DNA from: Natrinema ejinorense
Lineage (GTDB): Archaea; Halobacteriota; Halobacteria; Halobacteriales; Natrialbaceae
Direction: 5' to 3'
Assembly (NCBI RefSeq): GCF_002494345.1
Contig: NZ_NXNI01000001.1
Location: forward strand, 3,658,001-3,722,000
Length of the DNA: 64,000 bases
Shown here: positions 1-64,000 of the stretch, piece after piece
Layout of the letters: each line of letters starts with the position of its first letter
Numbering within the stretch: position 1 is the first letter of the stretch
Position numbers and translations under genes: made by a program
Notes under the pieces: model-generated
Seen by the model: only the letters and a program-made list of their open reading frames with translations
What the model was told of the DNA's origin: nothing
Databases searched by the model: none

Positions 1-1
1 C

Positions 2-1525
2 GCTCGATCGACGGCCTCCGATTCGCCTTCCACGACGGAGTCGATCACGATCCACCGTCTCTCGACGAGTCAGGAGGGCGGTAGTGGCGGTCCACGCCCG
101 AGCAGGGGCGAATCCGCTCGAGGCCCGGCCCCACCCACACCCGTCGGAGCGGAGGCGACGACGGCCGGATCCGACACGACCGCGACGGGGAACCCGGACG
201 CGACCGGGACGGTCGGATCGCCGGGGGCGGCGACGAATCGGGCGCGATGGACGAACCGCTCGCCGCGGACGAGCCACCTGCCGTCGCTTTCGGTTCCCCG
301 GACGACGGCTCCCCACGCACCCGGCGCGTCGCCGCCGGTTCGTTCGTCGGACCACACCGAGGGCGACGCTGCGAGCGCCGCGGCGACGACCCGCTCGAGT
401 GTGGCTCGCTCCTCGAGCATCGCGACCGAACCCCGATCGGCGGCGGGGATCGATCGGCGGGCCGATACCGCCCCGTCCCTCGAGCGGACCGTCGTCCGCT
501 CGGACCGGCGGCCGGTCCAACCGCCGACGCTCGCCGTTCGGTCGGGCTCGTCGACGGAGCGGGTCGACGGGCGGTCGGCGACTGGTAGTCAGCCGTCGAT
601 CGATCCCGTCGGCTCGGGTCGGGGGCGTATCGCGGCGGCCGTGGATGCGCTCGACGACGGTGACGGCCCCGTCGGTTCCGATGGGGAGGATTCGATCGTA
701 ACGCCTTCGCTCCGGTCCTCGACCGGAAACGCGGCCGTTATCGGCGGGCAACGGCTCCAGTCTCGTCTCCGTTCGCGAGGGCAGTCGCCGGCGGGTCCCT
801 CAGTGACTCGATCGGCGGCCGCAACCGAGCGCGGTTGGGATCGGGCGGCTGGGCCCTCGCTCACGGTCCCGACGCGAGCGGACCGGCCGGAACCGACGCC
901 GGGGACGCCGGGAGAGTCCTCCCGACAGCAGTCGCCGATATCGACCGCGAGCCGGCAGCATAAACCAACAACTAATACCATTGAATCAACAGGGTCTAAC
1001 ACGGGTGTGAACGGGATGCAAACGAGTACAGCGTCGGGGCGTCCATCGCTGACGTACCGGACGACATCGACGGCAGCCCCGACCGTCGATCGGGGCGGAC
1101 CGAATCGTTCGAACGCAGCGTCGCCGCGCCCGACGACCGGGTCGACGGGCGCGTCGCGAAAGCAACATCGCCCACCAGCCGACCGGGTGGCCGAGAGCGA
1201 CGACCGTCCGCAGGCCGGCTCGGGGTCGGGAATCGGTTCGGAGACGAGACCGCCACAGCACGGGCCGTCGCCCGGTCGCGATGCGGGGCGACCGCAGCCG
1301 AGGAATCCACAGCCGTCGTCGGGCGGACCGTCCGGTCGACCGTCGGGTCGCACCACCGGACACGCCCCAGAGTCGGACTCTCACCGGGGGAACCGCTTCG
1401 ATGGCGTCGACGTTTCCTCGCGGACGGACCCGCGCTTCGACGCCGACGTCGATCGGGCCGTCCAGGAGCTTTATCGCAAACTCGAGCGGAAGATCCGGAT
1501 CGAACGCGAACGGAGGGGACTGTAG
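2..1525 (+). CDS. CIS-associated disordered protein with conserved basic C-terminal helix (5' partial)
   Basis: The frame is open from base 2 to the stop at 1523-1525 (507 codons), so the gene probably begins left of the window; the in-frame GTG at 401 is only a default start. The sequence is dominated by Ser, Pro, Thr, Gly, Arg and Asp and has no globular-looking segment until the end. The last 30 or so residues form a predicted amphipathic helix rich in Arg/Lys/Glu (for example QELYRKLERKIRIERERRG). I recall similar C-termini in proteins encoded just before the LysM tube gene of eCIS loci, the position of small Afp6-type proteins. The stop codon abuts the next ATG at 1526. A local AT-rich stretch (about 958-1022) precedes an in-frame ATG at 1016, so a separate 169-aa product is possible. 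Function unknown; a tube or spike adaptor is inference. Confidence 0.65.
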   Translation, partial: ARSTASDSPSTTESITIHRLSTSQEGGSGGPRPSRGESARGPAPPTPVGAEATTAGSDTTATGNPDATGTVGSPGAATNRARWTNRSPRTSHLPSLSVPRTTAPHAPGASPPVRSSDHTEGDAASAAATTRSSVARSSSIATEPRSAAGIDRRADTAPSLERTVVRSDRRPVQPPTLAVRSGSSTERVDGRSATGSQPSIDPVGSGRGRIAAAVDALDDGDGPVGSDGEDSIVTPSLRSSTGNAAVIGGQRLQSRLRSRGQSPAGPSVTRSAAATERGWDRAAGPSLTVPTRADRPEPTPGTPGESSRQQSPISTASRQHKPTTNTIESTGSNTGVNGMQTSTASGRPSLTYRTTSTAAPTVDRGGPNRSNAASPRPTTGSTGASRKQHRPPADRVAESDDRPQAGSGSGIGSETRPPQHGPSPGRDAGRPQPRNPQPSSGGPSGRPSGRTTGHAPESDSHRGNRFDGVDVSSRTDPRFDADVDRAVQELYRKLERKIRIERERRGL

Positions 1526-2197
1526 ATGAGCGGCGGCAAACTCGAGAAAGCCCAGATCATGATTTTGAACGGGAAACAGAAGGGCGACACCATCGAGTGC
1601 AAGTTCAACCCAAACGCCTATACGCTCGAGAAAAGCGTCAACTACGGCGAACTGAAAGCCACCGGCTCGGGGGCGTCGATCATGCAGTTCGTCGACGGGA
1701 ACGCGGAGACGCTGTCGATGGAGCTGTTTTTCGACACTTCCGACCAACTCGACTCGAAGGGGTCGCCCGATCCGTCGAAAGTCGACGTCCGCGAACGATA
1801 CACTAAACACATCGATACGCTCCTCTCCGTCGACGGAGAGCTACACGCACCGCCGGTGTGTCGGTTCGTCTGGGGCGATGGGATCGACTTTACCGCGTTG
1901 CTCCAGCGGGCGAACAAGCAGTTCACGAAGTTCCTGCCAAGCGGCATTCCCGTCCGTGCCCGGGTGAACGTCGTGTTCAAGGAGTACAAGACGGCCGACT
2001 ACCACAAGTCGGAGGTCTCCCCCGAGTCGACGGACAAGACGAAAGTCTGGACGGTCACCGACGGCGATACCCTCTGGCTGATCGCCGCCGAGGAATACGG
2101 TGATTCCGCACACTGGCGGACCATCGCGGACCACAACGACGTCGAAGACCCCCGCGCGATCGACGCGGGCGACAAACTCGAGTTGCCGCCACTGTAG
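1526..2197 (+). CDS. CIS tube/tube-adaptor protein with C-terminal LysM domain (Afp7-like)
   Basis: The 223-aa protein has an N-terminal domain (about residues 1-165) typical of the CIS tube family, opening with KAQIMILNGK and containing KFNPNAYTLEKSVNY, the hallmark of proteins that join the inner tube to the baseplate hub. Residues 174-223 form a LysM module (VWTVTDGDTLWLIAAEEYG, ending DKLELPPL). In Afp/PVC particles the LysM protein sits between tube and spike hub. The start ATG directly follows the upstream stop, and the stop lies 2 nt before the hub gene, implying translational coupling. Family assignment is strong; the structural placement is taken from bacterial homologues. Confidence 0.92.
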   Translation: MSGGKLEKAQIMILNGKQKGDTIECKFNPNAYTLEKSVNYGELKATGSGASIMQFVDGNAETLSMELFFDTSDQLDSKGSPDPSKVDVRERYTKHIDTLLSVDGELHAPPVCRFVWGDGIDFTALLQRANKQFTKFLPSGIPVRARVNVVFKEYKTADYHKSEVSPESTDKTKVWTVTDGDTLWLIAAEEYGDSAHWRTIADHNDVEDPRAIDAGDKLELPPL

Positions 2198-2199
2198 TC

Positions 2200-3228
2200 A
2201 TGAGTACCGGAACGAACATCCAGCCGCGGTACTCGCCGCGGTTCAAGGTCGACGTCGGCGACGCGAAGTTTCAGGAGCCCGGCGGCCGGATCGCGGATCT
2301 CGTCGTCGAAACCACCCTCGACGGTGCGGACCGGTTCTCGTTCACGCTGAACTTCCCCTTCGACGAGGAACTCGGCGAGTTCAGCGGGTTGACCTGGGAC
2401 GATTTCGCGGTCGGGACGGACGTCGAGATCGCGATGGGGTATGGCGGCGATGGGACGCTGACGCCGCTTTTGACGGGATCGATCCGATCGATCAACGCCG
2501 AGTTCACGACCGACCGGGGGCCGTCGGTCACCGTCTCCGGCTACGGACTGCTCTGGGAGCTCATGCAGGGGACCCGGTCGGACTCGTGGTCGGAGACGAC
2601 GGTCGGGACTGCGGTCGAAGACGTGCTGTCGTCGTACCCGTTTTCGACCGTCGACGTCTCCGATGCGTCGATCAAACGTGAGAAGCTGATCCAGGACAAC
2701 CAAAGCGACTACCGGTTCGTTCAGAGGGTGGCCGAGACCTACGGGTTCGAGTTCTACGCCGAACGGGACACCGTCCGGTTTCGGCCGCGCTCCGCGAAAG
2801 GCGACGGCGAGGGGCCGGTCGCCGAACTGTGGTACGGCGAGGCGCTTCACGACTTCTACGCGGAGATCACGCGCCGAGAGCAGGTCGACCAGGTGGAAGT
2901 CCGGAGCTGGGACGAACAGAACAAATCCGAGATCGTCGCCACTGCCGGCAGCACGAACGCGAAACACAAGGAGGTTTTCAGAGTACAAGCCATGTCACGG
3001 GACGAAGCGGAACGGGTCGCCGAAACGAAGCTGAACCGATTCTCCGACGGCGTCGCCACCGGTCACGGTGAGGCCGACGGAACGCCGGACATCAGGGCCG
3101 GGAGCGTCATTACACTCGAGGAACTCGGCGGTCGCTTCTCGGCGGATTACTACGTGACCGAAGCGACCCACCGGATGGGGAGTGCCGGCTACCGAACCTC
3201 CTTCGAGGTAACGGAGGTATCGACGTGA
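2200..3228 (+). CDS. Baseplate hub protein, phage late control D / gp27-like (Afp8 N-terminal half)
   Basis: This 342-aa protein matches the late-control-gene-D/VgrG N-terminal hub fold. It opens with a beta-rich segment (PRFKVDVGDAKFQEPGGRI), then GSIRSINAEF, and carries the characteristic motif QSDYRFVQRVAETYGFEFYA near residues 167-186. Three copies normally form the hub that accepts the tube and holds the spike. In Serratia Afp8 and in VgrG this domain is fused to the OB-fold spike; here the spike is a separate gene overlapping by 4 nt (GTGA), so the hub-spike complex is split across two polypeptides. The spacing favours a coupled 1:1 product ratio. Confidence 0.92.
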   Translation: MSTGTNIQPRYSPRFKVDVGDAKFQEPGGRIADLVVETTLDGADRFSFTLNFPFDEELGEFSGLTWDDFAVGTDVEIAMGYGGDGTLTPLLTGSIRSINAEFTTDRGPSVTVSGYGLLWELMQGTRSDSWSETTVGTAVEDVLSSYPFSTVDVSDASIKREKLIQDNQSDYRFVQRVAETYGFEFYAERDTVRFRPRSAKGDGEGPVAELWYGEALHDFYAEITRREQVDQVEVRSWDEQNKSEIVATAGSTNAKHKEVFRVQAMSRDEAERVAETKLNRFSDGVATGHGEADGTPDIRAGSVITLEELGGRFSADYYVTEATHRMGSAGYRTSFEVTEVST

Positions 3229-3959
3229 ACCCCGCCGGCTTCATCGACGACGGCGCGGGCGACGGCGGGATCGATGGCGTCGCCGTCGGTATCGTCACCG
3301 ACAACGAGGATCCGAAGGATCTCGGGCGTGTAAAACTCCGGTTCCCGTGGCGGGATGCCGACGACGAGAGCCACTGGGCTCGGATCGCGACCGAGATGGC
3401 GGGGGCGGAGTATGGCACGTACTTCCTGCCGGAGATCGACGACGAAGTGCTGGTCGCGTTCGAGAACGGCGACATTCACAAGCCGTTCGTCATCGGCTCG
3501 CTGTGGAACGGGAAACAGAAACCGCCGCGGAAAAACGGCGACGGGAACAACGACGTGCGAGAGGTTCGATCCCGGAGCGATCACGTGATCGCGTTCGACG
3601 ACGCCGACGACGGCAGCATTACGATTCGGACGACCGGCGGCAACGAGATCGTGATCGACGACTCGGGGAGTTCGGAGACGATCAGGATCCGCGACGACTC
3701 GAACGACAACAGCATCACGCTCGATTCCACCGGCGGGACGGTCGCGATCGACGCGAAGTCCGAGATCGAACTCTCGGCGTCGACGATCTCTCTCGATGGC
3801 AACTCGGTGAAGATCGCCGGCAAGAAGGGAGTTACACTCAAGGGCAAGGGTCCGGTCACCGTCGACAGCAAGGCGAAGCTCTCGCTGTCCGGATCGATGG
3901 TCACCGTCGACGGGACGGGAATGGTAAAAGTTAAAGGTAGTTTGATTACCTTGAATTAA
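3225..3959 (+). CDS. Baseplate spike protein, gp5/gpV OB-fold with beta-helical tail (Afp8 C-terminal half)
   Basis: The 244-aa protein starts at GTG 3225, overlapping the hub stop. Residues about 15-95 form the gp5/VgrG OB-fold, with DPKDLGRVKLRFPW and the ending KPFVIGSLWNGKQKPP typical of this domain. The remainder is a run of short beta repeats rich in Gly/Asp/Ser/Thr (such as GSITIRTTGGNEIVIDD and GKKGVTLKGKGPVTVDSK), expected to trimerise into the needle-like beta-helix. There is no lysozyme domain and no C-terminal effector extension, so any cargo is probably loaded in the tube or on the PAAR tip. The next gene encodes the matching PAAR tip. Confidence 0.92.
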   Translation: MNPAGFIDDGAGDGGIDGVAVGIVTDNEDPKDLGRVKLRFPWRDADDESHWARIATEMAGAEYGTYFLPEIDDEVLVAFENGDIHKPFVIGSLWNGKQKPPRKNGDGNNDVREVRSRSDHVIAFDDADDGSITIRTTGGNEIVIDDSGSSETIRIRDDSNDNSITLDSTGGTVAIDAKSEIELSASTISLDGNSVKIAGKKGVTLKGKGPVTVDSKAKLSLSGSMVTVDGTGMVKVKGSLITLN

Positions 3960-3970
3960 GGTACAGAGAG

Positions 3971-4261
3971 ATGCAACCTGCAGCGAGACTCGGCGACCAG
4001 ACGGCACACGGGACGCCGCTGACCGGGACCTCGAGCCCGAACGTCCTGATCGGGAAGCGACCCGCGTGGCGAGCGCTCGCGGACGTGCATACGTGTCCGC
4101 TCACCACCGGCCCGGTCCCTCACGTCGGCGGCGTCGTCACCAAGGGGAGTACGAGCGTGTTGATCAACAAGATGCCCGCCGCGAGGCTGGGCGATACGAT
4201 CGTCGAGAGCGGCCCGCCGAATACGATCGTCAGCGGGTGTCCGACGGTGATGATCGGCTAA
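3971..4261 (+). CDS. PAAR-domain spike tip protein
   Basis: A compact 96-aa protein opening with QPAARLGDQTAHGTPL and repeating the PAAR signature at MPAARLGDTIVESG; His and Cys residues (HTCP, CP near the C-terminus) fit the zinc site of PAAR cones that sharpen the spike. The length is that of a bare PAAR domain without an effector fusion. It follows the spike gene by 11 nt and precedes the gp25 gene by 3 nt. In bacterial systems PAAR proteins cap the trimeric spike and can carry toxins; no toxin domain is visible here. Confidence 0.9.
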   Translation: MQPAARLGDQTAHGTPLTGTSSPNVLIGKRPAWRALADVHTCPLTTGPVPHVGGVVTKGSTSVLINKMPAARLGDTIVESGPPNTIVSGCPTVMIG

Positions 4262-4264
4262 CCC

Positions 4265-4663
4265 ATGTCCGACGAGTTCCTCGGAACGGGATGGGCGTTC
4301 CCCGTCGAGACGGATGCTCGAGGATCGGTTCGAACGGCCGACGCCGAGGACGACATTCGGGAGTCGATCCGGCTCATTCTCGGGACTGCAAAGGGCGAGC
4401 GAGTCATGCGTCCGGAGTTCGGTTGCGAGATCCACGACCACGTGTTTTCGGCGGCGACGCCGGCGACGCTGAACTTACTCGAGAGTAGCGTTCGAGAGGC
4501 GCTCGTCCAGTGGGAGCCCAGAATCGACGTCGAGGACGTCACCGCCAGAACGGACGACGAGAACCCGAACAAGGTCCTCATCGAGATCGAGTACCAGGTT
4601 CGGACGACCAACAGCCTATCGAACATGGTATACCCGTTCTACATTACGGAGGGTGATGGATGA
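4265..4663 (+). CDS. Baseplate wedge protein, gp25/GPW family (Afp9-like)
   Basis: This 132-aa protein fits the length and core pattern of the T4 gp25/phage W family: DDIRESIRLILGTAKGERVMRPEFG-like sequence at about residues 28-55, including the conserved GER-x-MRPEFGC segment, followed by VREALVQWEPRI and VEDV. gp25 proteins nucleate sheath assembly and carry a sheath-like handshake strand, linking baseplate to sheath. The stop overlaps the next ATG by 4 nt (ATGA), consistent with coupled translation to the large J protein. Confidence 0.93.
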   Translation: MSDEFLGTGWAFPVETDARGSVRTADAEDDIRESIRLILGTAKGERVMRPEFGCEIHDHVFSAATPATLNLLESSVREALVQWEPRIDVEDVTARTDDENPNKVLIEIEYQVRTTNSLSNMVYPFYITEGDG

Positions 4664-7600
4664 GCGGCCAGCCGGTCGTCGACGACAGGGATCAGGAGGC
4701 GCTTTACGCGGAGTTACAGCGACTCGCGGATCAGTATACCGACTCGTGGGATCCGGGGACCGACGACAACGCTACCGTTCTCCTGCGGATCTTTTCACAA
4801 CTCGGGGCGGACGTCATCCGACGACTGAACGACGTACCCGCGAAACACCGGATCGCGTTCCTCGACGCCCTCGGGTTCGACAGACGACCGCCACAGGCCG
4901 CACGGCTCCCGCTGACCTTCGAGGTGTCGACCGACATCGATCGCAACGTCGCGATCCCCGGCGGGACGCAGGCGGTGGCGGAACCGGGCGACGGAGCCAC
5001 ACGGATCTTCGAGATTCCACAGGACGAGGGCTTCGAGGCGACCGGCGCGTCGCTGACGGACGCGATCGCGATCGATCCCGCCGACGATCGAATCGTCGAT
5101 CACGGCACCATCCGAACCGCAGACGAGCCCGTCGAACTGTTCACCGGCGAGAACGTCCAGGAGCACGTCCTCTATCTGGCCCACGACGACCTCCTCAATC
5201 TCGAGGCGGGATCGCCGATCACGATCACGGCCGAGACGACGCCCGATAGCCCGCTCCCGGAGACCGGCCTCGTCTGGGAGTACTACGGCGAGGACGACGA
5301 GACGGAGGGATGGCACCCCCTCGAGGAGCGGACCGACGACGAGTCGGCCGACGACGACCCGGGGCTCGATGCGCTTCAGGAGCGGCTTCAGTCGGGTTCG
5401 TCCGGGCGCTCGACCGACGACGGTCGGATCGAGCGGGAGTTTCGACTTCCCGGAAAGACCGTCCAACACGCCGTCGACGGCGTCGAAAGCCGCTGGTTGC
5501 GATGTCGGATCGCCGACGACGATCCCGATCCCGAGGCGTTCTCCCTGCGGCTGCGATCGATCTCGGCCAGCGTCGGTCGGGACACGCGTGATGGCGGTCT
5601 CACGCCCGATTCCCTGCTGTCGAACGACGTGCCGCTCTCGACGGACGAGGGTGATATCCGGCCGCTGGGCAGACTGCCACAGCCGCCGTCGACGTTCTAC
5701 GTCGCCTCCGAGGAGGCCTTTACGAAGCGAGGTGGCATCGTCGAGGTACGGTTCGATCCGCCCGCCGAACCCGATGCAGATCCGAACGATGACGATTTCG
5801 ATGACGTGACCGACGCCGACGCCGTAACCGACGTCGACGCCATCGACGGGGTCGATATCGGCGCAGGGGGCGACGAAACGGACGCGTCACCGGCCGCGGG
5901 CGTCGGGGTGCTCGACGGGCCACCGGCGCTTTCCTGGGAGTACTGGACCGGCAGCGGCTGGAGCCGGCTGACCGTCCTCGAGGACGAGACGAACGCGTTG
6001 CGAAGCGCCGGCCACGTTCGCTTTACCGTCCCCGAGGACATCGAACCGACGTCGGTGTCCGGTCACGAAAACGTCTGGATCCGCGTCCGGCTGGTTAGCG
6101 GGAACTACGGCCAGCCGTCGTTCGGCGTCACCGACGCCGGAACGCGGGGATCGCTCGTCGACTCGCCGGACCCGCCGCGGTTCGGCGACGTCTCGATCCA
6201 GTACGACCGCGGGCGGCAACCGTTCGAGCGGATCCGGACGAAGAACAACGGCTCCATCAGCGACGACCTCGCCCAGCGGGAGGGGGCGTTGACCCCCTTC
6301 GTGGAGCTTTCGGACGAGACCCAGACGTTGTATCTCGGCTTCGACGAGCCGCTTCGCGATGGTCCGCTCACGTTCTTCGTTCCGATCGAGGACGTCACCT
6401 ATCCCCGCTCGTTCGATCCCGGCATGCGCTGGGAGTACTGCGAGGATCCGACGGCCGACGAGTGGTCGAAACTCACCGTTCAGGATCGGACCGGCGGATT
6501 GACCGAACGAGGGATCGTCAGGCTCACCCTCCCCGAGCCGACGACCGCGTTCGACCGCTTCGGGCGGCAGTGTCACTGGATCCGGGCCCGCGTCACCCAA
6601 GACGAGTTCGACCGCCGCTCGGGGTCGGCACGGTCGAGTGCAGCCGCCGACCGGCAACGCGAACGGACGACGGCCCCGCCGACGCTCGAGGGGCTGTATC
6701 CCAACACGCAGTGGGCCTACAACACCCGGACGATCGAAGACGAAGTTCTGGGCTCGAGCGACGGCTCGCACGACCAATCCTTCGACTGTGCGCACGCGCC
6801 GGTCATCGATCTCGACCTGTGGGTCGAGGAGTCCGCGACGCTGTCGACCGGCCAACGGCGCGAGCTTCTGACCGAACGCCCCGACGACGTTCGACGCGTC
6901 ACCGACGCGGGCGGCGACGTGACGGAGTGTTGGGTCCGCTGGCAGCAGGTCGCTGACTTTCTGGAGTCGGAGCCGTCGGATCGCCACTACGTCGTCGACA
7001 GGATCGACGGCACCGTCAGCTTCGGCGACGGAAACCGCGGGCGGATCCCGCCGTCCGGGCAGGGGAACATCACGGTGACGTATACGACCGGGGGCGGCCG
7101 CGACGGCAACGTCGCAGCCGACACGATCACGGACCTGAAGAGTTCGATTTCGCTCGTCGAGGACGTCTCGAATCCGAAACCGGCCGATGGCGGTGCCGAC
7201 GCCGAGTCCATGGACGCCCTCGTGTCACGCACCACGGGCCAGCTCAAACATCGGGGCCGTGCAGTCACTCCGTCGGACTACGAGCGGGTCGCCACCGCGG
7301 AGTTCCGAGAACTGTCGAAAGTCAGGTGCAACCCCGACGGGGGTGCCGACGGGGACGCTGGCGGCGTCACGCTCCTGATCGTTCCCCACGCCCGGCGGGA
7401 GAAACCCGTGCCGTCGATGGAACTCAAACACCGCGTCCGCGACGCGTTGCGCGAACGCGCGCCCGTCTCGTTGGTCGAATCCGAGGGGTCCCGGATCGTC
7501 GTTCGCGGCCCGCAGTACGCGGCGGTATCGGTTTCCGTCACCGTGTACGTGGCCGACAGTACGAGCGTCTCGCTGCTCAAGGGGGCCATCGAGGAACGCA

Positions 7601-7866
7601 TCGACGACTACCTCCACCCGCTCGACGGGAACGGGGGGGAGGGGTGGTCGTTCGGCCAGGCGCCGTCGACGGACGCACTCTACGATACCGTCGACGGAAC
7701 CGACGCCGTCGCCGACGTGGTCGAACTCGGTGCGACGATCGACGTCGCCGGCGAACAGACGTCGCTGGCCGGCCGCGACGCGCCGCCGACGCTTCCGCCG
7801 GACGCGCTCGTCTGCAGCGGTGCCCACGAGGTGACCGTCACGATGGGGGGTGACGACTCGCCGTGA
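4660..7866 (+). CDS. Large baseplate J-type wedge protein (Afp11-like)
   Basis: At 1068 aa this is the largest protein of the cluster. It opens with ALYAELQRLADQYTDSWDP, a start typical of Afp11-type wedges, and ends with a baseplate-J module at about residues 840-1040 (SMDALVSRTTGQLKHRGRAV, then TPSDYERVA and GPQYAAVSVSVTV). The middle holds several repeated beta domains that each contain a Trp-Glu-Tyr motif (LVWEYYGED, LSWEYWTGSGW, MRWEYCEDP), suggesting duplicated wedge-arm modules. A low-complexity Asp-rich linker lies near residues 375-410 (nt 5780-5890). It overlaps the gp25 gene by 4 nt. Role: wedge that transmits the contraction signal, by homology. Confidence 0.9.
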   Translation: MSGQPVVDDRDQEALYAELQRLADQYTDSWDPGTDDNATVLLRIFSQLGADVIRRLNDVPAKHRIAFLDALGFDRRPPQAARLPLTFEVSTDIDRNVAIPGGTQAVAEPGDGATRIFEIPQDEGFEATGASLTDAIAIDPADDRIVDHGTIRTADEPVELFTGENVQEHVLYLAHDDLLNLEAGSPITITAETTPDSPLPETGLVWEYYGEDDETEGWHPLEERTDDESADDDPGLDALQERLQSGSSGRSTDDGRIEREFRLPGKTVQHAVDGVESRWLRCRIADDDPDPEAFSLRLRSISASVGRDTRDGGLTPDSLLSNDVPLSTDEGDIRPLGRLPQPPSTFYVASEEAFTKRGGIVEVRFDPPAEPDADPNDDDFDDVTDADAVTDVDAIDGVDIGAGGDETDASPAAGVGVLDGPPALSWEYWTGSGWSRLTVLEDETNALRSAGHVRFTVPEDIEPTSVSGHENVWIRVRLVSGNYGQPSFGVTDAGTRGSLVDSPDPPRFGDVSIQYDRGRQPFERIRTKNNGSISDDLAQREGALTPFVELSDETQTLYLGFDEPLRDGPLTFFVPIEDVTYPRSFDPGMRWEYCEDPTADEWSKLTVQDRTGGLTERGIVRLTLPEPTTAFDRFGRQCHWIRARVTQDEFDRRSGSARSSAAADRQRERTTAPPTLEGLYPNTQWAYNTRTIEDEVLGSSDGSHDQSFDCAHAPVIDLDLWVEESATLSTGQRRELLTERPDDVRRVTDAGGDVTECWVRWQQVADFLESEPSDRHYVVDRIDGTVSFGDGNRGRIPPSGQGNITVTYTTGGGRDGNVAADTITDLKSSISLVEDVSNPKPADGGADAESMDALVSRTTGQLKHRGRAVTPSDYERVATAEFRELSKVRCNPDGGADGDAGGVTLLIVPHARREKPVPSMELKHRVRDALRERAPVSLVESEGSRIVVRGPQYAAVSVSVTVYVADSTSVSLLKGAIEERIDDYLHPLDGNGGEGWSFGQAPSTDALYDTVDGTDAVADVVELGATIDVAGEQTSLAGRDAPPTLPPDALVCSGAHEVTVTMGGDDSP

Positions 7867-7941
7867 TCGACGCGAGCCGACGAGAACCGGCCCGGAAACC
7901 GAACCGCGGTCGCGATCGACGACTCCAGGGGGGCGATCGCC

Positions 7942-9906
7942 GTGGGCATTGACGTTCCGGAGCTCGACGACAGATCCTACGAGGAGATCCTGAGCGAGGC
8001 CACCAAACTGATCCCGGCCTACGCCGAGGAGTGGACCGACCTCAACCCGCACGATCCCGGTGTGACGATCCTCGAGATGTTGGCCTGGCTGACGGAGACG
8101 TACGTCTACCAGCTCGACCGGGTGACCGACGACCACCGCGAAAAGTATCTCGCGTTGATGGGTGAGCGCCGACGACCGCCGACACCGGCGTCGACGCGGT
8201 TGCGATTGGACCTGCCCGACGACGCGGGCTGGGCACGCATCCCGGCCGGGACGCGCGTCTCGGTCGCCGACGCCGACGATGCCGACACGAGCTATCGGTT
8301 CGAGACCGACCACGCGATCACCCTGACGGCGGCGACGCTCGAGCGCGTCCTCACGGTCACCGGCTCGGGCCGGACCGACAACACCCACGCGAACCGGACC
8401 GGCGGGATGTTCTACCGGGCGTTTGGCGACGAGGCTGCCGACGGCGACGCGTTCTATCTCGGCTTCGACGCCGACCCGTTCGCCCACGCTCGAACGCTCA
8501 CCCTGACCGTCAGCTACCACGACGACGACCTCCCGGAGCCGGCGACGCACGGCTCGATCGAGCCGTCGTTCGAGCCCTCCGTCGAACCGGTCTGGGAGTA
8601 CCGCGACGAGAACGACGGTTCGTGGCGACGACTCGCCGTCGCGGCCGACGGCACGAACGCGTTCTATCGGGGCGGGCCGATCACGCTGGCCCGTCGTCAG
8701 GACGGGCCAGCGACCGCGAGCAACGCAACGGGTCCCGAACCGCCGGCCGACGTCGGGTCGTCGGGGCAAACATGGCTTCGCTGTCGTCTCGAGACGGCCG
8801 GACACGAGATTCCGCCGCAGTTCGACGCGATCGAATCGAACGTCGTCTCGGTTAGCCACCGGGAGTCGGTGACCGGCGAGGAACTGACGCAGGTCGGCCA
8901 CCTCGAGGAGGCGCCGGCGCTCGACGGGCAGACCTACGCCTTCGAGCGGTCGCCGGTGCTCTCGGCGACGGTGTTCGTCGACGGGCAGCGGTGGCAGGAG
9001 GTGTCCGATTTCGACGCGTCCGGCCCCGACGATCCCCACTTCGTCCTCGATCGGGAGGCGGGGACCGTGACGTTCGGCGATGGTGCTGCGGGACGCGTTC
9101 CATCCGCCGCTGGCACCGTCCGTGCCGACTACGTCGCCGGCGGCGGTGCGGACGGGAACGTTCCGGCTACGACGGTCTGGCATCTCTCCGATCCCGACCG
9201 CTCGCTCGAGGGGCCGGTCGACGCCGCCGATATCGAAGTGGACCCGATCGACGGGGCGACCGGCGGTGCCGACGGGGAGACGATCGCGGACGCGCTCGAC
9301 CGCGTCCGGCGCGACCGGCGGCTCCCCTATCGGGCCATCACCGCCGACGACTACCGCTACGTCGCCGCGCACACGCCGGGACTCAGGATCGGCCGGACGA
9401 ACGTGCTCGTCGAGGACGGCGAAATCACCGTCGTCGTCGTTCCCTTCGCACCGCCGGACGTGGGGACGCCGGAACCGAGCCAGGGATTCCTGCGTGCCGT
9501 CCGTCGGCACGTCGGGGAGCGAAAGCTCCTGAGCGATCGGGTGGACGTGATCGGGCCACAGTACGTCGGCCTCGAGATTTCGGTCGCCGGGCGCGCCAGA
9601 GCCCGATACGCCGGTGGCGGCCACGACGTCGCCGTTCGGACGGCGATCGAGGAGTTCGTCCATCCCCTGATGGGCGATGGGGGGGACGGATGGCCGTTCG
9701 GCCACACGTTACACCGCTCGGAACTGGTCGATCGGATCGCGGACCTCGATGCGATCGATCGGGTGAGCGAGGTGACGATCACCGCACACGGCGGTGCGAC
9801 GGTCGACGACGGGAGCGTCCGTATCGACGACACCTCGTTGTTCGCCGTCGAAGACGTCACGACGAACCTCTCGATCCGAACCGGCTCGAGCGATGGAGGT
9901 GGATAA
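7942..9906 (+). CDS. Second baseplate J-type wedge protein (Afp12-like)
   Basis: The 654-aa protein begins at GTG 7942 with DVPELDDRSYEEILSEATKL and NPHDPGVTILEMLAWLTETY, a conserved N-terminus of the smaller J-type wedge in eCIS clusters. A C-terminal J-like module repeats the organisation of the upstream wedge: TGGADGETIADALDRVRRD, AITADDYRYVA, and IGPQYVGLEISV. It also carries a PVWEYRDENDGSW motif, so the two wedges appear related by duplication. The 75-nt gap from the previous stop is the longest inside the cluster. The tail-I gene begins 3 nt after its stop. Family call is firm, individual role by analogy. Confidence 0.9.
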   Translation: MGIDVPELDDRSYEEILSEATKLIPAYAEEWTDLNPHDPGVTILEMLAWLTETYVYQLDRVTDDHREKYLALMGERRRPPTPASTRLRLDLPDDAGWARIPAGTRVSVADADDADTSYRFETDHAITLTAATLERVLTVTGSGRTDNTHANRTGGMFYRAFGDEAADGDAFYLGFDADPFAHARTLTLTVSYHDDDLPEPATHGSIEPSFEPSVEPVWEYRDENDGSWRRLAVAADGTNAFYRGGPITLARRQDGPATASNATGPEPPADVGSSGQTWLRCRLETAGHEIPPQFDAIESNVVSVSHRESVTGEELTQVGHLEEAPALDGQTYAFERSPVLSATVFVDGQRWQEVSDFDASGPDDPHFVLDREAGTVTFGDGAAGRVPSAAGTVRADYVAGGGADGNVPATTVWHLSDPDRSLEGPVDAADIEVDPIDGATGGADGETIADALDRVRRDRRLPYRAITADDYRYVAAHTPGLRIGRTNVLVEDGEITVVVVPFAPPDVGTPEPSQGFLRAVRRHVGERKLLSDRVDVIGPQYVGLEISVAGRARARYAGGGHDVAVRTAIEEFVHPLMGDGGDGWPFGHTLHRSELVDRIADLDAIDRVSEVTITAHGGATVDDGSVRIDDTSLFAVEDVTTNLSIRTGSSDGGG

Positions 9907-9909
9907 CGA

Positions 9910-12114
9910 ATGGACTTTTCGTACGCGACGACGACGAGTACCGCGGATTGGACGGAGTGGGTCGGCCGGAACGTCGACGTCCGCGATGAGGGTCTCGGAC
10001 TGGCGACGACGGCCGCGATCGAACGGACGACGATCGAGGACGGCGTGGTCGACGTAGCGATGGACCCGAGTGGCGACCTGTATACGCTTCGTTCGTCGGG
10101 CGCACTGTATCGACACGACCCGGCGGCGGATCTCACCCAGCGCCTGTGGACTCGCTCCGACGGCGACGTCGCCGACCCCAGCGCGCTCTGTGTCGACGAC
10201 GATCGGGTTTTCATCGTCGACCGTGACGACGGCTCCATCACCGTCGTCTCACCCCGACTCCAGCGGACGATCGGGACCATCGAGACCGATGCGACCGATC
10301 CGATCCGCGTCGCCCACGCGGGAGGACTGCTCTATCTGCTCGACGACGTCGGTCGGGTACAGACCGTCGGGCGGGACGCCGAAATCGACCTGGCGATCGA
10401 CTGGTGGCTCGTCGAGCCGACCGACCTCGCCGTCGACGCCGACGGTCGCGGGTACGTCCTCGATCGCAACGATGGCGACCCGGTTATTCGGTCGTTCGGT
10501 GACGGGGACGATCACACCGACGGCGGGTTTCCGATCACGAGCGGCGAGTTCGTCGCCGGGGCCGGCGCGTTCTCCCCGACCGCGCTCTCGGTGGTCGATG
10601 GAACGCTCTTCGTCGCCGGCCGACTCGAGAACGGGGGGCCGGCCCTGTTCGAACGGGACGCCTCGTCGGACGCGTTTCGCGAGCGGTATCGGTTCAATCA
10701 GCCCTGTCGGACGCTCGTCGCACGACCCACCGCACCCGACGATCGACGGGAGTTCTACGCGGCCTGTGGGCCGAACGGGCGGGGGACGCTCCTTCGGGAA
10801 CGACGACGCCACGCGCGACATCCCAGACGGGAGCGCCACGTCGGCGAGGCGTTCCATCGATACGACTCCGGGACGGACGATACCGAGTGGCACCGCCTCG
10901 CGATCCGGCTCTCCCAGCTAACCGCGAGTACGCAGGTCCGCGTTCGCTACCTCGCGACGAACCGACCGATGCCTCGCGAGGTCGGAATCGGGGATCTCGA
11001 GGCGATGCCGGCAGACGCCGTCGACAGCGTCCGCGAGCTGGGTGTGTCGTCGGCGTGGGAACTCGCCAGTGCCGACGTCGACCGCCTCGTCTCGGGGTGT
11101 CCCGACCGTTCCCGTGGGGACGTTCGGGCGTGGCGGACCGGGGCGATCGACGCGCTCGCGGCCCACGCCGAGGCCGACTGGACGACCGTCGACTCGCTGA
11201 ATCCCGACGACGTCTTGCTGTCCGACGCCGTCGGCCGGTACCTGTTCGTTGCGCTCGAACTCGACGGGAGTCCGCGGTCGTCGCCACGGGTCGATTCGAT
11301 CACCGCCTTCTGTCCCCGTCAGACGTACCTCCGATATCTCCCGGAACTCTACCAGGAGGACGACCGTTCGGCCGCGTTCCTGGAGCAGTACCTGTCGGTG
11401 TTCGAGTCCGCCTTCGTCGATATCGAGACGGCGATCGAGGATATGGGGCGGTATTTCGACCCCGAGGCGGTTCCCAGCGACGCTCTGTCGTGGCTCGAGC
11501 AGTGGCTCGCCGTCGAGCCCGACGGCGACTGGCCGGAGGACGCACGGCGGGAACTGCTCGCTCGGGCGCCGGAGCTGTACAGACAACGCGGCACGAAGGC
11601 GGGGCTCCGGGCGATGCTCGTGCTCTATCTCCGCTATGCGGGTTCGGAGTCGACGGCCCGTTCGTCGGCGGCGTCGGCCGACGACGATGACGGTGTTTCG
11701 CCCGATGGGAGCGGCCCGGCAGCGCCGACGGCGGCCTCCGACGGGGGCGACGGGACCGTCGGCGATACGCCCTCCGGCCACCGACTGTTCTTCTTCGACG
11801 ACGGCGACCTCGAGTGTATCGATCGACAGACGCTTCGCCGTGAGTACCCACTCCCCGAGTCGAGCCCGCAGTCGTTCGTCGTGTTCTGTGGTCCGTTCGA
11901 AACGGACGACGAACGCCGGACGGTCGAGCGGATCGTTCTGTCGGGGAAACCGGCACACGTGACCGCGGACGTCGTCGAAATCGACGACGAGTTAACTCTC
12001 GACAGCGACACGTTTCTGGGGGTCAACAGCCGGCTGACCGCCCGCGAGTTCTCGCTCGGCGAGACGACCCTCGGCGAGGACACGGTGTTGACCGCTCGAG
12101 AGGGGTCCGAGTAG
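9910..12114 (+). CDS. Tail-I baseplate protein with N-terminal beta-propeller
   Basis: This 734-aa protein joins two recognisable parts. Residues about 38-290 show NHL-like propeller blades, each a short hydrophobic strand followed by an Asp/Gly turn (VAMDPSGDLYTL, LCVDDDRVFIVDRDDGSI, LAVDADGRGYVLDRNDGD). Residues about 472-590 match the phage tail protein I domain (YLRYLPELYQEDDRSAAFL, ALSWLEQWLAVEP, RQRGTKAGLRAML). A Ser/Asp-rich linker then leads to a C-terminal region (about 620-734) that ends in strands with DELTLDSDTFLGVNSRL. Tail-I proteins sit at the wedge periphery; the propeller could bind fibres or targets, which is inference. It is the last gene of the cluster. Confidence 0.85.
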   Translation: MDFSYATTTSTADWTEWVGRNVDVRDEGLGLATTAAIERTTIEDGVVDVAMDPSGDLYTLRSSGALYRHDPAADLTQRLWTRSDGDVADPSALCVDDDRVFIVDRDDGSITVVSPRLQRTIGTIETDATDPIRVAHAGGLLYLLDDVGRVQTVGRDAEIDLAIDWWLVEPTDLAVDADGRGYVLDRNDGDPVIRSFGDGDDHTDGGFPITSGEFVAGAGAFSPTALSVVDGTLFVAGRLENGGPALFERDASSDAFRERYRFNQPCRTLVARPTAPDDRREFYAACGPNGRGTLLRERRRHARHPRRERHVGEAFHRYDSGTDDTEWHRLAIRLSQLTASTQVRVRYLATNRPMPREVGIGDLEAMPADAVDSVRELGVSSAWELASADVDRLVSGCPDRSRGDVRAWRTGAIDALAAHAEADWTTVDSLNPDDVLLSDAVGRYLFVALELDGSPRSSPRVDSITAFCPRQTYLRYLPELYQEDDRSAAFLEQYLSVFESAFVDIETAIEDMGRYFDPEAVPSDALSWLEQWLAVEPDGDWPEDARRELLARAPELYRQRGTKAGLRAMLVLYLRYAGSESTARSSAASADDDDGVSPDGSGPAAPTAASDGGDGTVGDTPSGHRLFFFDDGDLECIDRQTLRREYPLPESSPQSFVVFCGPFETDDERRTVERIVLSGKPAHVTADVVEIDDELTLDSDTFLGVNSRLTAREFSLGETTLGEDTVLTAREGSE

Positions 12115-12248
12115 CCGGTCGACGCTGAGGGTGCGTTTTACGGGGCGGTTTCGACTGCCGTCGTGTCCGGGAGGCTCCGGCTGTGATCGGTTCCCACCGC
12201 GCTCGGCAAGGGGTATTTACAGGAGCCTTCAGCCCGTTGGGACACGTA

Positions 12249-13715
12249 ATGGTCGTCGGAGATGTCACCACTGGAACGGACGTACTGGTCGTCGGCGCGG
12301 GCCCAGCAGGCTACGTGGCCGCGATTCGCGCCGGACAACTCGATCTGGACGTTACGCTCGTCGAGAAAGACGCCTACGGGGGTACCTGCCTGAACCACGG
12401 CTGTATCCCCTCGAAAGCGCTGATAACCGCAACCGACGTGGCTCACGACGCCGCCAGCGCGGAAGCGATGGGGATCCACGCCGATCCCGCGATCGATCTC
12501 GCCGGGATGATGGACTGGAAAGACGGCGTCGTCGATCAGCTCACGAGCGGCGTCGAGAAACTCTGCAAAGCAAACGGCGTCAACCTGCTCGAGGGGACCG
12601 CCCGCTTCGCGGACGAGACCACCGTCCGCGTCTCCCACAGCGGCGAGGGTCAGGGTTCGGAGACCCTCGAGTTCGAACACGCCGTTATCGCGACCGGCTC
12701 GCGCCCCATCGAGATCCCGAACTTCGAATACGGGGACGACCCGGTCCTGAACTCGAAACAGGCGCTCGCTCTCGAGTCGGTCCCCGACTCGCTGGTCGTC
12801 GTCGGCGCCGGCTACATCGGGATGGAACTCGCCGGCGTCTTCGCCAAACTCGGGACCGACGTGACCGTCATCGAGATGCTCGACTCGATCCTTCCGGGGT
12901 ACGACGACGACCTCAAACGCCCCGTCAAAAAGCGAGCGGAAAACCTCGGGGTCGACTTCGAGTTCGGCTACACCGCGTCGGACTGGAACGACCGTGACGG
13001 CGAAGACGGGATCCGAGTCGTCGCGGAGCCGGCCGACCGGGCCGAAGCCGATGGCGGCACGGAGCAAGTCGCGGACGAACGCCTCGAACTCGACGCCGAG
13101 AACGTGCTCGTGGCCGTCGGCCGCCAGCCGGTCTCGGACACGCTCGACCTCGAGGAGGCCGGCGTCGAGACCGACGAGCGCGGGTTCATCGATACAGGTC
13201 CCCACGCTCGGACGAACGTCGACCACATCTTCGCCGTGGGTGACGTCGCCGGCGAACCGATGCTCGCCCACAAAGGCAGCGCGGAGGGGAAAGTCGCCGC
13301 CGAGGTAATCGCCGGCGAACCCGCGGCCCTCGATCACCAGGCCATTCCTGCGGCCGTCTTCACCGACCCCGAAATCGCTACCGTCGGGATGACCGAATCC
13401 GAGGCCGAGGACGCCGGCTTCGAGACCGTCACCGGTCAGTTCCCGTTCCGTGCTAGCGGTCGTGCGCTGACGACCGGCGACTCCGAGGGCTTCGTCAAGG
13501 TCGTCGCCGACGACGCGGACGGCTACGTCCTCGGTGCCTCGATCGTCGGCCCCGAGGCCTCGGAACTGGTCGCCGAACTCGGCCTCGCGATCGAACTCGG
13601 CGCGACCCTCGAGGACGTCGCTGCGACGGTCCATACGCATCCGACGCTCTCGGAGTCGGTAATGGAGGCCGCCGAGAACGCGCTCGGGCACGCGATTCAC
13701 ACGCTGAATCGGTAA
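12249..13715 (+). CDS. lpdA: Dihydrolipoyl dehydrogenase
   Basis: FAD/NAD disulfide oxidoreductase of 488 aa that reoxidises dihydrolipoamide in 2-oxoacid dehydrogenase complexes or the glycine cleavage system. Visible are the FAD dinucleotide fold (VLVVGAGPAGYVAAIRA), the redox disulfide GGTCLNHGCIPSKAL (C-x4-C), the NAD fold (LVVVGAGYIGMELA), and the C-terminal dimer motif with catalytic His-Glu (HTHPTLSES). ATG 12249 is chosen over an in-frame upstream start at 12183 because FAD-fold numbering then fits and a TATA-like TATTTA lies at 12212-12217. No E1/E2 genes flank it, so it may be a stand-alone paralogue serving a distant complex. Confidence 0.92.
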   Translation: MVVGDVTTGTDVLVVGAGPAGYVAAIRAGQLDLDVTLVEKDAYGGTCLNHGCIPSKALITATDVAHDAASAEAMGIHADPAIDLAGMMDWKDGVVDQLTSGVEKLCKANGVNLLEGTARFADETTVRVSHSGEGQGSETLEFEHAVIATGSRPIEIPNFEYGDDPVLNSKQALALESVPDSLVVVGAGYIGMELAGVFAKLGTDVTVIEMLDSILPGYDDDLKRPVKKRAENLGVDFEFGYTASDWNDRDGEDGIRVVAEPADRAEADGGTEQVADERLELDAENVLVAVGRQPVSDTLDLEEAGVETDERGFIDTGPHARTNVDHIFAVGDVAGEPMLAHKGSAEGKVAAEVIAGEPAALDHQAIPAAVFTDPEIATVGMTESEAEDAGFETVTGQFPFRASGRALTTGDSEGFVKVVADDADGYVLGASIVGPEASELVAELGLAIELGATLEDVAATVHTHPTLSESVMEAAENALGHAIHTLNR

Positions 13716-13814
13716 CACGCCGCCTCTCGAGGCTCGCTCTCGCCGTCTGCCCGACCGGTCTGCGGGTTCCGCCCGACAGTATACCGTCCTCGAGGTCGTA
13801 TTCGACTCCGAGCG

Positions 13815-14444
13815 ATGTCCGACAGCTACGAGACCCCACGGCAGCGCATGGTCGAGACCGTCGCACCCCGCGTCGACGACGACCGCGTGCTCGAGGCCCT
13901 GGAAGCGGTTCCCCGCCACGAGTTCGTTCCGCCGACCCGCCGGGAGAGCGCCTACGCCGACCGGCCCCTGCCGATCGGCGACGAACAGACGATCAGCGCG
14001 CCCCACATGGTGGCGATCATGGCCGATCTGCTCGCGGCCGATCCCGGCGACGACGTCCTCGAGATCGGCACCGGTTGTGGCTATCACGCGGCCGTCACGG
14101 CCGAGGTAGTCGGCGGCGAGAACGTCTATACGGTCGAATACAGCGAGGCGCTGGCCGAACAGGCACGAGAGACCCTCGCGGCCCTGGGGTACGACGGCAT
14201 CTCGATTCGCGTCGGCGACGGCCGCGAGGGGTGGCCCGAGAACGCGTCCTACGACGCCGCCTATGCCACCTGTGCGATAGCCTCGATTCCCGATCACGTC
14301 GTCGACCAGCTCCGCGCTGGCGGCCAGCTACTCGCGCCGATCGGGACGGCTCGCCAGACGCTCGTCACCGCCATCAAAAGGCCGGACGGCTCCCTCGAGC
14401 GGACCGAACACGGCGGCGTTCGGTTCGTCCGAATGCGCGGGTAA
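13815..14444 (+). CDS. pcm: Protein-L-isoaspartate O-methyltransferase
   Basis: A 209-aa SAM-dependent methyltransferase that repairs isoaspartyl damage in proteins. It shows the PCMT entry helix (TPRQRMVETV), the substrate loop PLPIGDEQTISAPHMVAIM (QTIS is diagnostic), SAM motif I (VLEIGTGCGYHAAV), and the later VDQLRAGGQLLAPIG. Length and order match the family. A second family member follows 78 nt downstream on the same strand, so the two are probably co-expressed. Cytoplasmic. Confidence 0.95.
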   Translation: MSDSYETPRQRMVETVAPRVDDDRVLEALEAVPRHEFVPPTRRESAYADRPLPIGDEQTISAPHMVAIMADLLAADPGDDVLEIGTGCGYHAAVTAEVVGGENVYTVEYSEALAEQARETLAALGYDGISIRVGDGREGWPENASYDAAYATCAIASIPDHVVDQLRAGGQLLAPIGTARQTLVTAIKRPDGSLERTEHGGVRFVRMRG

Positions 14445-14522
14445 TCGTCCCTCGCGCGAGACGCCAGCGGGAGCCGATCGCGCAAGCGCGCCATTGATAA
14501 CGGCCGCCGCGATAGCTGGCGT

Positions 14523-15293
14523 ATGGACCTCGCGGTACTGCGAGCGGATATGGTCGACGGCCTCGAGTCCCCGCCCAGAGATATCCTCGCGGACGAGGCT
14601 GTCGCGATCTCGATGCGTGACGTGCCACGCCACGCCTTCGTCGACGACGAGCGGACCGCCTACGCGGACCGTGCACACGAAGCCCTCGGAACCCGCGTGC
14701 TGGCGCCGCGGACGGTCGCCCGCCTCCTCCAGGCGCTGGCCCTCGAAGACGACGACACGGTGTTGATCGTCGGCGCTGGCGTCGGCTACACGGCTGCCGT
14801 CGCGGCCGAAATCGTTGGCGAGACGAACGTCCACGCCGTCGACATCTCCCGCCCGCTGGTCGTCGAAGCCCGTGGAAACCTCTCCGAATCGGGCTACGAC
14901 GGCGTCCTCGTCGACTGCCGCGACGGCGCGAACGGATTTCCGGAATACGCGCCTTTCGACCGCATTCTGCTCGAGGCAGCCGCCGTCGAGCCGCCGCGGG
15001 CGCTGCTCGAGCAACTCGCCGAGGACGGGCGACTGGTGTTTCCACGTGGCACGCACCAACAGCGACTCGAGGCGGTTTCGGCCGACGGCGAGATCGAGCA
15101 GTTCGACGCCGTGTCCCTCGACCCGCTGCTGGTCGAGGGGGAACAGTCGGGGGCCGTCGAGCGGAATCGAACCGCACGCGAGGATCACGAGCGGGCCCAG
15201 CGGCGCGCGGAGTCTCGCCGCGGCTGGGAACAAGACTGGATCGAGTGGGAGGAGGCGATCGGGGGCCAGTCCCGGCGAGGCCGATCACGCTAG
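14523..15293 (+). CDS. Divergent protein-L-isoaspartate methyltransferase paralogue
   Basis: The 256-aa protein repeats the PCMT architecture: ISMRDVPRHAFVDDERTAYA at the N-terminus, SAM-fold motif VLIVGAGVGYTAAVAAEIVG and VVEARGNLSESGYDGV. Unlike the upstream gene, the canonical QTIS substrate loop is replaced by ALGTRVLAPRTVARLL, and motif I reads GAGVG rather than GTGCG. The C-terminus is extended by an Arg/Glu-rich helix. Substrate specificity may therefore differ from isoaspartate repair. I recall haloarchaeal genomes often carrying such a tandem pair. Fold call strong, reaction uncertain. Confidence 0.85.
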   Translation: MDLAVLRADMVDGLESPPRDILADEAVAISMRDVPRHAFVDDERTAYADRAHEALGTRVLAPRTVARLLQALALEDDDTVLIVGAGVGYTAAVAAEIVGETNVHAVDISRPLVVEARGNLSESGYDGVLVDCRDGANGFPEYAPFDRILLEAAAVEPPRALLEQLAEDGRLVFPRGTHQQRLEAVSADGEIEQFDAVSLDPLLVEGEQSGAVERNRTAREDHERAQRRAESRRGWEQDWIEWEEAIGGQSRRGRSR

Positions 15294-15668
15294 GGTCGTG
15301 TCTCTGCGTTGCTCTCTCCGGAAATCGAGGATGCGTCTGCGTGTGTCGAGCAACGGCCGGTTCCGTTAGCGTACGGAAAGGGGGTGGGGGAAAGGGGGTG
15401 GCGACAGTCTGCTTGGTATCGCCACCTCGGTGTAGGAACCGGCGGGGGTTAAAAATGACTTCTAACTGTTTACCGTCTTTCGAACTACACCACTAATTGA
15501 TTAGTACGTGTTCGACTACTGCCGGTAGCGAATAGCCGTCGGAAACGGCCATCGGCTCGAGCCGTGTGCAGTGTCGTTCGATAACGGGATGTTCGTGCCC
15601 CAACCGCTGTCGGCCTCCGTGGGGACGGCACTGCCGCAGAACCTCGCTCCGATATTTCAGCGACCGGT
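15294..15668. other. Intergenic region between convergent genes
   Basis: No convincing gene is seen. The stretch contains three G5 runs close together (about 15378-15402), a candidate quadruplex on the plus strand, an AT-richer patch (about 15450-15500) and a 12-bp perfect palindrome CGGCTCGAGCCG near 15551. It separates the convergent methyltransferase and Bat-like regulator genes, so it probably holds both terminators. Confidence 0.5.
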
Positions 15669-17777
15669 TCAGTCGAAGACCATCGTGACGAATTTCCGCT
15701 CGGCCGCGCGCAAGTGGTAGTGATACGTCGGCGGTGAGACGCCGAGTGCGTCCGCCAGCTCCTCACCGGTGCTCTCCCGTGGCCACTCGAAGAAGCCGCT
15801 GTAGTGGGCTGCTTGCAACGCTTCGAACTGTTTGTCGGTAAGCTCCTCCGCGAGCGCACTATCGAGTCTGTGTCCCGTCCGCGTCTTCGTCGTCTCTCGT
15901 TTGGCGACGAGCTCCGTTTCGGGATACGCCGCCCTGAGCGCCTCGATCAGTGACCGGGTTTCGACGCCCTGTGGCAGTTCGAGGGTAAGCGTCGATACAC
16001 CGTCGGTGGCCGTCGCGTCCCGTATCTGTACGTCGTAGGTCCGTAACACGTCGAGAAACGGCGTCGACGGGACCGTCAGTTCGAACAGCGTTTCGTCGTC
16101 ACCCTCGGAAATCACCGACAGGGTCTCGATCGAGGCCCACTCCGTTTCGAGGTCGGCGAGCGGGGCCGTCGCCGGCGCGTTGACGAACAGGAGGACGTCC
16201 GTCCCGCGATCGATGACGCCCTCGATCGTTATCGGGGCCGCTTCCGGGACCTGTTCGGAGAGTCGGTTGAGCAGTAGTCGTGAGTCCGCCACGGCGAGTT
16301 CGAGTTCGAGTCGGCTGTCGGACAGCATCGCCCGCGTTCGCTCGACCGACTGGATCGCGTGCCCGATCATGTCCCCGAGTTCGGCGAGGACCGCACGCTC
16401 GCTCTCCCCGACCGAATCGGCACCCCCGACGTGAACCAGCAACACGCCGTATCGTCGTTCGTCGGCGAGCAGCGGCACCCCGAGTACCGTCTGATAGCCG
16501 TAGGTCAGCGCCTCCTTGCGCCGGGTCGTCCAGCCGTCGGCCTCGAGGACGTCAGGGACCGTCCGTAGCTGTCCCGTCTCGAGGGTCTCACGGACCAGCG
16601 AGAGTTCGGGTGCGCGGTCCCCGTCCGCACGAACCGTGTCGATGTAGGCCGTATCGATCCCGGACCAGGCCGACGGCGCGGGCGGTTCGTCGTCGGTCGC
16701 GGCGATCCAGGCGAACCGATATCGATCCGTCTCGGCGAGACGGTCACACACCGTTTCTTCGATCGCCGCCCGTGTCGAGGCTTGCGCGATGCCGTGGGTA
16801 ATCTCGCGAACGATCTCGTTCGTGTGATTGAGCCGCGTCAGTTCCTCGTTTTGCTGGGTGAGCGTCCGGTCGTGGTCACGGAGCAACTGCTCGCGTTCGG
16901 CTCGATCCAGCGCGGCTTCGGTGTTGGCTGCCAGAATGTGCAACAGCTCGATCATCGTCTCGTCGAATCCGTCGACGTCCTCACGGCCGGCGACCAGTAC
17001 TCCGTGAGTCCCGAGCGGAACGATCAGCTCGCTTTGGCTCACCGTCTCCGAACTGTCGATGCCGTCCTCGCGCGCGAGGTCCTCGTAGTAGGCGCTCTCG
17101 CCGTCCGAGAACACCTCCCAGACCAGCCCCTCTCCACGCCCGAAAACGTCGTCCGGTGCCCCTAACTCGGTCGATCGTCGTACCGACGCGACGCGTTCGA
17201 GATTCCCGGCCGTCGGCTCGAACGCGTAGGCCGCGGCGACCGCGACGTCGGCGATCTTTCCCGCCGTCTCGACCGCTGACCGGTAGATCCCGTCTTTCGT
17301 CTCCGCCCGCATGAGTTCGCGCGTCGTCTCGTGTAACGTCGTCAGCGTCCGCTCGTAGCGTCGCTCGCTCTCCCGAAGCTCCGTTTCCGTCCGGTACTGC
17401 TCGACGGCGTTCGTGATCTGGTTTGCCAGCAACGCGTACTGCTCGTTTCCGGTTTCCTTCTGGAGATACTGCGTCACGCCCGCCGCGATCGCCTCGCTGG
17501 CGATCTCCTCCGACCCCCGCCCGGTAAAGAGCACGAAGGGGAGATCCGGATCGTCCGCACGAACGCGTTCTAACAATTCGAGTCCCGTCAGTTCCGGCAT
17601 CTCGTAATCGCTGACGATACAGTCGACCTCCCGGCGCTCGAGTACCTCGAGTGCCTCCGCGCCGCCCGTCGCCGACAGGGAACCGATCGCCTCGCGCTCG
17701 CGCTCGAGCATCGTCCCGACGAGATCCGCAAAGCCGGGTTCGTTGTCGACGACGAGTACGGTGATGGGGTCCATCAT
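15669..17777 (-). CDS. Bat-like transcriptional regulator: receiver, GAF domains, bacterio-opsin activator HTH_10
   Basis: A 702-aa multidomain regulator. Residues 1-120 form a response-regulator receiver with phosphoacceptor Asp57 in VSDYEMPELTG and a conserved Lys in YLQKETGNEQ. Two GAF-like segments follow (about 145-290 and 315-470), then a Bat N-terminal-type region, and a C-terminal HTH_10 domain (646-702: LTDKQFEALQAAHYSGFFEW, then GVSPPTYHYHLRAAER). The family senses redox, light or other signals and controls promoters in haloarchaea. I placed the start at the ATG-ATG at 17777/17774 because the receiver begins immediately (DPITVLVVDNEP); the upstream open frame is not receiver-like. 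No cognate kinase is adjacent. Confidence 0.88.
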   Translation of the reverse strand: MMDPITVLVVDNEPGFADLVGTMLEREREAIGSLSATGGAEALEVLERREVDCIVSDYEMPELTGLELLERVRADDPDLPFVLFTGRGSEEIASEAIAAGVTQYLQKETGNEQYALLANQITNAVEQYRTETELRESERRYERTLTTLHETTRELMRAETKDGIYRSAVETAGKIADVAVAAAYAFEPTAGNLERVASVRRSTELGAPDDVFGRGEGLVWEVFSDGESAYYEDLAREDGIDSSETVSQSELIVPLGTHGVLVAGREDVDGFDETMIELLHILAANTEAALDRAEREQLLRDHDRTLTQQNEELTRLNHTNEIVREITHGIAQASTRAAIEETVCDRLAETDRYRFAWIAATDDEPPAPSAWSGIDTAYIDTVRADGDRAPELSLVRETLETGQLRTVPDVLEADGWTTRRKEALTYGYQTVLGVPLLADERRYGVLLVHVGGADSVGESERAVLAELGDMIGHAIQSVERTRAMLSDSRLELELAVADSRLLLNRLSEQVPEAAPITIEGVIDRGTDVLLFVNAPATAPLADLETEWASIETLSVISEGDDETLFELTVPSTPFLDVLRTYDVQIRDATATDGVSTLTLELPQGVETRSLIEALRAAYPETELVAKRETTKTRTGHRLDSALAEELTDKQFEALQAAHYSGFFEWPRESTGEELADALGVSPPTYHYHLRAAERKFVTMVFD

Positions 17778-17895
17778 GCTGAATCCTGCTGGTCGCTTGT
17801 CGACGCATTGGCGAGGGGTCCCTAAGTAATTAGCACTCGAGTTCGACCGTTCGGAGAGAGGAACGCCCAAGGGGCCGGTCGCCATAGCAATCGCT

Positions 17896-18708
17896 ATGGC
17901 AACAGCTTCAGGCCGCCGGACGGACGGTCCACTCCGCTCGACGCTCGTCGCCGCCGGGCTGGCGATTTTCGGTCTGGTCGCGACGCAGTTTACGACGCTG
18001 CCAGCGCTCCTGCTCGATCCGCAGTTGATCAGGGCACCGACGGAGGCGTCGATCACCAGTCGGACGGCGTTCTTCGTCCTCAACTTCCTGGCGTTCGTCC
18101 TCGTCGGCGCGATCTACATCGCCGTCACCGATCGCGGGTGGTCGTACGTCGACGTCCGATTCCCGACGCGGCGAGGCTGGGCGTACGTCCTCGTCGGTAT
18201 CGTCGCGAGCATCGCGTTCTACGTGCTCATCAGCGTGGTCATCCAACTCCTCTCGCTCCCGGCCGCGGAGAATCAGGTCGCGAGTTACATCGGCTCCGAC
18301 CAGACGATGATCCTCGTCATGATCGGTATCGTCTTCTTCTTCAACGCGCCCGCCGAGGAGTTCCTCTACCGAAACATCGTCCAGAAACGACTCTACGACG
18401 CCTTTTCGCGGCTACAGGCGGTCGGTATCGCCAGTCTCATTTTCGGGCTGATCCACTGGCCCGTCTACGCCCTCCTCTCCGAGTCGCTGCTCGCGACCGC
18501 CGTCCCGGTCGCGGTCGTCGTCGGCGGTGCGGCGATCTTTGGCTCCCTCTACGCGAAGACCGACAACCTGTTGGTCCCCATCATAGCCCACGCCGTCTTC
18601 AACGGGGTCCAGTTCGGCCTGCTCTATCTGGCTCTGGAGTACGAGATCGAGACAGCCGAACCGACGACGTCGCTGCTGGTCGACCTCGTGGCGGCCGTAC
18701 CGCTGTAG
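17896..18708 (+). CDS. CPBP family intramembrane glutamic-type protease
   Basis: The 270-aa integral membrane protein has about eight hydrophobic segments and the three motifs of CAAX-processing/bacteriocin-immunity (CPBP) enzymes: EEFLYR with Glu154, Glu155 and Arg159, FGLIHW with His187, and a late IAHAVFNG motif. These residues form the intramembrane active site in the Rce1-type family. Substrate unknown; in prokaryotes such proteins act in membrane protein processing or self-immunity. It is divergent from the Bat-like regulator with 118 bp between them, so shared regulation is possible but unproven. Confidence 0.9.
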   Translation: MATASGRRTDGPLRSTLVAAGLAIFGLVATQFTTLPALLLDPQLIRAPTEASITSRTAFFVLNFLAFVLVGAIYIAVTDRGWSYVDVRFPTRRGWAYVLVGIVASIAFYVLISVVIQLLSLPAAENQVASYIGSDQTMILVMIGIVFFFNAPAEEFLYRNIVQKRLYDAFSRLQAVGIASLIFGLIHWPVYALLSESLLATAVPVAVVVGGAAIFGSLYAKTDNLLVPIIAHAVFNGVQFGLLYLALEYEIETAEPTTSLLVDLVAAVPL

Positions 18709-18775
18709 ACCGTTCCCGGGAACCCCCCGTCGCCGCGTCCGTTCCTTTATTATTGGCCGGCGGTGAGACGGTGGT

Positions 18776-19297
18776 ATGTCCCACGCGAAGGGCGACCGCC
18801 GCGAGCGCGAACTCGTCAACGAACTCGACGCGGCCGGGTTCGCGGTGATGCGTGCGCCCGCAAGCGGCTCCGCGACCGAGCGCGAACTCCCGGACGTGCT
18901 CGCCGGCGACGGCGAACAGTTCTACGCGATCGAGGCGAAATCGAGCGCCGGCGATCCGATCTATCTCACCGGCGAGGAGGTCGAGGCCCTGATCTTCTTC
19001 GCACAGAACTTCGGCGCGAAACCCAGAATCGGCGTTCGATTCGACCGCGAGGACTGGTACTTCTTCCATCCCGGCGACCTCCACGTCACCGACGGCGGAA
19101 ACTACCGCGTCAAAAAGGAGACGGCGCTGGCGGCGGGAACCGACTTCCCCGAGTTCACCGGCCGCTCGGAGAAGGTCACCCTCGAGGAAATCGGCGACGG
19201 CGGTGACGACGGGCCCGACGAGGACGTGCTTCGCGTCCTGAACGCGGTCGAGCAGGGGATTATGGACGTCGAGGAAGCCGCGGAGCTACTCGAGTAA
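18776..19297 (+). CDS. hjc: Archaeal Holliday junction resolvase Hjc
   Basis: The 173-aa protein carries the Hjc nuclease signature: N-terminal [20 protein letters not shown], the catalytic Asp in ELPDVLAG, and ExK in [16 protein letters not shown], giving the E-D-ExK metal site of this PD-(D/E)xK family. It resolves four-way junctions during recombination. The first 125 residues match the usual length; a C-terminal acidic extension of about 45 aa ends in a UBA-like helix pair ([19 protein letters not shown]). A TATA-like CTTTATTATT lies about 30 nt upstream of ATG 18776. Confidence 0.94.
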
Positions 19298-19396
19298 CCT
19301 TTCTCCGGCACCGAACGGCGACTCTCTCGTCCCCTGGACAGCAGTCACGACGAGGGTCGTTCTCTCCGGCAGCGTCATACGGGCTCCGGTCGATCA

Positions 19397-19437
19397 GTCC
19401 CGGCTCAGCCGCGACCCGCATTCGGCTGGGCCGGGAC
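19397..19437. terminator. Hairpin between convergent hjc and acyl-CoA dehydrogenase genes
   Basis: A 15-bp inverted repeat with one mismatch and an 11-nt loop: GTCCCGGCTCAGCCG pairs with CGGCTGGGCCGGGAC. Position between two convergent stops suggests a bidirectional terminator or mRNA 3'-end structure. Archaeal termination normally relies on T-rich tracts, so this role is inference. Confidence 0.45.
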
Positions 19438-19456
19438 ACAGCGATAGCAGCCCGTC

Positions 19457-21295
19457 TCAGTCGTCGGCCGTCACCGTCTCCGAGACCGTTTCGGCGTCGA
19501 CCGGCGCGTGGTGGACGATCGGTTCGAACGCCTCGAGGACGAACCGGTCGCCGCCGGTGATCCCTCGGCCGTCCCGTTCCTCGAGTTCCGTCGTGACGAA
19601 CCGCCGGGCGACCATCGCCGTCCGCCCGTTCCCGTCCTCGAGATCGGACTGGGCCTCCGCGAGCAACAACGCGGCGGTAAACACCTCGAAGACGTAGTGG
19701 GAGAGTCGCTTGGCCGAGAGCTGGGCGTACTCGCCGTCGGCCTCGGCGAGTTCGGCCAGTGCTCCGAGCAGTTCCTCGTAGGCCGTCTCGACGGTCTCGG
19801 CCGCATCGGCGAGCGCGGGATGGTCGACGGCCTCGAGCCGATCTTCGACCGCGCGCATGAACGGCTCGTGGGCGTCTTCGCGCTCGAGGGCGCGGACGAC
19901 GTCCAGCGAAAGGACGTTCTCGGTCCCCTCCCAGATCGGCAGCACCTGGGCGTCCCGGAGCAGGCGGTTGGTGACGAAGTCGTTGACGTAGCCGTTCCCG
20001 CCCTGGATCTCCATGGCGTAGGAGGCGGTGTCGACCGCCATTCGGCCCGTGCGGAGCTTGGCGATCGGGATCAGCAGCCGGAGCAGCCGGTAGGTGTCCT
20101 CGAGTTCGTCACTCGACTCGTCGGCGCGCCTCGCGCGTTCGCGCTCGGAGAAGAGCCGGCCGACTTCGTGAACGTAGGCCGTGGCGGCCTCGTAGTCGAC
20201 GGTCATGTCGACGAGGTCCTCGCGCATCAGGGGGAACTCGTCGATGGGCTTCCCGAAGGCCTCGCGATTGGCGGCCTGCACCCGGCTCTCGAGGAGGGCC
20301 CGTCCCATAATTCCACAGGAGGCGGCGGCGTTCGACAGCCGCTCTAGGTTCAACATTTCGGTCATCTGTTTGAACCCGGCCTCCTGCTCGCCGACGAGGT
20401 ACGCCTTCGTGTCCTCGAACTCGACTTCGCCGGTCGGCACGGCGATGGTGCCGAGCTTGTCCTTCAGCCGCCGGTACAACTGGTCGTTGAGCGCGTCTCC
20501 CGGCGGTGCCCCCTCGAACGCCCGCCGGTCGCCTTTCGTCATGACCCCGTCGTCGGGGTCGCCGTGGGGAACCAGGAACATCGAGAGGCCGTCGGTTCCC
20601 GCCGGCGCGTCCTCGGTCCGTGCGAGCGCGAGCGTCCCCTCGGCGTCGACGTTCGAGCAGAACCACTTCTCGCCGGTGAGTCGCCAGCAGTCGGCCGCTT
20701 CGTCGTACCTCGCCGTCGTTTCGTTTGCCCCCACGTCGCTGCCGCCCTGCTCTTCGGTGAGGAACATCGCTCCCTCGATCAGCCCGTCGTAGTCGCGACT
20801 GACGAGGCCTCGGTAGTAGGACTCGAGCTCCCCGTCGTCGAAGCGCTCGAGGACGAGCGCCGAACCGGCGGTCATCGCGACCGGACAGCCGAAGCCGGCG
20901 TCGGCGTAACACAGCAGCTGCAGGGTTGCGAGGTAGTGGCTGAACGGCATCGGCTCGTCGCGTCCCGGCGGGGCCTCGAACGCGTCGGCCACGATGCCGG
21001 CCTCGTAGACGGCCGCTTCGTTCGCGAGTTGTTCGGCAGGGTACCGAACGAAGTTCTGTACGTCCCCGTATTCGTCGTACGTCTCGAGTTCCGGCCCGTG
21101 ATCGTCGACGTAATCGGCGTTGTCCGCGACGGTGTGGCCGATCAACTCGCCGAACTCCGCGAGGCGAGGTTCCGCCCACTCGAAGGTCTCGGTGTCGGTG
21201 ACGCGACGCAGTTCCCGCTGGAGCGTCCGGTCGAGTTCCCAGTAATTGACGTGTCGTCCCGCCTCGAACGCGCCGTACTCGATTCCCGTTCCCAT
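19457..21295 (-). CDS. Acyl-CoA dehydrogenase family protein (long form)
   Basis: A 612-aa flavoprotein of the acyl-CoA dehydrogenase fold, about 200 aa longer than classic enzymes and closer to long/AidB-type members. It contains the FAD-binding segment FLTEEQGGSDVGANETTA, the strand GEKWFCSNVDAEG, the substrate-domain motif LNLERLSNAAASCGIMGRA, and PIWEGTENVLSLDVVRALE, whose Glu is at the position of the catalytic base of short-chain enzymes. It would oxidise an acyl-CoA to the enoyl-CoA using an electron-transfer flavoprotein. The C-terminal 150 residues form an extra helical domain. No beta-oxidation partner is adjacent. Confidence 0.9.
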   Translation of the reverse strand: MGTGIEYGAFEAGRHVNYWELDRTLQRELRRVTDTETFEWAEPRLAEFGELIGHTVADNADYVDDHGPELETYDEYGDVQNFVRYPAEQLANEAAVYEAGIVADAFEAPPGRDEPMPFSHYLATLQLLCYADAGFGCPVAMTAGSALVLERFDDGELESYYRGLVSRDYDGLIEGAMFLTEEQGGSDVGANETTARYDEAADCWRLTGEKWFCSNVDAEGTLALARTEDAPAGTDGLSMFLVPHGDPDDGVMTKGDRRAFEGAPPGDALNDQLYRRLKDKLGTIAVPTGEVEFEDTKAYLVGEQEAGFKQMTEMLNLERLSNAAASCGIMGRALLESRVQAANREAFGKPIDEFPLMREDLVDMTVDYEAATAYVHEVGRLFSERERARRADESSDELEDTYRLLRLLIPIAKLRTGRMAVDTASYAMEIQGGNGYVNDFVTNRLLRDAQVLPIWEGTENVLSLDVVRALEREDAHEPFMRAVEDRLEAVDHPALADAAETVETAYEELLGALAELAEADGEYAQLSAKRLSHYVFEVFTAALLLAEAQSDLEDGNGRTAMVARRFVTTELEERDGRGITGGDRFVLEAFEPIVHHAPVDAETVSETVTADD

Positions 21296-21404
21296 AACCC
21301 GCTAGTCGGTACCAGTCTACAAGAAAACGGGAGTTGTCAACCCGAAATACGTTGCGAGGTGTTGTAATCGTTCTCCCGGCGACGACAGGGGCTAAATCGG
21401 CGAT

Positions 21405-22025
21405 CTACGCCGCCTCGAGGCGGGTTCGCGGAAAGACGTAGATCCTCAGCGACGAGGGGACGACGCCGTTTCGGGCCACGGTCGCGTGTGGGTAGACTGC
21501 TCCGACGACGGGGACCTCGGGATCGTAACCCTCGTTCGTCGCGTACTCGGCGACGGTACAGTCCGCCGCCCCGATTTCCACGGCGTCGGCCCGGAGCGTC
21601 GAGACGTCGACGACGGTGAGGCGGTCGCCAGTCTCCCGGTTGACGACGGTGTCGCCCGGCCGGATCGTGTGCTCGTCGCAGTACAGCGGTTCGGTCGCGT
21701 CCTCGTCGACGAAAATCGTCTCGTCGCAGTCGTGACACGAAACCGCAACCCGGCCCGGCGGCGGTGTGTGTCCCTCCGTGATCTCGATCGCGACACGGCG
21801 AACGTGCTTGCAGCGGACCTCGCGGAAGACGTAATCCGGACAGGTACATCTGCCCGCCTCGAGATCGACGAGGTAGGTGTGGTCGCTCGCGGACTCGACC
21901 TCGTAGAGGCCATCGCCCAGCGGCAACACCGACATCGGTTCGGCGCGTGCCCGGCGCGATCGCTCGGGGAGGTGTCCTGCCGTCGGTACTGGAAGCGGTG
22001 CTTTCGGTGACGCTGTTGTTTTCAT
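21405..22025 (-). CDS. SWIM zinc-finger protein
   Basis: The 206-aa protein contains a SWIM motif, CxC-x9-CxH, in GRCTCPDYVFREVRCKHV (about residues 65-82), a small zinc module that binds DNA or protein. A second cysteine set (CHDCDE and LYCDEH, about 101-130) may form another zinc site. The C-terminal half is a beta-rich domain (GDTVVNRETGDRLTVVDV). ATG 22025 is preferred because its N-terminus (MKTTASPKAPLPVP) resembles the usual haloarchaeal start; an upstream in-frame start would read into the promoter region. Role unknown; haloarchaeal SWIM proteins include modulators of other regulators. Confidence 0.85.
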   Translation of the reverse strand: MKTTASPKAPLPVPTAGHLPERSRRARAEPMSVLPLGDGLYEVESASDHTYLVDLEAGRCTCPDYVFREVRCKHVRRVAIEITEGHTPPPGRVAVSCHDCDETIFVDEDATEPLYCDEHTIRPGDTVVNRETGDRLTVVDVSTLRADAVEIGAADCTVAEYATNEGYDPEVPVVGAVYPHATVARNGVVPSSLRIYVFPRTRLEAA

Positions 22026-22208
22026 GGATGCGTCGGAACTGAAATCGCTAGTCGGCTGGCTATTCGACGTCGGTAGGGTACCGAGGGTAATAACTGCCAC
22101 CCCTGCGATCGCAAGCCAGACGCTCCGACTGGTGGTCACCCTCGGCCGACTCCCGCTCGAGCCCCCCTTCGAAGCGCTTTTCACCGGGCCGGCGAAAGCG
22201 ATGGGACA

Positions 22209-22478
22209 ATGATCGAGCGCGAACAGCTCATCGAAATCGTCGTCTCCGTCGGTGGCGTCTTCCTGATGCTAGCGGCCATGGTCGCCGTCGGCTCCTCTTA
22301 CAGTGCCGGAAACGGGACGCTCTCACCCGAGGGTGGCCAGATGCTCATCGGAGTTATCGTCGGATTCATTCTCCTGTTGACCGTGATCGGGATCGGCCTG
22401 GCCTACACCCTGAACGATCCGGAGGACGGTCTCGAGGCTACCGACGACGACGATGCGGACACCCAGGGGACGTTTTAA
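22209..22478 (+). CDS. Small two-TM membrane protein of unknown function
   Basis: An 89-aa protein with two hydrophobic helices (about residues 9-29, VVSVGGVFLMLAAMVAVGSS, and 45-66, LIGVIVGFILLLTVIGIGLA) joined by a Gly/Ser/Asn loop and followed by a very acidic tail. Topology and tail look like a genuine halophilic membrane protein. A second small membrane protein gene follows 41 nt downstream on the same strand, so the two may be co-transcribed. No domain recognised. Confidence 0.75.
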   Translation: MIEREQLIEIVVSVGGVFLMLAAMVAVGSSYSAGNGTLSPEGGQMLIGVIVGFILLLTVIGIGLAYTLNDPEDGLEATDDDDADTQGTF

Positions 22479-22519
22479 CTCGCCGACATGTTTTTCACGA
22501 TAGGGAGTCGACAGAGCGT

Positions 22520-22903
22520 ATGGAGAGTCCCAACGATACCGCCGAGCGCTCGTCCCGATCACGGCTCCGACGGCTGGCCGTCCCGCTCGTGTTCGGCTTG
22601 CTCTGCTCGCCACTGGTCGTTGGATTGTCGGTCGTCGTCGGCCCGACGACTGCCGCCGGTACGCTCGTGGCGCTGATCGGACTGGTGGCGTTCCTCTCGT
22701 GGCGACGACCCACACAGACGACGAGCCGAACCGAGAGCGAGACCGAGGACGAGCCCTCGACCGTCTGGAACGCGATCCCCTCCTGGCAGTACGAGGGCCG
22801 TCACGTCGAAGCCGGCGGCATCGCTCGCGGTGAACAGGAGCGGGCGCTACAGGACATCCAGCAACAGGCCGAGGAACTGTCGAACGAGCCGTCTCAGGAG
22901 TGA
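22520..22903 (+). CDS. Small membrane protein with conserved cytoplasmic tail, unknown function
   Basis: A 127-aa protein with two closely spaced hydrophobic segments (about residues 21-40 and 45-62), then a charged tail containing WNAIPSWQYEGRHVEAGG and RGEQERALQDIQQQAEEL. The tail is strikingly ordered compared with the linker and is a pattern I associate with haloarchaeal conserved hypotheticals. The final helix could be a coiled coil. Follows the two-TM gene at 22209; no function can be assigned. Confidence 0.75.
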   Translation: MESPNDTAERSSRSRLRRLAVPLVFGLLCSPLVVGLSVVVGPTTAAGTLVALIGLVAFLSWRRPTQTTSRTESETEDEPSTVWNAIPSWQYEGRHVEAGGIARGEQERALQDIQQQAEELSNEPSQE

Positions 22904-22951
22904 CCGAACGAGCCGTCTCGGTTCGAACGGATCGGCTGACGGCGCGTTTTC

Positions 22952-24043
22952 TCAGTCGCCACTCGCCGACTGGCCGTCCTCGCCGTCCGCACCGCGCCAG
23001 TCCTCGAGTTCCTCGTCGTCGGCGTCGTCGATCCGTTGCTCGTAGTAGGCCATCGGATGTGGAATCCGCTCGCACAGATCGTCTTTGTTCACGCAATCGC
23101 CGTAGGACTGCATGGTCGCACAGGAGGGCGGCGAGTACTCCGTCGGCGAGGTTTCCCCGCTGATGTGATCGGTCTGATAGCGGGTCATCTCCTCGCCGAA
23201 CGACGAGTTGACGCGGTAGAGGTCGACGATCTCGTCGGTGTCCATCCCGATACTCGTCAGGAAGGCGGTGATCGCAAAGCGGGAGTGATGGGGGAGGTGC
23301 TCACCTTTCTGAATCTGGTCGAGGAGCGCCTTCATACACGGCGGGAAGAGGTCGGGTACGACGGTGTCGATATCCTGCGTCAACTCGAGGTCCGCCAGTA
23401 CCGCCCGGATCTCGGCGGCGTCGTCCTCGAGCGCGGTCGCGATCGCCGCGGGGACCTCGAAGGGGAGGCCATCCTCGATCCGTCCGCGGATCGCCTCGCG
23501 CAGGAGCGTGAGGAGTTCGGTCTCGTCGACGGGGATCTCGCCCGCCGCCAACGGTCGATTGACGAGTCGCCACTCGTCGTCCCAGAGGTCCTCGGCGAGG
23601 GGCAGGTAGGTCCCGACGTCGATCCGGTAGCCCTCCCCGTCACCCGTCTCGCGGACGGCGTCCTCGAGGTCGAACTCGGCGAGCAGGTCCGCGAGCTTCA
23701 GCCCGGTCGACTCGACGCTCTTTAGGTCGGTCTCGTCGGTCATGTCCGCGGTAAACCGCTCGTAGGCCGTCGCGGACTCGGCGCGGGCGTACTTGCGGAC
23801 GAGAATCCGTTCGTCGACCATCGAGACGAGCACCCGCGCGACCGGATAGGAGAGTAACTCGATGCGGGCATCGCGGTGTGGCTCCCCCGTCTCTCCGTCT
23901 TCGAGTGCGGTAATAACGCGTTGGCGCGCGCGATCGACGACCGCCCGGTCCTGTTCGACCACGGTCGCTAAATCGACCGCCTCCGTCGCGACGGACTCGC
24001 GGGCCGCCTCGAGAAACGGGTACCGGGCGTGGAGTCGCTGCAT
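22952..24043 (-). CDS. priL: DNA primase large subunit
   Basis: The 363-aa PriL subunit pairs with PriS to make RNA primers for replication. The C-terminal domain shows the four cysteines of its 4Fe-4S cluster: FPPCMKALLDQIQKG, then SPPSCATMQSYGDC and KDDLCERIPHP, with HLPHHSRFAITAFL between, all diagnostic for archaeal and eukaryotic primase large subunits. The start at 24043 gives MQRLHARYPFLEAA, the usual N-terminus; the upstream in-frame extension lies in promoter sequence. It is not next to priS or other replication genes here. Confidence 0.95.
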   Translation of the reverse strand: MQRLHARYPFLEAARESVATEAVDLATVVEQDRAVVDRARQRVITALEDGETGEPHRDARIELLSYPVARVLVSMVDERILVRKYARAESATAYERFTADMTDETDLKSVESTGLKLADLLAEFDLEDAVRETGDGEGYRIDVGTYLPLAEDLWDDEWRLVNRPLAAGEIPVDETELLTLLREAIRGRIEDGLPFEVPAAIATALEDDAAEIRAVLADLELTQDIDTVVPDLFPPCMKALLDQIQKGEHLPHHSRFAITAFLTSIGMDTDEIVDLYRVNSSFGEEMTRYQTDHISGETSPTEYSPPSCATMQSYGDCVNKDDLCERIPHPMAYYEQRIDDADDEELEDWRGADGEDGQSASGD

Positions 24044-24292
24044 CGGTACAACGATATTACTCCGACGGGATAAACGCGCTGATTGTCCCAATCACGTATT
24101 ACCGATCCGCTCGGATCGACGGCTCGGTCGCCGACAGTAGTCGTGGCCGACACCGCCGTCTCCGCCGATCTCGGCGGCGATAATACGGTATTACCACATC
24201 TCGACAGCCGGTTCTCGAGTGCGCGCAACCGGTCCCCGGTCGGCTCGGGCTCGAGGATCGATTTCAAGGGTATCCGACTCGTCGTCTCGGCT

Positions 24293-25162
24293 ATGCCACA
24301 GGCGACGAGAGACGGCGTGTCGATCTATTACGAGTACGAGCGAAGCGAGGGAGACGGACGCGCGCCGGTCGTGTTCGTACAGGGGCTCGGGTTCGGACGG
24401 TGGATGTGGCGCTGGCAACGCGAGGCCGTCGCCGACGAGTACGATGTCATCGCGCCGGACAACCGGGGCACGGGTCGCTCGGACGTCGGGCTCCCGCCGC
24501 TCGTTCCGCGGCTTCCGGGGCCGCTCCGTGGGCTCGTTCTCCTCAAACTGGCCGGCTACTCGATCGGCGGACTGGCTGCCGATCTCGAGGCCGTCCTCGA
24601 CGACGCTGGGATCTACGACGCCCACATCGTCGGCGCGAGCATGGGCGGGATGATCGCCCAGCGCTACGCGCTCGAGTACTCCCGAACGAAGTCGCTGACG
24701 CTGTGTTGTACCACTCACGGCGGGCCCGACGCGGTCCCGGTGCCCGACGAGACCCAGGAACACATGTTCGACACGCCCGACGGGGCCAGCCAGCGGGAGA
24801 CGCTCCGCCACCGGATGCGACCCGCGTTCAACGACCGGTTCACCAACCGGAACCCGCATCTGATGGATCGAATCCTCGAGTGGCGACTCGAACAGGACGC
24901 CGACGATCCGGCTCGGGAGGCCCAGGCCGCGGCCGTCCAGAACTTCGACGTCAGCGACCGCCTCGACGGAATTCGCGTGCCGACGCTGATCCTCCACGGG
25001 ACGGCCGATCGGGTCGTTCCCGTCGAGAACGCGGGGCTCCTCGCGGAGAAGATCACGGACAGTCGCGTCGAACTCGTCGAGGGTGGCTCCCATCTCTTCT
25101 TCATCGAGAACGACGACGAGGTCAACGGGGAACTGGTGGCCTTTCTCGACGAACAGGACTGA
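24293..25162 (+). CDS. Alpha/beta hydrolase
   Basis: A 289-aa alpha/beta-hydrolase with oxyanion segment VFVQGLGFGRWMW, the DNRGTGRSD turn, the nucleophile elbow GASMGGMIAQRYALE (Ser), an acid residue in LHGTADRVVPVENA and the catalytic His in GGSHLFFIEN. The complete triad suggests an active esterase, lipase or C-C hydrolase; the natural substrate is not evident. The cap region contains a long LVPRLPGPLRGLVLLKLAG insertion. ATG 24293 is preferred over the upstream in-frame start because that extension lacks family similarity and has lower coding character. Confidence 0.88.
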   Translation: MPQATRDGVSIYYEYERSEGDGRAPVVFVQGLGFGRWMWRWQREAVADEYDVIAPDNRGTGRSDVGLPPLVPRLPGPLRGLVLLKLAGYSIGGLAADLEAVLDDAGIYDAHIVGASMGGMIAQRYALEYSRTKSLTLCCTTHGGPDAVPVPDETQEHMFDTPDGASQRETLRHRMRPAFNDRFTNRNPHLMDRILEWRLEQDADDPAREAQAAAVQNFDVSDRLDGIRVPTLILHGTADRVVPVENAGLLAEKITDSRVELVEGGSHLFFIENDDEVNGELVAFLDEQD

Positions 25163-25276
25163 GACGGTCCCCTGTACCGATGTCCCGGCGCAACCGCGAT
25201 CCGCCGTGTAATTGTGCCGTCACTGGCTGATAGAAGTCAGCATGAAACGCCGCTCGAGCGAAACTCGGGTCGTTGC

Positions 25277-25594
25277 TCAACTCGCCGTCGTGGCGTCCCG
25301 GATCCGGATCTCACCGTCGGTCCGGACGCCGACGTCGAACGACTCGTAGGTGAACCACACCTGATGGGTGACCGCGCCTTCCATCCGCTGGGCGTGTTCG
25401 ACCAGCGAGTCGAGCGCCTCCGGATCGACGGCGTCGTACAGCGGCGGGAGATCGACCGATTCCGTTCCCACGATTGCCGCCACCGCGGTGACGATCGCGT
25501 CGCTCGCCCGTTCACCAGCTTCCGGATCGAACGTCGTGACGTACCTCGTTTCGTTCGTTTCTGGGCCGTCGTCGGGAGCGTTCGGGGAGGGCAT
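25277..25594 (-). CDS. HalOD1 (haloarchaeal output domain) protein
   Basis: The 105-aa protein is almost entirely a HalOD1 domain: an N-terminal YVTTFDPEAGERASDAIVTA helix-strand, the turn LPPLYDAVDPEALDSLV, and closing strands HQVWFTYESFDVGVRTDGEI. The domain is known from haloarchaeal signalling proteins, where it often follows receiver domains and is presumed to be an output module. As a stand-alone gene its partner is unknown. A TATA box at 25636-25643 on this strand supports expression. Confidence 0.88.
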   Translation of the reverse strand: MPSPNAPDDGPETNETRYVTTFDPEAGERASDAIVTAVAAIVGTESVDLPPLYDAVDPEALDSLVEHAQRMEGAVTHQVWFTYESFDVGVRTDGEIRIRDATTAS

Positions 25595-25635
25595 ACCGCT
25601 GACTACTCTGGAGGTGCTGGTAGGTCGTCCCCTTC

Positions 25636-25643
25636 GTATATAC
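25636..25643 (-). promoter_or_regulatory. TATA box of the HalOD1 gene
   Basis: GTATATAC, a self-complementary TATA core, lies 42 nt upstream of ATG 25594 in an AT-rich pocket. With archaeal spacing (TSS about 25 nt downstream) it predicts a leader of roughly 15 nt. No gene starts close downstream on the plus strand. Confidence 0.5.
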
Positions 25644-25820
25644 TTCTTTTAATTAGGGGACGATGTCGAGACCGCCGGCTGGAGCCGTGTCGGTCCTCGA
25701 GGTGACCTGGAAGCCGCGTTCGCAACGAGCGGCGGCGGGAGCGGTGGGCCGATATATCAGGTCCCTGCTATCCGTCGGATAACGACTATCCATATCGGCA
25801 ATTATGTCAACCAATGCCAT

Positions 25821-27341
25821 ATGAACGTGAACCGACGAACCCTCCTCCGAGCGACCGCGGCTGGTGGGATCACGGCCGCCGGGATGGGGATCGGGACGAA
25901 CCCGGCAGCGGCGATCGAACTCGACTGCGCGCTCTCGAGGGAGTTCTTCCACGGCGACGGCGCATTCACGACGCGAGACGTGACAGTCGAGTCGTTCGAC
26001 GGAACGGCGCTCGCCGCCACACTGTACGTACCGGACGCCGACGGACCCCACCCTGCCGTGCTCACGACTCACGGCTGGGGAATGAGCAGGGAGTTCCTCC
26101 GCTGTACCGCCGGCATGTACGCCGACAACGGGTACGTGGTGCTCGCGTACGATTCGCGCGGGTACGGAGGCTCCGGTGGCGAAGTCGGGGTCAACGGACC
26201 GAACGAGGTCGCCGACGTGTCGGCGCTGATCGACTGGCTCGCCGACCACGACGACGTGATCGCCGACGGCGACGATCCGTCGCTTGGGATGGACGGGGGG
26301 TCGTACGGCGGCGGCATCCAACTCCTCGCTGCCACACGAGACGACCGAATCGACGCCATCGTCCCTCGAATCGCGTGGAACGATTTCGTCACCGCCATCA
26401 CGCCCAACGGTGCGATCAAATCCGGGTGGCTCACGTTGCTGGTGGGGTTTGGCTCCGCTTCCTCGCGGTTCACTGGCGATATCGGGGAGAGCATCGACTC
26501 GAATCTACAGGACTGGTACGCCGAGGCGATGGCCGAGAACGCGATCCCCGAGGCCGCACTCGAGTACTTCCAGGAGCGATCGCCGACGCGGTCCCTCGAG
26601 AGCCTCGAGACGCCGACGCTCGTCATTTCGGGCTGGAAGGACACGCTCTTCCCACCGAGCGAGGCGGTCGCCAACTACCGCGAGATCGACGACCTGGGCG
26701 TCGAGTCGCGACTCGTCATCTACGGCGGCGGTCACAACATCGACGAACTCGCTGTCACGGACGAACAACACGAGTACATGAACCGGGCGGCGCTCGACTG
26801 GATGGACCGGCACGTCCGTGGCGCGGAGACCGATGTCGTTCCGCCGGTCTCCCTCTGGGACGATCAGGCGAGTCGGTGGCGAACGTTCGACGACTTTCCG
26901 GGAACGGTCGAACGGACGGTGGTCGGCCTCGAGGGCCTCGGTGGGACGACCTCGACGATCCGCCACCGACCGTTCTGGAACGAGACGGCGAGCTACGAGA
27001 TCGAGTCCGACGGCTTCCGACTCCGGGGGACGCCCGCGCTTTCCGTGTCGATCGAGGCCCACGATGCGCCGTTGCTCTGTTTCGCCAGCCTCCACCACGC
27101 CGAAGATCCGTTCTCGACCGAACAGATCGACGATCAGGTGACCGGGTTCCGCCTCGAGGAGCCGGGCACACACCGGCTCGATCTCGAGCTCGAACCGCTC
27201 CTGCGGGAGATCCCCCGCGGTGACGCGCTCGAGCTACGAATCGAGGCCAGCGATCCCTTCTACCTGGACGAACACGGGTCAGCGACCGTCCACAACGACG
27301 AATCGACGCTGACGCTGCCGATTGCCGACGGCTCGCTCTGA
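25821..27341 (+). CDS. Tat-exported S15/CocE-type alpha/beta hydrolase
   Basis: The 506-aa protein starts with a Tat signal (NRRTLLRATAAGGITAAG, cleavage likely after NPAAA). The mature part is an S15/CocE-like hydrolase: HGWGMSREFLR, AYDSRGYGGSGGE, and nucleophile elbow GMDGGSYGGGIQLLA (Ser), with SGWKDTLFPPSEAV and GGGHNIDE supplying likely Asp and His. A C-terminal jelly-roll domain (about 340-506) matches the usual X-Pro dipeptidyl-peptidase/cocaine esterase architecture. It is probably an extracellular or surface esterase or peptidase; substrate unknown. Confidence 0.88.
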   Translation: MNVNRRTLLRATAAGGITAAGMGIGTNPAAAIELDCALSREFFHGDGAFTTRDVTVESFDGTALAATLYVPDADGPHPAVLTTHGWGMSREFLRCTAGMYADNGYVVLAYDSRGYGGSGGEVGVNGPNEVADVSALIDWLADHDDVIADGDDPSLGMDGGSYGGGIQLLAATRDDRIDAIVPRIAWNDFVTAITPNGAIKSGWLTLLVGFGSASSRFTGDIGESIDSNLQDWYAEAMAENAIPEAALEYFQERSPTRSLESLETPTLVISGWKDTLFPPSEAVANYREIDDLGVESRLVIYGGGHNIDELAVTDEQHEYMNRAALDWMDRHVRGAETDVVPPVSLWDDQASRWRTFDDFPGTVERTVVGLEGLGGTTSTIRHRPFWNETASYEIESDGFRLRGTPALSVSIEAHDAPLLCFASLHHAEDPFSTEQIDDQVTGFRLEEPGTHRLDLELEPLLREIPRGDALELRIEASDPFYLDEHGSATVHNDESTLTLPIADGSL

Positions 27342-27456
27342 GCCGGGACCTGCGAGCCGTCCGAGCCCAGCGGACGCTTGCAGGCAGAAGTAAGACGGCA
27401 CCGAACTCGAGGACGGCGATCGATCGTCCGAACGTGGGTCGGCGGCCGAGCCAGCG

Positions 27457-28200
27457 TTACTCGCTCTGGATCCGCGGCGCGAGCATGTAGGTGACCTGTC
27501 CCTGGCCCTCGCCGAAGCCGAAGTAGATCTTGACGGGGAACTCCTCGCCGAGGTCGAGCGTGACCTCGGTGTCTTTCGGGATCGCCTTGTTCATGTCCTT
27601 GAGATAGTCCAGCGAGAACAGCGAGTGAGCGGGGCCGACCTGCAGGTCGATCAGCTCCTCCTGGGTGAGTTCGAGGTGGACGTCGTCGGTGTCGCCCTCC
27701 GCGTCGACGTAGAAGTACTCCTCCGTTTCGTCGACGCCCAGTGCGATGTGATCGGAGACCATGTCGGCGGCGGTCACCGAGCGGTTGACGTCGTTCCCCT
27801 CGAGGACGACCTCCGCGGGCAGATCGAGGTCCGGAATGTCGGGCTCCTGGCGGATCGAATCGGGATCGATGAGCGCGAGCGTGTACTCGAGTCCGTCGAT
27901 CTGGATGTGGAGTTTTCGGGTCTCCTCGTCGAGTTCGAGCTGGATGAGCTGGCCGGATTCGGCCATGCCAGCGATATCCTCGAGCCGCGAGAGGTCGACG
28001 CCGATCAGTCCGCCGTCCGCTTCGTAGGACTCGAACGCAGACGCATCGAGCGAGAGGTCGACCATCCCGACGTTCGCGGGGTCGACGGCCCGGATCTCCA
28101 GCCCGTCTTCCTCGAGGTGGATCTTGCACTCGTCGACCAGCACGCTCACCGAATCGAGCGCGCTGGTGAGCGTTTCGGCGCTCACGATGGCCTTGAACAT
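27457..28200 (-). CDS. pcn: DNA polymerase sliding clamp (PCNA)
   Basis: The 247-aa clamp starts [11 protein letters not shown] and ends MLAPRIQSE, the expected archaeal PCNA length. Two repeated clamp domains are visible, with the interdomain region near [14 protein letters not shown] and the C-terminal strands [18 protein letters not shown]. It encircles DNA and tethers polymerase, ligase and nucleases. The start at 28200 is fixed by a TATA box about 29 nt upstream, implying a nearly leaderless transcript; a longer in-frame extension upstream would include the promoter and is rejected. Confidence 0.97.
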
Positions 28201-28224
28201 ATAGGTCGCCGTACGAACGGTCGA

Positions 28225-28233
28225 CATAAAAAG
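28225..28233 (-). promoter_or_regulatory. TATA box of PCNA gene
   Basis: CTTTTTATG on the minus strand is centred 29 nt upstream of the PCNA start codon in otherwise GC-rich DNA. Archaeal TATA-to-TSS spacing puts the TSS at or next to the ATG, so the mRNA is probably leaderless. Confidence 0.55.
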
Positions 28234-28430
28234 CCACCCTTTACGCGCGGGCGGGCCCGGGCCGCCGGCTCCGCGGCGCGGAGCGTTTTCAGCAGGTCTT
28301 TCCGCTTCTGGCGCATATCCGAGATACGAATACGACGGCCCGTCCCGAGTGGCGGCGACGACACTCGGATCGGTTTCGTCGGCAGTCACTGGTCGGTCGT
28401 CCGGGACTGCCACCACGTGAGGATCAACTC

Positions 28431-29204
28431 ATGGCAAAAGACCACTACTACAACAAAGCGAAGCAGGAAGGGTACCGCTCTCGAGCGGCCTACAAGCTCA
28501 AACAGCTCGACCAGCTCGAGAACGTCATCGACAGCGGCGACACCGTCGTCGACCTGGGTGCGGCTCCCGGCGGCTGGCTCGAGGTCGCCGCCGAGGAGGT
28601 CGGCCCCAACGGAAACGTCATCGGCGTCGACTTCCAGCGGATCAAGGACTTCGACGACCACGACAACGTCGAGACGCTCCGCGGGGACATGACCGAAGCC
28701 AAGACCCGCGACCGCGTCGTCGACGCCGCCGGCGGGCCCGTCGACGTGGTCGTGTCGGACATGGCACCCAACATGTCCGGCGAGTACTCGCTCGATCAGG
28801 CTCGCTCGCTGCACCTCGCGCGGCAGGCCTTCGAGACCGCACTCGAACTCCTCGACAGCGGCGGCGACTTCGTCGTGAAGATCTTCGAGGGGCCGGACGT
28901 CGACGACTTCCGGGCCGACGTCGAGGAGGAGTTCCAGTACGTCCGTGCGACGTCGCCGAAGGCAAGCCGCGACGAGTCCTCGGAAGTCTACTTCATCGGA
29001 AAGGGCCGACTCACCGCGACGGTGCGGCCGGGCGACGAACTCGAGGTCGAGATCGAAAGCGTCGGAAACGAGGGCGACGGCATCGCGTCGATCGACGGCT
29101 ATCGGCTGTTCGTGCCGGGGACGGAAGAAGGCGAGACCGTCGAGGTTCGCGTCGACGACGTGAAGCCGAACTTCGGGTTCGCTCAGCGGATCGACGAGGA
29201 GTAA
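28431..29204 (+). CDS. rlmE: 23S rRNA (uridine-2'-O)-methyltransferase RlmE/FtsJ with TRAM domain
   Basis: The 257-aa protein has the FtsJ N-terminus (HYYNKAKQEGYRSRAAYKL, catalytic Lys), SAM motif VVDLGAAPGGWLEVAAE, catalytic Asp in VVSDMAPNMSGEY and Lys in DFVVKIFEG, giving the K-D-K-E tetrad of 2'-O-methyltransferases. Residues about 195-257 form a TRAM RNA-binding domain (GDELEVEIESVGNEGDGIAS), a common haloarchaeal extension. It modifies 23S rRNA in the A-loop region. It is divergent from PCNA with 230 bp between. A palindromic repeat begins 4 nt after its stop. Confidence 0.95.
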   Translation: MAKDHYYNKAKQEGYRSRAAYKLKQLDQLENVIDSGDTVVDLGAAPGGWLEVAAEEVGPNGNVIGVDFQRIKDFDDHDNVETLRGDMTEAKTRDRVVDAAGGPVDVVVSDMAPNMSGEYSLDQARSLHLARQAFETALELLDSGGDFVVKIFEGPDVDDFRADVEEEFQYVRATSPKASRDESSEVYFIGKGRLTATVRPGDELEVEIESVGNEGDGIASIDGYRLFVPGTEEGETVEVRVDDVKPNFGFAQRIDEE

Positions 29205-29207
29205 CAC

Positions 29208-29291
29208 TATAGTAGCAACTGTAAGTCAGTGCACACCTGATCGCACGACAGCGTTGCGATCAGTGTGTAAATCGTTTCAGTTGCTACTATA
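29208..29291 (+). repeat. Palindromic dispersed repeat, copy A
   Basis: An 84-bp element with perfect 13-bp terminal inverted repeats TATAGTAGCAACT / AGTTGCTACTATA and an internal hairpin TGATCGCA...TGCGATCA around a 9-nt loop. The core TGCACACCTGATCGCACGAC (29230-29249) recurs exactly in copy B (40054-40073, inverted) and with 1-2 mismatches in copies C (46181-46200) and D (62394-62413). Its right end overlaps the 3' end of the ribbon-helix-helix gene and supplies its last codons and stop. It resembles a MITE; a transposase is not present in the window. Confidence 0.85.
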
Positions 29292-29465
29292 CTCCTGATC
29301 CCCGAGGCGGTCGTGACGTTTGTCGATCTCGTCGAGGATATCCAGGTTTTTGCGGATCGAGGATCGGATGGCGTCGCTGCGATTGACGAACTTGCCGTCG
29401 TCGCCGACGTGGTCGTCCAAGTCGTCGAGGAGTTCCTGTGGGATTTCGACGCTGATCTTGGGCAT
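29277..29465 (-). CDS. Ribbon-helix-helix (CopG-type) DNA-binding protein
   Basis: The 62-aa protein is a single ribbon-helix-helix domain: strand PKISVEIPQELLDDLDDH, then NRSDAIRSSIRKNLDIL. Such dimers bind DNA in the major groove through the beta ribbon and usually act as repressors or antitoxins. There is no toxin gene alongside. The final residues and stop codon (QEYSSN, TGA) are read from the end of palindromic repeat copy A, so the ancestral C-terminus was probably replaced when the repeat arrived. Confidence 0.85.
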   Translation of the reverse strand: MPKISVEIPQELLDDLDDHVGDDGKFVNRSDAIRSSIRKNLDILDEIDKRHDRLGDQEYSSN

Positions 29466-29525
29466 CAGTCTGGATAGTCGTTCGCAAGCCCCCGACTTAA
29501 GCCGTCGGCTCGCGGCACCGGACTC

Positions 29526-31874
29526 CTAGTCGACGACGGTGGCTCCGGTGTCGTCGTCCGCGTCGGGGTCCGTTGCCGTTCCATCACCGCCACCGCCGAA
29601 CAGCCGTCCGCCGGCGGTCAGGACGTAGAGGACGGCGAGGCCGATCAGGTACGTCAGCGCGATCGGGATCGAGACGATCAGCATCATGAGGATCCCCTTC
29701 GGGCTGAAGAAGGCCGCGAGGACGAAGATCCCGACGACGACCGGCCGCCAGCGCTCGAGCATCGTGCGGTAGCTGACGATGCCGCCGACGTGGAACAGCG
29801 CCATCGTGACGATGATGTTCAGCAGGAAGCCGATTCCGACGGTGGTGAAGATCACGAGCCAGAAGAAGTTCTTGATCCGGTAGGAGATGACCATCCCGTT
29901 GCGGAGCCCATCCGAGATCAGATACGAGATGATCGACGGCGCGACCCAGAAGAACCCGAGGTAGGTTCCGACGGCGAAGCCGGCGAGTAGACCGCCGCCC
30001 CAGACGACGAACGTCCGGCGGTCGCCGTAGACCAGCCCGCGCTCCTTGGCGGCCGGCCAGGCGTAGAACAGCGCCACCGGTACCACGGCGATGAGGCCGG
30101 CGAGCGCGCTCACCTTCGCCTCGAAGATGAGCACTTCGACGGGGTGCAAGGCGACGACGATGTCCAGTTCGTTGATGACCTCGGTGAGATACTCGGGGTC
30201 CTTCAATTCGCTCAGATTGATGTCTTCGTCGACGACCTCGGCGAGCAACTCCCGTGGAACTCGATCGAGGAAGAGCCTGAGGACGTCCCCGAGACCGCCC
30301 GAGTAGAGCCAGAAGAAGGTCCCGCCCATGACGACCATGAACAGCCCGACGATTCGGAACACCTTCGAGGTGAGGCTGTTGAGGATAAAGGCGATGTCGT
30401 AGGCGTAGCCGCCGATGTCGTCTTCGGTGGTCTCGTCTTCGGTGAACGGATCGAGCATCCCAGCGGCGGTGCTCGCGAAGAGGCCCCCTTCGTCGTCCGC
30501 GGCGGCCCCGCCAGTACTCGCCCCGCCCGCCGTGTCGCCGTCTCCCGCTCCGTCCTCGCCGGCCATGGACTCCTGTATCGTATCGAAGCGATTGAGGATC
30601 GCCTCGGCTTTCGCCCGGTCGTCGTCGTACATGGCCTGCCGGGAGTACTCGAGGGCCTGCTCTTCGCTCATCGTCCGGAAGACCTGCGTCGAAACGTCCT
30701 CGATGTCCTCGGCCTCGAGCGTCTCGAAATCGATGTCGTCGTGGCTGTCGGCCCGTCGAACGTCGTCCTCGCGGGGGTAGACCGGCTGCTGGAGCACGTA
30801 GATCGTGTAGCCAAGCAGGACGAGAAAGCCCACGACGGCGGCGACGACCAGGCCGACCGCGAGCTCGCCGAGGTGGCCGTGTTCGAGCGCGAACGTCTCG
30901 AGTCCGGTCGTCCCGGGTCGAAGCCGCGAGGGGAACAGCGGGTAGACCGATTCGTGGAGGTAGCCGAAGCCGCCCTGGTTGACGGCCAGCGCGATCGTGA
31001 GGGTGGCCGCGGCGAGGACGCCACCGAACTGGAGGAGGCGGCGCTTGACGTGTTCGGTCCCCGTCCCGGCGGATTTCGCTGCGCCGCGTCGCCGGACGTT
31101 GGTGACCACCTTGGCCAGTCCGAGACTGAAGACGTAGAGGATGACCATCGGGGTCGCCCACATGACCTGTGTGAACGGGTCCGGCGGCGAGAACAGGGCC
31201 CCGAAGATGACGATCCCGACGACGGCGTGTCGCCACTTGTCACGGAACGTTTCGAAGGGAATGACTTCGGTATAGGACAGCGCCCCCATCACCAGCGGGA
31301 GCTGGGCGGCGAGGCCAAAGGAGAGCGTCAACAGCGCCATGAACTCGGTGAACTCGGTGATGCCGAAGCTCGGTTTGACGCCGGCACTGACCGCGTTCCC
31401 TGCGAGGAACGCGAACGCGTACGGGAAAAAGATGCTGTAGGCGTAGACGACACCCGCCATGAACAGGGCCAGCGCCATCACCACGAAGCCTGCGATGTGG
31501 CCTTTCGAAATCGGGACGACGCTGGTATACCCCCGCCGACGGAGTGCCTTCCGTGAGAAAAAGAGCAAGGCGGGGAGCGCGACGATGATCCCCACGATCA
31601 TCCCGATCTTGGCCTGGAGCAAGATCACCTCGAAGGGCGTCCGTGTGATGACATCGGTCGCCGCCGCGATATCCTGCCCCATCTGGGACTCCGTCGTCGC
31701 CTTGAGGAAGTCCCAGACGACGATCCGAAGCGCGTAGAAGGAGCCGACGAAGCCCAGGAGGAAGACGATGAACACTTTCTGGAGGTGTTGTTGGGCACCA
31801 GAGAGGAGTGCGCCGAGCGTCTCCCGGCCGCTGTTGAGGGCCCGGGCTGTATCCTCGTCGACGGCAGAACTCAT
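29526..31874 (-). CDS. tatCt: Twin-arginine translocase TatCt (fused double TatC, about 14 TM)
   Basis: The 782-aa protein contains two TatC units in tandem. The first (about 25-275) includes FEVILLQAKIGMIVGIIVAL and FFPYAFAFLAG; the second (about 500-750) repeats VEVLIFEAKVSALAGLIAVV and ISYLISDGL; an acidic, Gly/Asp-rich linker (about 370-470) joins them. This fused 14-TM form is specific to haloarchaea and is paired with the ordinary TatCo, encoded divergently 141 bp away. Together with TatA it exports folded proteins, a major route in halophiles. The C-terminus is strongly acidic. tatA is not in the window. Confidence 0.96.
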   Translation of the reverse strand: MSSAVDEDTARALNSGRETLGALLSGAQQHLQKVFIVFLLGFVGSFYALRIVVWDFLKATTESQMGQDIAAATDVITRTPFEVILLQAKIGMIVGIIVALPALLFFSRKALRRRGYTSVVPISKGHIAGFVVMALALFMAGVVYAYSIFFPYAFAFLAGNAVSAGVKPSFGITEFTEFMALLTLSFGLAAQLPLVMGALSYTEVIPFETFRDKWRHAVVGIVIFGALFSPPDPFTQVMWATPMVILYVFSLGLAKVVTNVRRRGAAKSAGTGTEHVKRRLLQFGGVLAAATLTIALAVNQGGFGYLHESVYPLFPSRLRPGTTGLETFALEHGHLGELAVGLVVAAVVGFLVLLGYTIYVLQQPVYPREDDVRRADSHDDIDFETLEAEDIEDVSTQVFRTMSEEQALEYSRQAMYDDDRAKAEAILNRFDTIQESMAGEDGAGDGDTAGGASTGGAAADDEGGLFASTAAGMLDPFTEDETTEDDIGGYAYDIAFILNSLTSKVFRIVGLFMVVMGGTFFWLYSGGLGDVLRLFLDRVPRELLAEVVDEDINLSELKDPEYLTEVINELDIVVALHPVEVLIFEAKVSALAGLIAVVPVALFYAWPAAKERGLVYGDRRTFVVWGGGLLAGFAVGTYLGFFWVAPSIISYLISDGLRNGMVISYRIKNFFWLVIFTTVGIGFLLNIIVTMALFHVGGIVSYRTMLERWRPVVVGIFVLAAFFSPKGILMMLIVSIPIALTYLIGLAVLYVLTAGGRLFGGGGDGTATDPDADDDTGATVVD

Positions 31875-32015
31875 TGGACGAAAGTAACTGACATCCAGTT
31901 ATCAACCTTTCGAGTGGGGTATGTAGTTCGTGGGCCGATCGAACGCCCTTCTCGCTCACGACGGGGTGTTCGTAAGAAAAAGGCCTATAACCGGCGGCCT
32001 ATCAGTATCCGATAG

Positions 32016-32936
32016 ATGTCGGACGAGCCGGTGGACGACCGCGAGGTCGAGGGGCCCACGGAGCCACGCGAGGGTCCCGACGGGCGACAGCCAGCCGCTG
32101 CTGACGGAGCGACTCCCAGCCTCGAGACCGACGGCGAGGGCGTCGTCGGCGACCGGCACAGTCCCGAGCCGACCTATCCCGACTCCGACGACGATATCGG
32201 CGGCATTTCGACGCCGCCCGACGACGAGGAGATGCCCCTGGCCGACCACATCGAGGAGATGGTCCTCCGACTGGCGGTCGTCCTCCTGTTCGGCGCCGGC
32301 GGGACGGCGATCGGACTGCTGTGGGCCTCCGATGCCATCACACAGATCTGGTTTAGCGTCTTCCCGTCCGGCGGTAACGCTCCGCCACCTCACCTCTACA
32401 ATCCGCTCGAGTTGTGGCTCACCCGGATCAAACTCTCGTCGCTGCTGGGGATCATGGTCGCGTTGCCGGCGTTCGTCTACGAGTGTTACCTGTTCATGCG
32501 GCCGGGGCTGTACCCCAACGAGCGCAAGTACTACCTCGCGGCCGTGCCCACGAGCGTCGTGCTGGCGGCAGGCGGGATGTTGTTCTCGTACGTGCTCGTG
32601 TTGCCGATCCTCTTCGAGTACTTCACGTACTACGCCGAGGGAAGCGCAGAGATCGCGTACGCGCTGGGTGAAACGTTCAATCTGATCATCACGCTGACCG
32701 GCTTCCTCGCGATCGTCTTCCAGATTCCGCTCTTTATCATGCTGGCGATCATGATGGGCGTGACGACCCGCCGCTGGCTCGCCCAGAAGCGGCTGTACTT
32801 CTGGGCGGCCTTCGCCGGGCTCTCCTTTATGTTCACGATCGACCCGACGATGATGGCTCCCATCCTCGTCGCCGTCACGATGATCCTGTTGTTCGAGGGG
32901 ACGTTGCTGGTCCTCAAGTGGGTCGGCCGAGAGTAG
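32016..32936 (+). CDS. tatCo: Twin-arginine translocase TatCo
   Basis: The 306-aa protein has a long acidic N-terminal extension (about 70 residues), then a six-TM TatC core: MPLADHIEEMVLRLAVVLL (the conserved N-terminal helix with the substrate-binding Glu), LWLTRIKLSSLLGIMVALPA, and FVYECYLFMRPGLYPNERKY. It recognises RR signal peptides. Several of the window's own products (25821, 40669, 43615, 47489, 54845, 57890, 63871) carry Tat signals. Transcribed away from tatCt; TATA-like CCTATAACC at about 31983 lies upstream. Confidence 0.96.
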   Translation: MSDEPVDDREVEGPTEPREGPDGRQPAAADGATPSLETDGEGVVGDRHSPEPTYPDSDDDIGGISTPPDDEEMPLADHIEEMVLRLAVVLLFGAGGTAIGLLWASDAITQIWFSVFPSGGNAPPPHLYNPLELWLTRIKLSSLLGIMVALPAFVYECYLFMRPGLYPNERKYYLAAVPTSVVLAAGGMLFSYVLVLPILFEYFTYYAEGSAEIAYALGETFNLIITLTGFLAIVFQIPLFIMLAIMMGVTTRRWLAQKRLYFWAAFAGLSFMFTIDPTMMAPILVAVTMILLFEGTLLVLKWVGRE

Positions 32937-33259
32937 ACCACTCGAGTTCGCTCCCGTTCGTTCCCGTGACGGCCAGCCGTCACACACTCACACCGCGTTC
33001 GGATTCGTGGACGCTCGTTTGCTTTCCACCCGCGGAATCCATAATATAATGGCCTTATACTGTATTCATCCGTCCGGATATTAGGTACTTCCGCTCGATA
33101 TCAGGAGAAAAGCCACGGTTCGTAAAAGATAATCGTTTAGTGGTTGTGTATGTTCTGCTAACCCGTGAAACTCTGAATGGTATTTCGCAAATATCTCTTC
33201 GAGGGGCGCGATTGTAAACTGCATTGCGCCATCCGTTCCGAGACGGCGAGGTGGGGGCC
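32937..33259. other. AT-rich control region upstream of nasA
   Basis: No gene seen. The region holds AATATAAT within 33041-33050, a likely TATA element, and a 10-mer TAATCGTTTA at 33130-33139 that recurs inverted upstream of nirA (35984-35993). Base composition changes to AT-rich from about 33035 to 33200, as expected for a long promoter/leader; the actual TSS cannot be fixed by eye. Confidence 0.5.
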
Positions 33260-35404
33260 GTGACCGAGTTCGTCCCGACGACGTGTATGCGGTGTGCAGT
33301 CGGCTGTGGACACGTCCAGCGGACCCCCGAGCGGGGATACGGCCTCGAGACCGTCCGTGGCGATCCCAGCCATCCGGTCAACCAGGGGTTGGCGTGTCAG
33401 CGCGGCGTCAGCGAGACCGCCGAGCCGGCCGGCGAGTGGCTGACCCGGCCGCTCGTGTGCGAGGACGGCGAACTCGTCCCGACGACCTGGGAGTCGGCGC
33501 TCCAGCGCGCAGCGGAAGGGCTCGGCACCGCACTCGAGGCGGGGAACGATAGCGTCGCCGTACTGGGGAGCGGGCAGCAGACCAACGAGGCCGCCTACGC
33601 GCTGGGTAAACTCGCCCGTGGCGGCTTCGGAACCCGATACTACGACGCCAACACGACGCTGTGTATGGCCTCGGCCGTCACGGCCTACTACGACGCGTTC
33701 GGCAGCGACGCGCCGCCGCCGACCTACGACGACATTCCCGAGGCCGAAACACACGTGGTCTGGGGAGCGAACCCGGCCGCCGCCCATCCGGTTATGTTCC
33801 GCTGGATTCGGCAGTCCGCAGACGAGGACGATTCCGAGCTCGTCGTGGTCGATCCCGTCCATAGCGAGACCGCCGAGGTCGCCGACCACCACGTGCCACT
33901 CGAGCCCGGCGGCGACCTCACGCTCGCTCGAGCCGTCCTCGCCCGCGTTGTCGAGACGGACCGCGTCGACGAGGCGTTCGTCGACGGGGCGACGACCGGG
34001 TTCGAGGAACTCCGCGCGGAACTCCCCGACGCGGCGGCTGCCGCCGAGATGGCGGGCGTTTCGATGGCCGACGTCGACCGCCTCGCGGCGGCGCTCGAGG
34101 ATCCGTCCGTGCTCTACTGGGGGATGGGAATCAATCAGAGCGTCAACGGGACTGCAGCCGCGGGCGCGCTGATCGATCTGTGTCTCGCGACCGGCAACCT
34201 CCGGCCGGGCTCGGGACCGTTCTCGCTGACCGGCCAGGCTAACTCGATGGGGACCCGGGTTTGCTCCTCGAAAGGGAGCTGGCCCGGTCACCGTCCCTTC
34301 GGGGATCCGGACCACCGGCGGGAGATCGCCGAGGCGTGGGACGTTCCAGTCTCGCGATTCCCCGACGATCCCGGGCCGGGACCGGTCGGTATCGTCGACG
34401 CGATCGGCGACGATGTCGATGCCGTCTACGCGGTCGCAACCAATCCCGTCGCTGGTATGCCCGACGCCACCCACGTCCGCGACAAACTCGAGGACTCGTT
34501 TCTCGTCGTCCAGGACGCCTTCCGGAGCGAGACGGTCGAGTACGCCGACGTCGTCTTGCCCGCCGCGACGTGGGGCGAGTCCGAGGGAACGACGACCAAC
34601 ATGGAACGGACCGTCTCCCGCGTCCGGGCGGCGACGAAGACGCCGTCGGGCGTCCGGACGGACCTCGAATTGATCGACCAGCTGGCCGATCGCCTCCGTC
34701 CGGAGCTGTTCGACGACCGACTCGAGCCCGAGGCAGCCTTCGACGAGTTCGTCGCGCTGACGGCCGGCACCCCTGCCGATCTCTCGGGGATCAGTTACGA
34801 CCGCCTCGAGGCCGAAACCGCGGTTCGCTGGCCGGCACCGGAACCCGACGTGTCGGGCGGCTACCGGTACTACGAGGCCGACGGCAACGACCCGGCGGAC
34901 GACGGGGACGAATCCGCCCCCGAGCCGGTCGACGAATCGTGGTCGTTCCACACCCCCTCGGGCCGCGCGCGGTTCTCGTCCGGCGAGGCCCGGCCGCTTC
35001 CGGAGCCGACGGACGAATCGTACCCGTTTACGCTGACGACCGCGCGCCGCCCGGACGCGTACAACACCGGGGTTCGAACCCGTGAGGACGAGCCGCCGAC
35101 GGCTCGGGTCAGCCCGGCGACGGCGGCTGCCTTCGCGGACGAACTCGAGACGATGGCCGACGGGGACGAGGGGCAGTACGCCCGCGTCGTCTCCCGTCGG
35201 GCGTCGGTCGCGGCCCGCGTCGAGGTCGACGAGGCGATCCCCGACGGGGTCGTCTGGCTGCCGATCCACCACCCCGACGTCAACGATCTCACGCTCCCCG
35301 ATGCCGATCCGCGCTCGAACGAACCCAACTTCAAACAGTGCGCGGTGCGCCTCGAACCACCCCGCGACCGGGACGTCAGGGCAGTCGCGGAAGCGGGTGC
35401 CTGA
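33260..35404 (+). CDS. nasA: Assimilatory nitrate reductase, molybdopterin-containing catalytic subunit
   Basis: The 714-aa molybdopterin oxidoreductase reduces nitrate to nitrite for nitrogen assimilation. The N-terminal 4Fe-4S site is clear (C9, C12, C16 in TTCMRCAVGCG, and C46 in LACQRG). The molybdenum-binding core follows (TLCMASAVTAYYDAFG, YWGMGINQSVNGT, NMERTVSRVRAA), and the C-terminal guanine-dinucleotide domain ends with EPNFKQCAVRLE. GTG 33260 is chosen over an upstream in-frame TTG (33224) because homologues start just before the PTTCMRC motif. No signal peptide, so cytoplasmic. Likely electron donor: ferredoxin. Confidence 0.93.
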   Translation: MTEFVPTTCMRCAVGCGHVQRTPERGYGLETVRGDPSHPVNQGLACQRGVSETAEPAGEWLTRPLVCEDGELVPTTWESALQRAAEGLGTALEAGNDSVAVLGSGQQTNEAAYALGKLARGGFGTRYYDANTTLCMASAVTAYYDAFGSDAPPPTYDDIPEAETHVVWGANPAAAHPVMFRWIRQSADEDDSELVVVDPVHSETAEVADHHVPLEPGGDLTLARAVLARVVETDRVDEAFVDGATTGFEELRAELPDAAAAAEMAGVSMADVDRLAAALEDPSVLYWGMGINQSVNGTAAAGALIDLCLATGNLRPGSGPFSLTGQANSMGTRVCSSKGSWPGHRPFGDPDHRREIAEAWDVPVSRFPDDPGPGPVGIVDAIGDDVDAVYAVATNPVAGMPDATHVRDKLEDSFLVVQDAFRSETVEYADVVLPAATWGESEGTTTNMERTVSRVRAATKTPSGVRTDLELIDQLADRLRPELFDDRLEPEAAFDEFVALTAGTPADLSGISYDRLEAETAVRWPAPEPDVSGGYRYYEADGNDPADDGDESAPEPVDESWSFHTPSGRARFSSGEARPLPEPTDESYPFTLTTARRPDAYNTGVRTREDEPPTARVSPATAAAFADELETMADGDEGQYARVVSRRASVAARVEVDEAIPDGVVWLPIHHPDVNDLTLPDADPRSNEPNFKQCAVRLEPPRDRDVRAVAEAGA

Positions 35405-35428
35405 GACGGTTTACCGGCCCGATTAACC

Positions 35429-35459
35429 GGTGGGACCGCAGGGCGGTCCCGGTCCCACC
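35429..35459. terminator. Nested hairpin downstream of nasA
   Basis: A perfect 9-bp inverted repeat GGTGGGACC / GGTCCCACC (35429-35437, 35451-35459) encloses an alternative 8-bp repeat GGGACCGC / GCGGTCCC (35432-35439, 35443-35450). The two stems overlap, so they exclude each other. It starts 24 nt after the nasA stop; terminator or mRNA-stability element is inference. Confidence 0.5.
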
Positions 35460-36099
35460 GACACTGACGGACAGGAGACCGTATGAGCATCCATGACCGC
35501 GACATCGCTCCCCGAACCGGCGAGCGTCGGCACACTCGAGAGACGTGGTTCCTGAAGCGAGGTGTCGTGGCCGCGAGTTCCGTCGTCGGCATCACTGCGG
35601 CGATTCTGGCTCGACGCATCCCGCTCGTGATCGGTCTCGACGGCGGGTCGTCTCGGACTCGAGTAGCTCCGACGTCGAAGACGCCTGCTCCGACTGACGA
35701 TCGGACCCGTCCGCGTTTCTCCCGCTGTTGTGTCCATTCGGCGAGTTCCGGTTCGCCAGCGGTCGTCGTCGCGATGGTACGTCCGTTTTCGAACGTCCCG
35801 CACGGCATCGTCCGTCACCAAATCGGAGATCGTTCTGGCACAACGCGGCATCGAACCGCGTCGATCGCGTTTGGAATCACCAATTCTCCACCCCGTCCAC
35901 TCGTGATATACGTCCTAATACAGACAATATGTCATTGGATATTCTACGCCCGCTACCGTATCCGGAGTAAAATACAATATTTGTAAACGATTACTGTTAT
36001 ATAATTTAGGAACATGTGGATAGAATGTGAATTACGACATGTTTGGAGCAGTAACTCGAAAATTCGAGTCCGATCGTTCGGTCTGTGGGGTGGTTCCCG
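35460..36099. other. Long non-coding stretch between nasA and nirA
   Basis: Open frames here look non-coding: they lack halophile composition and I recognise no family in any frame. From about 35885 the sequence becomes markedly AT-rich, with a TATA-like TATATAATT near 35998-36006, an imperfect palindrome CTCGAA-AA-TTCGAG at about 36055, and TAAACGATTA (35984-35993), which is the reverse complement of a motif upstream of nasA. The 5' part may hold a decayed gene; in some haloarchaea a mobA-like gene sits between these two enzymes. Confidence 0.4.
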
Positions 36100-37869
36100 A
36101 TGGCGCATAAGAAAGAGGCACTCAAGGAGGGCTGTTACGGCGACGAGGTCCGCGACCACATCCTCGAGTTCGCGGAAAACGGCGGCTACGAGGCGATTCC
36201 CGAGGACGAACGCGAAACGTGGTTCACCCGGTTCAAGTTCTGGGGACTGTTTCACCAGCGCGACGGGCAGGAATCGTATTTCATGATGCGGTTGACCAAC
36301 GCCAGCGGTATCTTGGAGCCCGACCAACTGCGGACGATCGGTGAGGTCGCACGTGACTACGCGACGGGACCCGTCGCAAACCCCGAGTTCGGCAACGGCT
36401 GGATCGACCTGACGACCCGCCAGTCCGTCCAACTACACTGGCTCAAACTCGAGGACGTCCCGGAGATCTGGGAGAAACTCGAGTCGGTCGGCGTCCATTC
36501 TCGCTCTGCGGGCGGCGACACGATGCGCAACATCTCGGGCTGTCCGCTCCACGGGAAGGCCGAGGAGTTCGTCGAGGCTGGCCCCCTGCTCGAGCGCTTC
36601 GAGGAGGAACTCCGGAAGGACGACGCGCTGGCGAACATGCCCCGGAAGTTCAATATCAGCGCATCGGGCTGTACGGTCGGCTGCGCGCAGGATTCGATCA
36701 ACGACATCGGGTTCGAGCCGGCGACCAAGGAGATCGAGGGGGAGGAAGTCCGCGGGTTCAACGTCCGCGTCGGCGGCGGCCTCGGCGGCCGCCAGCCCCG
36801 CGCCGCAACGCCGCTCGATATCTTCGTCCGCCCCGAGAACGCCTACGAGGTCGGCCGCGGCTTCGTCGAACTCTACCACGATTACGGCGACCGGCAGAAC
36901 CGCTCGAAGAACCGCGCGCGGTTCTTCGCCGAGGACTGGGGCATGGAGAAAATCCGCGAGACGCTCCAGGACGAGTACGTCGAGTTCGAAATGCACACGG
37001 CGGGCGAGGACTTCCGGGGGGAGTACACCTACAACGCCGGGAAACCCGTCGAGGCTGGCCAGCACGACCACGTCGGGGTCGGCGACCAGAAAGACGGGCA
37101 GCACTACGTCGGCCTGAGCGTCCCCGTCGGTCGCCTGCCCGCCGAGGACGCGATCGAACTGGCCGACCTCGCGGACGAGTACGGCTCCGGCGAGGTCCGG
37201 TTGACCCGCCGCCAGAACCCCGTCATCGTCGACGTCGCCGACGACGACCTCGAGAGCTTGCTCGCGGAACCACTGCTCTCCGAGTACCCCGCCGAACCCA
37301 GCCCGTTCGAGCGCGGCGCGATGGCCTGTACCGGCACCGAGTTCTGTTCAATCGCGCTGACAGAAACGAAGGGGCGGATGGCTCGCATGCTGCGCTGGTT
37401 CAACGAGAACGTCGAACTGCCCGACGACGTCGGCAAGATCAAGATACACTACTCCGGGTGCACTGCGGACTGCGGACAGGCGATGACCGCCGACATCGGC
37501 CTGCAAGGAATGCGCGCCCGCAAGGACGGCGAGATGGTCGAAGCGTTCGACATCGGCGTCGGCGGCGGCGTCGGCGAGGACCCCTCGTTCATCGACTGGG
37601 TCCAACAGCGCGTCCCGGCCGACGAAGCCCCCGGCGCGATCCGGAACCTCCTCCAGGCCTACGCTGCCCACTGCGACGACGGGCAGACGTTCCGCCAGTG
37701 GGTCGATGCGACCGGTACCGAACAGCTCGTCGAGTTCTGCGAACCCCAGGAGACCGACTTCGAGGCACCGTACATGGCCGACGCCAAACAGTCGTGGTAC
37801 CCCTTCGCAGAGGGCGAGTCCGCGCCGACCCCGACGGCCGAGGAGTCGGCGGCACCGTCGGACGACTAA
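36100..37869 (+). CDS. nirA: Ferredoxin-nitrite reductase (siroheme)
   Basis: The 589-aa enzyme performs six-electron reduction of nitrite to ammonium. It has duplicated nitrite/sulfite reductase half-domains (RNISGCPLHGKAEE, NISASGCTVGCAQD, VGGGLGGRQPRAATPL), and the siroheme/4Fe-4S ligands C410 and C416 (ACTGTEFCSIA) plus C454 and C458 (SGCTADCGQ). The two conserved residues for siroheme carboxylates lie nearby (LTTRQSVQLHWL, VRLTRRQNPVI). ATG 36100 is preferred over an upstream GTG (36085) since MAHKKEALKEG resembles the family start. A short acidic Pro/Thr tail is present. Partner of nasA; no nitrate transporter in the window. Confidence 0.94.
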   Translation: MAHKKEALKEGCYGDEVRDHILEFAENGGYEAIPEDERETWFTRFKFWGLFHQRDGQESYFMMRLTNASGILEPDQLRTIGEVARDYATGPVANPEFGNGWIDLTTRQSVQLHWLKLEDVPEIWEKLESVGVHSRSAGGDTMRNISGCPLHGKAEEFVEAGPLLERFEEELRKDDALANMPRKFNISASGCTVGCAQDSINDIGFEPATKEIEGEEVRGFNVRVGGGLGGRQPRAATPLDIFVRPENAYEVGRGFVELYHDYGDRQNRSKNRARFFAEDWGMEKIRETLQDEYVEFEMHTAGEDFRGEYTYNAGKPVEAGQHDHVGVGDQKDGQHYVGLSVPVGRLPAEDAIELADLADEYGSGEVRLTRRQNPVIVDVADDDLESLLAEPLLSEYPAEPSPFERGAMACTGTEFCSIALTETKGRMARMLRWFNENVELPDDVGKIKIHYSGCTADCGQAMTADIGLQGMRARKDGEMVEAFDIGVGGGVGEDPSFIDWVQQRVPADEAPGAIRNLLQAYAAHCDDGQTFRQWVDATGTEQLVEFCEPQETDFEAPYMADAKQSWYPFAEGESAPTPTAEESAAPSDD

Positions 37870-37872
37870 CCG

Positions 37873-38526
37873 TTACTCGAGCAGCGCCGCGACCATCTCG
37901 GAGACGACCGCCATCTCGTCGTCGTTGATCCCGTGGCCCATCCCCTCGTAGAGGCGCTTCGTTACGTCGGCGTTCATCGACTCGAGGACGTCGGCGGTGT
38001 CGTGAACCCGCTCTTCTGGAATGTGGGGATCCGCGTCGCTACACCCGAGGAAGACCGGCGTCCCCTCGAGATCGCCGGGATACTCGTCGTCGAGTTCCTC
38101 GCCGATGAGGCCGCCGCTCAATGCGGCCAGCCCGCCGTAGCGTCGCGGGTTTCGGGCGAGGTACTCGCTGGCCAGACAGGCGCCCTGTGAGAAGCCGATC
38201 AGCATGATCCGCTCGGTCGGGACCCCGGCCCGGTTGGCCCGGCCGATCGCGTCGCCGATGGCCCGTAGCCCCGACGACCGGCCGGGCTCGTTTCGCTCGA
38301 CGGGCGCGAGAAACGAGTTGGGATACCAGGTCTGGCGGGCCGCCTGCGGGGCGAGAACCGCCACGCCGTCCCGACGGAACTCCTCGGCCATCTGAACCAT
38401 TCCGCGGGCGGTCGCACCGCGACCGTGGGTGCACACGAGCGCCGCCTCGGCGTCCGCGAGATCGGTCCCGCCCGTGACGAGTTGTTGGTCCTGATGTGGG
38501 CCGTCCACGCGGTCGTCCGCGCTCAT
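37873..38526 (-). CDS. Phospholipase/carboxylesterase-type alpha/beta hydrolase
   Basis: The 217-aa hydrolase belongs to the carboxylesterase/dienelactone-hydrolase group: CTHGRGATARGM oxyanion loop, LAPQAARQTWYPNSFL, nucleophile motif LIGFSQGACLASEYLA (Ser), acid in LGCSDADPHIPEERV and His in EGMGHGINDDE. The complete triad suggests activity. Its start overlaps the stop of the VOC gene upstream by 4 nt (ATGA), so the two are translationally coupled. Cytoplasmic; substrate unknown, though pairing with a VOC enzyme suggests a shared degradative or detoxification step. Confidence 0.9.
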   Translation of the reverse strand: MSADDRVDGPHQDQQLVTGGTDLADAEAALVCTHGRGATARGMVQMAEEFRRDGVAVLAPQAARQTWYPNSFLAPVERNEPGRSSGLRAIGDAIGRANRAGVPTERIMLIGFSQGACLASEYLARNPRRYGGLAALSGGLIGEELDDEYPGDLEGTPVFLGCSDADPHIPEERVHDTADVLESMNADVTKRLYEGMGHGINDDEMAVVSEMVAALLE

Positions 38527-39146
38527 TCGACACCACCGACGCCGGCGCTGGCGTCGGGGAGATCGTGTTCGACGAGTTCGAGGCCCAGCGCCTCGATCGC
38601 ACCGCGGAGGTGTTCGTCTTTGGCGTACTCGGCACCGTCCGCCTCGCGGAGTTCCTGGGCCTTGGCGAGCACGTCGCCGCGGCGGTCGTCGGGTACCTCG
38701 TACTTGTCCGTCGAGAGTTCGATCACGAGGCCGTTGTTGTCCGTGGTGTAGATCGAGTGGAAGATTCCCCGATCGAAGACGTTGTACTGGTGGCCCGCGT
38801 CCTCGAGTGCCTGCATGGTGTCCTCGTAGTCGTCGGGATCGACGCTGAAACAGAGGTGGTGGACGGCACCGGTCCCGCCGCGCTGGCCCCGCTGGTTCGA
38901 CGGGCGGTCGTCGCTGACGAAGAACGTCAGGATGCGACCGTCGCCCGTGTCGAAGAAGAGGTGCGTCTGTGAGGGGTCGTCGAGGTTCGGCTGGCGAAGG
39001 ACCAGCGGCATTCCGAGGAGGTCCTGATAGAACTCGATCGTGTCTGCTTCGTTGCTCCCCCAGATGGTGATGTGGTCGGTCCCCGTCGTATGGACGGGGC
39101 TGTCGGGTCGCTCTGCTGTAACTGGGTTCTGTGATTCGTTAGGCAT
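38523..39146 (-). CDS. VOC-family (glyoxalase/ring-cleaving dioxygenase-like) metalloenzyme
   Basis: A 207-aa protein with a vicinal-oxygen-chelate fold: HITIWGSNEADTIEFYQDLL starts the first beta-alpha-beta unit (metal-ligand His), TGAVHHLCFSV starts the second (His), and NGLVIELSTD carries the Glu ligand. HSIYTTDNNGLVIE is typical of ring-cleaving dioxygenase/LinE-like members. The start at 39146 gives MPNESQN; an upstream in-frame extension is Asp/Pro/Ser-rich and overlaps the neighbouring gene, so it was rejected. Operon with the downstream esterase. Confidence 0.85.
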   Translation of the reverse strand: MPNESQNPVTAERPDSPVHTTGTDHITIWGSNEADTIEFYQDLLGMPLVLRQPNLDDPSQTHLFFDTGDGRILTFFVSDDRPSNQRGQRGGTGAVHHLCFSVDPDDYEDTMQALEDAGHQYNVFDRGIFHSIYTTDNNGLVIELSTDKYEVPDDRRGDVLAKAQELREADGAEYAKDEHLRGAIEALGLELVEHDLPDASAGVGGVE

Positions 39147-39223
39147 CGTACTGGATTCCGTGGGGTCGGTTGGGTCGGTCGATTCGGCGGAGTCGGGTGA
39201 CGCTGTGGGTTCGGTTGAGGGGG

Positions 39224-39832
39224 TTACTCCGCGACCAGGTCTCCGAAGACGCGCTCGGCGTCCGCGGGCACGTCGAAGTCGTGGTAGTGTTCGCCACGGA
39301 CGGTCGTCAGGATGTTGAGTCCCGCGGCGGCTCCGTCGCCGACGGAAATCGCGGCCTGCCACTCCTCGGGGCGGACCATCGCGCCGGTCGCATAGACGCC
39401 CTCGACGCTCGTCTCCGTGTCGACGCCGACGTCGACGACGTCTTCGTCGGTGAAGTCACAGCCCACGTCCTCGGCGAGTTCGCGGTTCGCACCCGTCGCG
39501 AGCACGACGAAGTCCGCCTCGTACTCGCCGTCTTCGGTCTCGACTGCGAAGCCATCGCCGGCCTCGCTGACCGCGGTCACTTCCTCGCCCTGTCGCCGAT
39601 CGACGCCGAAGTCGTCGACCTGCTGGCGGGCCGTCGCCATGAACTCGCTGCCGCCGACCGAGCCGATTCCGAGGTAGTTGAACAGGTGGGCCTTGTGCAT
39701 CCACGTCCTGTCCGTATCGAAGACGGTCGTCTCGAGGCCGTTCTTCGCGGTGAAGAGGGCCGCACTCAGTCCGGCGGGGCCGCCGCCGACAACGATCACT
39801 GTCGCATCGTCCGCAGTCGGTTCGTCGCTCAT
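39224..39832 (-). CDS. Short FAD-dependent pyridine nucleotide oxidoreductase, no CxxC
   Basis: A 202-aa flavoprotein of thioredoxin-reductase-like fold with one FAD motif, VIVVGGGPAGLSAALFTAKNG, and GVYATGAMVRPEEWQAAIS, the conserved ATG and C-terminal FAD segment. The usual 300-aa enzyme has an inserted NAD(P) domain with a CxxC active site; both are absent here, so this is a shortened single-domain form. It cannot be a classical thioredoxin reductase. A related small family is common in haloarchaea. Same strand as the VOC/esterase pair, 77 nt upstream of the VOC start. Confidence 0.8.
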   Translation of the reverse strand: MSDEPTADDATVIVVGGGPAGLSAALFTAKNGLETTVFDTDRTWMHKAHLFNYLGIGSVGGSEFMATARQQVDDFGVDRRQGEEVTAVSEAGDGFAVETEDGEYEADFVVLATGANRELAEDVGCDFTDEDVVDVGVDTETSVEGVYATGAMVRPEEWQAAISVGDGAAAGLNILTTVRGEHYHDFDVPADAERVFGDLVAE

Positions 39833-40416
39833 GTAGTTACATACTGTCACCACAGGAATATCAACCCACTAGCAACCCTGGAGCCACCACGTGACATCAG
39901 TGTTAGCCGTCCGGACGGCACAGCGATCAGTCCGCGAGCAGTCGTTCTCGATGGCTGTAGGTGACTCGTGATTCCGTCGACACCTCACGGGGCCCGCTGG
40001 CATCGCTGGTGGACTACAGTCACTGAAACGATTGACGCACTGATCGCACCGCTGTCGTGCGATCAGGTGTGCAATGACTTTCAGCTACCGTAGGGAGTCG
40101 GCGAGCGATCAGCCGGGCGTCGTGCTGGCAGCGCCGCGTGCCGATTCCCTCGAGATAGCGGTACCCGAATGGGTGGGGTCGTCGCGGTTCGCCATCCACT
40201 TCCCGGCACACCTCGGCAGCGGCTGATAAATATCACCCTATCGAAAAGTCACACGCGTCGGCAGCGGGACGATGATCGTCGTGTGGCGATGATCAGGTAT
40301 TCCCGTATCCCCTGTGGTGGTCTCGATTGGATCTGCCGACACTATATTTTACTTCATATCTGTATTTAATCTATCGAACTGATCGATGTCCCTCACGTCC
40401 GTTCGTCGCAGAATCA
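39833..40416. other. Intergenic region with palindromic repeat copy B
   Basis: Apart from the repeat (40014-40093) no gene is supported. The right part (about 40225-40385) becomes AT-rich, with ACTATATTTTACTTCATATC near 40340, but no start codon with coding character follows before the tRNA. Open frames here translate the repeat (for example HCTPDRTTAVRSVRQ on the minus strand) and are rejected. Confidence 0.5.
40014..40093 (-). repeat. Palindromic dispersed repeat, copy B
   Basis: An 80-bp element in inverted orientation relative to copy A. Ends CTACAGTCACTGAAA and TTTCAGCTACCGTAG match as an imperfect inverted repeat (12 of 15). The internal stem TGATCGCA...TGCGATCA is conserved. The 20-nt core at 40054-40073 is identical (as reverse complement) to copy A. 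Flanks GGA on both sides could be a 3-bp target duplication. No coding capacity. Confidence 0.85.
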
Positions 40417-40491
40417 CGGGCACGATGGGATTTGAACCCACGACCGTCGGATTAGAAGTCCGACGCTCTTTCCGGACTGAGCTACGTGCCC
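40417..40491 (-). tRNA. tRNA-Arg (anticodon UCU)
   Basis: The minus strand folds into a complete cloverleaf: acceptor GGGCACG/CGTGCCC, D-arm GCTC...GAGC, anticodon stem TCGGA/TCCGA with loop CTTCTAA (anticodon TCT, reads AGA), and T-arm GTGGG TTCAAAT CCCAT. The discriminator is G. No intron and no encoded CCA. A TATA-like element lies 25-32 nt upstream. Confidence 0.92.
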
Positions 40492-40515
40492 TCGAGTCCG
40501 AATCCACGACGGAAC

Positions 40516-40523
40516 GGTATAAG
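40516..40523 (-). promoter_or_regulatory. TATA box of tRNA-Arg
   Basis: CTTATACC on the minus strand is centred about 28 nt upstream of the tRNA 5' end, standard archaeal spacing to a start at the first tRNA base or a few bases before. Confidence 0.5.
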
Positions 40524-40668
40524 CAGTTGGGATTTCCGATCGCGGTCGATCGCTCTCTTCGGACCACGGTCGAACGACGAAGCACCACTCCACGCGATCC
40601 GGTGAGTCGCCCGAAAAGGGAGAAGCATCCCTGAAACGACATGACGCCGACGCCGTTAGTGACCGACG

Positions 40669-41007
40669 TTAGAACTCGACCTCCGAATCGTCGCCGCTCT
40701 CGTTTTCGGTGTCCGACTCGTTGTGCTCGTGGTCGCCCGTTTCGGTGTCGGTCTCGGTACCGGACTCATTGCCATCGGATTCGTTGTCCACCCCGTCGCC
40801 CTCGGATTCGTTCCCGAGCTCACCGTCCTCGGACTCGGTGTTCGTGTTCGCATCGGAATCGAGGCCGTCGGAACCGTCGCTCGCTCCGTCGTCGCTCGAG
40901 GTTTCGTCACTGGTTTCGCCGTCGTCCATACAACCCGCGACTGCAGCGAGCAGCCCAGCGCCGACTCCGGCGGTGAATCGACGCCTGTTGACGATTGGAT
41001 CTGTCAT
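40669..41007 (-). CDS. Tat-dependent acidic lipoprotein, low complexity
   Basis: The 112-aa protein has a Tat lipoprotein signal (RRRFTAGVGAGLLAAVAGC, lipobox AVAGC). After lipidation at Cys27 the whole mature chain is Asp/Glu/Ser/Asn/Gly repeats, ending DSEVEF. There is no folded domain; it is probably a negatively charged surface tether or spacer. The start at 41007 is supported by a TATA-like GCATTATATGG about 31 nt upstream. Such proteins are common in haloarchaea and their role is unknown. Confidence 0.75.
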   Translation of the reverse strand: MTDPIVNRRRFTAGVGAGLLAAVAGCMDDGETSDETSSDDGASDGSDGLDSDANTNTESEDGELGNESEGDGVDNESDGNESGTETDTETGDHEHNESDTENESGDDSEVEF

Positions 41008-41371
41008 GGTACGGCGCTTGTCCCTGTAACGGACATCCATATAATGCCCAATTTCCGTTTCGTCGATCAGTCGGAGTTCAACTGACTTATCGAGAATTCG
41101 GATGGTTGAGTGAGCTGTTACCGTCGAGTTCGTCGTTTCCATGTGAGATAACGGACCGATATCGCATTCATAAGTCGTCCCGATTCGAGCAGGGGGGATC
41201 GAACTGACCGCGTCTCGAGGAGCACAGCGAGCCGGGATGCAAGCGGGAAATACCGGTGCTAAAACCGTTGCAGGGCAACAACGGTGAGGGGGCCCACGTC
41301 GAACGGAGCCGCCAGTGTAGACCGTGTGGCGAACACAGCGTTTATGCACGCCTCGCCGGTACGTTGAGTCA
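41008..41371. other. Divergent intergenic region between lipoprotein and UPF0200 genes
   Basis: No supported gene. Contains the lipoprotein TATA (about 41038-41048), a hairpin CCGTTG-CAGGGCAA-CAACGG near 41266, and a TATA-like GTTTATGC near 41340 that suits the UPF0200 gene start at 41372. Confidence 0.45.
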
Positions 41372-41953
41372 ATGCACGTCATCGGAACGGTGGGACTCCC
41401 CGGAAGCGGCAAGGGCGAGGCCGCGACCGTCGCACGCGAGGACGGGATCCCGGTGGTGACGATGGGCGACGTCGTCCGCCAGGAGACGGCCGACCGCGGG
41501 CTCGACCCCGCGACGGATCATGGCACGGTCGCGCAGGCGCTGCGCGAGGAGAACGGTCCGACGGCGATCGCCGAACGATCGTTGCCGATGATCGAGGACC
41601 GCCTCGAGCAACACGACACGGTGTTGGTCGACGGCATCCGGTCGGGGACCGAGGTCGACGTCTTCGAGGCGGCGTTCGACGACGCGTTCACGCTCGTCAG
41701 TATCGAGGCCCCCTTCGAGGTCCGTGTCGAGCGGATCGACGAACGCGGCCGGGACGCGAGCGAGGCCGAGGGCGGCGAAGGGCTCAGAGAGCGCGACGAG
41801 CGCGAACGCGGGTTCGGAATGGACGACGCCATGGCGCGAGCGGACGTCGTCGTCGAGAACACGGACTCGCTCGAGGCGTTCCACGAACGGATCCGATCGA
41901 TCATCGGGGAAACCGACGACGTGAACCGTGCCCGGGCGGAATCGAAATCATGA
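41372..41953 (+). CDS. UPF0200 P-loop kinase-like protein
   Basis: The 193-aa P-loop NTPase has a Walker A motif, GTVGLPGSGKGEAATVA, at its very start, followed by VVTMGDVVRQE, VLVDGIRSGTEVDVF and IDERGRD, the layout of nucleotide or dephospho-CoA kinase-like enzymes and of archaeal UPF0200 proteins. The substrate is unknown. ATG 41372 places the P-loop at residue 6, as expected; an earlier in-frame start would add an unlikely extension. Overlaps the next gene by 4 nt. Confidence 0.88.
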   Translation: MHVIGTVGLPGSGKGEAATVAREDGIPVVTMGDVVRQETADRGLDPATDHGTVAQALREENGPTAIAERSLPMIEDRLEQHDTVLVDGIRSGTEVDVFEAAFDDAFTLVSIEAPFEVRVERIDERGRDASEAEGGEGLRERDERERGFGMDDAMARADVVVENTDSLEAFHERIRSIIGETDDVNRARAESKS

Positions 41954-42363
41954 GCGAGATCTACCGCGTCGACGTCGAAATCACGGCACCGGTCTACGAC
42001 ACTGAGGTCACGGATCGCGTGATCGACGCCGTGGCCAACGTCTTTCCGACCGCCGACCTCGAGGAATCGTTCGGCGAAGTCAGGGGCGAGGCCCACGCGC
42101 TCGATCACTTCTCGGAGCTGTTGCACCGACAGGAGATCCTCGATACCGCCCGCGGCGAGTTCTTCGCCAACCGCGAGGGCGACACCTTCACCTTCGCGCT
42201 GAAGAAACAGGCGGCCTTCGAGGACTACGTGAACTTCTCGGTCGGCAAACCGGACGAACTCGGCGAGATCGCCGTTCGCGTCCGCGTCGAAGAGCCCAGC
42301 CTCGAGGAGTACGTCGATCACATCGCGCCGCCGACGGAGGACGGGCGGCCGGTCGACGCCTGA
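41950..42363 (+). CDS. UPF0201 RNA-binding-like protein
   Basis: The 137-aa protein matches the UPF0201 family: EIYRVDVEITAPVYDTEVTD, VANVFPTADLEESFGEVRGE, and DHFSELLHRQEILDTAR, with an L5/RRM-like ferredoxin fold predicted. The ATG overlaps the upstream UPF0200 stop (ATGA). I recall the UPF0200-UPF0201 pairing as recurrent in haloarchaea, suggesting a linked but undetermined function, perhaps in RNA or coenzyme metabolism. Confidence 0.87.
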   Translation: MSEIYRVDVEITAPVYDTEVTDRVIDAVANVFPTADLEESFGEVRGEAHALDHFSELLHRQEILDTARGEFFANREGDTFTFALKKQAAFEDYVNFSVGKPDELGEIAVRVRVEEPSLEEYVDHIAPPTEDGRPVDA

Positions 42364-42636
42364 CCGTCCCGTCGGTTCGTCGGACCGTCGACGGCGGAGT
42401 CGTGGGCTAGTCCTCACACGGAAGCCGTTGCTCTCGGGTTCGTTCATCACTCTCCAGGTCGCCGTGTGCGGTTCGTCCGTCTCCGTTTTGATTTCGCGGA
42501 CCGATGCTCCGAGGTCGGGACGGAGACGAGAAATCGAGATTCCGTCCGCAGATCGCCCGTTCTCGAGACGATTCACAGCGGGCGATGGGAGTGGTCCCCC
42601 AACGACTGATGGGCATCGACAACGTAGGGCTGTCGA

Positions 42637-43604
42637 ATGCACGACACGATACCCGTCACCGAAATCATGATCGAAGACGTCGTCACCGCTTCGCCGGACA
42701 CGACCGTGACCGAGGCGGCGACGGTGCTCCGCGACGAGAGCGTCAGTTCCGTACTCGTCGTTCGAGACGGCGACCCGGTCGGTATCGTCACTGAAGGCGA
42801 CTTCGCGACACACCTCTGTGACCGACGGGACCTCGGCCACCACGAGCTGTCGGCGGTCATGTCGACGCCCCTGACGACGATCGAACCGACGGCGTCGATC
42901 GTCGACGCCGTGGAACTGTGTCGGTCGGCGGACGTCGAACACCTGCCGGTCGTCTCGAGCGACGAACGGACGACCGAGGCCGACGAGAGCGCGACTGCGA
43001 CGGTGCGACGGAGCTGCTCGGCATCGTCACGACGATCGAACTCTCTTACTACGTTCCACAACTCGCCCACCGTCCCACGGAGCCGCGCGAGCAACCACCC
43101 CGGAGACGGGTACGGTCCGATACCCTCTACGAGCGCGACGACTGGGAGTTCGAGTACCGTGGCGAGGACGAGTCGACCGTCTCGGTCGGCGATAGCGCTC
43201 GCTTCTCGAAATCCGTCTCCGAAGACGACGTCGAGGCGTTCGCAGCGGTGACCGGCGACACCAACCGGGTCCACCTCGATGGGGCTTACGCCGCCGAAAC
43301 CCGCTTTGGCGAACGAATCGTCCACGGCGTCCTCGCGAACGGGTTGATCAGCGCGGCGCTCGCGCGACTCCCGGGACTGACGATCTACCTCTCACAGGAG
43401 AGTAGCTTCCGTGCACCGCTCGCGATCGGCGAGCGGGTCAGCGCCGTCTGTGAGGTGGTCGAGGATCTCGGCGGGGAGAAATACCGGATCGAGACGACCG
43501 TGTCGGACGGCGACGGTACCGTGGTCCTCGAGGGGGATGCGGTCGTCCTCGTCGACCCCCTGCCGCCGATGGCGGCCCGGGAGGAAGCGACAACGACCCC
43601 GTAG
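42637..43604 (+). pseudogene. CBS-MaoC fusion gene interrupted by a frameshift
   Basis: The first frame (from ATG 42637) encodes two CBS domains (VTASPDTTVTEAATVLRDES, DGDPVGIVTEGDFATH, VEHLPVVSS) and then runs into non-coding-like sequence. The second frame, shifted by one missing base between about 42995 and 43012, continues with LLGIVTTIELSYYVPQL, the end of CBS-2, and a complete MaoC-type hot-dog hydratase (GDTNRVHLDGAYAAETRFGE, with D-x4-H, and LPGLTIYLSQESSFRAPL) to the stop at 43604. I recall haloarchaeal CBS-MaoC proteins as one polypeptide. A real mutation, a sequencing indel in the GC-rich linker, or recoding are all possible. Confidence 0.8.
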
Positions 43605-43614
43605 TTGGGCCAGT

Positions 43615-44595
43615 TTATTCGGTACACTCCCCGACCGCATCGAGGGCGGCTTCGCCGTCGTCCTGACGGCGTTTGGCAGCGAGCGGATCGTCGGCGGCCA
43701 CAGCGGCCGCCTCGCCGAACTCCCCGGCAGCCCGCCGCAGGTGACGCGTCTGGCAGTCCGCCGTCTCGACGTAGCCGGTCACTCCCTCGGGTGCGGTCTC
43801 CCTCCCGGTCTCGAGGTCCTCGCGGGCGCCCGAAAACGTCGATTCGGCGGTCTCGAACGCCGTCCGCGCCTCCTCGTATGCTCGGTCTTCCATGTGCGCT
43901 CGCCCCCGCTCGAGCGCGCCGTACCCCTCCTCGTCGAGCGTCGCGTCGTATGCCCCGGCGAGAGCCTCGAAGGACGTCACCACGTCGCCGAGCGTCGCCG
44001 CCCCCTCCTCGAGGTCGGCGAGATCGACGTTGGCCAACTCGTCGAGTCGGTCGCCATCGAGGCCCTGAATGGTCGTATCCGCCTCGTCCCACCGCCCGTG
44101 AGCCTCGGCGAGTTCGGCGTGGCGATCACCGACGGTCTCGTTCGCTTCCTCGATGTCGTCTTCCGTTTCGAGTGCGGTCGTTACGGTGTCGATATCGTCG
44201 GTGAGCCCCTCGTCGGTGACGGTGATCGTGACCGCGACCAGCCCCTCGAGGGCGTCCGCGTACGAGCGCAGCGTCTCGACGTCACGCTGACGATCCCCGC
44301 TCAGTTCGGATTCGGCGGTCTCGAGGTAATCACGCGCCGCCGAGAGATCGGCCTGGGGGCCCTCGGGATCGAACTCGACCTCGCCGGGGTTCTCGAGGCC
44401 CTCCACCTCGTCCAGCGACTGGGCGGTCGCGTTCAGTCTGCCGGCGGCGCGGTCGAGCGCGCGTTCCCCGGTTCGACTGCCGGCGTCGCCCTCGTCGGTT
44501 TCGGGGGACTCGCCGTCGCCGTCGAGACAGCCGGCAGCTGTCGCGAGCACTCCGGCGGTCGACCCGGCTCGAACGAGATACTGTCGACGGTTCAT
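43615..44595 (-). CDS. Tat-dependent lipoprotein, helical
   Basis: The 326-aa protein carries a Tat lipobox signal (NRRQYLVRAGSTAGVLATAA then GC). After an acidic linker, almost the whole mature chain is predicted helical with alternating Ala/Leu/Glu (DRAAGRLNATAQSLDEVEGL, EARTAFETAESTFSGAREDL), fitting a coiled-coil or helical-bundle surface protein. A pair of late Cys residues (DCQTRH, GECTE) may form a disulfide outside the cell. Convergent with the CBS-MaoC gene, 10 nt apart. No named family recognised. Confidence 0.78.
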   Translation of the reverse strand: MNRRQYLVRAGSTAGVLATAAGCLDGDGESPETDEGDAGSRTGERALDRAAGRLNATAQSLDEVEGLENPGEVEFDPEGPQADLSAARDYLETAESELSGDRQRDVETLRSYADALEGLVAVTITVTDEGLTDDIDTVTTALETEDDIEEANETVGDRHAELAEAHGRWDEADTTIQGLDGDRLDELANVDLADLEEGAATLGDVVTSFEALAGAYDATLDEEGYGALERGRAHMEDRAYEEARTAFETAESTFSGAREDLETGRETAPEGVTGYVETADCQTRHLRRAAGEFGEAAAVAADDPLAAKRRQDDGEAALDAVGECTE

Positions 44596-44724
44596 TCCTA
44601 CTCGAGGGTACGTCTAGAAGTGTATTAACGTAGTGTTGCCGTGACCGTCCCCGATAGCGAACGACGGAGCGAAAACGAGCGTCGGTCGCCGTTCGTGACG
44701 ATCGGTCTGATTGCGGGCGCGACG

Positions 44725-46119
44725 TTAGCCGAACGGTCCCATACCGCCCATGCCGCCGCCACCGCCACCGCCGCCCTGTTGCATCTGTTGCATCATGCGT
44801 TGCATCTCCTGTTCGGAGCCCATCCCCTGGAACTGCTTGATCGTGCGTTCCATCATCTTGTACTGCTGGAGTAGCTGCCGGACCTGTTCTTCGTCGGTTC
44901 CCGAGCCACGGGCGATCCGTTCGATCTGGCTCGCGCCGATGGCCTTCGGATACTCCTTTTCGGCCTCGGTCATCGAATCCATGATCACCGAGAACGTGCG
45001 CATCCGCTCCTGTGTGACGTCCATCGCGTCGTCGGGGAGCTGATCCTTGATCCCGCCCCCGAGGCCGGGGATCATGTCCATCACCTGATCGAGGGGCCCC
45101 ATGTTGTTCATCGCCTCCATCTGCTTTTGCATGTCGTTGAGGGTGAACTGCCCCTGGAGCATGTCCTCGGGGTCCCAGTCGTCTTCCTCGATCTCCGTCT
45201 GCTCCATCGCGCGCTCGACGCGTTCGGCGAGCTGGCTGAGATCGCCCATGCCGAGCAGCCGCGAGATGAAGCCGTCGGGCTCGAACCGCTCGACGTCCTG
45301 GACCTCCTCGCCGGTCCCGAGGAAAGCGATCGAGGAGTCGGTCTGGTCGACGGCGGTCAGCGCACCGCCACCTTTCGCCGTCCCGTCGAGTTTCGTGATG
45401 ACGACACCGTCGATCCCGATCGACTCGTCGAACTGCTGGGCCTGGTCTTTCGCACCCTGGCCGATCGCGGCGTCCAAGACGAGCAGGGACGTATCAGGGT
45501 CGACGACGCCCTCGATCTGCTCGATCTCGTCGATCAGGTCGTCCTCCAGGGCGTGGCGACCCGCCGTGTCCACGATGTGGACGTCGGCCTCGCTCGTCTC
45601 CTCGAGTCCCTTCCGGGCGATTTCGACGGGGTCCTCGCTGTCGGGATTCCCGTAGAAGTCGACCTCCGCGCGCTCGGCCATCTCCTTGGCCTGATCGTAC
45701 GCGCCGGGTCGGAATGTGTCCGTCTGGATGACCGCCGGGCGAAGCCCCTTCGTCGAGAACCACCAGGCCATCTTCGCGGCCGAGGTGGTTTTACCGGATC
45801 CCTGCAGCCCCGCCAGCAGGATCGTCTGTTCTTCGAGGGGCAACTCGGTCGAGTCGCCGATGAGATCGACCAGTTCCTCGTAGACGATGCGGAGGACGAA
45901 GTCCCGCGCGGGGGTGCCGGCGGGGGGTTCCTCTTCGAGGGCCCGCTCTTTGATGTTGTCCGACAGCTCCATCACGAGCGAGACGTCGACGTCGGCGGAG
46001 AGCAACGATCGCTGGATCTCCTTGACGATCTCCTCGATGTCTTCTTCGCTGAGTCGCGACTTCCCGCGGAGCTTGTCGAGGGTGCCCCGCAGAGAACTCC
46101 CGAGATCGTCGAGTACCAT
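44725..46119 (-). CDS. srp54: Signal recognition particle 54 kDa GTPase
   Basis: The 464-aa SRP54 has the N domain ([17 protein letters not shown]-like start), the G domain ([48 protein letters not shown]) and a Met-rich M domain ([20 protein letters not shown]). It binds signal peptides and 7S RNA and, with FtsY, targets proteins to the membrane. The C-terminus is an unusual Met/Gln/Gly tract ([15 protein letters not shown]). Palindromic repeat copy C lies 43-121 bp upstream of its start codon. Confidence 0.96.
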
Positions 46120-46161
46120 TTGCTCGGTCTACGGGGCGACGGCGTTAAAGGTTTTATCTAT

Positions 46162-46240
46162 AGGTACCTCTGGCAGTCACTGCACACCCGATCGCACGAC
46201 AGCGGTGCGATCAGTGCGTCAAATCGTTTCAGTGGCACCT
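46162..46240 (+). repeat. Palindromic dispersed repeat, copy C
   Basis: A 79-bp element oriented like copy A. Ends AGGTACC... and ...GGCACCT are imperfect inverted repeats. Core TGCACACCCGATCGCACGAC at 46181-46200 differs from copies A/B at one base; the right arm GGTGCGATCAGTGCGTC matches copy B better than copy A. It lies in the 5' flank of srp54, so it may affect that promoter. Confidence 0.82.
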
Positions 46241-46414
46241 CTCGTCGCCAGTCCGTCGAGTTGCCTCGAGGGTCCTGACGGTGTGCGAGCGGGAGCGAAT
46301 TCCGACTCGAGTCATACCGGAACCGGGGCGCGACCGGGGTGGAAGTCGAGACGGAGCCACCCCTACCCTGCTGTGGGCGGTGCACGGCTGCACCCCTCTT
46401 CAGCGGGGAAAACG

Positions 46415-47380
46415 TCACCCGAGAATCCGTTTGCGTTCCGCCGGCGTGAGCTCGACGGGGCCGACGGCGACGGCGGTACAGTGTTCACACTCGAAGGCCC
46501 CGTCGCCGCTGTCGTAGGTGTGGATCGGTTTCCCGAGCAGGAAGAAGGCGTCGCGCTGCTTGCGCGTGATGACGGCGTCGGCGGTCTCACCGCAGTTGGG
46601 ACACCACTCTTTCCCCGAGGCCGGTTCCTGGTAGGTCACCTTGTGACGGCCGAACAGGTTCCCCTCGTATGCCTCCGCTTCGGTCTGCTCGACGAGCGCC
46701 TCCGGCGGGAGCGGATCCGACTCGAGGTCGTTGTCGTAGCCGCTCTCGGCACCCGTGGTCGCCGTGACGTACGGGCCGACGCTGACGCGGTTGTCGCGGC
46801 CGACGAAGTAGACCGTCACGTCGACGGCCTGCCCCTCGATGCGGACCTCGTTCCCCCAACCCGCGACGTAGAGGGTGAGGTCGTGTCGTGCGTCGGTCAC
46901 GGTCAGTTCGTTCTTCGCGCCCCTGATCGAGACGCCGTCGCGGGGATCGCGGACGTCTCGAGTCTGTCGCCACCCCGAGACCGAGACTCCGTAGTCCTCC
47001 GGCGATCGAGTGGGTGCGGCCGCGTCGTCGTAGAAGACCTGCTCGGCACCGATCGTCGAGAGCGTCTCGGCCGCCCCGTGTTCGACGAAGACGTCTTCGG
47101 CCCCGGTGACGTGAACGTCGCCGTCGACGCCGTCGACGTAGCCGTCGTCGAGATCGCCGGTCAACACCGTCCGCGCGTCGTCCGAATCGGCGGGTTCGTC
47201 ACCGGCCGGGACGTCCGTGAAGACGTACTCCGGATCGTGGATCGTGAGCCGCCCCGAGACGCTCTCGGCGCTCACGTAGACGTCTTCGGCACCGCGGAGT
47301 TCGACGGGTGCGGTCTCGCCCTCACCGACGCGTACGTCGCCCGAGAGCTCCCGCCGCACCGCGTTCTCGTTTCCGGTCAT
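46415..47380 (-). CDS. Beta-repeat protein with C-terminal zinc ribbon, unknown function
   Basis: A 321-aa protein whose first 215 residues are a run of short beta repeats with Val/Tyr every other residue and Asp/Gly turns (DVYVSAESVSGRLTIHD, GDVHVTGAEDVFVEHG, NELTVTDARHDLTLYVAGWG, NEVRIEGQAVDVTVYFVG), suggesting a right-handed beta-solenoid. The C-terminal 70 residues contain a zinc ribbon: WCPNCGETADAVI and FECEHCTAVAV (two CxxC). No signal peptide, so cytoplasmic. Family not recognised beyond haloarchaeal conserved hypothetical. Confidence 0.75.
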   Translation of the reverse strand: MTGNENAVRRELSGDVRVGEGETAPVELRGAEDVYVSAESVSGRLTIHDPEYVFTDVPAGDEPADSDDARTVLTGDLDDGYVDGVDGDVHVTGAEDVFVEHGAAETLSTIGAEQVFYDDAAAPTRSPEDYGVSVSGWRQTRDVRDPRDGVSIRGAKNELTVTDARHDLTLYVAGWGNEVRIEGQAVDVTVYFVGRDNRVSVGPYVTATTGAESGYDNDLESDPLPPEALVEQTEAEAYEGNLFGRHKVTYQEPASGKEWCPNCGETADAVITRKQRDAFFLLGKPIHTYDSGDGAFECEHCTAVAVGPVELTPAERKRILG

Positions 47381-47488
47381 CCTACGCTCGAGCTACTCAG
47401 TCAGTTCACTTCAACGGTTCGGAGGGTGGATGAAGACGAGACACATAAAATCATAAAACGTTTTGTGGGAGAACGCTCACGGGAGCGT

Positions 47489-48286
47489 ATGAACCGACGG
47501 CGTCTCCTCCGCACGTCCGGACGCGGACTGGCGATCGCGGTTGGCGGACTCGCCGGCTGTCTGGGAAGTGACGACGAAACCCCACCGCCACGCGAAGCCG
47601 TGGTGTTCGACGACGTTTCGATCACGGACGGAGCGATGGAAATCGACCTCGTCTCGGAGCCGAAAGTCGAATCCCGAGACGGGACCGTCGACGCCGCGGC
47701 CGTCGGCTCGCTCGTCCCGGTCGGCACTGCTCGTGCAGGCTCGCGGTCGTCGAGTTCGCGCCCGAGCGGCTCGACCGGTCGTGGCAGTGGCGGTCACTCG
47801 TCGGCTCCCAAAGGCCGCCACGGCTGGGCCATCTACGGCGGGACTTCCGGGCACCACTGGCGCGACGACCACGAGGACGACATCCGGATGTATCGCGCAA
47901 GCGTCGCCGCCCTCGGCGTCGCCTACATGGGCTCGAACACGAAGTACCAGGCGATGTCCCCGGGCCCGGATCCGGCCGACTGGGAGAAGGAGTGGTCCGA
48001 TCCGGAGCCGGGAACGACGGTGGAAGCCGATCTGGCCGCCATCGCGTCGGAGCCCCGCTCCGAATCGACATCGAGTGTGGCGAACGAATCCGTGTCGACC
48101 ACGGCGAACGAATCGGCGTCGGATCCGGCCTCGAGCGCGAGGGAAGGGTGGTACCGCGTCGGCACGCGCCTCGAGTCCCCCGACGGCGATACCGACTTCG
48201 AGTGGCAAGCGGCGGACTTCAGACTCGAGCGGGCGAGCGATGGGCTGGCCGTCGACGAGGCCTGGCACGTTCGTCCCCGGGTGTAG
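47489..48286 (+). CDS. Tat-dependent lipoprotein heading the aminopropyltransferase/channel cluster
   Basis: The 265-aa protein has a Tat lipobox signal (NRRRLLRTSGRGLAIAVGG, then LAGC). The mature chain begins with beta-strand-rich sequence (VVFDDVSITDGAMEIDLVSE), then a Ser/Gly/His/Arg linker (about residues 85-125), a Tyr/Trp-rich segment (HGWAIYGGTSGHHWRDDHED, YRASVAALGVAYMGSNTKY) and a C-terminal strand region (GWYRVGTRLES, DFEWQAADFRLER). Stop lies 65 nt before the membrane aminopropyltransferase gene on the same strand. Function unknown; position suggests an extracytoplasmic partner of that system. Confidence 0.75.
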   Translation: MNRRRLLRTSGRGLAIAVGGLAGCLGSDDETPPPREAVVFDDVSITDGAMEIDLVSEPKVESRDGTVDAAAVGSLVPVGTARAGSRSSSSRPSGSTGRGSGGHSSAPKGRHGWAIYGGTSGHHWRDDHEDDIRMYRASVAALGVAYMGSNTKYQAMSPGPDPADWEKEWSDPEPGTTVEADLAAIASEPRSESTSSVANESVSTTANESASDPASSAREGWYRVGTRLESPDGDTDFEWQAADFRLERASDGLAVDEAWHVRPRV

Positions 48287-48351
48287 TCGCCGCGCTCGCG
48301 ACTCGAGTGCGATGAGAGTGCTGTGACGTTCGATCGAGGGGTGTTCAGTGT

Positions 48352-50193
48352 ATGGCCGAGGATGGAACGACTAACGGGACCGAGACGAGTGGGTCCGAGT
48401 CAACCGACGGTGCGGGGAGCGGTCGGTCCGATTCAGTCCAACCGGAGCCGTCGGCGCGAGCACGCGGACGACCCGAGGGGGGAGTGTCGTCCCGGCACTT
48501 CGTTACCGATCGGCGGGTGGCGCTGTCGGTGACGTTCGTCGTCGCCTTCTGTTCGATCGCCTACGAGCTCGTCTACTCGGAGTTGCTCACGGTGTTTTTC
48601 GGCGGAACCGTCCTGCGGTACTCGATCACGATCGGGCTCTACATGTTTTCGCTGGGGATCGGATCGGTCCTCTCGGCACAACTCGGTGAGCCCGAATCGA
48701 ACTTCTTCCGGACCGAGGTCTACCTCGCGATCGCGGGACCGGCGGGGGCGCTGGCGATCGTCGCGATCAACTCGCTGCCCCCGATCGACGTTCCCGGCGC
48801 GGGACCGACGATCCTCGTACTCTCGCACGTTCCGATCCTCGTCGTGGGCGTGCTTTCGGGGTTCGAGGTGCCGCTGTTGACCGATCTCGTCGAGAACCGC
48901 GAGGAGACGGTCTTCGCGTCGCTCGGGCGGCTCTACCCGCGACGGATCGTCCGCGGGATCCTCGGCGCGTTCTTTACGATCGACGAACCCGACGACCGGT
49001 CCTTCTCCGAGGTCCTCGGTGTCGACTACCTCGGGAGCCTCGCTGGCACGGTCGTCTACGCGCTGGTGTTGTACCCTCGATACGGACTCGTCGTGAGCGT
49101 CTTCGCGCTTGGTCTGTTGAACGCACTCGCCGCGCTGGGCTTTGCCGCCTGGACGTTCTCGAATGCGGCCCGCACGCTCTCGCGACCGACCGTCGGACAG
49201 TGGCGCGCCGTCGTCCTCGTCGGCGTCCTCCTGACCGGCACCTATGGGGGGCTCGTCGCGCATCCGAACGCGGTCGACCGGGCGGTGACGACGACCTACC
49301 TCGAGCGGACCATCGAGCGGGAGTACCCCCCGGGCGTGTCAGACGTCGAGACGCGCAGCTACGACACAACGCCCTACCAGACGGTGCTCACCTACGAACG
49401 CGACGTTCAGGGGCATACCGGCACGGAGACGTGCCTCCACCTCGATCGGGCGATCCAGTTCTGTGATCGCTGGGTCGACTCCTATCACAGCGGGCTCGTC
49501 GACATCCCGATGACGACGTTCGACGACCCGTCCTCGGTCGACGTATTGCTCATCGGCGGCGGCGACTACATCGCCGTCGATCACCTCCGCCAGTACGACG
49601 TGTCGGTCGATCAGGTCGACATCGACGGCGAGTTCCTCGAGATGGCCCGGGAGCGGGAGTTCTTCCGGCAGTACAACGACGACGCCTACGAGTACGACCG
49701 CTTGAACACGACGACTCAGGACGCCTTCACGTACCTCCAGGAGAGCGACGAGACGTACGACCTCGTCCTCCTCGACGTGCCGGGTGTCCGAAGTGACGAG
49801 ACGATGTCGCTGTACTCGACGGAGTTTTACACGCTGCTCCGCGAGCACCTCAGCGACGACGGCCTCGTCGTCTCCTGGGTCTACACGAGCGGCGACCACC
49901 CGACCCACAGCAAGGTCTACGCCAACACGGTTCGAGCGGCGGGCTTCGACCAGTATCTCCCCTACTACGTCTACGACGACCTCGACGGCGACGGGGGGCT
50001 CGAGCCCGGCGAGCGCTTCTACGTGCTTTCGGACGGTCCGACGCCGACGCCCGACCTCGAGCGCGCCGAGAGCGACTACGTCCACGCAAACGCCGAGACG
50101 TTCGGGGAGTGGCAGTGGCGATCGCTTCCCGAGTACCGGGGCGTCGAACCGAACAGCGTCTTGCACCCGAACTACGACATCATCGTCGACTGA
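48352..50193 (+). CDS. Membrane-anchored spermidine-synthase-like aminopropyltransferase
   Basis: The 613-aa protein has an acidic N-terminal tail, seven or so TM segments (about residues 52-310, for example LSVTFVVAFCSIAYELVYSE, LSLGIGS-like and YGLVVSVFALGLLNALAALG) and a soluble spermidine-synthase domain (about 340-613). The latter shows PYQTVLTYERD, the decarboxylated-SAM site DVLLIGGGDYIAVDHL (about 398-412), an acidic VDIDGEFLEMA, and LVLLDVPGVRS in place of the catalytic Asp loop. It may make a polyamine or a related aminopropyl product at the membrane; substrate unproven. The next gene starts 2 nt after its stop. Confidence 0.87.
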   Translation: MAEDGTTNGTETSGSESTDGAGSGRSDSVQPEPSARARGRPEGGVSSRHFVTDRRVALSVTFVVAFCSIAYELVYSELLTVFFGGTVLRYSITIGLYMFSLGIGSVLSAQLGEPESNFFRTEVYLAIAGPAGALAIVAINSLPPIDVPGAGPTILVLSHVPILVVGVLSGFEVPLLTDLVENREETVFASLGRLYPRRIVRGILGAFFTIDEPDDRSFSEVLGVDYLGSLAGTVVYALVLYPRYGLVVSVFALGLLNALAALGFAAWTFSNAARTLSRPTVGQWRAVVLVGVLLTGTYGGLVAHPNAVDRAVTTTYLERTIEREYPPGVSDVETRSYDTTPYQTVLTYERDVQGHTGTETCLHLDRAIQFCDRWVDSYHSGLVDIPMTTFDDPSSVDVLLIGGGDYIAVDHLRQYDVSVDQVDIDGEFLEMAREREFFRQYNDDAYEYDRLNTTTQDAFTYLQESDETYDLVLLDVPGVRSDETMSLYSTEFYTLLREHLSDDGLVVSWVYTSGDHPTHSKVYANTVRAAGFDQYLPYYVYDDLDGDGGLEPGERFYVLSDGPTPTPDLERAESDYVHANAETFGEWQWRSLPEYRGVEPNSVLHPNYDIIVD

Positions 50194-50195
50194 TC

Positions 50196-50780
50196 ATGCC
50201 CAGAGAAACCCTCCAGTTCGTGCACGCCGACCGCCCGCCGGCGACCGACGACGTTCGCGTCTTCGACTCGCTGACGCGACGGTTCCTGGGAACCGAGTTT
50301 ACCTTCCGAATCATCGGGAGCTCACACTACGTCAGCGCCCCGGAGTACGGATTCTACGAGCTCTCGACCTGTGAGTCGGTCTCGACAGCGGATCGCGGGG
50401 CGACGACGGTTCCGCTCGAGCCCGACCGGTCGTCGCGGCGGCTCACCTTCGAGAACGACGCGATACAGTGCGTGACGGAGATCGAACACCGGCCGCTGTC
50501 GGCGTTTCCCCGCACCCGGTATCGCTCTCGTCCCCGATCGTTCGATCTCGCGTACGCCTTCGACGGACCCCCGGAGGCCGTCACGACGATCGAGATCGAC
50601 GCGAACGGCTACGAGACCTATCATACCTATCCCGAATACGACCTCGCGTTGTACACCCGAACGGTCTTCGCGACGGAACGAGACTCGTCGGCGCTCGACT
50701 CCGCCGCTCCCCGCCCGACGTCGGCGGGCGACCTGAACGACACCCACCCATCGATGAGTGACATTCACACGGATGACTAA
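50196..50780 (+). CDS. DUF2617-like protein
   Basis: The 194-aa cytoplasmic protein resembles the DUF2617 family: ETLQFVHADRPPATDDVRVF, RFLGTEFTFRIIGSSHYVS, and IDANGYETYHTYPEYDLAL. It is encoded 2 nt after the aminopropyltransferase and its last 8 nt overlap the channel gene (ATGACTAA). In bacteria I recall DUF2617 genes next to spermidine synthases and ion channels, so co-function is plausible. No catalytic motif is evident. Start ATG 50196 is favoured over an upstream in-frame start inside the preceding gene. Confidence 0.78.
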   Translation: MPRETLQFVHADRPPATDDVRVFDSLTRRFLGTEFTFRIIGSSHYVSAPEYGFYELSTCESVSTADRGATTVPLEPDRSSRRLTFENDAIQCVTEIEHRPLSAFPRTRYRSRPRSFDLAYAFDGPPEAVTTIEIDANGYETYHTYPEYDLALYTRTVFATERDSSALDSAAPRPTSAGDLNDTHPSMSDIHTDD

Positions 50781-52953
50781 TGAATCAGAATCGAACGACG
50801 GAACGGGGACCGACGGCGAACGTCCCGTCGCCAGCGCTGGCAGCGACCCGCTAACGGAGTCGGATTCGCGTCTCGCGGCAGAGACGTCCGTGGACGTCGA
50901 CCCCTCGATATTGCACCTCTCGCCCGCCCAGCGGGAGGCTCGAGGGATCTCCGACGACGAGGTTCGTGAGAAGTTTCGCTCGGTCCTCGTCTACGGGACC
51001 GACGCCCAGAAAGAGCTCGGTGACGTCACGCTGCCCGAGATCTCGTTGGATCGGACGACCCTGACGAGCGTCGACCGGCACCCGATCGATCTCAGCGGCG
51101 CGACCATCGAGGGGCTCTCCCTCGAGCACACGCGGGTGACGCTGCCGATCGTCCTCGACGGGGCGACGATCGGATCGCTTCGCCTGCAAGAGGCCCACCT
51201 CGAGGCGCCGCTGTCGTGTTCGGACGCGACGATTACCGGTCCCGCGAGTTGCTTCGAGGCGAAGTTCGACGACGACGTCGCCTTCGACGGGACGACCTTC
51301 GAGGGGCCCCTCGACTGCGACGAGGCGACCTTCCGCGACGACGTCCGGTTCGACGGCGCGACGTTCGACGAGGAGGTGACCTTCCGCGCGGCCGAGTGTC
51401 ACGGCGACTCGAATCACCTCGAGGACAACACGACGTTTTCGGGGGCGACGTTCCGTGCGAGCGCGACCTTCCGGGAGACCGAGTTCGGCTTCACGCGGTT
51501 CGATGCCGTCGACTTCCGGGCGGAGGCGGTCTTCCAGGAGGCGACGTTCACCGGCGACGCCGAGTTTCGGGAGACCGCTTTCGGCGCGCTCGCGGACTTC
51601 GACGAGGTCCGGTTCGGGGGCGACACCGCCTTCGACGACGTCGCGTTCCACGGCCGAGCGGACTTCCGCGGGGCGACGTTTTCCGGCGGCGCTCGCGCGC
51701 TGGTCGACGACGCCAGTTTTGCGAACGCGACCTTCGGCGACGACGTTACGTACCGCCACGCGTCGTTTCGGTTCGTCACGTTCGCGGGGGCCGATTTCGA
51801 GGGGATCGCGCACTTCGAGTCGGCGGCGTTCGACGGCGACGCGGACTTCCCCGACGCGTCGTTCGACGGCGAGGTCGACTTCGACGAAGCCCGGTTCCGG
51901 GAGGACGCCGACTTCTCGAACGCTCGGTTCGACGGCCCCTGCGTGTTTCGCGGCTGCGAGTTCACCGGCGGCGCGAATCACCTCAAGGACGACGTCTCCT
52001 TCGAGGATGCCCGATTCGCCGACGACGTCGACTTCCACGACGCCGAGATCACGTCCGCGAACTTCGTCGGGACCGCGTTCGGCGGGACGATCGACTTCAG
52101 CCGCTGTGTCGTCTCCGAACGGATCGACTTCGAGGCACACGGAACCGACGCCGACGCGTTCGTCGACTTCACTCGCGGCAAGATCCGCAGCGGCCGAATC
52201 GTCCAGCCCGCCGAGGGCTGGGTGCGATACGACCTGACGCTCGCGAGCGTCGGGGACGTCGATCTCGAGGCCGAGCGAACGCGGGACCGCCGCCAACTCC
52301 TCGATTACTTCCGGTTCTGCCGGACGGAGTTCGACGAGTTCGACGGACACACGTTCGACTTCAGCGGCCACCGCGAGTACCTCGACCGAAACAGCTGGTC
52401 CATCCACGACTTCGACGAGCCGCCAGCGGACGCGGTCGACCGGGAGTACGCCCTCGCGATGACGCCGGAAGTGATCGAAACGACGTATCTCAAAGCCAAA
52501 CAGAGCGCGAGCGCGAACGGCGACATGAAAACCGCCGGCGAGTTCCGCGTCAAACGGCAGCGCTACAGCCGTCGGAAGAACCTCGAGACCGTCCGCGATT
52601 CCGAGGAGGGAATTTGGACCCGGACCAAGAACCTCGGGCGGGCCGCGGAGAACTTCTTCCTCGGGGTCACCTGCGGGCACGGCATGCGACCGATGCGGAT
52701 CGGCATCATGTTCGCCATCGCGCCGATGGCGTTCGCGATCCCCTACCTGTTCGACGGGCCGCTGTTCGAAACGGGAGCGGAGGGCGTCTACGAAACCATC
52801 TACTTCAGCTACATCAGCTACACGACGATCGGCTACGGCGACATCGGGCCGATCGGTCCGGTCGCCCGGTTTCTCGCCGGCTCCGAAGCCTACCTCAGTA
52901 CGATCCTCGCGGCCCTGCTCGTCTACGCGCTGGTCAAACGATCCGAACTCTGA
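50773..52953 (+). CDS. Pentapeptide-repeat protein with C-terminal two-TM potassium-channel pore
   Basis: The 726-aa protein is a fusion. After a disordered N-terminus, about residues 115-465 are pentapeptide-type repeats (A[D/N]LXX-like FDGATF, ATFRDDVRF, ADFSNARF), forming a right-handed quadrilateral beta-helix. A helical linker follows, then a minimal channel: TM1 near residue 642 (GIMFAIAPMAFAIPYLF), pore motif TTIGYGDIGP (683-692) with the K+ filter TxGYG variant TIGYGD, and TM2 ending VYALVKRS. The large cytoplasmic solenoid may sense a ligand and gate the pore. It is the last gene of the aminopropyltransferase/DUF2617 cluster. Function inferred. Confidence 0.85.
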   Translation: MTNESESNDGTGTDGERPVASAGSDPLTESDSRLAAETSVDVDPSILHLSPAQREARGISDDEVREKFRSVLVYGTDAQKELGDVTLPEISLDRTTLTSVDRHPIDLSGATIEGLSLEHTRVTLPIVLDGATIGSLRLQEAHLEAPLSCSDATITGPASCFEAKFDDDVAFDGTTFEGPLDCDEATFRDDVRFDGATFDEEVTFRAAECHGDSNHLEDNTTFSGATFRASATFRETEFGFTRFDAVDFRAEAVFQEATFTGDAEFRETAFGALADFDEVRFGGDTAFDDVAFHGRADFRGATFSGGARALVDDASFANATFGDDVTYRHASFRFVTFAGADFEGIAHFESAAFDGDADFPDASFDGEVDFDEARFREDADFSNARFDGPCVFRGCEFTGGANHLKDDVSFEDARFADDVDFHDAEITSANFVGTAFGGTIDFSRCVVSERIDFEAHGTDADAFVDFTRGKIRSGRIVQPAEGWVRYDLTLASVGDVDLEAERTRDRRQLLDYFRFCRTEFDEFDGHTFDFSGHREYLDRNSWSIHDFDEPPADAVDREYALAMTPEVIETTYLKAKQSASANGDMKTAGEFRVKRQRYSRRKNLETVRDSEEGIWTRTKNLGRAAENFFLGVTCGHGMRPMRIGIMFAIAPMAFAIPYLFDGPLFETGAEGVYETIYFSYISYTTIGYGDIGPIGPVARFLAGSEAYLSTILAALLVYALVKRSEL

Positions 52954-53012
52954 TCGGGCGCGGCCGAGACCGCGTCGATGCGTATTTTACTCGACCGGGA
53001 GAAGACCCACGT

Positions 53013-53234
53013 ATGAGTTCCGACGCAGACGTCGACCCCTCCGACTACGAGGGGCTCGAGGACGCGGACGTGACCATGCGAGTCAACGATCACGGCCTCC
53101 ACATCGCCGACGACGAGGAAACCGGCGTCTCGAGCCAGGGACAGACGCCCGAAGATGCCCTCGAAAACCTCGCGGCGGCCGTCCGGTCGTATCGGGAAGC
53201 GACGGCCGACGATACCGGAGACGACTGGCTTTAG
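53013..53234 (+). CDS. HicB-like antitoxin-family protein, orphan
   Basis: The 73-aa acidic protein resembles the HicB/UPF0150 fold: DVTMRVNDHGLHIADDEETG strands and SQGQTPEDALENLAAAVRSY, the helix that follows the DTPEEA-type turn. HicB normally neutralises a HicA mRNA interferase; no HicA gene lies in either flank, so this is probably a solitary regulator. A TATA-like GTATTTTAC at 52981-52989 precedes the start by about 28 nt. Confidence 0.75.
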   Translation: MSSDADVDPSDYEGLEDADVTMRVNDHGLHIADDEETGVSSQGQTPEDALENLAAAVRSYREATADDTGDDWL

Positions 53235-53319
53235 GCGGCCGGCGTGACGGCGGGTGGCGGGTACGGCCATTCGAACTGCAGGCGCTCGTTTTAGGCGTCC
53301 GTCCCTCGTCGGAATCGGT

Positions 53320-54753
53320 ATGGAACGCTACGATCTCGTCGTGCTCGGGGGCGGTTCGGGCAGTCAGGTCGCGACCGCGGCCGCCGAGCAGGGTCTCGAG
53401 GCGGCCGTCGTCGAGCCCGGCCCGCTCGGCGGGGCTTGCATTACCCGCGGCTGTGTGCCCTCGAAGGCGCTCATCCATCGGGCTGACGTGGTCACGGACG
53501 TCCGGAGCGCCGACGAATTCGGCGTCGACGCACGATTGAACGGCGTCGACTACGGCGAAATCACGGCCTCGATTCACGAAACCGTCTTCGAGAAGGCAGA
53601 CGCACAGGAATCCACCCTCCGAAACAGCGAGACCGTGACGCTCTATCGCGGCGAGGGACGGTTCGTCGACGATCGAACGATCGAAATCGAGCCGAACGCT
53701 GCGGAAGACGAACCGCAGGAAATCAGCGCCGACACCGTCGTCGTCGCCGTCGGCGGTCGACCGATGGTCCCGCCGATCGAGGGGCTCGAGGGCGTCGACT
53801 TCCACACGAGCGACGACGTGCTCTTTCTCGCGGAGCGGCCCGACGAACTCGTGATCGTCGGCGGTGGGTATATCGGGGTCGAGTTGGGCTATTTCTTCGG
53901 CGCACTCGGGACCGAGGTGTCGATCGTCGGTCGCAGCGACCGGCTGATTCCCGGCGAGGACGGCGACGTCAGTGCGGTCGTCACGGATTCGATGGGGGCC
54001 TACTGCGACGTCTACACCGGCCACGAAGCCACGGCGGTGAGTCAGGACGACGGGACGGTCGTCGTGACTGCGGAACCGAGCGACGACGGTGACGCGGTCG
54101 AACTCACCGCCGACGAACTCCTGGTGGCGACTGGCCGACGACCGAATACGGACACGCTCGACCTCGAGACCGCGGGTGTCGAGACCGACGAGACGGGGTA
54201 CGTCGAGACCGACGGGCATCTCGAGACGACCGCCGAGGGCGTCTGGGCGCTGGGCGACGTCCTCAGCGACCAGCCGTTCAAGCACACGGCCGACTACGAG
54301 GCCGGTATCGTAACGGAAAACGTCCTCGACGACGCCGGTCGGACGGTCGACTACGGGGCGATGCCCCACGCGATCTTCACCGAACCGCAGGTCGCCAGCG
54401 TCGGCCGGACGGAAGCCGAGCTCGCGGCCGACGGCCGCGAGTACGAGACCGTAACCGTTCCCTACGACGCCGCGCCGATGGGGATGATCCTCGAGGCCGA
54501 CGACGGATTCGTGAAGGCGCTCGCCGGACCGAACGGCGAAATTCTGGGCTGTCACGTCGTCGGCCCGCAGGCGTCGACGCTGATTCACGAGGTCGTCGTC
54601 GCGATGGACGGCGGCGGCACCGTCGCGGACGTCGCCGACCCGGTCCACGTCCATCCCGCGCTGAACGAGGTCGTCTACGCGGCGTTCGACGACCTTTCGG
54701 ACGCGAAGTACTCGACGGCGCCCGATTGGCGAGACGTGAACGGACGGGACTGA
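53320..54753 (+). CDS. Class I pyridine nucleotide-disulfide oxidoreductase (LPD/mycothione-reductase-like)
   Basis: The 477-aa flavoprotein opens with YDLVVLGGGSGSQVATAAAE (FAD fold), the redox pair GGACITRGCVPSKAL (C-x4-C), the NAD fold LVIVGGGYIGVELGYFFGAL and the dimer-domain His-Glu region VHVHPALNEVVYAAF. The pattern is closest to dihydrolipoyl-dehydrogenase and mycothione/mercuric-reductase-like enzymes; in haloarchaea such proteins are also candidates for gamma-glutamylcysteine-bis-type thiol reduction. Chosen start ATG 53320. It differs from the lpdA at 12249 in GGGSGSQ versus GAGPAGY, so it is probably not redundant. Confidence 0.86.
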   Translation: MERYDLVVLGGGSGSQVATAAAEQGLEAAVVEPGPLGGACITRGCVPSKALIHRADVVTDVRSADEFGVDARLNGVDYGEITASIHETVFEKADAQESTLRNSETVTLYRGEGRFVDDRTIEIEPNAAEDEPQEISADTVVVAVGGRPMVPPIEGLEGVDFHTSDDVLFLAERPDELVIVGGGYIGVELGYFFGALGTEVSIVGRSDRLIPGEDGDVSAVVTDSMGAYCDVYTGHEATAVSQDDGTVVVTAEPSDDGDAVELTADELLVATGRRPNTDTLDLETAGVETDETGYVETDGHLETTAEGVWALGDVLSDQPFKHTADYEAGIVTENVLDDAGRTVDYGAMPHAIFTEPQVASVGRTEAELAADGREYETVTVPYDAAPMGMILEADDGFVKALAGPNGEILGCHVVGPQASTLIHEVVVAMDGGGTVADVADPVHVHPALNEVVYAAFDDLSDAKYSTAPDWRDVNGRD

Positions 54754-54844
54754 AGGTATCACTGGCGATCAGCACGGACGGCGGATCGAGCGATTTCGGA
54801 CCCGCGGAAAAATACCGCGCAGGGGAGTGAACGTGCGCCGCTCC

Positions 54845-55552
54845 CTATTCCACGATGAACCCGCTTGCCAGCTCCAAGACCTCCGATTTGGAGCGTGGAT
54901 CGTCGAACGGCTCGGGGAATCCGACCTCGCCGTTGAGTTCCCGGAGGAACGAGGCGTGTCGCGCTTCGACGCTGTGGATGCTGAGCGCCGGCGGAACGAG
55001 TTCGAACGTATCGATATACGGCGCCGCACCGGCGTACGCCGAGACGCCGATATCCTCGAGGGTGGCAGCGGTGGCGATGAACTCCGCGGGATCCTGAACG
55101 GCCGTCCCGAAGTCGAACTCCGGACTCTGAACCGGTTGGCCACCCAGCGTTTCCACCGTTTGCCTGAGGACTTCCGCGTGGGTTATTTCGTGGTCGCGAA
55201 CGATGCGGAGTCGGTTGACGACCCTGTCTTGAATCGGTCCCCACCCCTCGAACTGCTGTTCGAAGGCCGCTTCGTCGATGTTCTGGATCCCGCGAGTGTA
55301 GAACGTCGCCTCGAGGTACTCGAGGGTGAGCGCGTAATTGAGGATCTCGACGTCGCTCCCGAATTCGTCGGGGACCGCGTCGGGCGGTGTATCCGCCGGC
55401 TGATCCTGTGCCGATTCGTCGGCCGTTTCGTCGTGGTCTCCGTCTTCGGACGCCGCTGCAGTGCCGACAGCGCCTGTCGTCAGCGCTCCGGCGAGGCCGC
55501 CGAGGACGGGTCGTCGACCGAGGTCGAATCGATCTGAATTGTCGTTGGTCAT
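54845..55552 (-). CDS. Tat-exported ferritin-like domain protein
   Basis: The 235-aa protein has a Tat signal (LGRRPVLGGLAGALTTGAVG) with cleavage near TAAAS, an acidic linker, and a ferritin-like four-helix domain: EILNYALTLEYLEATFYTRG, RDHEITHAEVLRQTVETLG, and SIHSVEARHASFLRELNGE, containing the repeated ExxH di-metal ligands. The family (Ferritin_2/DUF4439-like) is extracytoplasmic and of unclear substrate, perhaps metal or peroxide handling. It is convergent with the flavoreductase gene. Start 55552 fits the signal peptide. Confidence 0.86.
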   Translation of the reverse strand: MTNDNSDRFDLGRRPVLGGLAGALTTGAVGTAAASEDGDHDETADESAQDQPADTPPDAVPDEFGSDVEILNYALTLEYLEATFYTRGIQNIDEAAFEQQFEGWGPIQDRVVNRLRIVRDHEITHAEVLRQTVETLGGQPVQSPEFDFGTAVQDPAEFIATAATLEDIGVSAYAGAAPYIDTFELVPPALSIHSVEARHASFLRELNGEVGFPEPFDDPRSKSEVLELASGFIVE

Positions 55553-55768
55553 GCGTGGGAGGTACCGGATCGAACAACCAGGAACCGATGTTAAATATCG
55601 CGCAATCGTTTCCGCGTCCAACGTACGCTTCCGGCAGACTCCCTTGGGATCATAACAGAGGACATCGCCGACACGGTCATTATTAGTTGAAAACTATCGA
55701 TTCGGTATCGACGAAACCCATCCGTTCGCAGGTATTGCGTGAGCGGACGTACTGCGGCTACAAGGGGT

Positions 55769-56581
55769 TCAGTCGTCCTCGGTCGCCGAAACCGGTCCCG
55801 TTTCGATCTCGCCGTCGTTGGCGAGCCACTCCGTGAGACTGCCCTCGTAGAAGCGGACGTTCTCGTAGCCGAGCGCTTTCAGCACGACGTAGGTGTGGCT
55901 GATCCGTCGCGCGGTGTTACAGTAGAGGACGATCTCTCGATCCCGCGTGATGCCGTGATCGGCCAGCAGCGCCTCGAGTTCCGCTTTTGGCTTCAACCGA
56001 CGCGTCTCGTCGTCGACGACCTCGCGCCAGTCGAACCGCACCGCACCGGGGAGTCGGGCTTCTTCGAACTCGTCACGTTCGCGCGTGTCGACGAGGGCGG
56101 CGTCGCGCTCGAGGGCGTCCGCGACGGCGTCGTAGCTCACGAGCGGGCTCTCCTCGGGCGCGAGCGGGTCGGGTTCGTAGTCCGTCGGCTCGACCTCGGG
56201 AGTCTCGCTGGTCGTCTCGTACTCCCGATTCCAGGCGCTGTAGTCGCCATCGAGCAGGCGTACGTCCTCGTGGCCGTACTCGAGGGCGGTGAGCACGAAG
56301 CGGGCGGCGAAGACGCCGTGGGTGTCGTCGTAGACGACGATCGTGTCGTCGGGGCTGATACCCGCGTCGCCGAGCAGTTCCGCGAAGGCCTCGGCACCGG
56401 GCAGCGTCCCGCGGTCGACGTCGCTCTCGTCGCGGTAGCTGTCGAAGGGAACGTTCACTGCACCGGGCAGGTGACCGATCCCGTCGAACTCCCAGGCGTC
56501 CCTGACGTCGACGATGCGTACGGTGGGATCGTCCAGACGCGATGCGAGCCAGTCGGGGGAAACGACGACGGAGTCGTCCAT
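55769..56581 (-). CDS. Thiosulfate/3-mercaptopyruvate sulfurtransferase, two rhodanese domains
   Basis: The 270-aa protein has two rhodanese domains. The N-terminal inactive one contains VRIVDVRDAWEFDGIGHLPG; the C-terminal one contains ALVDTRERDEFEEARLPG and the active-site Cys loop VLYCNTARRIS. It transfers sulfane sulfur from thiosulfate or mercaptopyruvate to acceptors such as cyanide or proteins. A divergent paralogue starts 278 bp away, so both may share an upstream control region. Start at 56581 gives MDDSVVVSPDWLA. Cytoplasmic. Confidence 0.9.
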   Translation of the reverse strand: MDDSVVVSPDWLASRLDDPTVRIVDVRDAWEFDGIGHLPGAVNVPFDSYRDESDVDRGTLPGAEAFAELLGDAGISPDDTIVVYDDTHGVFAARFVLTALEYGHEDVRLLDGDYSAWNREYETTSETPEVEPTDYEPDPLAPEESPLVSYDAVADALERDAALVDTRERDEFEEARLPGAVRFDWREVVDDETRRLKPKAELEALLADHGITRDREIVLYCNTARRISHTYVVLKALGYENVRFYEGSLTEWLANDGEIETGPVSATEDD

Positions 56582-56859
56582 TACGCCGACGTTCGGAACG
56601 GAGACCCGAGTACGCACCGGTTTCGGGTCGATTTCGGCTTCCGGGACAGTGGCAACTCTTGCTTGTTTTTAGTGGGGGTGCTGACCTGTTCCGATTCGCA
56701 CATATCGATGATCCCTCGAAAGCGGCGATAGCAGCGCCTGTCCCGACGGGTACGAGAACCGGCGCTGTGAGAATCGGCAAATATTCCCGAAAGAGTCGAC
56801 TGGTGTCCGAATTGACCGGTTAAGAAGTCCCTTTGTGTGTCGCCATCGTGGGAACGGGT

Positions 56860-57723
56860 ATGGCAACCGACTACGCCAACGACGTACTCGTCACGGCCGA
56901 CTGGGTCGCTGACCGACTCGACGACTTCCAGGACGACGACTCCGACCACCGACTGGTCGAGGTCGACGTCGACACGGAAGCGTACGAAGACGCCCACGCG
57001 CCCGGCGCGATCGGGTTCAACTGGGAGACCCAGCTTCAGGACCAGACCCAGCGAGACATCCTCGAGAAGGAGGACTTCGAGGAACTCCTCGGCAGCCACG
57101 GCATCAGCGAGGACGACACGGTCGTCCTCTACGGTGACAACTCCAACTGGTTCGCCGCCTACACCTACTGGCAGTTCAAGTACTACGGTCACGACGAGGT
57201 CTATCTGCTCGACGGCGGCCGCGAATACTGGCTCGAGAACGACTACCCGACCACGGACGAGGAGCCGGACTTCTCGGCAACCGAGTACGACGCCGCCGGT
57301 CCGCGCGAGAGCATCCGCGCCTACCGAGAGGACGTCGAGAACGCGATCGACCGCGGCGTCCCGCTGGTCGACGTTCGCTCGCCCGAGGAGTTCTCCGGCG
57401 AGATCCTCGCACCCTCCGGCCTGCAGGAGACCGCACAGCGCGGGGGCCACATCCCCGGCGCGAAGAACATCTCGTGGGCCGCCGTGACCAACGACGACGG
57501 CACCTTCAAGGACTACGACGAACTCGAGGAGCTCTACGCCGAGGAAGACATCGACGGCGACGAGACGACCGTCGCCTACTGCCGCATCGGCGAGCGCTCC
57601 TCCGTCGCCTGGTTCGCGCTTCACGAACTGCTCGGCTACGAGGACACCGTCAACTACGACGGCTCCTGGACCGAGTGGGGCAACCTCGTCAACGCACCGA
57701 TCGAGACCGGTAGCGGCGAGTAA
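56860..57723 (+). CDS. Sulfurtransferase paralogue, two rhodanese domains
   Basis: The 287-aa protein is a two-rhodanese sulfurtransferase divergently transcribed from the paralogue at 55769. Signatures include LVEVDVDTEAYEDAHAPGA, GVPLVDVRSPEEFSGE and the active-site loop VAYCRIGERSSVAW (catalytic Cys; the CRIGERS-type loop resembles thiosulfate sulfurtransferases). Start 56860 gives MATDYANDVLVTADW. The different loops suggest that the two paralogues use different donors, which is inference. Confidence 0.9.
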   Translation: MATDYANDVLVTADWVADRLDDFQDDDSDHRLVEVDVDTEAYEDAHAPGAIGFNWETQLQDQTQRDILEKEDFEELLGSHGISEDDTVVLYGDNSNWFAAYTYWQFKYYGHDEVYLLDGGREYWLENDYPTTDEEPDFSATEYDAAGPRESIRAYREDVENAIDRGVPLVDVRSPEEFSGEILAPSGLQETAQRGGHIPGAKNISWAAVTNDDGTFKDYDELEELYAEEDIDGDETTVAYCRIGERSSVAWFALHELLGYEDTVNYDGSWTEWGNLVNAPIETGSGE

Positions 57724-57889
57724 GCGTAGTCGCGCGAACGGGCCGCGCTCGTTCGTGACGAACACCACACCGTCTCCGAAGCCGACGATTTTTCGAGTCG
57801 ACCACCGAGCCAGCGAGCGGCGTCGCTCCTCTCCCGCCGTCCCAACTCCCGTCCGACCAGTCGCGGGACGGATCGCTCGCCCGACCGGA

Positions 57890-59107
57890 TTACTCCTCGT
57901 GGATGTGATTCGACGCGATATCGCCCGGGGTCACGACTTCGAGGTCGCCGGCCGATTCGCGGTCGGCGAGAGCGGCGACCGTCTCCTCGAACGCCGATCG
58001 CGATTCGCCGGTGAGGTCCCCGTACGTAAGCGTCGTGATGGTCCGGAACTGGGCCGTCCGATCGAGCAACTGCGTCGCCTCGTCGGCCGACGGGCTGACC
58101 GCCCGCGGCGCGAGTGCGGGGTTCGACAGGTTTCCGTGGCCGGCGTAGCCGCCGACGAAGCCGATGTCGTGGTGCTCCTCGACGGCCGCCATCGTCGTCC
58201 CGTCGTACCGGTTGAGCGGGTACGCGAAGTAGCTCGCACCGTCCTCGAAGCCGTTGTCCTCGAGCCATTCGATTGCTCCCTGGATCTGGTCTTGCTGGGA
58301 CGACTCGCTCTCGCCGGCGAGATCGCTCGCGGACATGCCCTGGCTGCCGATCGTCCAGCCGTCGCTCTGGAGGGTCTCGAGTTGGCTGCGACTGAGGTAG
58401 CCGCTCCCGCCGACGTAGTCGGTGGGAACGAACACCGTCGCGGGGAGGTCGTGTTCGGACAGCGTCGAGCGGGCGCGGGTGTAAACGGACTCGGCACCGC
58501 CGTCGAACTGGAGGAGGACCTTGCCCGTCTCCGGTCGAGAGACGAAGTGGAGGTCGTCGACCCAGACCGTCACGGACCGCCCTTCGCCCGCCCACGCGGA
58601 GATCTTGACGTGCTCGATCGCGCTCAGGTCGGGATCGCCGTCGGTGTCGAACACACTGAAATCGTGGCGTGCAAACGGGAGTCCCGGGACGGTGGTACAC
58701 TGGAGGAGCAGCCGGTTGCCGTCGGTATCGGTGAGCTGAATGATCGGATCGACGTCGTCCTCAGTCATGAACGCCACCGCGGGGAACTCGTTGGAGAGGT
58801 CCCGAACCGAGTCGAACCGCCGTTTGATCATGACCCGATCCTCGCGCATCCCGGCTTCCATTCGACCGGACTGCTCGCCGACGTACGTTCGGTTCTCGTC
58901 GAGTTCGAGCGAGCCGTCCATTACCTCCCACATCGAAAGGTCGTCGAACTGATCGAACGACCCGGGTTCTTCGTCGATCGTATCCGAGCCATCGGACTCG
59001 TTCCCGTCCGTTTCGTTTGGATCGTCCGAGGTGTCAGAACCACTCAGCGCGGAACAGCCACCGAGCGTCGCCGCGGCAGCCGTCACCAGATACGCTCGTC
59101 GTTTCAT
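57890..59107 (-). CDS. Tat lipoprotein with degenerate NodB (polysaccharide deacetylase) domain
   Basis: The 405-aa protein has a Tat lipobox signal (KRRAYLVTAAAATLGGC) and an acidic Asn/Asp linker. Residues about 55-190 look like a beta-sandwich binding domain (SLELDENRTYVGEQSGRMEA; VTVWVDDLHFVSR). The C-terminal region has the NodB fold (KVLLQFDGGAESVYTRARST, FVPTDYVGGSGYLSRSQL, FAYPLNRYDGTTMAAVEE), but the metal-binding residues appear lost: the first motif reads QFDGG instead of TFDDG and the HxxxH motif is replaced by QGMSASDL. It may bind rather than deacetylate surface glycans. Confidence 0.82.
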   Translation of the reverse strand: MKRRAYLVTAAAATLGGCSALSGSDTSDDPNETDGNESDGSDTIDEEPGSFDQFDDLSMWEVMDGSLELDENRTYVGEQSGRMEAGMREDRVMIKRRFDSVRDLSNEFPAVAFMTEDDVDPIIQLTDTDGNRLLLQCTTVPGLPFARHDFSVFDTDGDPDLSAIEHVKISAWAGEGRSVTVWVDDLHFVSRPETGKVLLQFDGGAESVYTRARSTLSEHDLPATVFVPTDYVGGSGYLSRSQLETLQSDGWTIGSQGMSASDLAGESESSQQDQIQGAIEWLEDNGFEDGASYFAYPLNRYDGTTMAAVEEHHDIGFVGGYAGHGNLSNPALAPRAVSPSADEATQLLDRTAQFRTITTLTYGDLTGESRSAFEETVAALADRESAGDLEVVTPGDIASNHIHEE

Positions 59108-59269
59108 TTCGCTCGTGGACAGTCCCGGAGTGGTAATTGTTATGCCGTCGTTGGAGTTCGCTTTTCGAACAGTAACAGGTGAATACCGGCCGGCGTCGCG
59201 ACCTCGATCGGACATCGAGGCGAGCGCCGTCACGATAAACATAACCCGGCCCCGTCCGAATGCGTTCCC

Positions 59270-59905
59270 ATGACCGATCCGGAGACGTTCGTCGAAACCG
59301 TCAGCGAGGAAAACCAGACCGCCCTTTCACGACTCGGCTCCTCGAAGTCGCTGTACGCCGAGACCGGCGGCGAGATCGACACCGAACCCGTCCTCGAGGC
59401 CACCGCCGACGCCGAGTACGCCGCCTGGCAGACGTTCCTCGAGTGGGCCGACGACGAGGCTGACGAGGGGGCCCGCGCGGCCTTCGAGACGACGGCCGAG
59501 GAGGAACAGGACCATTACGAGACCGTCGACGACAAACTCGCCGACGACGAGTACGAGCCGACCGAGACGCCCCAGCTCCACGAGTACCTCCGCGACCGAG
59601 AGGACACCGTCTCCCGCGTCGGCGCGCTCGTCGGCCGCATCCTCGCGAGCCAGCGCTCGAAGGATCAGGTCGTCGGCTACTTCGTCGGCGACGCCGACCC
59701 CCAGACCGCCAGCCTGTTCCGCGGCTTCGGCGAGGACTTAGACGACCAACTCGAGCGCGCGACGACCCTCCTCGAGACGGTCTGTGAGGACGACGAGGAC
59801 TGGGACCGCGCCGAGGAGGCCGCGACGGGCGCGATCCAGGCCGCCTACGACGAGTACGTCGAGACGCTCGAAGGGATGGGCGCGAACCCCAAACCGGTCT
59901 GCTAA
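59270..59905 (+). CDS. Rubrerythrin/ferritin-like protein
   Basis: The 211-aa acidic protein has a ferritin-like helical layout with EATADAEYAAWQTFLEWADD, EEEQDHYETVDDKL and a second half with ILASQRSKDQVVGYFVG and DDQLERATTLLETV. The ExxxE/ExxH spacing in the first helices resembles the rubrerythrin di-iron site, but no rubredoxin domain or CxxC pair is present apart from the final Cys. Haloarchaeal members are annotated as rubrerythrin-like; a peroxide or iron role is inference. Divergent from the NodB lipoprotein. Confidence 0.72.
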   Translation: MTDPETFVETVSEENQTALSRLGSSKSLYAETGGEIDTEPVLEATADAEYAAWQTFLEWADDEADEGARAAFETTAEEEQDHYETVDDKLADDEYEPTETPQLHEYLRDREDTVSRVGALVGRILASQRSKDQVVGYFVGDADPQTASLFRGFGEDLDDQLERATTLLETVCEDDEDWDRAEEAATGAIQAAYDEYVETLEGMGANPKPVC

Positions 59906-60335
59906 CGAGCGAACAGCGCCCCGATTCCGCGTTCGAACCCCCTCATGGAACTCGTCGGCAGTACAGCTACAGGAGCCACCGCTCACTCCACTCCGACTGA
60001 CAATGGCGTGATAGCGCGTGCTGAGTGATGGGTGGTAGTGCGTGCTGAGTGACGGGTGGTAGTGCGTGCTGAGCGACGAGCGGTGGCGCGTGCTGAGCGA
60101 CGGGTCGCCGATGGCGACCCGTTGCTCGAACGCACGCGAGGGATGAGCGAGTACTACGAGCGAATCGGCTGGGGAGGACGTGGCGGTTCCCTGTCGCCAC
60201 GCGAGCAGGACGCTCGTCGGTGGTTCACCGCCGGATCTGCCTGCCTCCGTTCACGGATCGGCGTCACGGCTCGAGGACTGTCGGGTCCGTCCTCGCCATC
60301 CTCCTGGACCGCGAAAAACAACGGTTCCGGAACCC
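59906..60335. other. Intergenic region with tandem repeats and hairpin
   Basis: No supported gene. It holds a 4 x 24-bp tandem array (60014-60109) that runs into a perfect 10-bp hairpin (60100-60122). Open frames across it consist mainly of repeat-derived octapeptides (such as PPVTQHAL) and have no halophile composition, so they are rejected as genes. Confidence 0.5.
60014..60109. repeat. Four tandem 24-bp units
   Basis: Units start at 60014, 60038, 60062 and 60086, with consensus core CGTGCTGAGYGAYGRGYGGT. Units 1 and 2 differ at two positions; 3 and 4 have diverged more. The last unit overlaps a perfect inverted repeat ACGGGTCGCC-GAT-GGCGACCCGT at 60100-60122. The 24-nt period would allow in-frame expansion. 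Confidence 0.85.
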
Positions 60336-60608
60336 CTAGACGCCCTCGAGCGTCGACCGGAACTCCGTGATCGCCTCGAGGGCGTCCTCGAGGTGATCGG
60401 CGACGTCGCCGCCCTCGTCGTCCGCGATGTCGTTCAGAATGTGTTCGTGGCGCGCGAGCTGTCCGTGGTCCGGCCCGTGGTCGGCCGTGGCGTAGTCCTC
60501 GAACTTCGCTGCCTGATTCTGTAGTCGTTCCCGTGCCTCGTCGTCGGACGCGGCCCCTGCCGCGTCTCCGATCGACTCGGCCGCGTTCTCGAGTTCCTCT
60601 CGAGCCAT
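60336..60608 (-). CDS. Small conserved helical haloarchaeal protein
   Basis: The 90-aa acidic protein is almost entirely helical, with heptad-like spacing: MAREELENAAESIGDAAG, EARERLQNQAAKFEDYA, HGPDHGQLARHEHILNDIA and VADHLEDALEAITEFRSTL. His residues cluster in the middle (DHGPDHGQLARHEH) and could bind metal. I associate this pattern with a haloarchaeal DUF of unknown role. It lies upstream on the same strand? No: it is minus-strand and downstream of thiM, separated by 96 bp, so it might be read with the thi operon. Confidence 0.72.
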   Translation of the reverse strand: MAREELENAAESIGDAAGAASDDEARERLQNQAAKFEDYATADHGPDHGQLARHEHILNDIADDEGGDVADHLEDALEAITEFRSTLEGV

Positions 60609-60704
60609 GGCTGACGCTTCTCCCGGCGGTATTAAAACGGTTTCAGTACGTTCCGAGTCGCTGGAAGTACCGGGGCGTCGACTGGACTTTCAGCCAGTCC
60701 CGTC

Positions 60705-61535
60705 TCAGAGGGCCTGTTCGATCCGATCCCCGAGCGAGAGCTCCTCGACGGCGTCGCCGGTGACTCCGTAGACGGCATCGTGGAAGTTCGTCCGGTAGCT
60801 CCCCGGCCCCGCGTACTCGAGGTCGGCGGCCCGTTCGCCGGCGATACCGAAGGCGAGTGCGCCGTGGACGGCAGCTTCGTGAGCCTCCTCGAGTGCGCCA
60901 CAGAACGTCCCGACGGTCGCACCGAGCATGCAGCCGGTCCCGACGACCTCGCCGAGCATCTCGTGGCCCGCGGCCACTCTGACCGCGCCGTCGGCGTCCG
61001 CGACGACGTCCTCGACGCCCGAGGCGACGACGATCGCGCCGGTCGACTCGGCGACCGAACGGGCCGTCTTCTTGATTTGCCCGTAGTCACCGATCGACTC
61101 GACGCCTTTGACCTCCGCCTCGACGCCCGCGAGCGCACTGATCTCGCCGTAGTTGCCCTTGATCGCGGCGAACTCGACCTCCGAGAGGAGGCTTTCCGCG
61201 ACCGCGTCGCGCGAGGGCGTCGAGCCGACGCCGACGGGGTCGAGAACGACCGGAATCCCACGCTCGTTGGCCGTCTGGCCGGCCTCGTGCATGGCTTCGA
61301 CGCGGCCGTCGGGTACCTGCCCGATGTTGATCACGACCGCACGCGCGGCCGCGGCCATCTCGCCGGCATCCCCGAACGAATCGGCCATCACCGGCAGCCC
61401 ACCCCAGTGGAGGGTCAGGTTCGCCACGTCGTTGATCGTCACCGTGTTCGTCAGGTGCTGGACGAGCGGCTCCGTCTCCCGGATCGTCCGAACCGATTCC
61501 GCGAGGTCCGCGGCGGCGATGTCAGTAACGCTCAT
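60705..61535 (-). CDS. thiM: Hydroxyethylthiazole kinase
   Basis: The 276-aa ribokinase-fold enzyme phosphorylates 4-methyl-5-(2-hydroxyethyl)thiazole for thiamine salvage. It shows PLVQHLTNTVTINDVANLTL, GIPVVLDPVGVGSTPSRD (substrate/Mg site) and GEVVGTGCMLGATVGTF, the anion hole with the catalytic Cys. Length fits the family. The ATG (61535) overlaps the thiE stop (61532) as ATGA, so thiE-thiM are coupled. I chose this start because it directly follows thiE. Confidence 0.95.
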   Translation of the reverse strand: MSVTDIAAADLAESVRTIRETEPLVQHLTNTVTINDVANLTLHWGGLPVMADSFGDAGEMAAAARAVVINIGQVPDGRVEAMHEAGQTANERGIPVVLDPVGVGSTPSRDAVAESLLSEVEFAAIKGNYGEISALAGVEAEVKGVESIGDYGQIKKTARSVAESTGAIVVASGVEDVVADADGAVRVAAGHEMLGEVVGTGCMLGATVGTFCGALEEAHEAAVHGALAFGIAGERAADLEYAGPGSYRTNFHDAVYGVTGDAVEELSLGDRIEQAL

Positions 61536-62197
61536 TCCCCTCGTCCTCCGCGACCGACTTCCTTTGTCGTTTCGACGGCGGCAGCAAGCGATTCCGTCGC
61601 GGCTCGTGGATCCGACGCCGTCGTGATCTCGCTGATTACGGCTACCCCGGCTGCGCCCGCTGTAACGACGGGTGCGGCGGTGTCGGCCGTGATCCCGCCG
61701 ATCCCGTGGATCGGAACCGAGACCGCGTCGGCGATCTCGGCGATCCGATCCGGACCGATCCCGTCTTTGGTTTCGTCGACGTCCTTCGAGGACGTCCCGT
61801 AGACGGCCCCGACGCCGAGGTAGTCCGCGCCGTGGGCTTCCGCCTCCCGAGCGTCCGCGACCGTCGACGCCGAACAACCGACGATCGCGTCCGGCCCGAG
61901 CAGGTCACGAACGGCCGACACCGGAAGATCCGACTGCCCGACGTGGACCCCGTCGGCATCGATCGCCCGGGCGAGATCGATCCGATCGTTGACGATCAGG
62001 TCGACGCCCGCCGCCGCCGTGCGTTCGCGCAACTCGAGGCCGAGTTCGTACCGCGATCGGGCGGTCGTCTCCTTCTCGCGGAGTTGGACGGCGTCGATAC
62101 CGCCGTCGATAGCCGCGTCGACGATCTCGAGTGTCGATCGGTCGCCCGACAGCGACGCCTGCGTGACCAGGTAGACCCGCCAATTCGAGGGATTCAC
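61532..62197 (-). CDS. thiE: Thiamine-phosphate synthase
   Basis: The 221-aa TIM-barrel enzyme joins HMP-PP with thiazole-phosphate to give thiamine phosphate. Typical segments: VYLVTQASLSGDRSTLEIV, DAVQLREKETTARSRYELG, LIVNDRIDLARAIDADGVHV (with GQSDLP) and GADYLGVGAVYGTSSK, plus the phosphate loop VPIHGIGGITADTA. It is the first gene of a thiE-thiM operon. A TATA-like GATATTAC lies about 18-25 nt upstream on the minus strand. Confidence 0.95.
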   Translation of the reverse strand: MNPSNWRVYLVTQASLSGDRSTLEIVDAAIDGGIDAVQLREKETTARSRYELGLELRERTAAAGVDLIVNDRIDLARAIDADGVHVGQSDLPVSAVRDLLGPDAIVGCSASTVADAREAEAHGADYLGVGAVYGTSSKDVDETKDGIGPDRIAEIADAVSVPIHGIGGITADTAAPVVTAGAAGVAVISEITTASDPRAATESLAAAVETTKEVGRGGRGE

Positions 62198-62374
62198 GGC
62201 CGAAACCAGTGGGTAATATCACTAAGTGGCTTCGATCGAGACGCCACACGACCGGACGGGGAGCCGAGAAGCGGTGGAAAAACGGATCGTTCTTTCGAGC
62301 GGGATTACAGTTCGCGAGCTCGCTCGGCCCCAAAGAGGGTCGGGCCCATCCGTTGCCTCCGACTGTACTCCTGT

Positions 62375-62453
62375 GGTATCCACTGACAATCACTGCACAC
62401 CTGACCGCATGACAGTGTCGTGGTTCGTGTGTCACTCGTTGCAGTGGCTACTA
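62375..62453 (+). repeat. Palindromic dispersed repeat, copy D
   Basis: A 79-bp diverged copy oriented like A. Ends GGTATCCACTG and CAGTGGCTACTA are imperfect inverted repeats. Core TGCACACCTGACCGCATGAC (62394-62413) has two changes from the A/B core, and the right half (GTGTCGTGGTTCGTGTGTC) is the most diverged, so the internal hairpin is weakened. It appears to be the oldest of the four. Confidence 0.75.
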
Positions 62454-62610
62454 TCCCGGGAACGAGTTCTAGAGCGGCCCGAACGGGCCGCGAGGCGACC
62501 ACTGAGATAGCGTCGGTAGTCCCGTCTCACCGTCCTGCGCTCGAGTCCGTGCCCTTATTGGTATTTAGTCACATTGTTATCTACTAGTCCATCTATATTC
62601 TCTACACCAC

Positions 62611-62620
62611 AGATTTATAT
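62611..62620 (+). promoter_or_regulatory. TATA box of winged-helix gene
   Basis: AGATTTATAT, with TTTATAT at 62614-62620, predicts a TSS near 62643-62645, directly at the ATG 62644. Leaderless initiation would explain the choice among the clustered in-frame starts (62629, 62638, 62644, 62647). Confidence 0.55.
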
Positions 62621-62643
62621 GGAGGATCGTGGTTGATATGTAT

Positions 62644-62877
62644 ATGATGAAACAAGACGCACGAACGACCGATCGACTCAGCCACGTCCCCGCAGAGCTC
62701 GGCTCCGCACAGAGCAAGCTCGTCTACCTCACGCTCGAGGCAACCGGCGGGGCGACGGCGACGGATCTCACCGAACTCCTGAACATGCAGAAACTGTCCG
62801 TTCTGAGCGTGCTGTCCTCGCTCGAGGGCGAGGATCTGATCGAGCAAAGCGAGTCCGAGTACGTCATCGCCAACTGA
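62644..62877 (+). CDS. Small winged-helix (TrmB/MarR-like) DNA-binding protein
   Basis: The 77-aa protein is a compact wHTH: GSAQSKLVYLTLEATGGATA, DLTELLNMQKLSVLSVLSSL (recognition helix) and EGEDLIEQSESEYVIAN (wing). No sensor domain is present. Start 62644 is favoured by the TATA position; GGAGGAT at 62621-62627 could alternatively serve as a Shine-Dalgarno for ATG 62638. Located 83 bp upstream of rpl10e on the same strand; regulatory link is inference. Confidence 0.82.
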   Translation: MMKQDARTTDRLSHVPAELGSAQSKLVYLTLEATGGATATDLTELLNMQKLSVLSVLSSLEGEDLIEQSESEYVIAN

Positions 62878-62960
62878 GGGCCCGCTCAATCCCGCCCGAC
62901 GCGGTGCTTCGAAGCCTTTATCCGCGCGGTGGGCCTCCGTTCTCGTAAGTAATCACAACC

Positions 62961-63491
62961 ATGTCAGACAAGCCTGCCTCCATGTACCGGGAGATCAGTA
63001 AGCCGGCCTACACGCGCCGCGAGTACATTACTGGCATCCCGGGTTCGAAGATCGCACAGCACAAGATGGGCGACGCCCAGGCGAACGCCGAGGACTACCC
63101 CGTCCAGATCAGCCTCATTACGGAAGAAGAGGTCCAGATCCGTCACGGTTCGCTCGAGGCCTCCCGCCTCTCGGCCAACCGGCACATGCTGAAAAACGCC
63201 GGCGAGAACAACTACAAGATGGTCCTGCGAAAGTTCCCCCACCACGTCATCCGGGAGAACAAGCAGGCGACGGGCGCGGGTGCAGACCGTGTTTCCGACG
63301 GGATGCGTCAGGCGTTCGGGAAGATCGTCGGCACCGCCGCTCGCATCGACGCCGGCGAGCGTATCTTCACCATCTGGTGTGACGTCGACGACGCCGAGTT
63401 CGCCAAGGACGCGCTTCGACGCTCCTACAACAAGATCTCGCCGCCGTGCCGCGTCGTCGTCGAGCGCGGCGAAGAACAGCTGATCGCCTAG
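62961..63491 (+). CDS. rpl10e: 50S ribosomal protein L16/L10e
   Basis: The 176-aa universal ribosomal protein of the uL16 family shows [59 protein letters not shown] and [20 protein letters not shown], standard for archaeal L10e. It binds 23S rRNA near the A-site tRNA elbow. A TATA-like CCTTTATCC near 62912 lies about 45 nt upstream of ATG 62961. Confidence 0.97.
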
Positions 63492-63870
63492 AAACCACCT
63501 TTTACTCTGCGCTCGTTTCGCGCCGGGAGCGGCGATGCCGCTCCACGGTGCGTTGTCGCTCGGTAAAAGCTGGACCAAAAGCACTCCTCCTTCCGTTCCC
63601 TCGTTCCTGATCGTCACTCGGTCACATCAGTCGTCGGCCCGCTCGTTCGTGCCTTCGGCACTCACTCGCGGTCGGTTCGGTCAACCGCCTGCCTTTCCCC
63701 GGATCGTGCGTCTCTCGCATCTGCTCGAGACGCACTCCCGGCCACGGAACATTCGGATACGTAAGCGGTCCGCACGTCTCCGTGCTGCATGCCGGATCAC
63801 GCCGGCATCAGTTTGTTTGGTGGCCAATCAGACGAAAAGAATAACGTGGGTTCGCTATGGCATATTACGT
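63492..63870. other. Intergenic region downstream of rpl10e
   Basis: No gene seen. Contains a CCTTTTACT tract 8-17 nt after the rpl10e stop followed by a perfect hairpin (63526-63544), a second 7-bp hairpin ATGCCGG...CCGGCAT (63789-63808), and an AT-rich promoter-like segment (63835-63868) before the next lipoprotein gene. Confidence 0.5.
63526..63544. terminator. Hairpin downstream of rpl10e
   Basis: GGAGCGGC-GAT-GCCGCTCC, a perfect 8-bp stem with a 3-nt loop, 34 nt after the rpl10e stop and preceded by CCTTTTACT. Probable 3'-end or terminator structure; inference. Confidence 0.45.
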
Positions 63871-64000
63871 ATGGATCGCCGAGGAGTCCTCGCCGCCGGG
63901 GGAAGTCTGCTCGCGACGTCGGCCGCAGGATGTACCGCGTTCGAGTCCGAACCCGACGACGAAGCCCCGCCGGAACTGGTCGTCGAAGACGTTCGAGTTC
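63871..64000 (+). CDS. Tat-dependent lipoprotein (3' partial)
   Basis: Only 43 codons are visible. ATG 63871 begins MDRRGVLAAGGSLLATSAAG followed by Cys, a Tat lipobox signal, then an acidic linker (FESEPDDEAPPELVVEDVRV). The window ends inside the gene, so the domain is unknown. An AT-rich promoter region lies immediately upstream. Confidence 0.75.
   Translation, partial: MDRRGVLAAGGSLLATSAAGCTAFESEPDDEAPPELVVEDVRV

Follow-up and report, generated by a model that had tools for sequence, protein, structure and literature searches.

The question raised by this locus is whether a tight group of haloarchaeal genes, which places a membrane-embedded member of the spermidine synthase superfamily next to a potassium channel, forms one unit and, if so, which reaction that unit would carry out. 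The window, a stretch of 64,000 nt from Natrinema ejinorense (contig NZ_NXNI01000001.1), contains the following features, with positions counted from its first nucleotide:

46415-47380, minus strand: gene U, 321 aa, beta-solenoid of DUF3060-like repeats, followed at the C-terminus by a four-Cys zinc ribbon, divergent from A
47381-47488, no strand: U/A intergenic region, 108 nt, AT-rich at about 47440-47465, a likely divergent promoter as read from the sequence
47489-48286, plus strand: gene A, 265 aa, Tat-type lipoprotein (MNRRRLL...LAGC)
48352-50193, plus strand: gene B, 613 aa, seven-TM protein fused to a SpeE-like domain (spermidine synthase superfamily)
50196-50780, plus strand: gene C, 194 aa, DUF2617, predicted two-repeat pyruvoyl-type S-adenosylmethionine (AdoMet) decarboxylase (AdoMetDC)
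50773-52953, plus strand: gene D, 726 aa, two-TM K+ channel pore joined to a solenoid of pentapeptide repeats

A preliminary description had presented A to D as four same-strand genes acting as one unit, and both the genes and their domains are borne out by the open reading frame coordinates and by Pfam matches. The coordinates also confirm gaps of 65 nt between A and B and of 2 nt between B and C, followed by an 8-nt overlap of C and D; the A-B gap (48287-48351) is GC-rich and contains no AT-rich stretch of the type found between U and A. Gene U, the fifth member of the module, was missed at that stage. The claim of a single unit had been made to depend on recurrent co-occurrence in other genomes, and it is upheld by 29 diverse haloarchaeal loci in which A, B, C and U are each present in 29/29 and D in 27/29. 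No sixth family occurs in at least four of these 29 loci, and the flanking genes do not recur. The module genes are arranged in four different orders, with U mostly located on the same strand elsewhere, where it lies between C and D or follows D. The adjacency of A, B and C is kept at every evaluable B-positive haloarchaeal locus and is more than chance because of this recurrence; similarly, all 21 PF10936 (DUF2617) matches obtained in a search of 292 haloarchaea adjoin B. The unit is larger than four genes, and the divergent upstream gene U belongs to it.

Gene C is central to the predicted chemistry. It matches PF10936 (DUF2617, E 7.4e-8), and its AF2 model (pLDDT 87.7) identifies eukaryotic AdoMetDC structures from human and T. 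brucei as its five best PDB rows (Z 8.7, 8.5, 6.7, 6.6 and 6.5). The best of these is human AdoMetDC 1jl0, aligned over 146 residues with a modest Z of 8.7, and the next unrelated structure scores 4.8. Single halves of the model can also be aligned to T. maritima SpeD, and Foldseek returned no match for the model at E<0.001. At the profile level, the sole match of C to PDB sequences at E<=10 is an AdoMetDC, and hhalign against 31 SpeD sequences yields Prob 74.8, E 2.6e-5 and a score of 36.2, which none of 200 column shuffles reached (0/200, maximum 18.9). The C-terminal half alone gives Prob 84.7 against SpeD; the N-terminal half is weak by sequence, its score of 20.35 being exceeded by one of 200 shuffles (20.49), and no internal repeat was detected when the two halves were compared by hhalign. 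A direct PF02675 match was obtained for one of 28 DUF2617 members at E 0.058, below the Pfam cut-off, and a reciprocal Pfam scan of nine single SpeD sequences gave no PF10936 match. A tblastn search of plasmids with bacterial DUF2617 returned only haloarchaeal matches, plus chance matches in Proteus. From the predicted model, DUF2617 looks like a two-repeat AdoMetDC fold, a double beta-sandwich, which had been overlooked in the preliminary description. This assignment to AdoMetDC appears to be new, while bacterial relatives of the operon are already known.

The residues expected of a pyruvoyl-dependent decarboxylase can be located in C:

50322-50324, plus strand: Ser43 codon, in an S-H motif, Ser predicted to form the pyruvoyl group, invariant in 28/28
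50370-50372, plus strand: Cys59 codon, predicted proton-donor Cys, invariant in 28/28
50622-50636, plus strand: H143-T-Y-P-E147, equivalent of SpeD H-T-W-P-E, with both the processing His (H143) and the ribose-binding Glu (E147) invariant in 28/28

Together with T130, these residues (S43, C59, H143 and E147) are invariant in all 28 homologues. In the model, S43 opens beta-strand 4 (43-48) and C59 ends the next strand, an equivalence that is drawn from motif and strand order, not from superposition. The catalytic-residue equivalents are divided between the halves, as in eukaryotic AdoMetDC (compared with PMC1282579). Position 42, at the end of strand 3 and corresponding to the base-contacting Glu site, is variable (E in 10, D in 3 and S in 13 of 28 sequences) and is Ser in the window.

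Recognised AdoMetDC of the PF02675 family is absent from the source genome and from 290 of the 292 haloarchaea; a PF01536 search of the source genome gave no match, yet no control gave a match either. Given this absence of recognised AdoMetDC in haloarchaea and the predicted DUF2617 fold, C would supply the missing decarboxylated AdoMet (dcAdoMet). A further DUF2617 protein, CCP45394.1, carries an accession prefix that we take to be that of M. tuberculosis H37Rv. It sits in a bacterial operon of the related type (PMC11237479), and M. tuberculosis is likewise listed as lacking a clear AdoMetDC (PMC1282579). For haloarchaea, PMC5178350 describes little or no spermidine, reports 7TM SpeE homologues and no AdoMetDC, and leaves the source of dcAdoMet open; there, deletion of HVO_B0357, the Haloferax homologue of B, produced no phenotype under the conditions tested.

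The presumed consumer of dcAdoMet, B, matches PF01564 (Spermine_synth, E 4.5e-17) C-terminal to about seven hydrophobic segments, its profile matches solved spermidine synthases (best E 6.6e-22), and profile comparison establishes homology to bacterial 7TM-SpeE (Prob 99.9). Two motifs are informative:

49555-49566, plus strand: GGGD, residues 402-405, position of the dcAdoMet-amine-binding Asp, invariant in 31 sequences
49774-49785, plus strand: D475-x-P-G, catalytic Asp retained and second acceptor Asp replaced by G, with D475, P477 and G478 invariant in 31 sequences

In aminopropyltransferases, the Asp of GGGD selects the amine of dcAdoMet. The alignment of homologues shows that D457 is also retained and that D-x-P-G aligns with D-x-x-D of spermidine synthases, the second acceptor-binding Asp being missing in 31/31; therefore, B is classed as a SpeE-superfamily protein and not as a spermidine synthase. 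The seven hydrophobic segments and positive even-numbered loops predict an outside location of the catalytic domain, which conflicts with AdoMet because AdoMet is cytosolic.

The two further members are A and U. Among 31 homologues of A, the G23-C24 lipobox is invariant, the twin-Arg start (R3-R4) is near-invariant and a PPPR motif is present; no Pfam family was matched. U (AF2 pLDDT 89.8) has invariant C260, C263, C298 and C301 and weak profile matches to DUF3060 and zinc ribbons. Its structural matches are generic parallel beta-helices restricted to residues 118-223 (best Z 8.0, a phage tailspike), and Foldseek found no match below 0.001. A relationship of A or U to bacterial DUF4178 proteins or lipoproteins was considered and rejected, as no profile match was obtained.

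Taken as a whole, the locus is best read as a five-gene membrane aminopropyl-transfer module in which C is the predicted maker of dcAdoMet and B the predicted transferer of its aminopropyl group to a non-standard acceptor, with a probability of roughly 0.58. In the mechanism that we infer, which extends to the activities of C and B, the acceptor, a stress role and the coupling to D, the pyruvoyl enzyme C would self-cleave before Ser43 and decarboxylate AdoMet to dcAdoMet. The SpeE-like domain of B would then use dcAdoMet to place an aminopropyl group on an acceptor other than the usual diamine, which may be an amine associated with the membrane or a small amine such as agmatine. Sensing or scaffolding is the probable role of A, a Tat lipoprotein on the outside, and of U with its beta-solenoid and zinc ribbon, and the K+ channel D would be a frequent output partner with an independent existence, probably in envelope or osmotic stress. 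For the DUF2617 family, we consider it probable that it is an active two-repeat prokaryotic AdoMetDC related to the eukaryotic class 2 enzymes, a dcAdoMet source for haloarchaea and for SpeE-like-bearing actinobacteria without recognised SpeD, and dedicated to aminopropylating a membrane-associated acceptor.

The same residues can be read differently: C could be a catalytically dead AdoMetDC relative that binds AdoMet and, as the 'prozyme' of trypanosomes does for its partner, acts as a regulator of B, with B acting as a methyl- or aminocarboxypropyltransferase on AdoMet itself. The presence of trypanosome AdoMetDC/prozyme structures among the fold matches of C, the lack of a conserved Glu at position 42, the missing second acceptor Asp of B and the scarcity of spermidine described in PMC5178350 would all suit such a regulator. 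However, invariance of Ser43, Cys59, His143 and Glu147 in 28 sequences would be needless for it, B retains GGGD and the bacterial counterparts possess an ordinary speD, so that we regard this alternative as unlikely.

The channel gave rise to another proposal. D matches PF13576 pentapeptide repeats (1.7e-46) and PF07885 Ion_trans_2 (7.4e-8), and its pore contains a canonical motif:

52825-52839, plus strand: selectivity filter TIGYG, residues 685-689, T-[IV]-G-Y-G invariant apart from I/V in 30/30 sequences

Kir channels are blocked by polyamines, and the pore of D is closest by profile to KirBac3.1/KCNT. The preliminary description had suggested that the channel is under the control of a polyamine made locally, which B would produce and which would block or gate the K+ pore of D. 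The linkage of D to the enzymes in 27/29 diverse loci and its presence in all 42 B-positive haloarchaeal genomes (42/42) agree with this idea, yet about 19 other haloarchaea possess D while lacking A, B, C and U. M2 has a single acidic position, 705, occupied by E in 16, Q in 8 and L in 6 of 30 sequences, leaving no conserved pore-lining acidic residue in M2 among them, and apart from the pore Pfam recognises only pentapeptide repeats, with no small-molecule-binding domain. The occurrence of D without the enzymes, the E/Q/L variation at 705 and the absence of the second acceptor Asp from B speak against polyamine control, as does the statement in PMC5178350 that haloarchaea are mostly without spermidine; block or gating of D by a polyamine from B is judged quite improbable.

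Carriage on megaplasmids as well as chromosomes and a patchy distribution would fit an anti-phage defence module, but PADLOC gave a single match, of B to mads_2 (2.5e-6), which is generic to the Rossmann fold, the five genes include no recognised nuclease, NTPase or sensor, and no flanking genes recur, which renders this function very improbable. An accidental neighbourhood of unrelated genes, each of a type found elsewhere in prokaryotes, is refuted by five families that stay together across several haloarchaeal families while their orders vary and all flanks change.

If DUF2617 is an AdoMetDC, it answers the question of the missing dcAdoMet source in haloarchaea, as posed in PMC5178350, and in M. 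tuberculosis (PMC1282579). In a 2023 survey, extant archaea yielded no SpeD fusion, and class 2 was described as an invention of eukaryotes (PMC10407285). The occurrence of a two-repeat form in both archaea and actinobacteria would, if true, bear on this view. In addition, the assignment opens a widespread, unexplained membrane module to experiment.

Among known systems, the bacterial association of SpeE-like enzymes with DUF2617 and channels to which the preliminary description referred does exist (PMC11237479). The PSP-associated polyamine operons of bacteria combine 7TM-SpeE with DUF350, a lipoprotein, DUF4178 and CesT/PspA (Ravi et al. 2024, PMC11237479), and a variant includes a DUF4247 lipoprotein and DUF2617, the latter treated only as a predicted beta-sandwich enzyme (PMC11237479). 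They share with the haloarchaeal module 7TM-SpeE, a lipoprotein, a channel-like membrane partner, a tight operon and, in the variant, DUF2617. In contrast, DUF350, DUF4178, PspA, CesT, flotillin and speD are all absent among the recurrent haloarchaeal genes, whereas bacterial 7TM-SpeE operons carry an ordinary speD, and the pentapeptide-K+ channel and beta-solenoid/zinc-ribbon protein take their place in the haloarchaeal module. Membership in the PSP operons was rejected, since PspA, CesT, DUF350 and DUF4178 are not among the recurrent genes of the 29 loci and the U, A and D profiles match neither DUF4178 nor DUF350. HVO_B0357 of Haloferax volcanii, with GGGD(W/Y), a short C-terminus and a 7TM N-terminus as in B, is apparently the orthologue of B, and the available portions of the two papers on it (PMC5178350, PMC6267482) do not discuss its operon partners. 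The canonical soluble SpeD-SpeE pair of a Halobaculum rubrum plasmid likewise places the gene for dcAdoMet synthesis near that of an aminopropyltransferase, as in C-B; unlike C-B, its SpeD is a PF02675 protein and its soluble SpeE has kept GGGDGG and D-I-S-D-P intact. Eukaryotic class 2 AdoMetDC (PF01536) resembles C in its two fused repeats, with Ser/Cys equivalents in the N-terminal half and Ser(Thr)/His/Glu in the C-terminal half, but C has about 170 ordered residues versus about 330, and no significant direct sequence match links the two. The FxPxGxTG...HTWPE pattern of class 1b SpeD (PF02675, e.g. T. maritima) aligns with F-P-A-x-T...HTYPE of C, and S63, H68 and C83 of SpeD correspond to S43, H143 and C59; class 1b SpeD carries these catalytic residues in one repeat of a homodimer, whereas C distributes them over the two halves of a single chain.

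The genes considered here are arranged in the window as follows, and near relatives of its genome include the haloarchaea Natrinema, Halopiger and Natrialba:

46415-47380, minus strand: U, beta-solenoid/zinc-ribbon gene, divergent from A; a recurrent family in the locus clustering
47489-48286, plus strand: A, putative Tat-type lipoprotein gene; no Pfam family
48352-50193, plus strand: B, seven hydrophobic segments plus SpeE-like domain; Pfam Spermine_synth
50196-50780, plus strand: C; Pfam DUF2617
50773-52953, plus strand: D, pentapeptide-repeat solenoid with putative K+ channel pore; Pfam pentapeptide repeats and Ion_trans_2

Genes A and B are separated by 65 nt and B and C by 2 nt, while C and D overlap by 8 nt, in agreement with the coordinates and spacing assigned in the preliminary description. 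A can reasonably be read as a Tat-type lipoprotein, since its N-terminus (MNRRRLL...LAGC) carries a G-C pair that is invariant among 31 homologues. A small DUF7387 protein (73 aa, 53013-53234) follows D in Natrialba/Natrinema-type loci but does not belong to the module elsewhere.

A close homologue of B is present in 42/292 haloarchaeal genomes, and 40 of the 42 B-positive loci were examined for the window's genes. Clustering of all ORFs from 29 diverse loci, independent of the window's annotation, shows just five families that recur (A, B, C and U each in all 29 loci, D in 27/29), with no sixth family recurring in at least four of the clustered loci. The earlier claim that A to D form one unit is thereby borne out, with U as an additional member. 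The module is located on chromosomes and megaplasmids in several gene orders: U divergent from A-B-C-D (as in the window), A-B-C-U-D, A-B-C-D-U, and A-B-C facing U and D. This retention of gene content under changing order and flanks points to functional coupling among the five genes. At one locus (L046, G124:C2), the best B match runs across an in-frame TGA and A and U are 6.6 kb apart, which suggests possible decay or interruption of the module.

Gene B retains the GGGD motif, the D-x-D ribose motif, D457 and the catalytic D475. In 31/31 sequences D-x-x-D is replaced by D-x-P-G, which speaks against putrescine and for an unusual acceptor, a point made earlier for halophilic SpeE homologues (PMC5178350). 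HVO_B0357, evidently the B orthologue, has a noted GGGD(W/Y) motif (PMC6267482), and deleting it had no phenotypic effect in the conditions examined (PMC5178350). The N-terminal part of B (48352-49300) contains the seven hydrophobic segments, whose even-numbered loops are positively charged. This pattern would put the catalytic domain outside the cell, at odds with the cytosolic location of AdoMet. Within the first transmembrane segment, E72 and E77 are invariant. A second SpeE-like gene of this genome (L002, G000:C1:2682213-2682968; 33% identity to B) is probably of the HVO_0255 type, and its type is far more widely spread among haloarchaea. Disruption of HVO_0255 in Haloferax results in hypochlorite tolerance (PMC6267482).

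As an aminopropyltransferase, B would need decarboxylated AdoMet. A PF02675 (SpeD family) protein is found neither in the window's genome nor in 290/292 haloarchaea, which agrees with the published absence of S-adenosylmethionine decarboxylase (AdoMetDC) from halophiles (PMC5178350). The bacterial 7TM SpeE operons of Novosphingobium (L081) and Alteromonas (L083) contain speD. DUF2617 occupies this slot in the haloarchaeal operons, all 21 haloarchaeal PF10936 (DUF2617) matches adjoining B. Among 14 control genomes, DUF2617 matches occur in C. glutamicum and H. volcanii, and neither has a PF02675 match. Only two haloarchaea have a PF02675 SpeD (L117, L118); in one of them, a Halobaculum rubrum plasmid carries a true speD with a canonical soluble SpeE close by (L117:8373-10154), apparently a spermidine pathway gained by horizontal transfer.

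Several comparisons connect C to AdoMetDC. When its profile was searched against all PDB sequences at E<=10, the sole match was Aquifex AdoMetDC (2iii, E 0.46), in an alignment covering the catalytic HTWPE motif; PF02675 matched 1/28 C proteins (E 0.058). Profile-profile comparison with 31 SpeD sequences gave Prob 74.8, E 2.6e-5 and a score of 36.2; the highest score among 200 SpeD profiles with shuffled columns was 18.9, while the reversed profile scored 14.5 and unrelated families <=14.4. The C-half alone reached Prob 84.7; the N-half was weak (score 20.35, with 1/200 shuffles at 20.49). For the AF2 model (pLDDT 87.7), Foldseek alone found no significant match in the PDB, and the best five VIA-align rows were all eukaryotic AdoMetDC (1jl0, Z 8.7, 146 residues, 3.8 A; 1msv, Z 8.5; three T. 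brucei entries, Z 6.7-6.5), the best unrelated row having Z 4.8. T. maritima SpeD aligns to the halves singly (1tmi to the N-half, Z 3.6; 1vr7 to the C-half, Z 4.3).

In eukaryotic AdoMetDC, strand 4 holds the pyruvoyl Ser, a Cys is close to it, strand 12 in the C-half supplies the His for processing and the Glu for ribose binding, and the C-half alone can be aligned by sequence to prokaryotic SpeD (PMC1282579). Processing requires Ser229 and His243 in the human enzyme (PMC3975893), and S63, H68 and C83 are required for processing and catalysis in T. maritima SpeD (PMC10407285). By motif and strand order, C has the same layout across its halves: in the model, S43 starts the fourth strand and C59 closes the fifth, the C-half holds T130, H143 and E147, and all five residues are invariant in 28 sequences. 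The exception is the base-contacting Glu (position 42), which is Ser in the window and acidic in 13/28. An AdoMetDC fold is very likely for C, and an active AdoMetDC is more probable than not.

Homologues of D (E<1e-30) are present in 61/292 haloarchaeal genomes, comprising all 42 B-positive and 19 B-negative ones; A, B, C and U are absent near D in the D-only loci inspected, and D unlinked from the cluster can sit elsewhere in the genome (locus L122). D is thus the looser partner of the module. A channel is present, but one without any mark of polyamine gating here, because the acidic position in M2 varies (E, Q or L) despite an invariant T-[IV]-G-Y-G selectivity filter and because D-only genomes exist. 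On these grounds, the suggested circuit in which a locally made polyamine controls D is wrong or at least unsupported. Many D homologues (e.g. L047:4883-7219, L059:6157-8334) begin with Cys-x(n)-W-x-CPH-x(n)-C-x-FH, which looks like a small zinc site judging from the motif and is lost in the window's D clade. B-negative haloarchaea (G042, G027, G153, G133, G139 and others) encode D-like proteins in open frames of ~1160-1390 aa, which seem to join a longer pentapeptide solenoid to the same channel region.

The aminopropyl module as proposed is assigned a probability of 0.58. A full-text literature search yields three papers that name DUF2617, and the passages retrieved contain no link between it and AdoMetDC. 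This kind of operon is already known from bacteria, where PMC11237479 describes DUF2617 just as a predicted beta-sandwich enzyme; the haloarchaeal form is a novel version of it. In comparison with the bacterial operons, it contains DUF2617 instead of speD, and the pentapeptide K+ channel and beta-solenoid/zinc-ribbon protein where those have DUF350/DUF4178.
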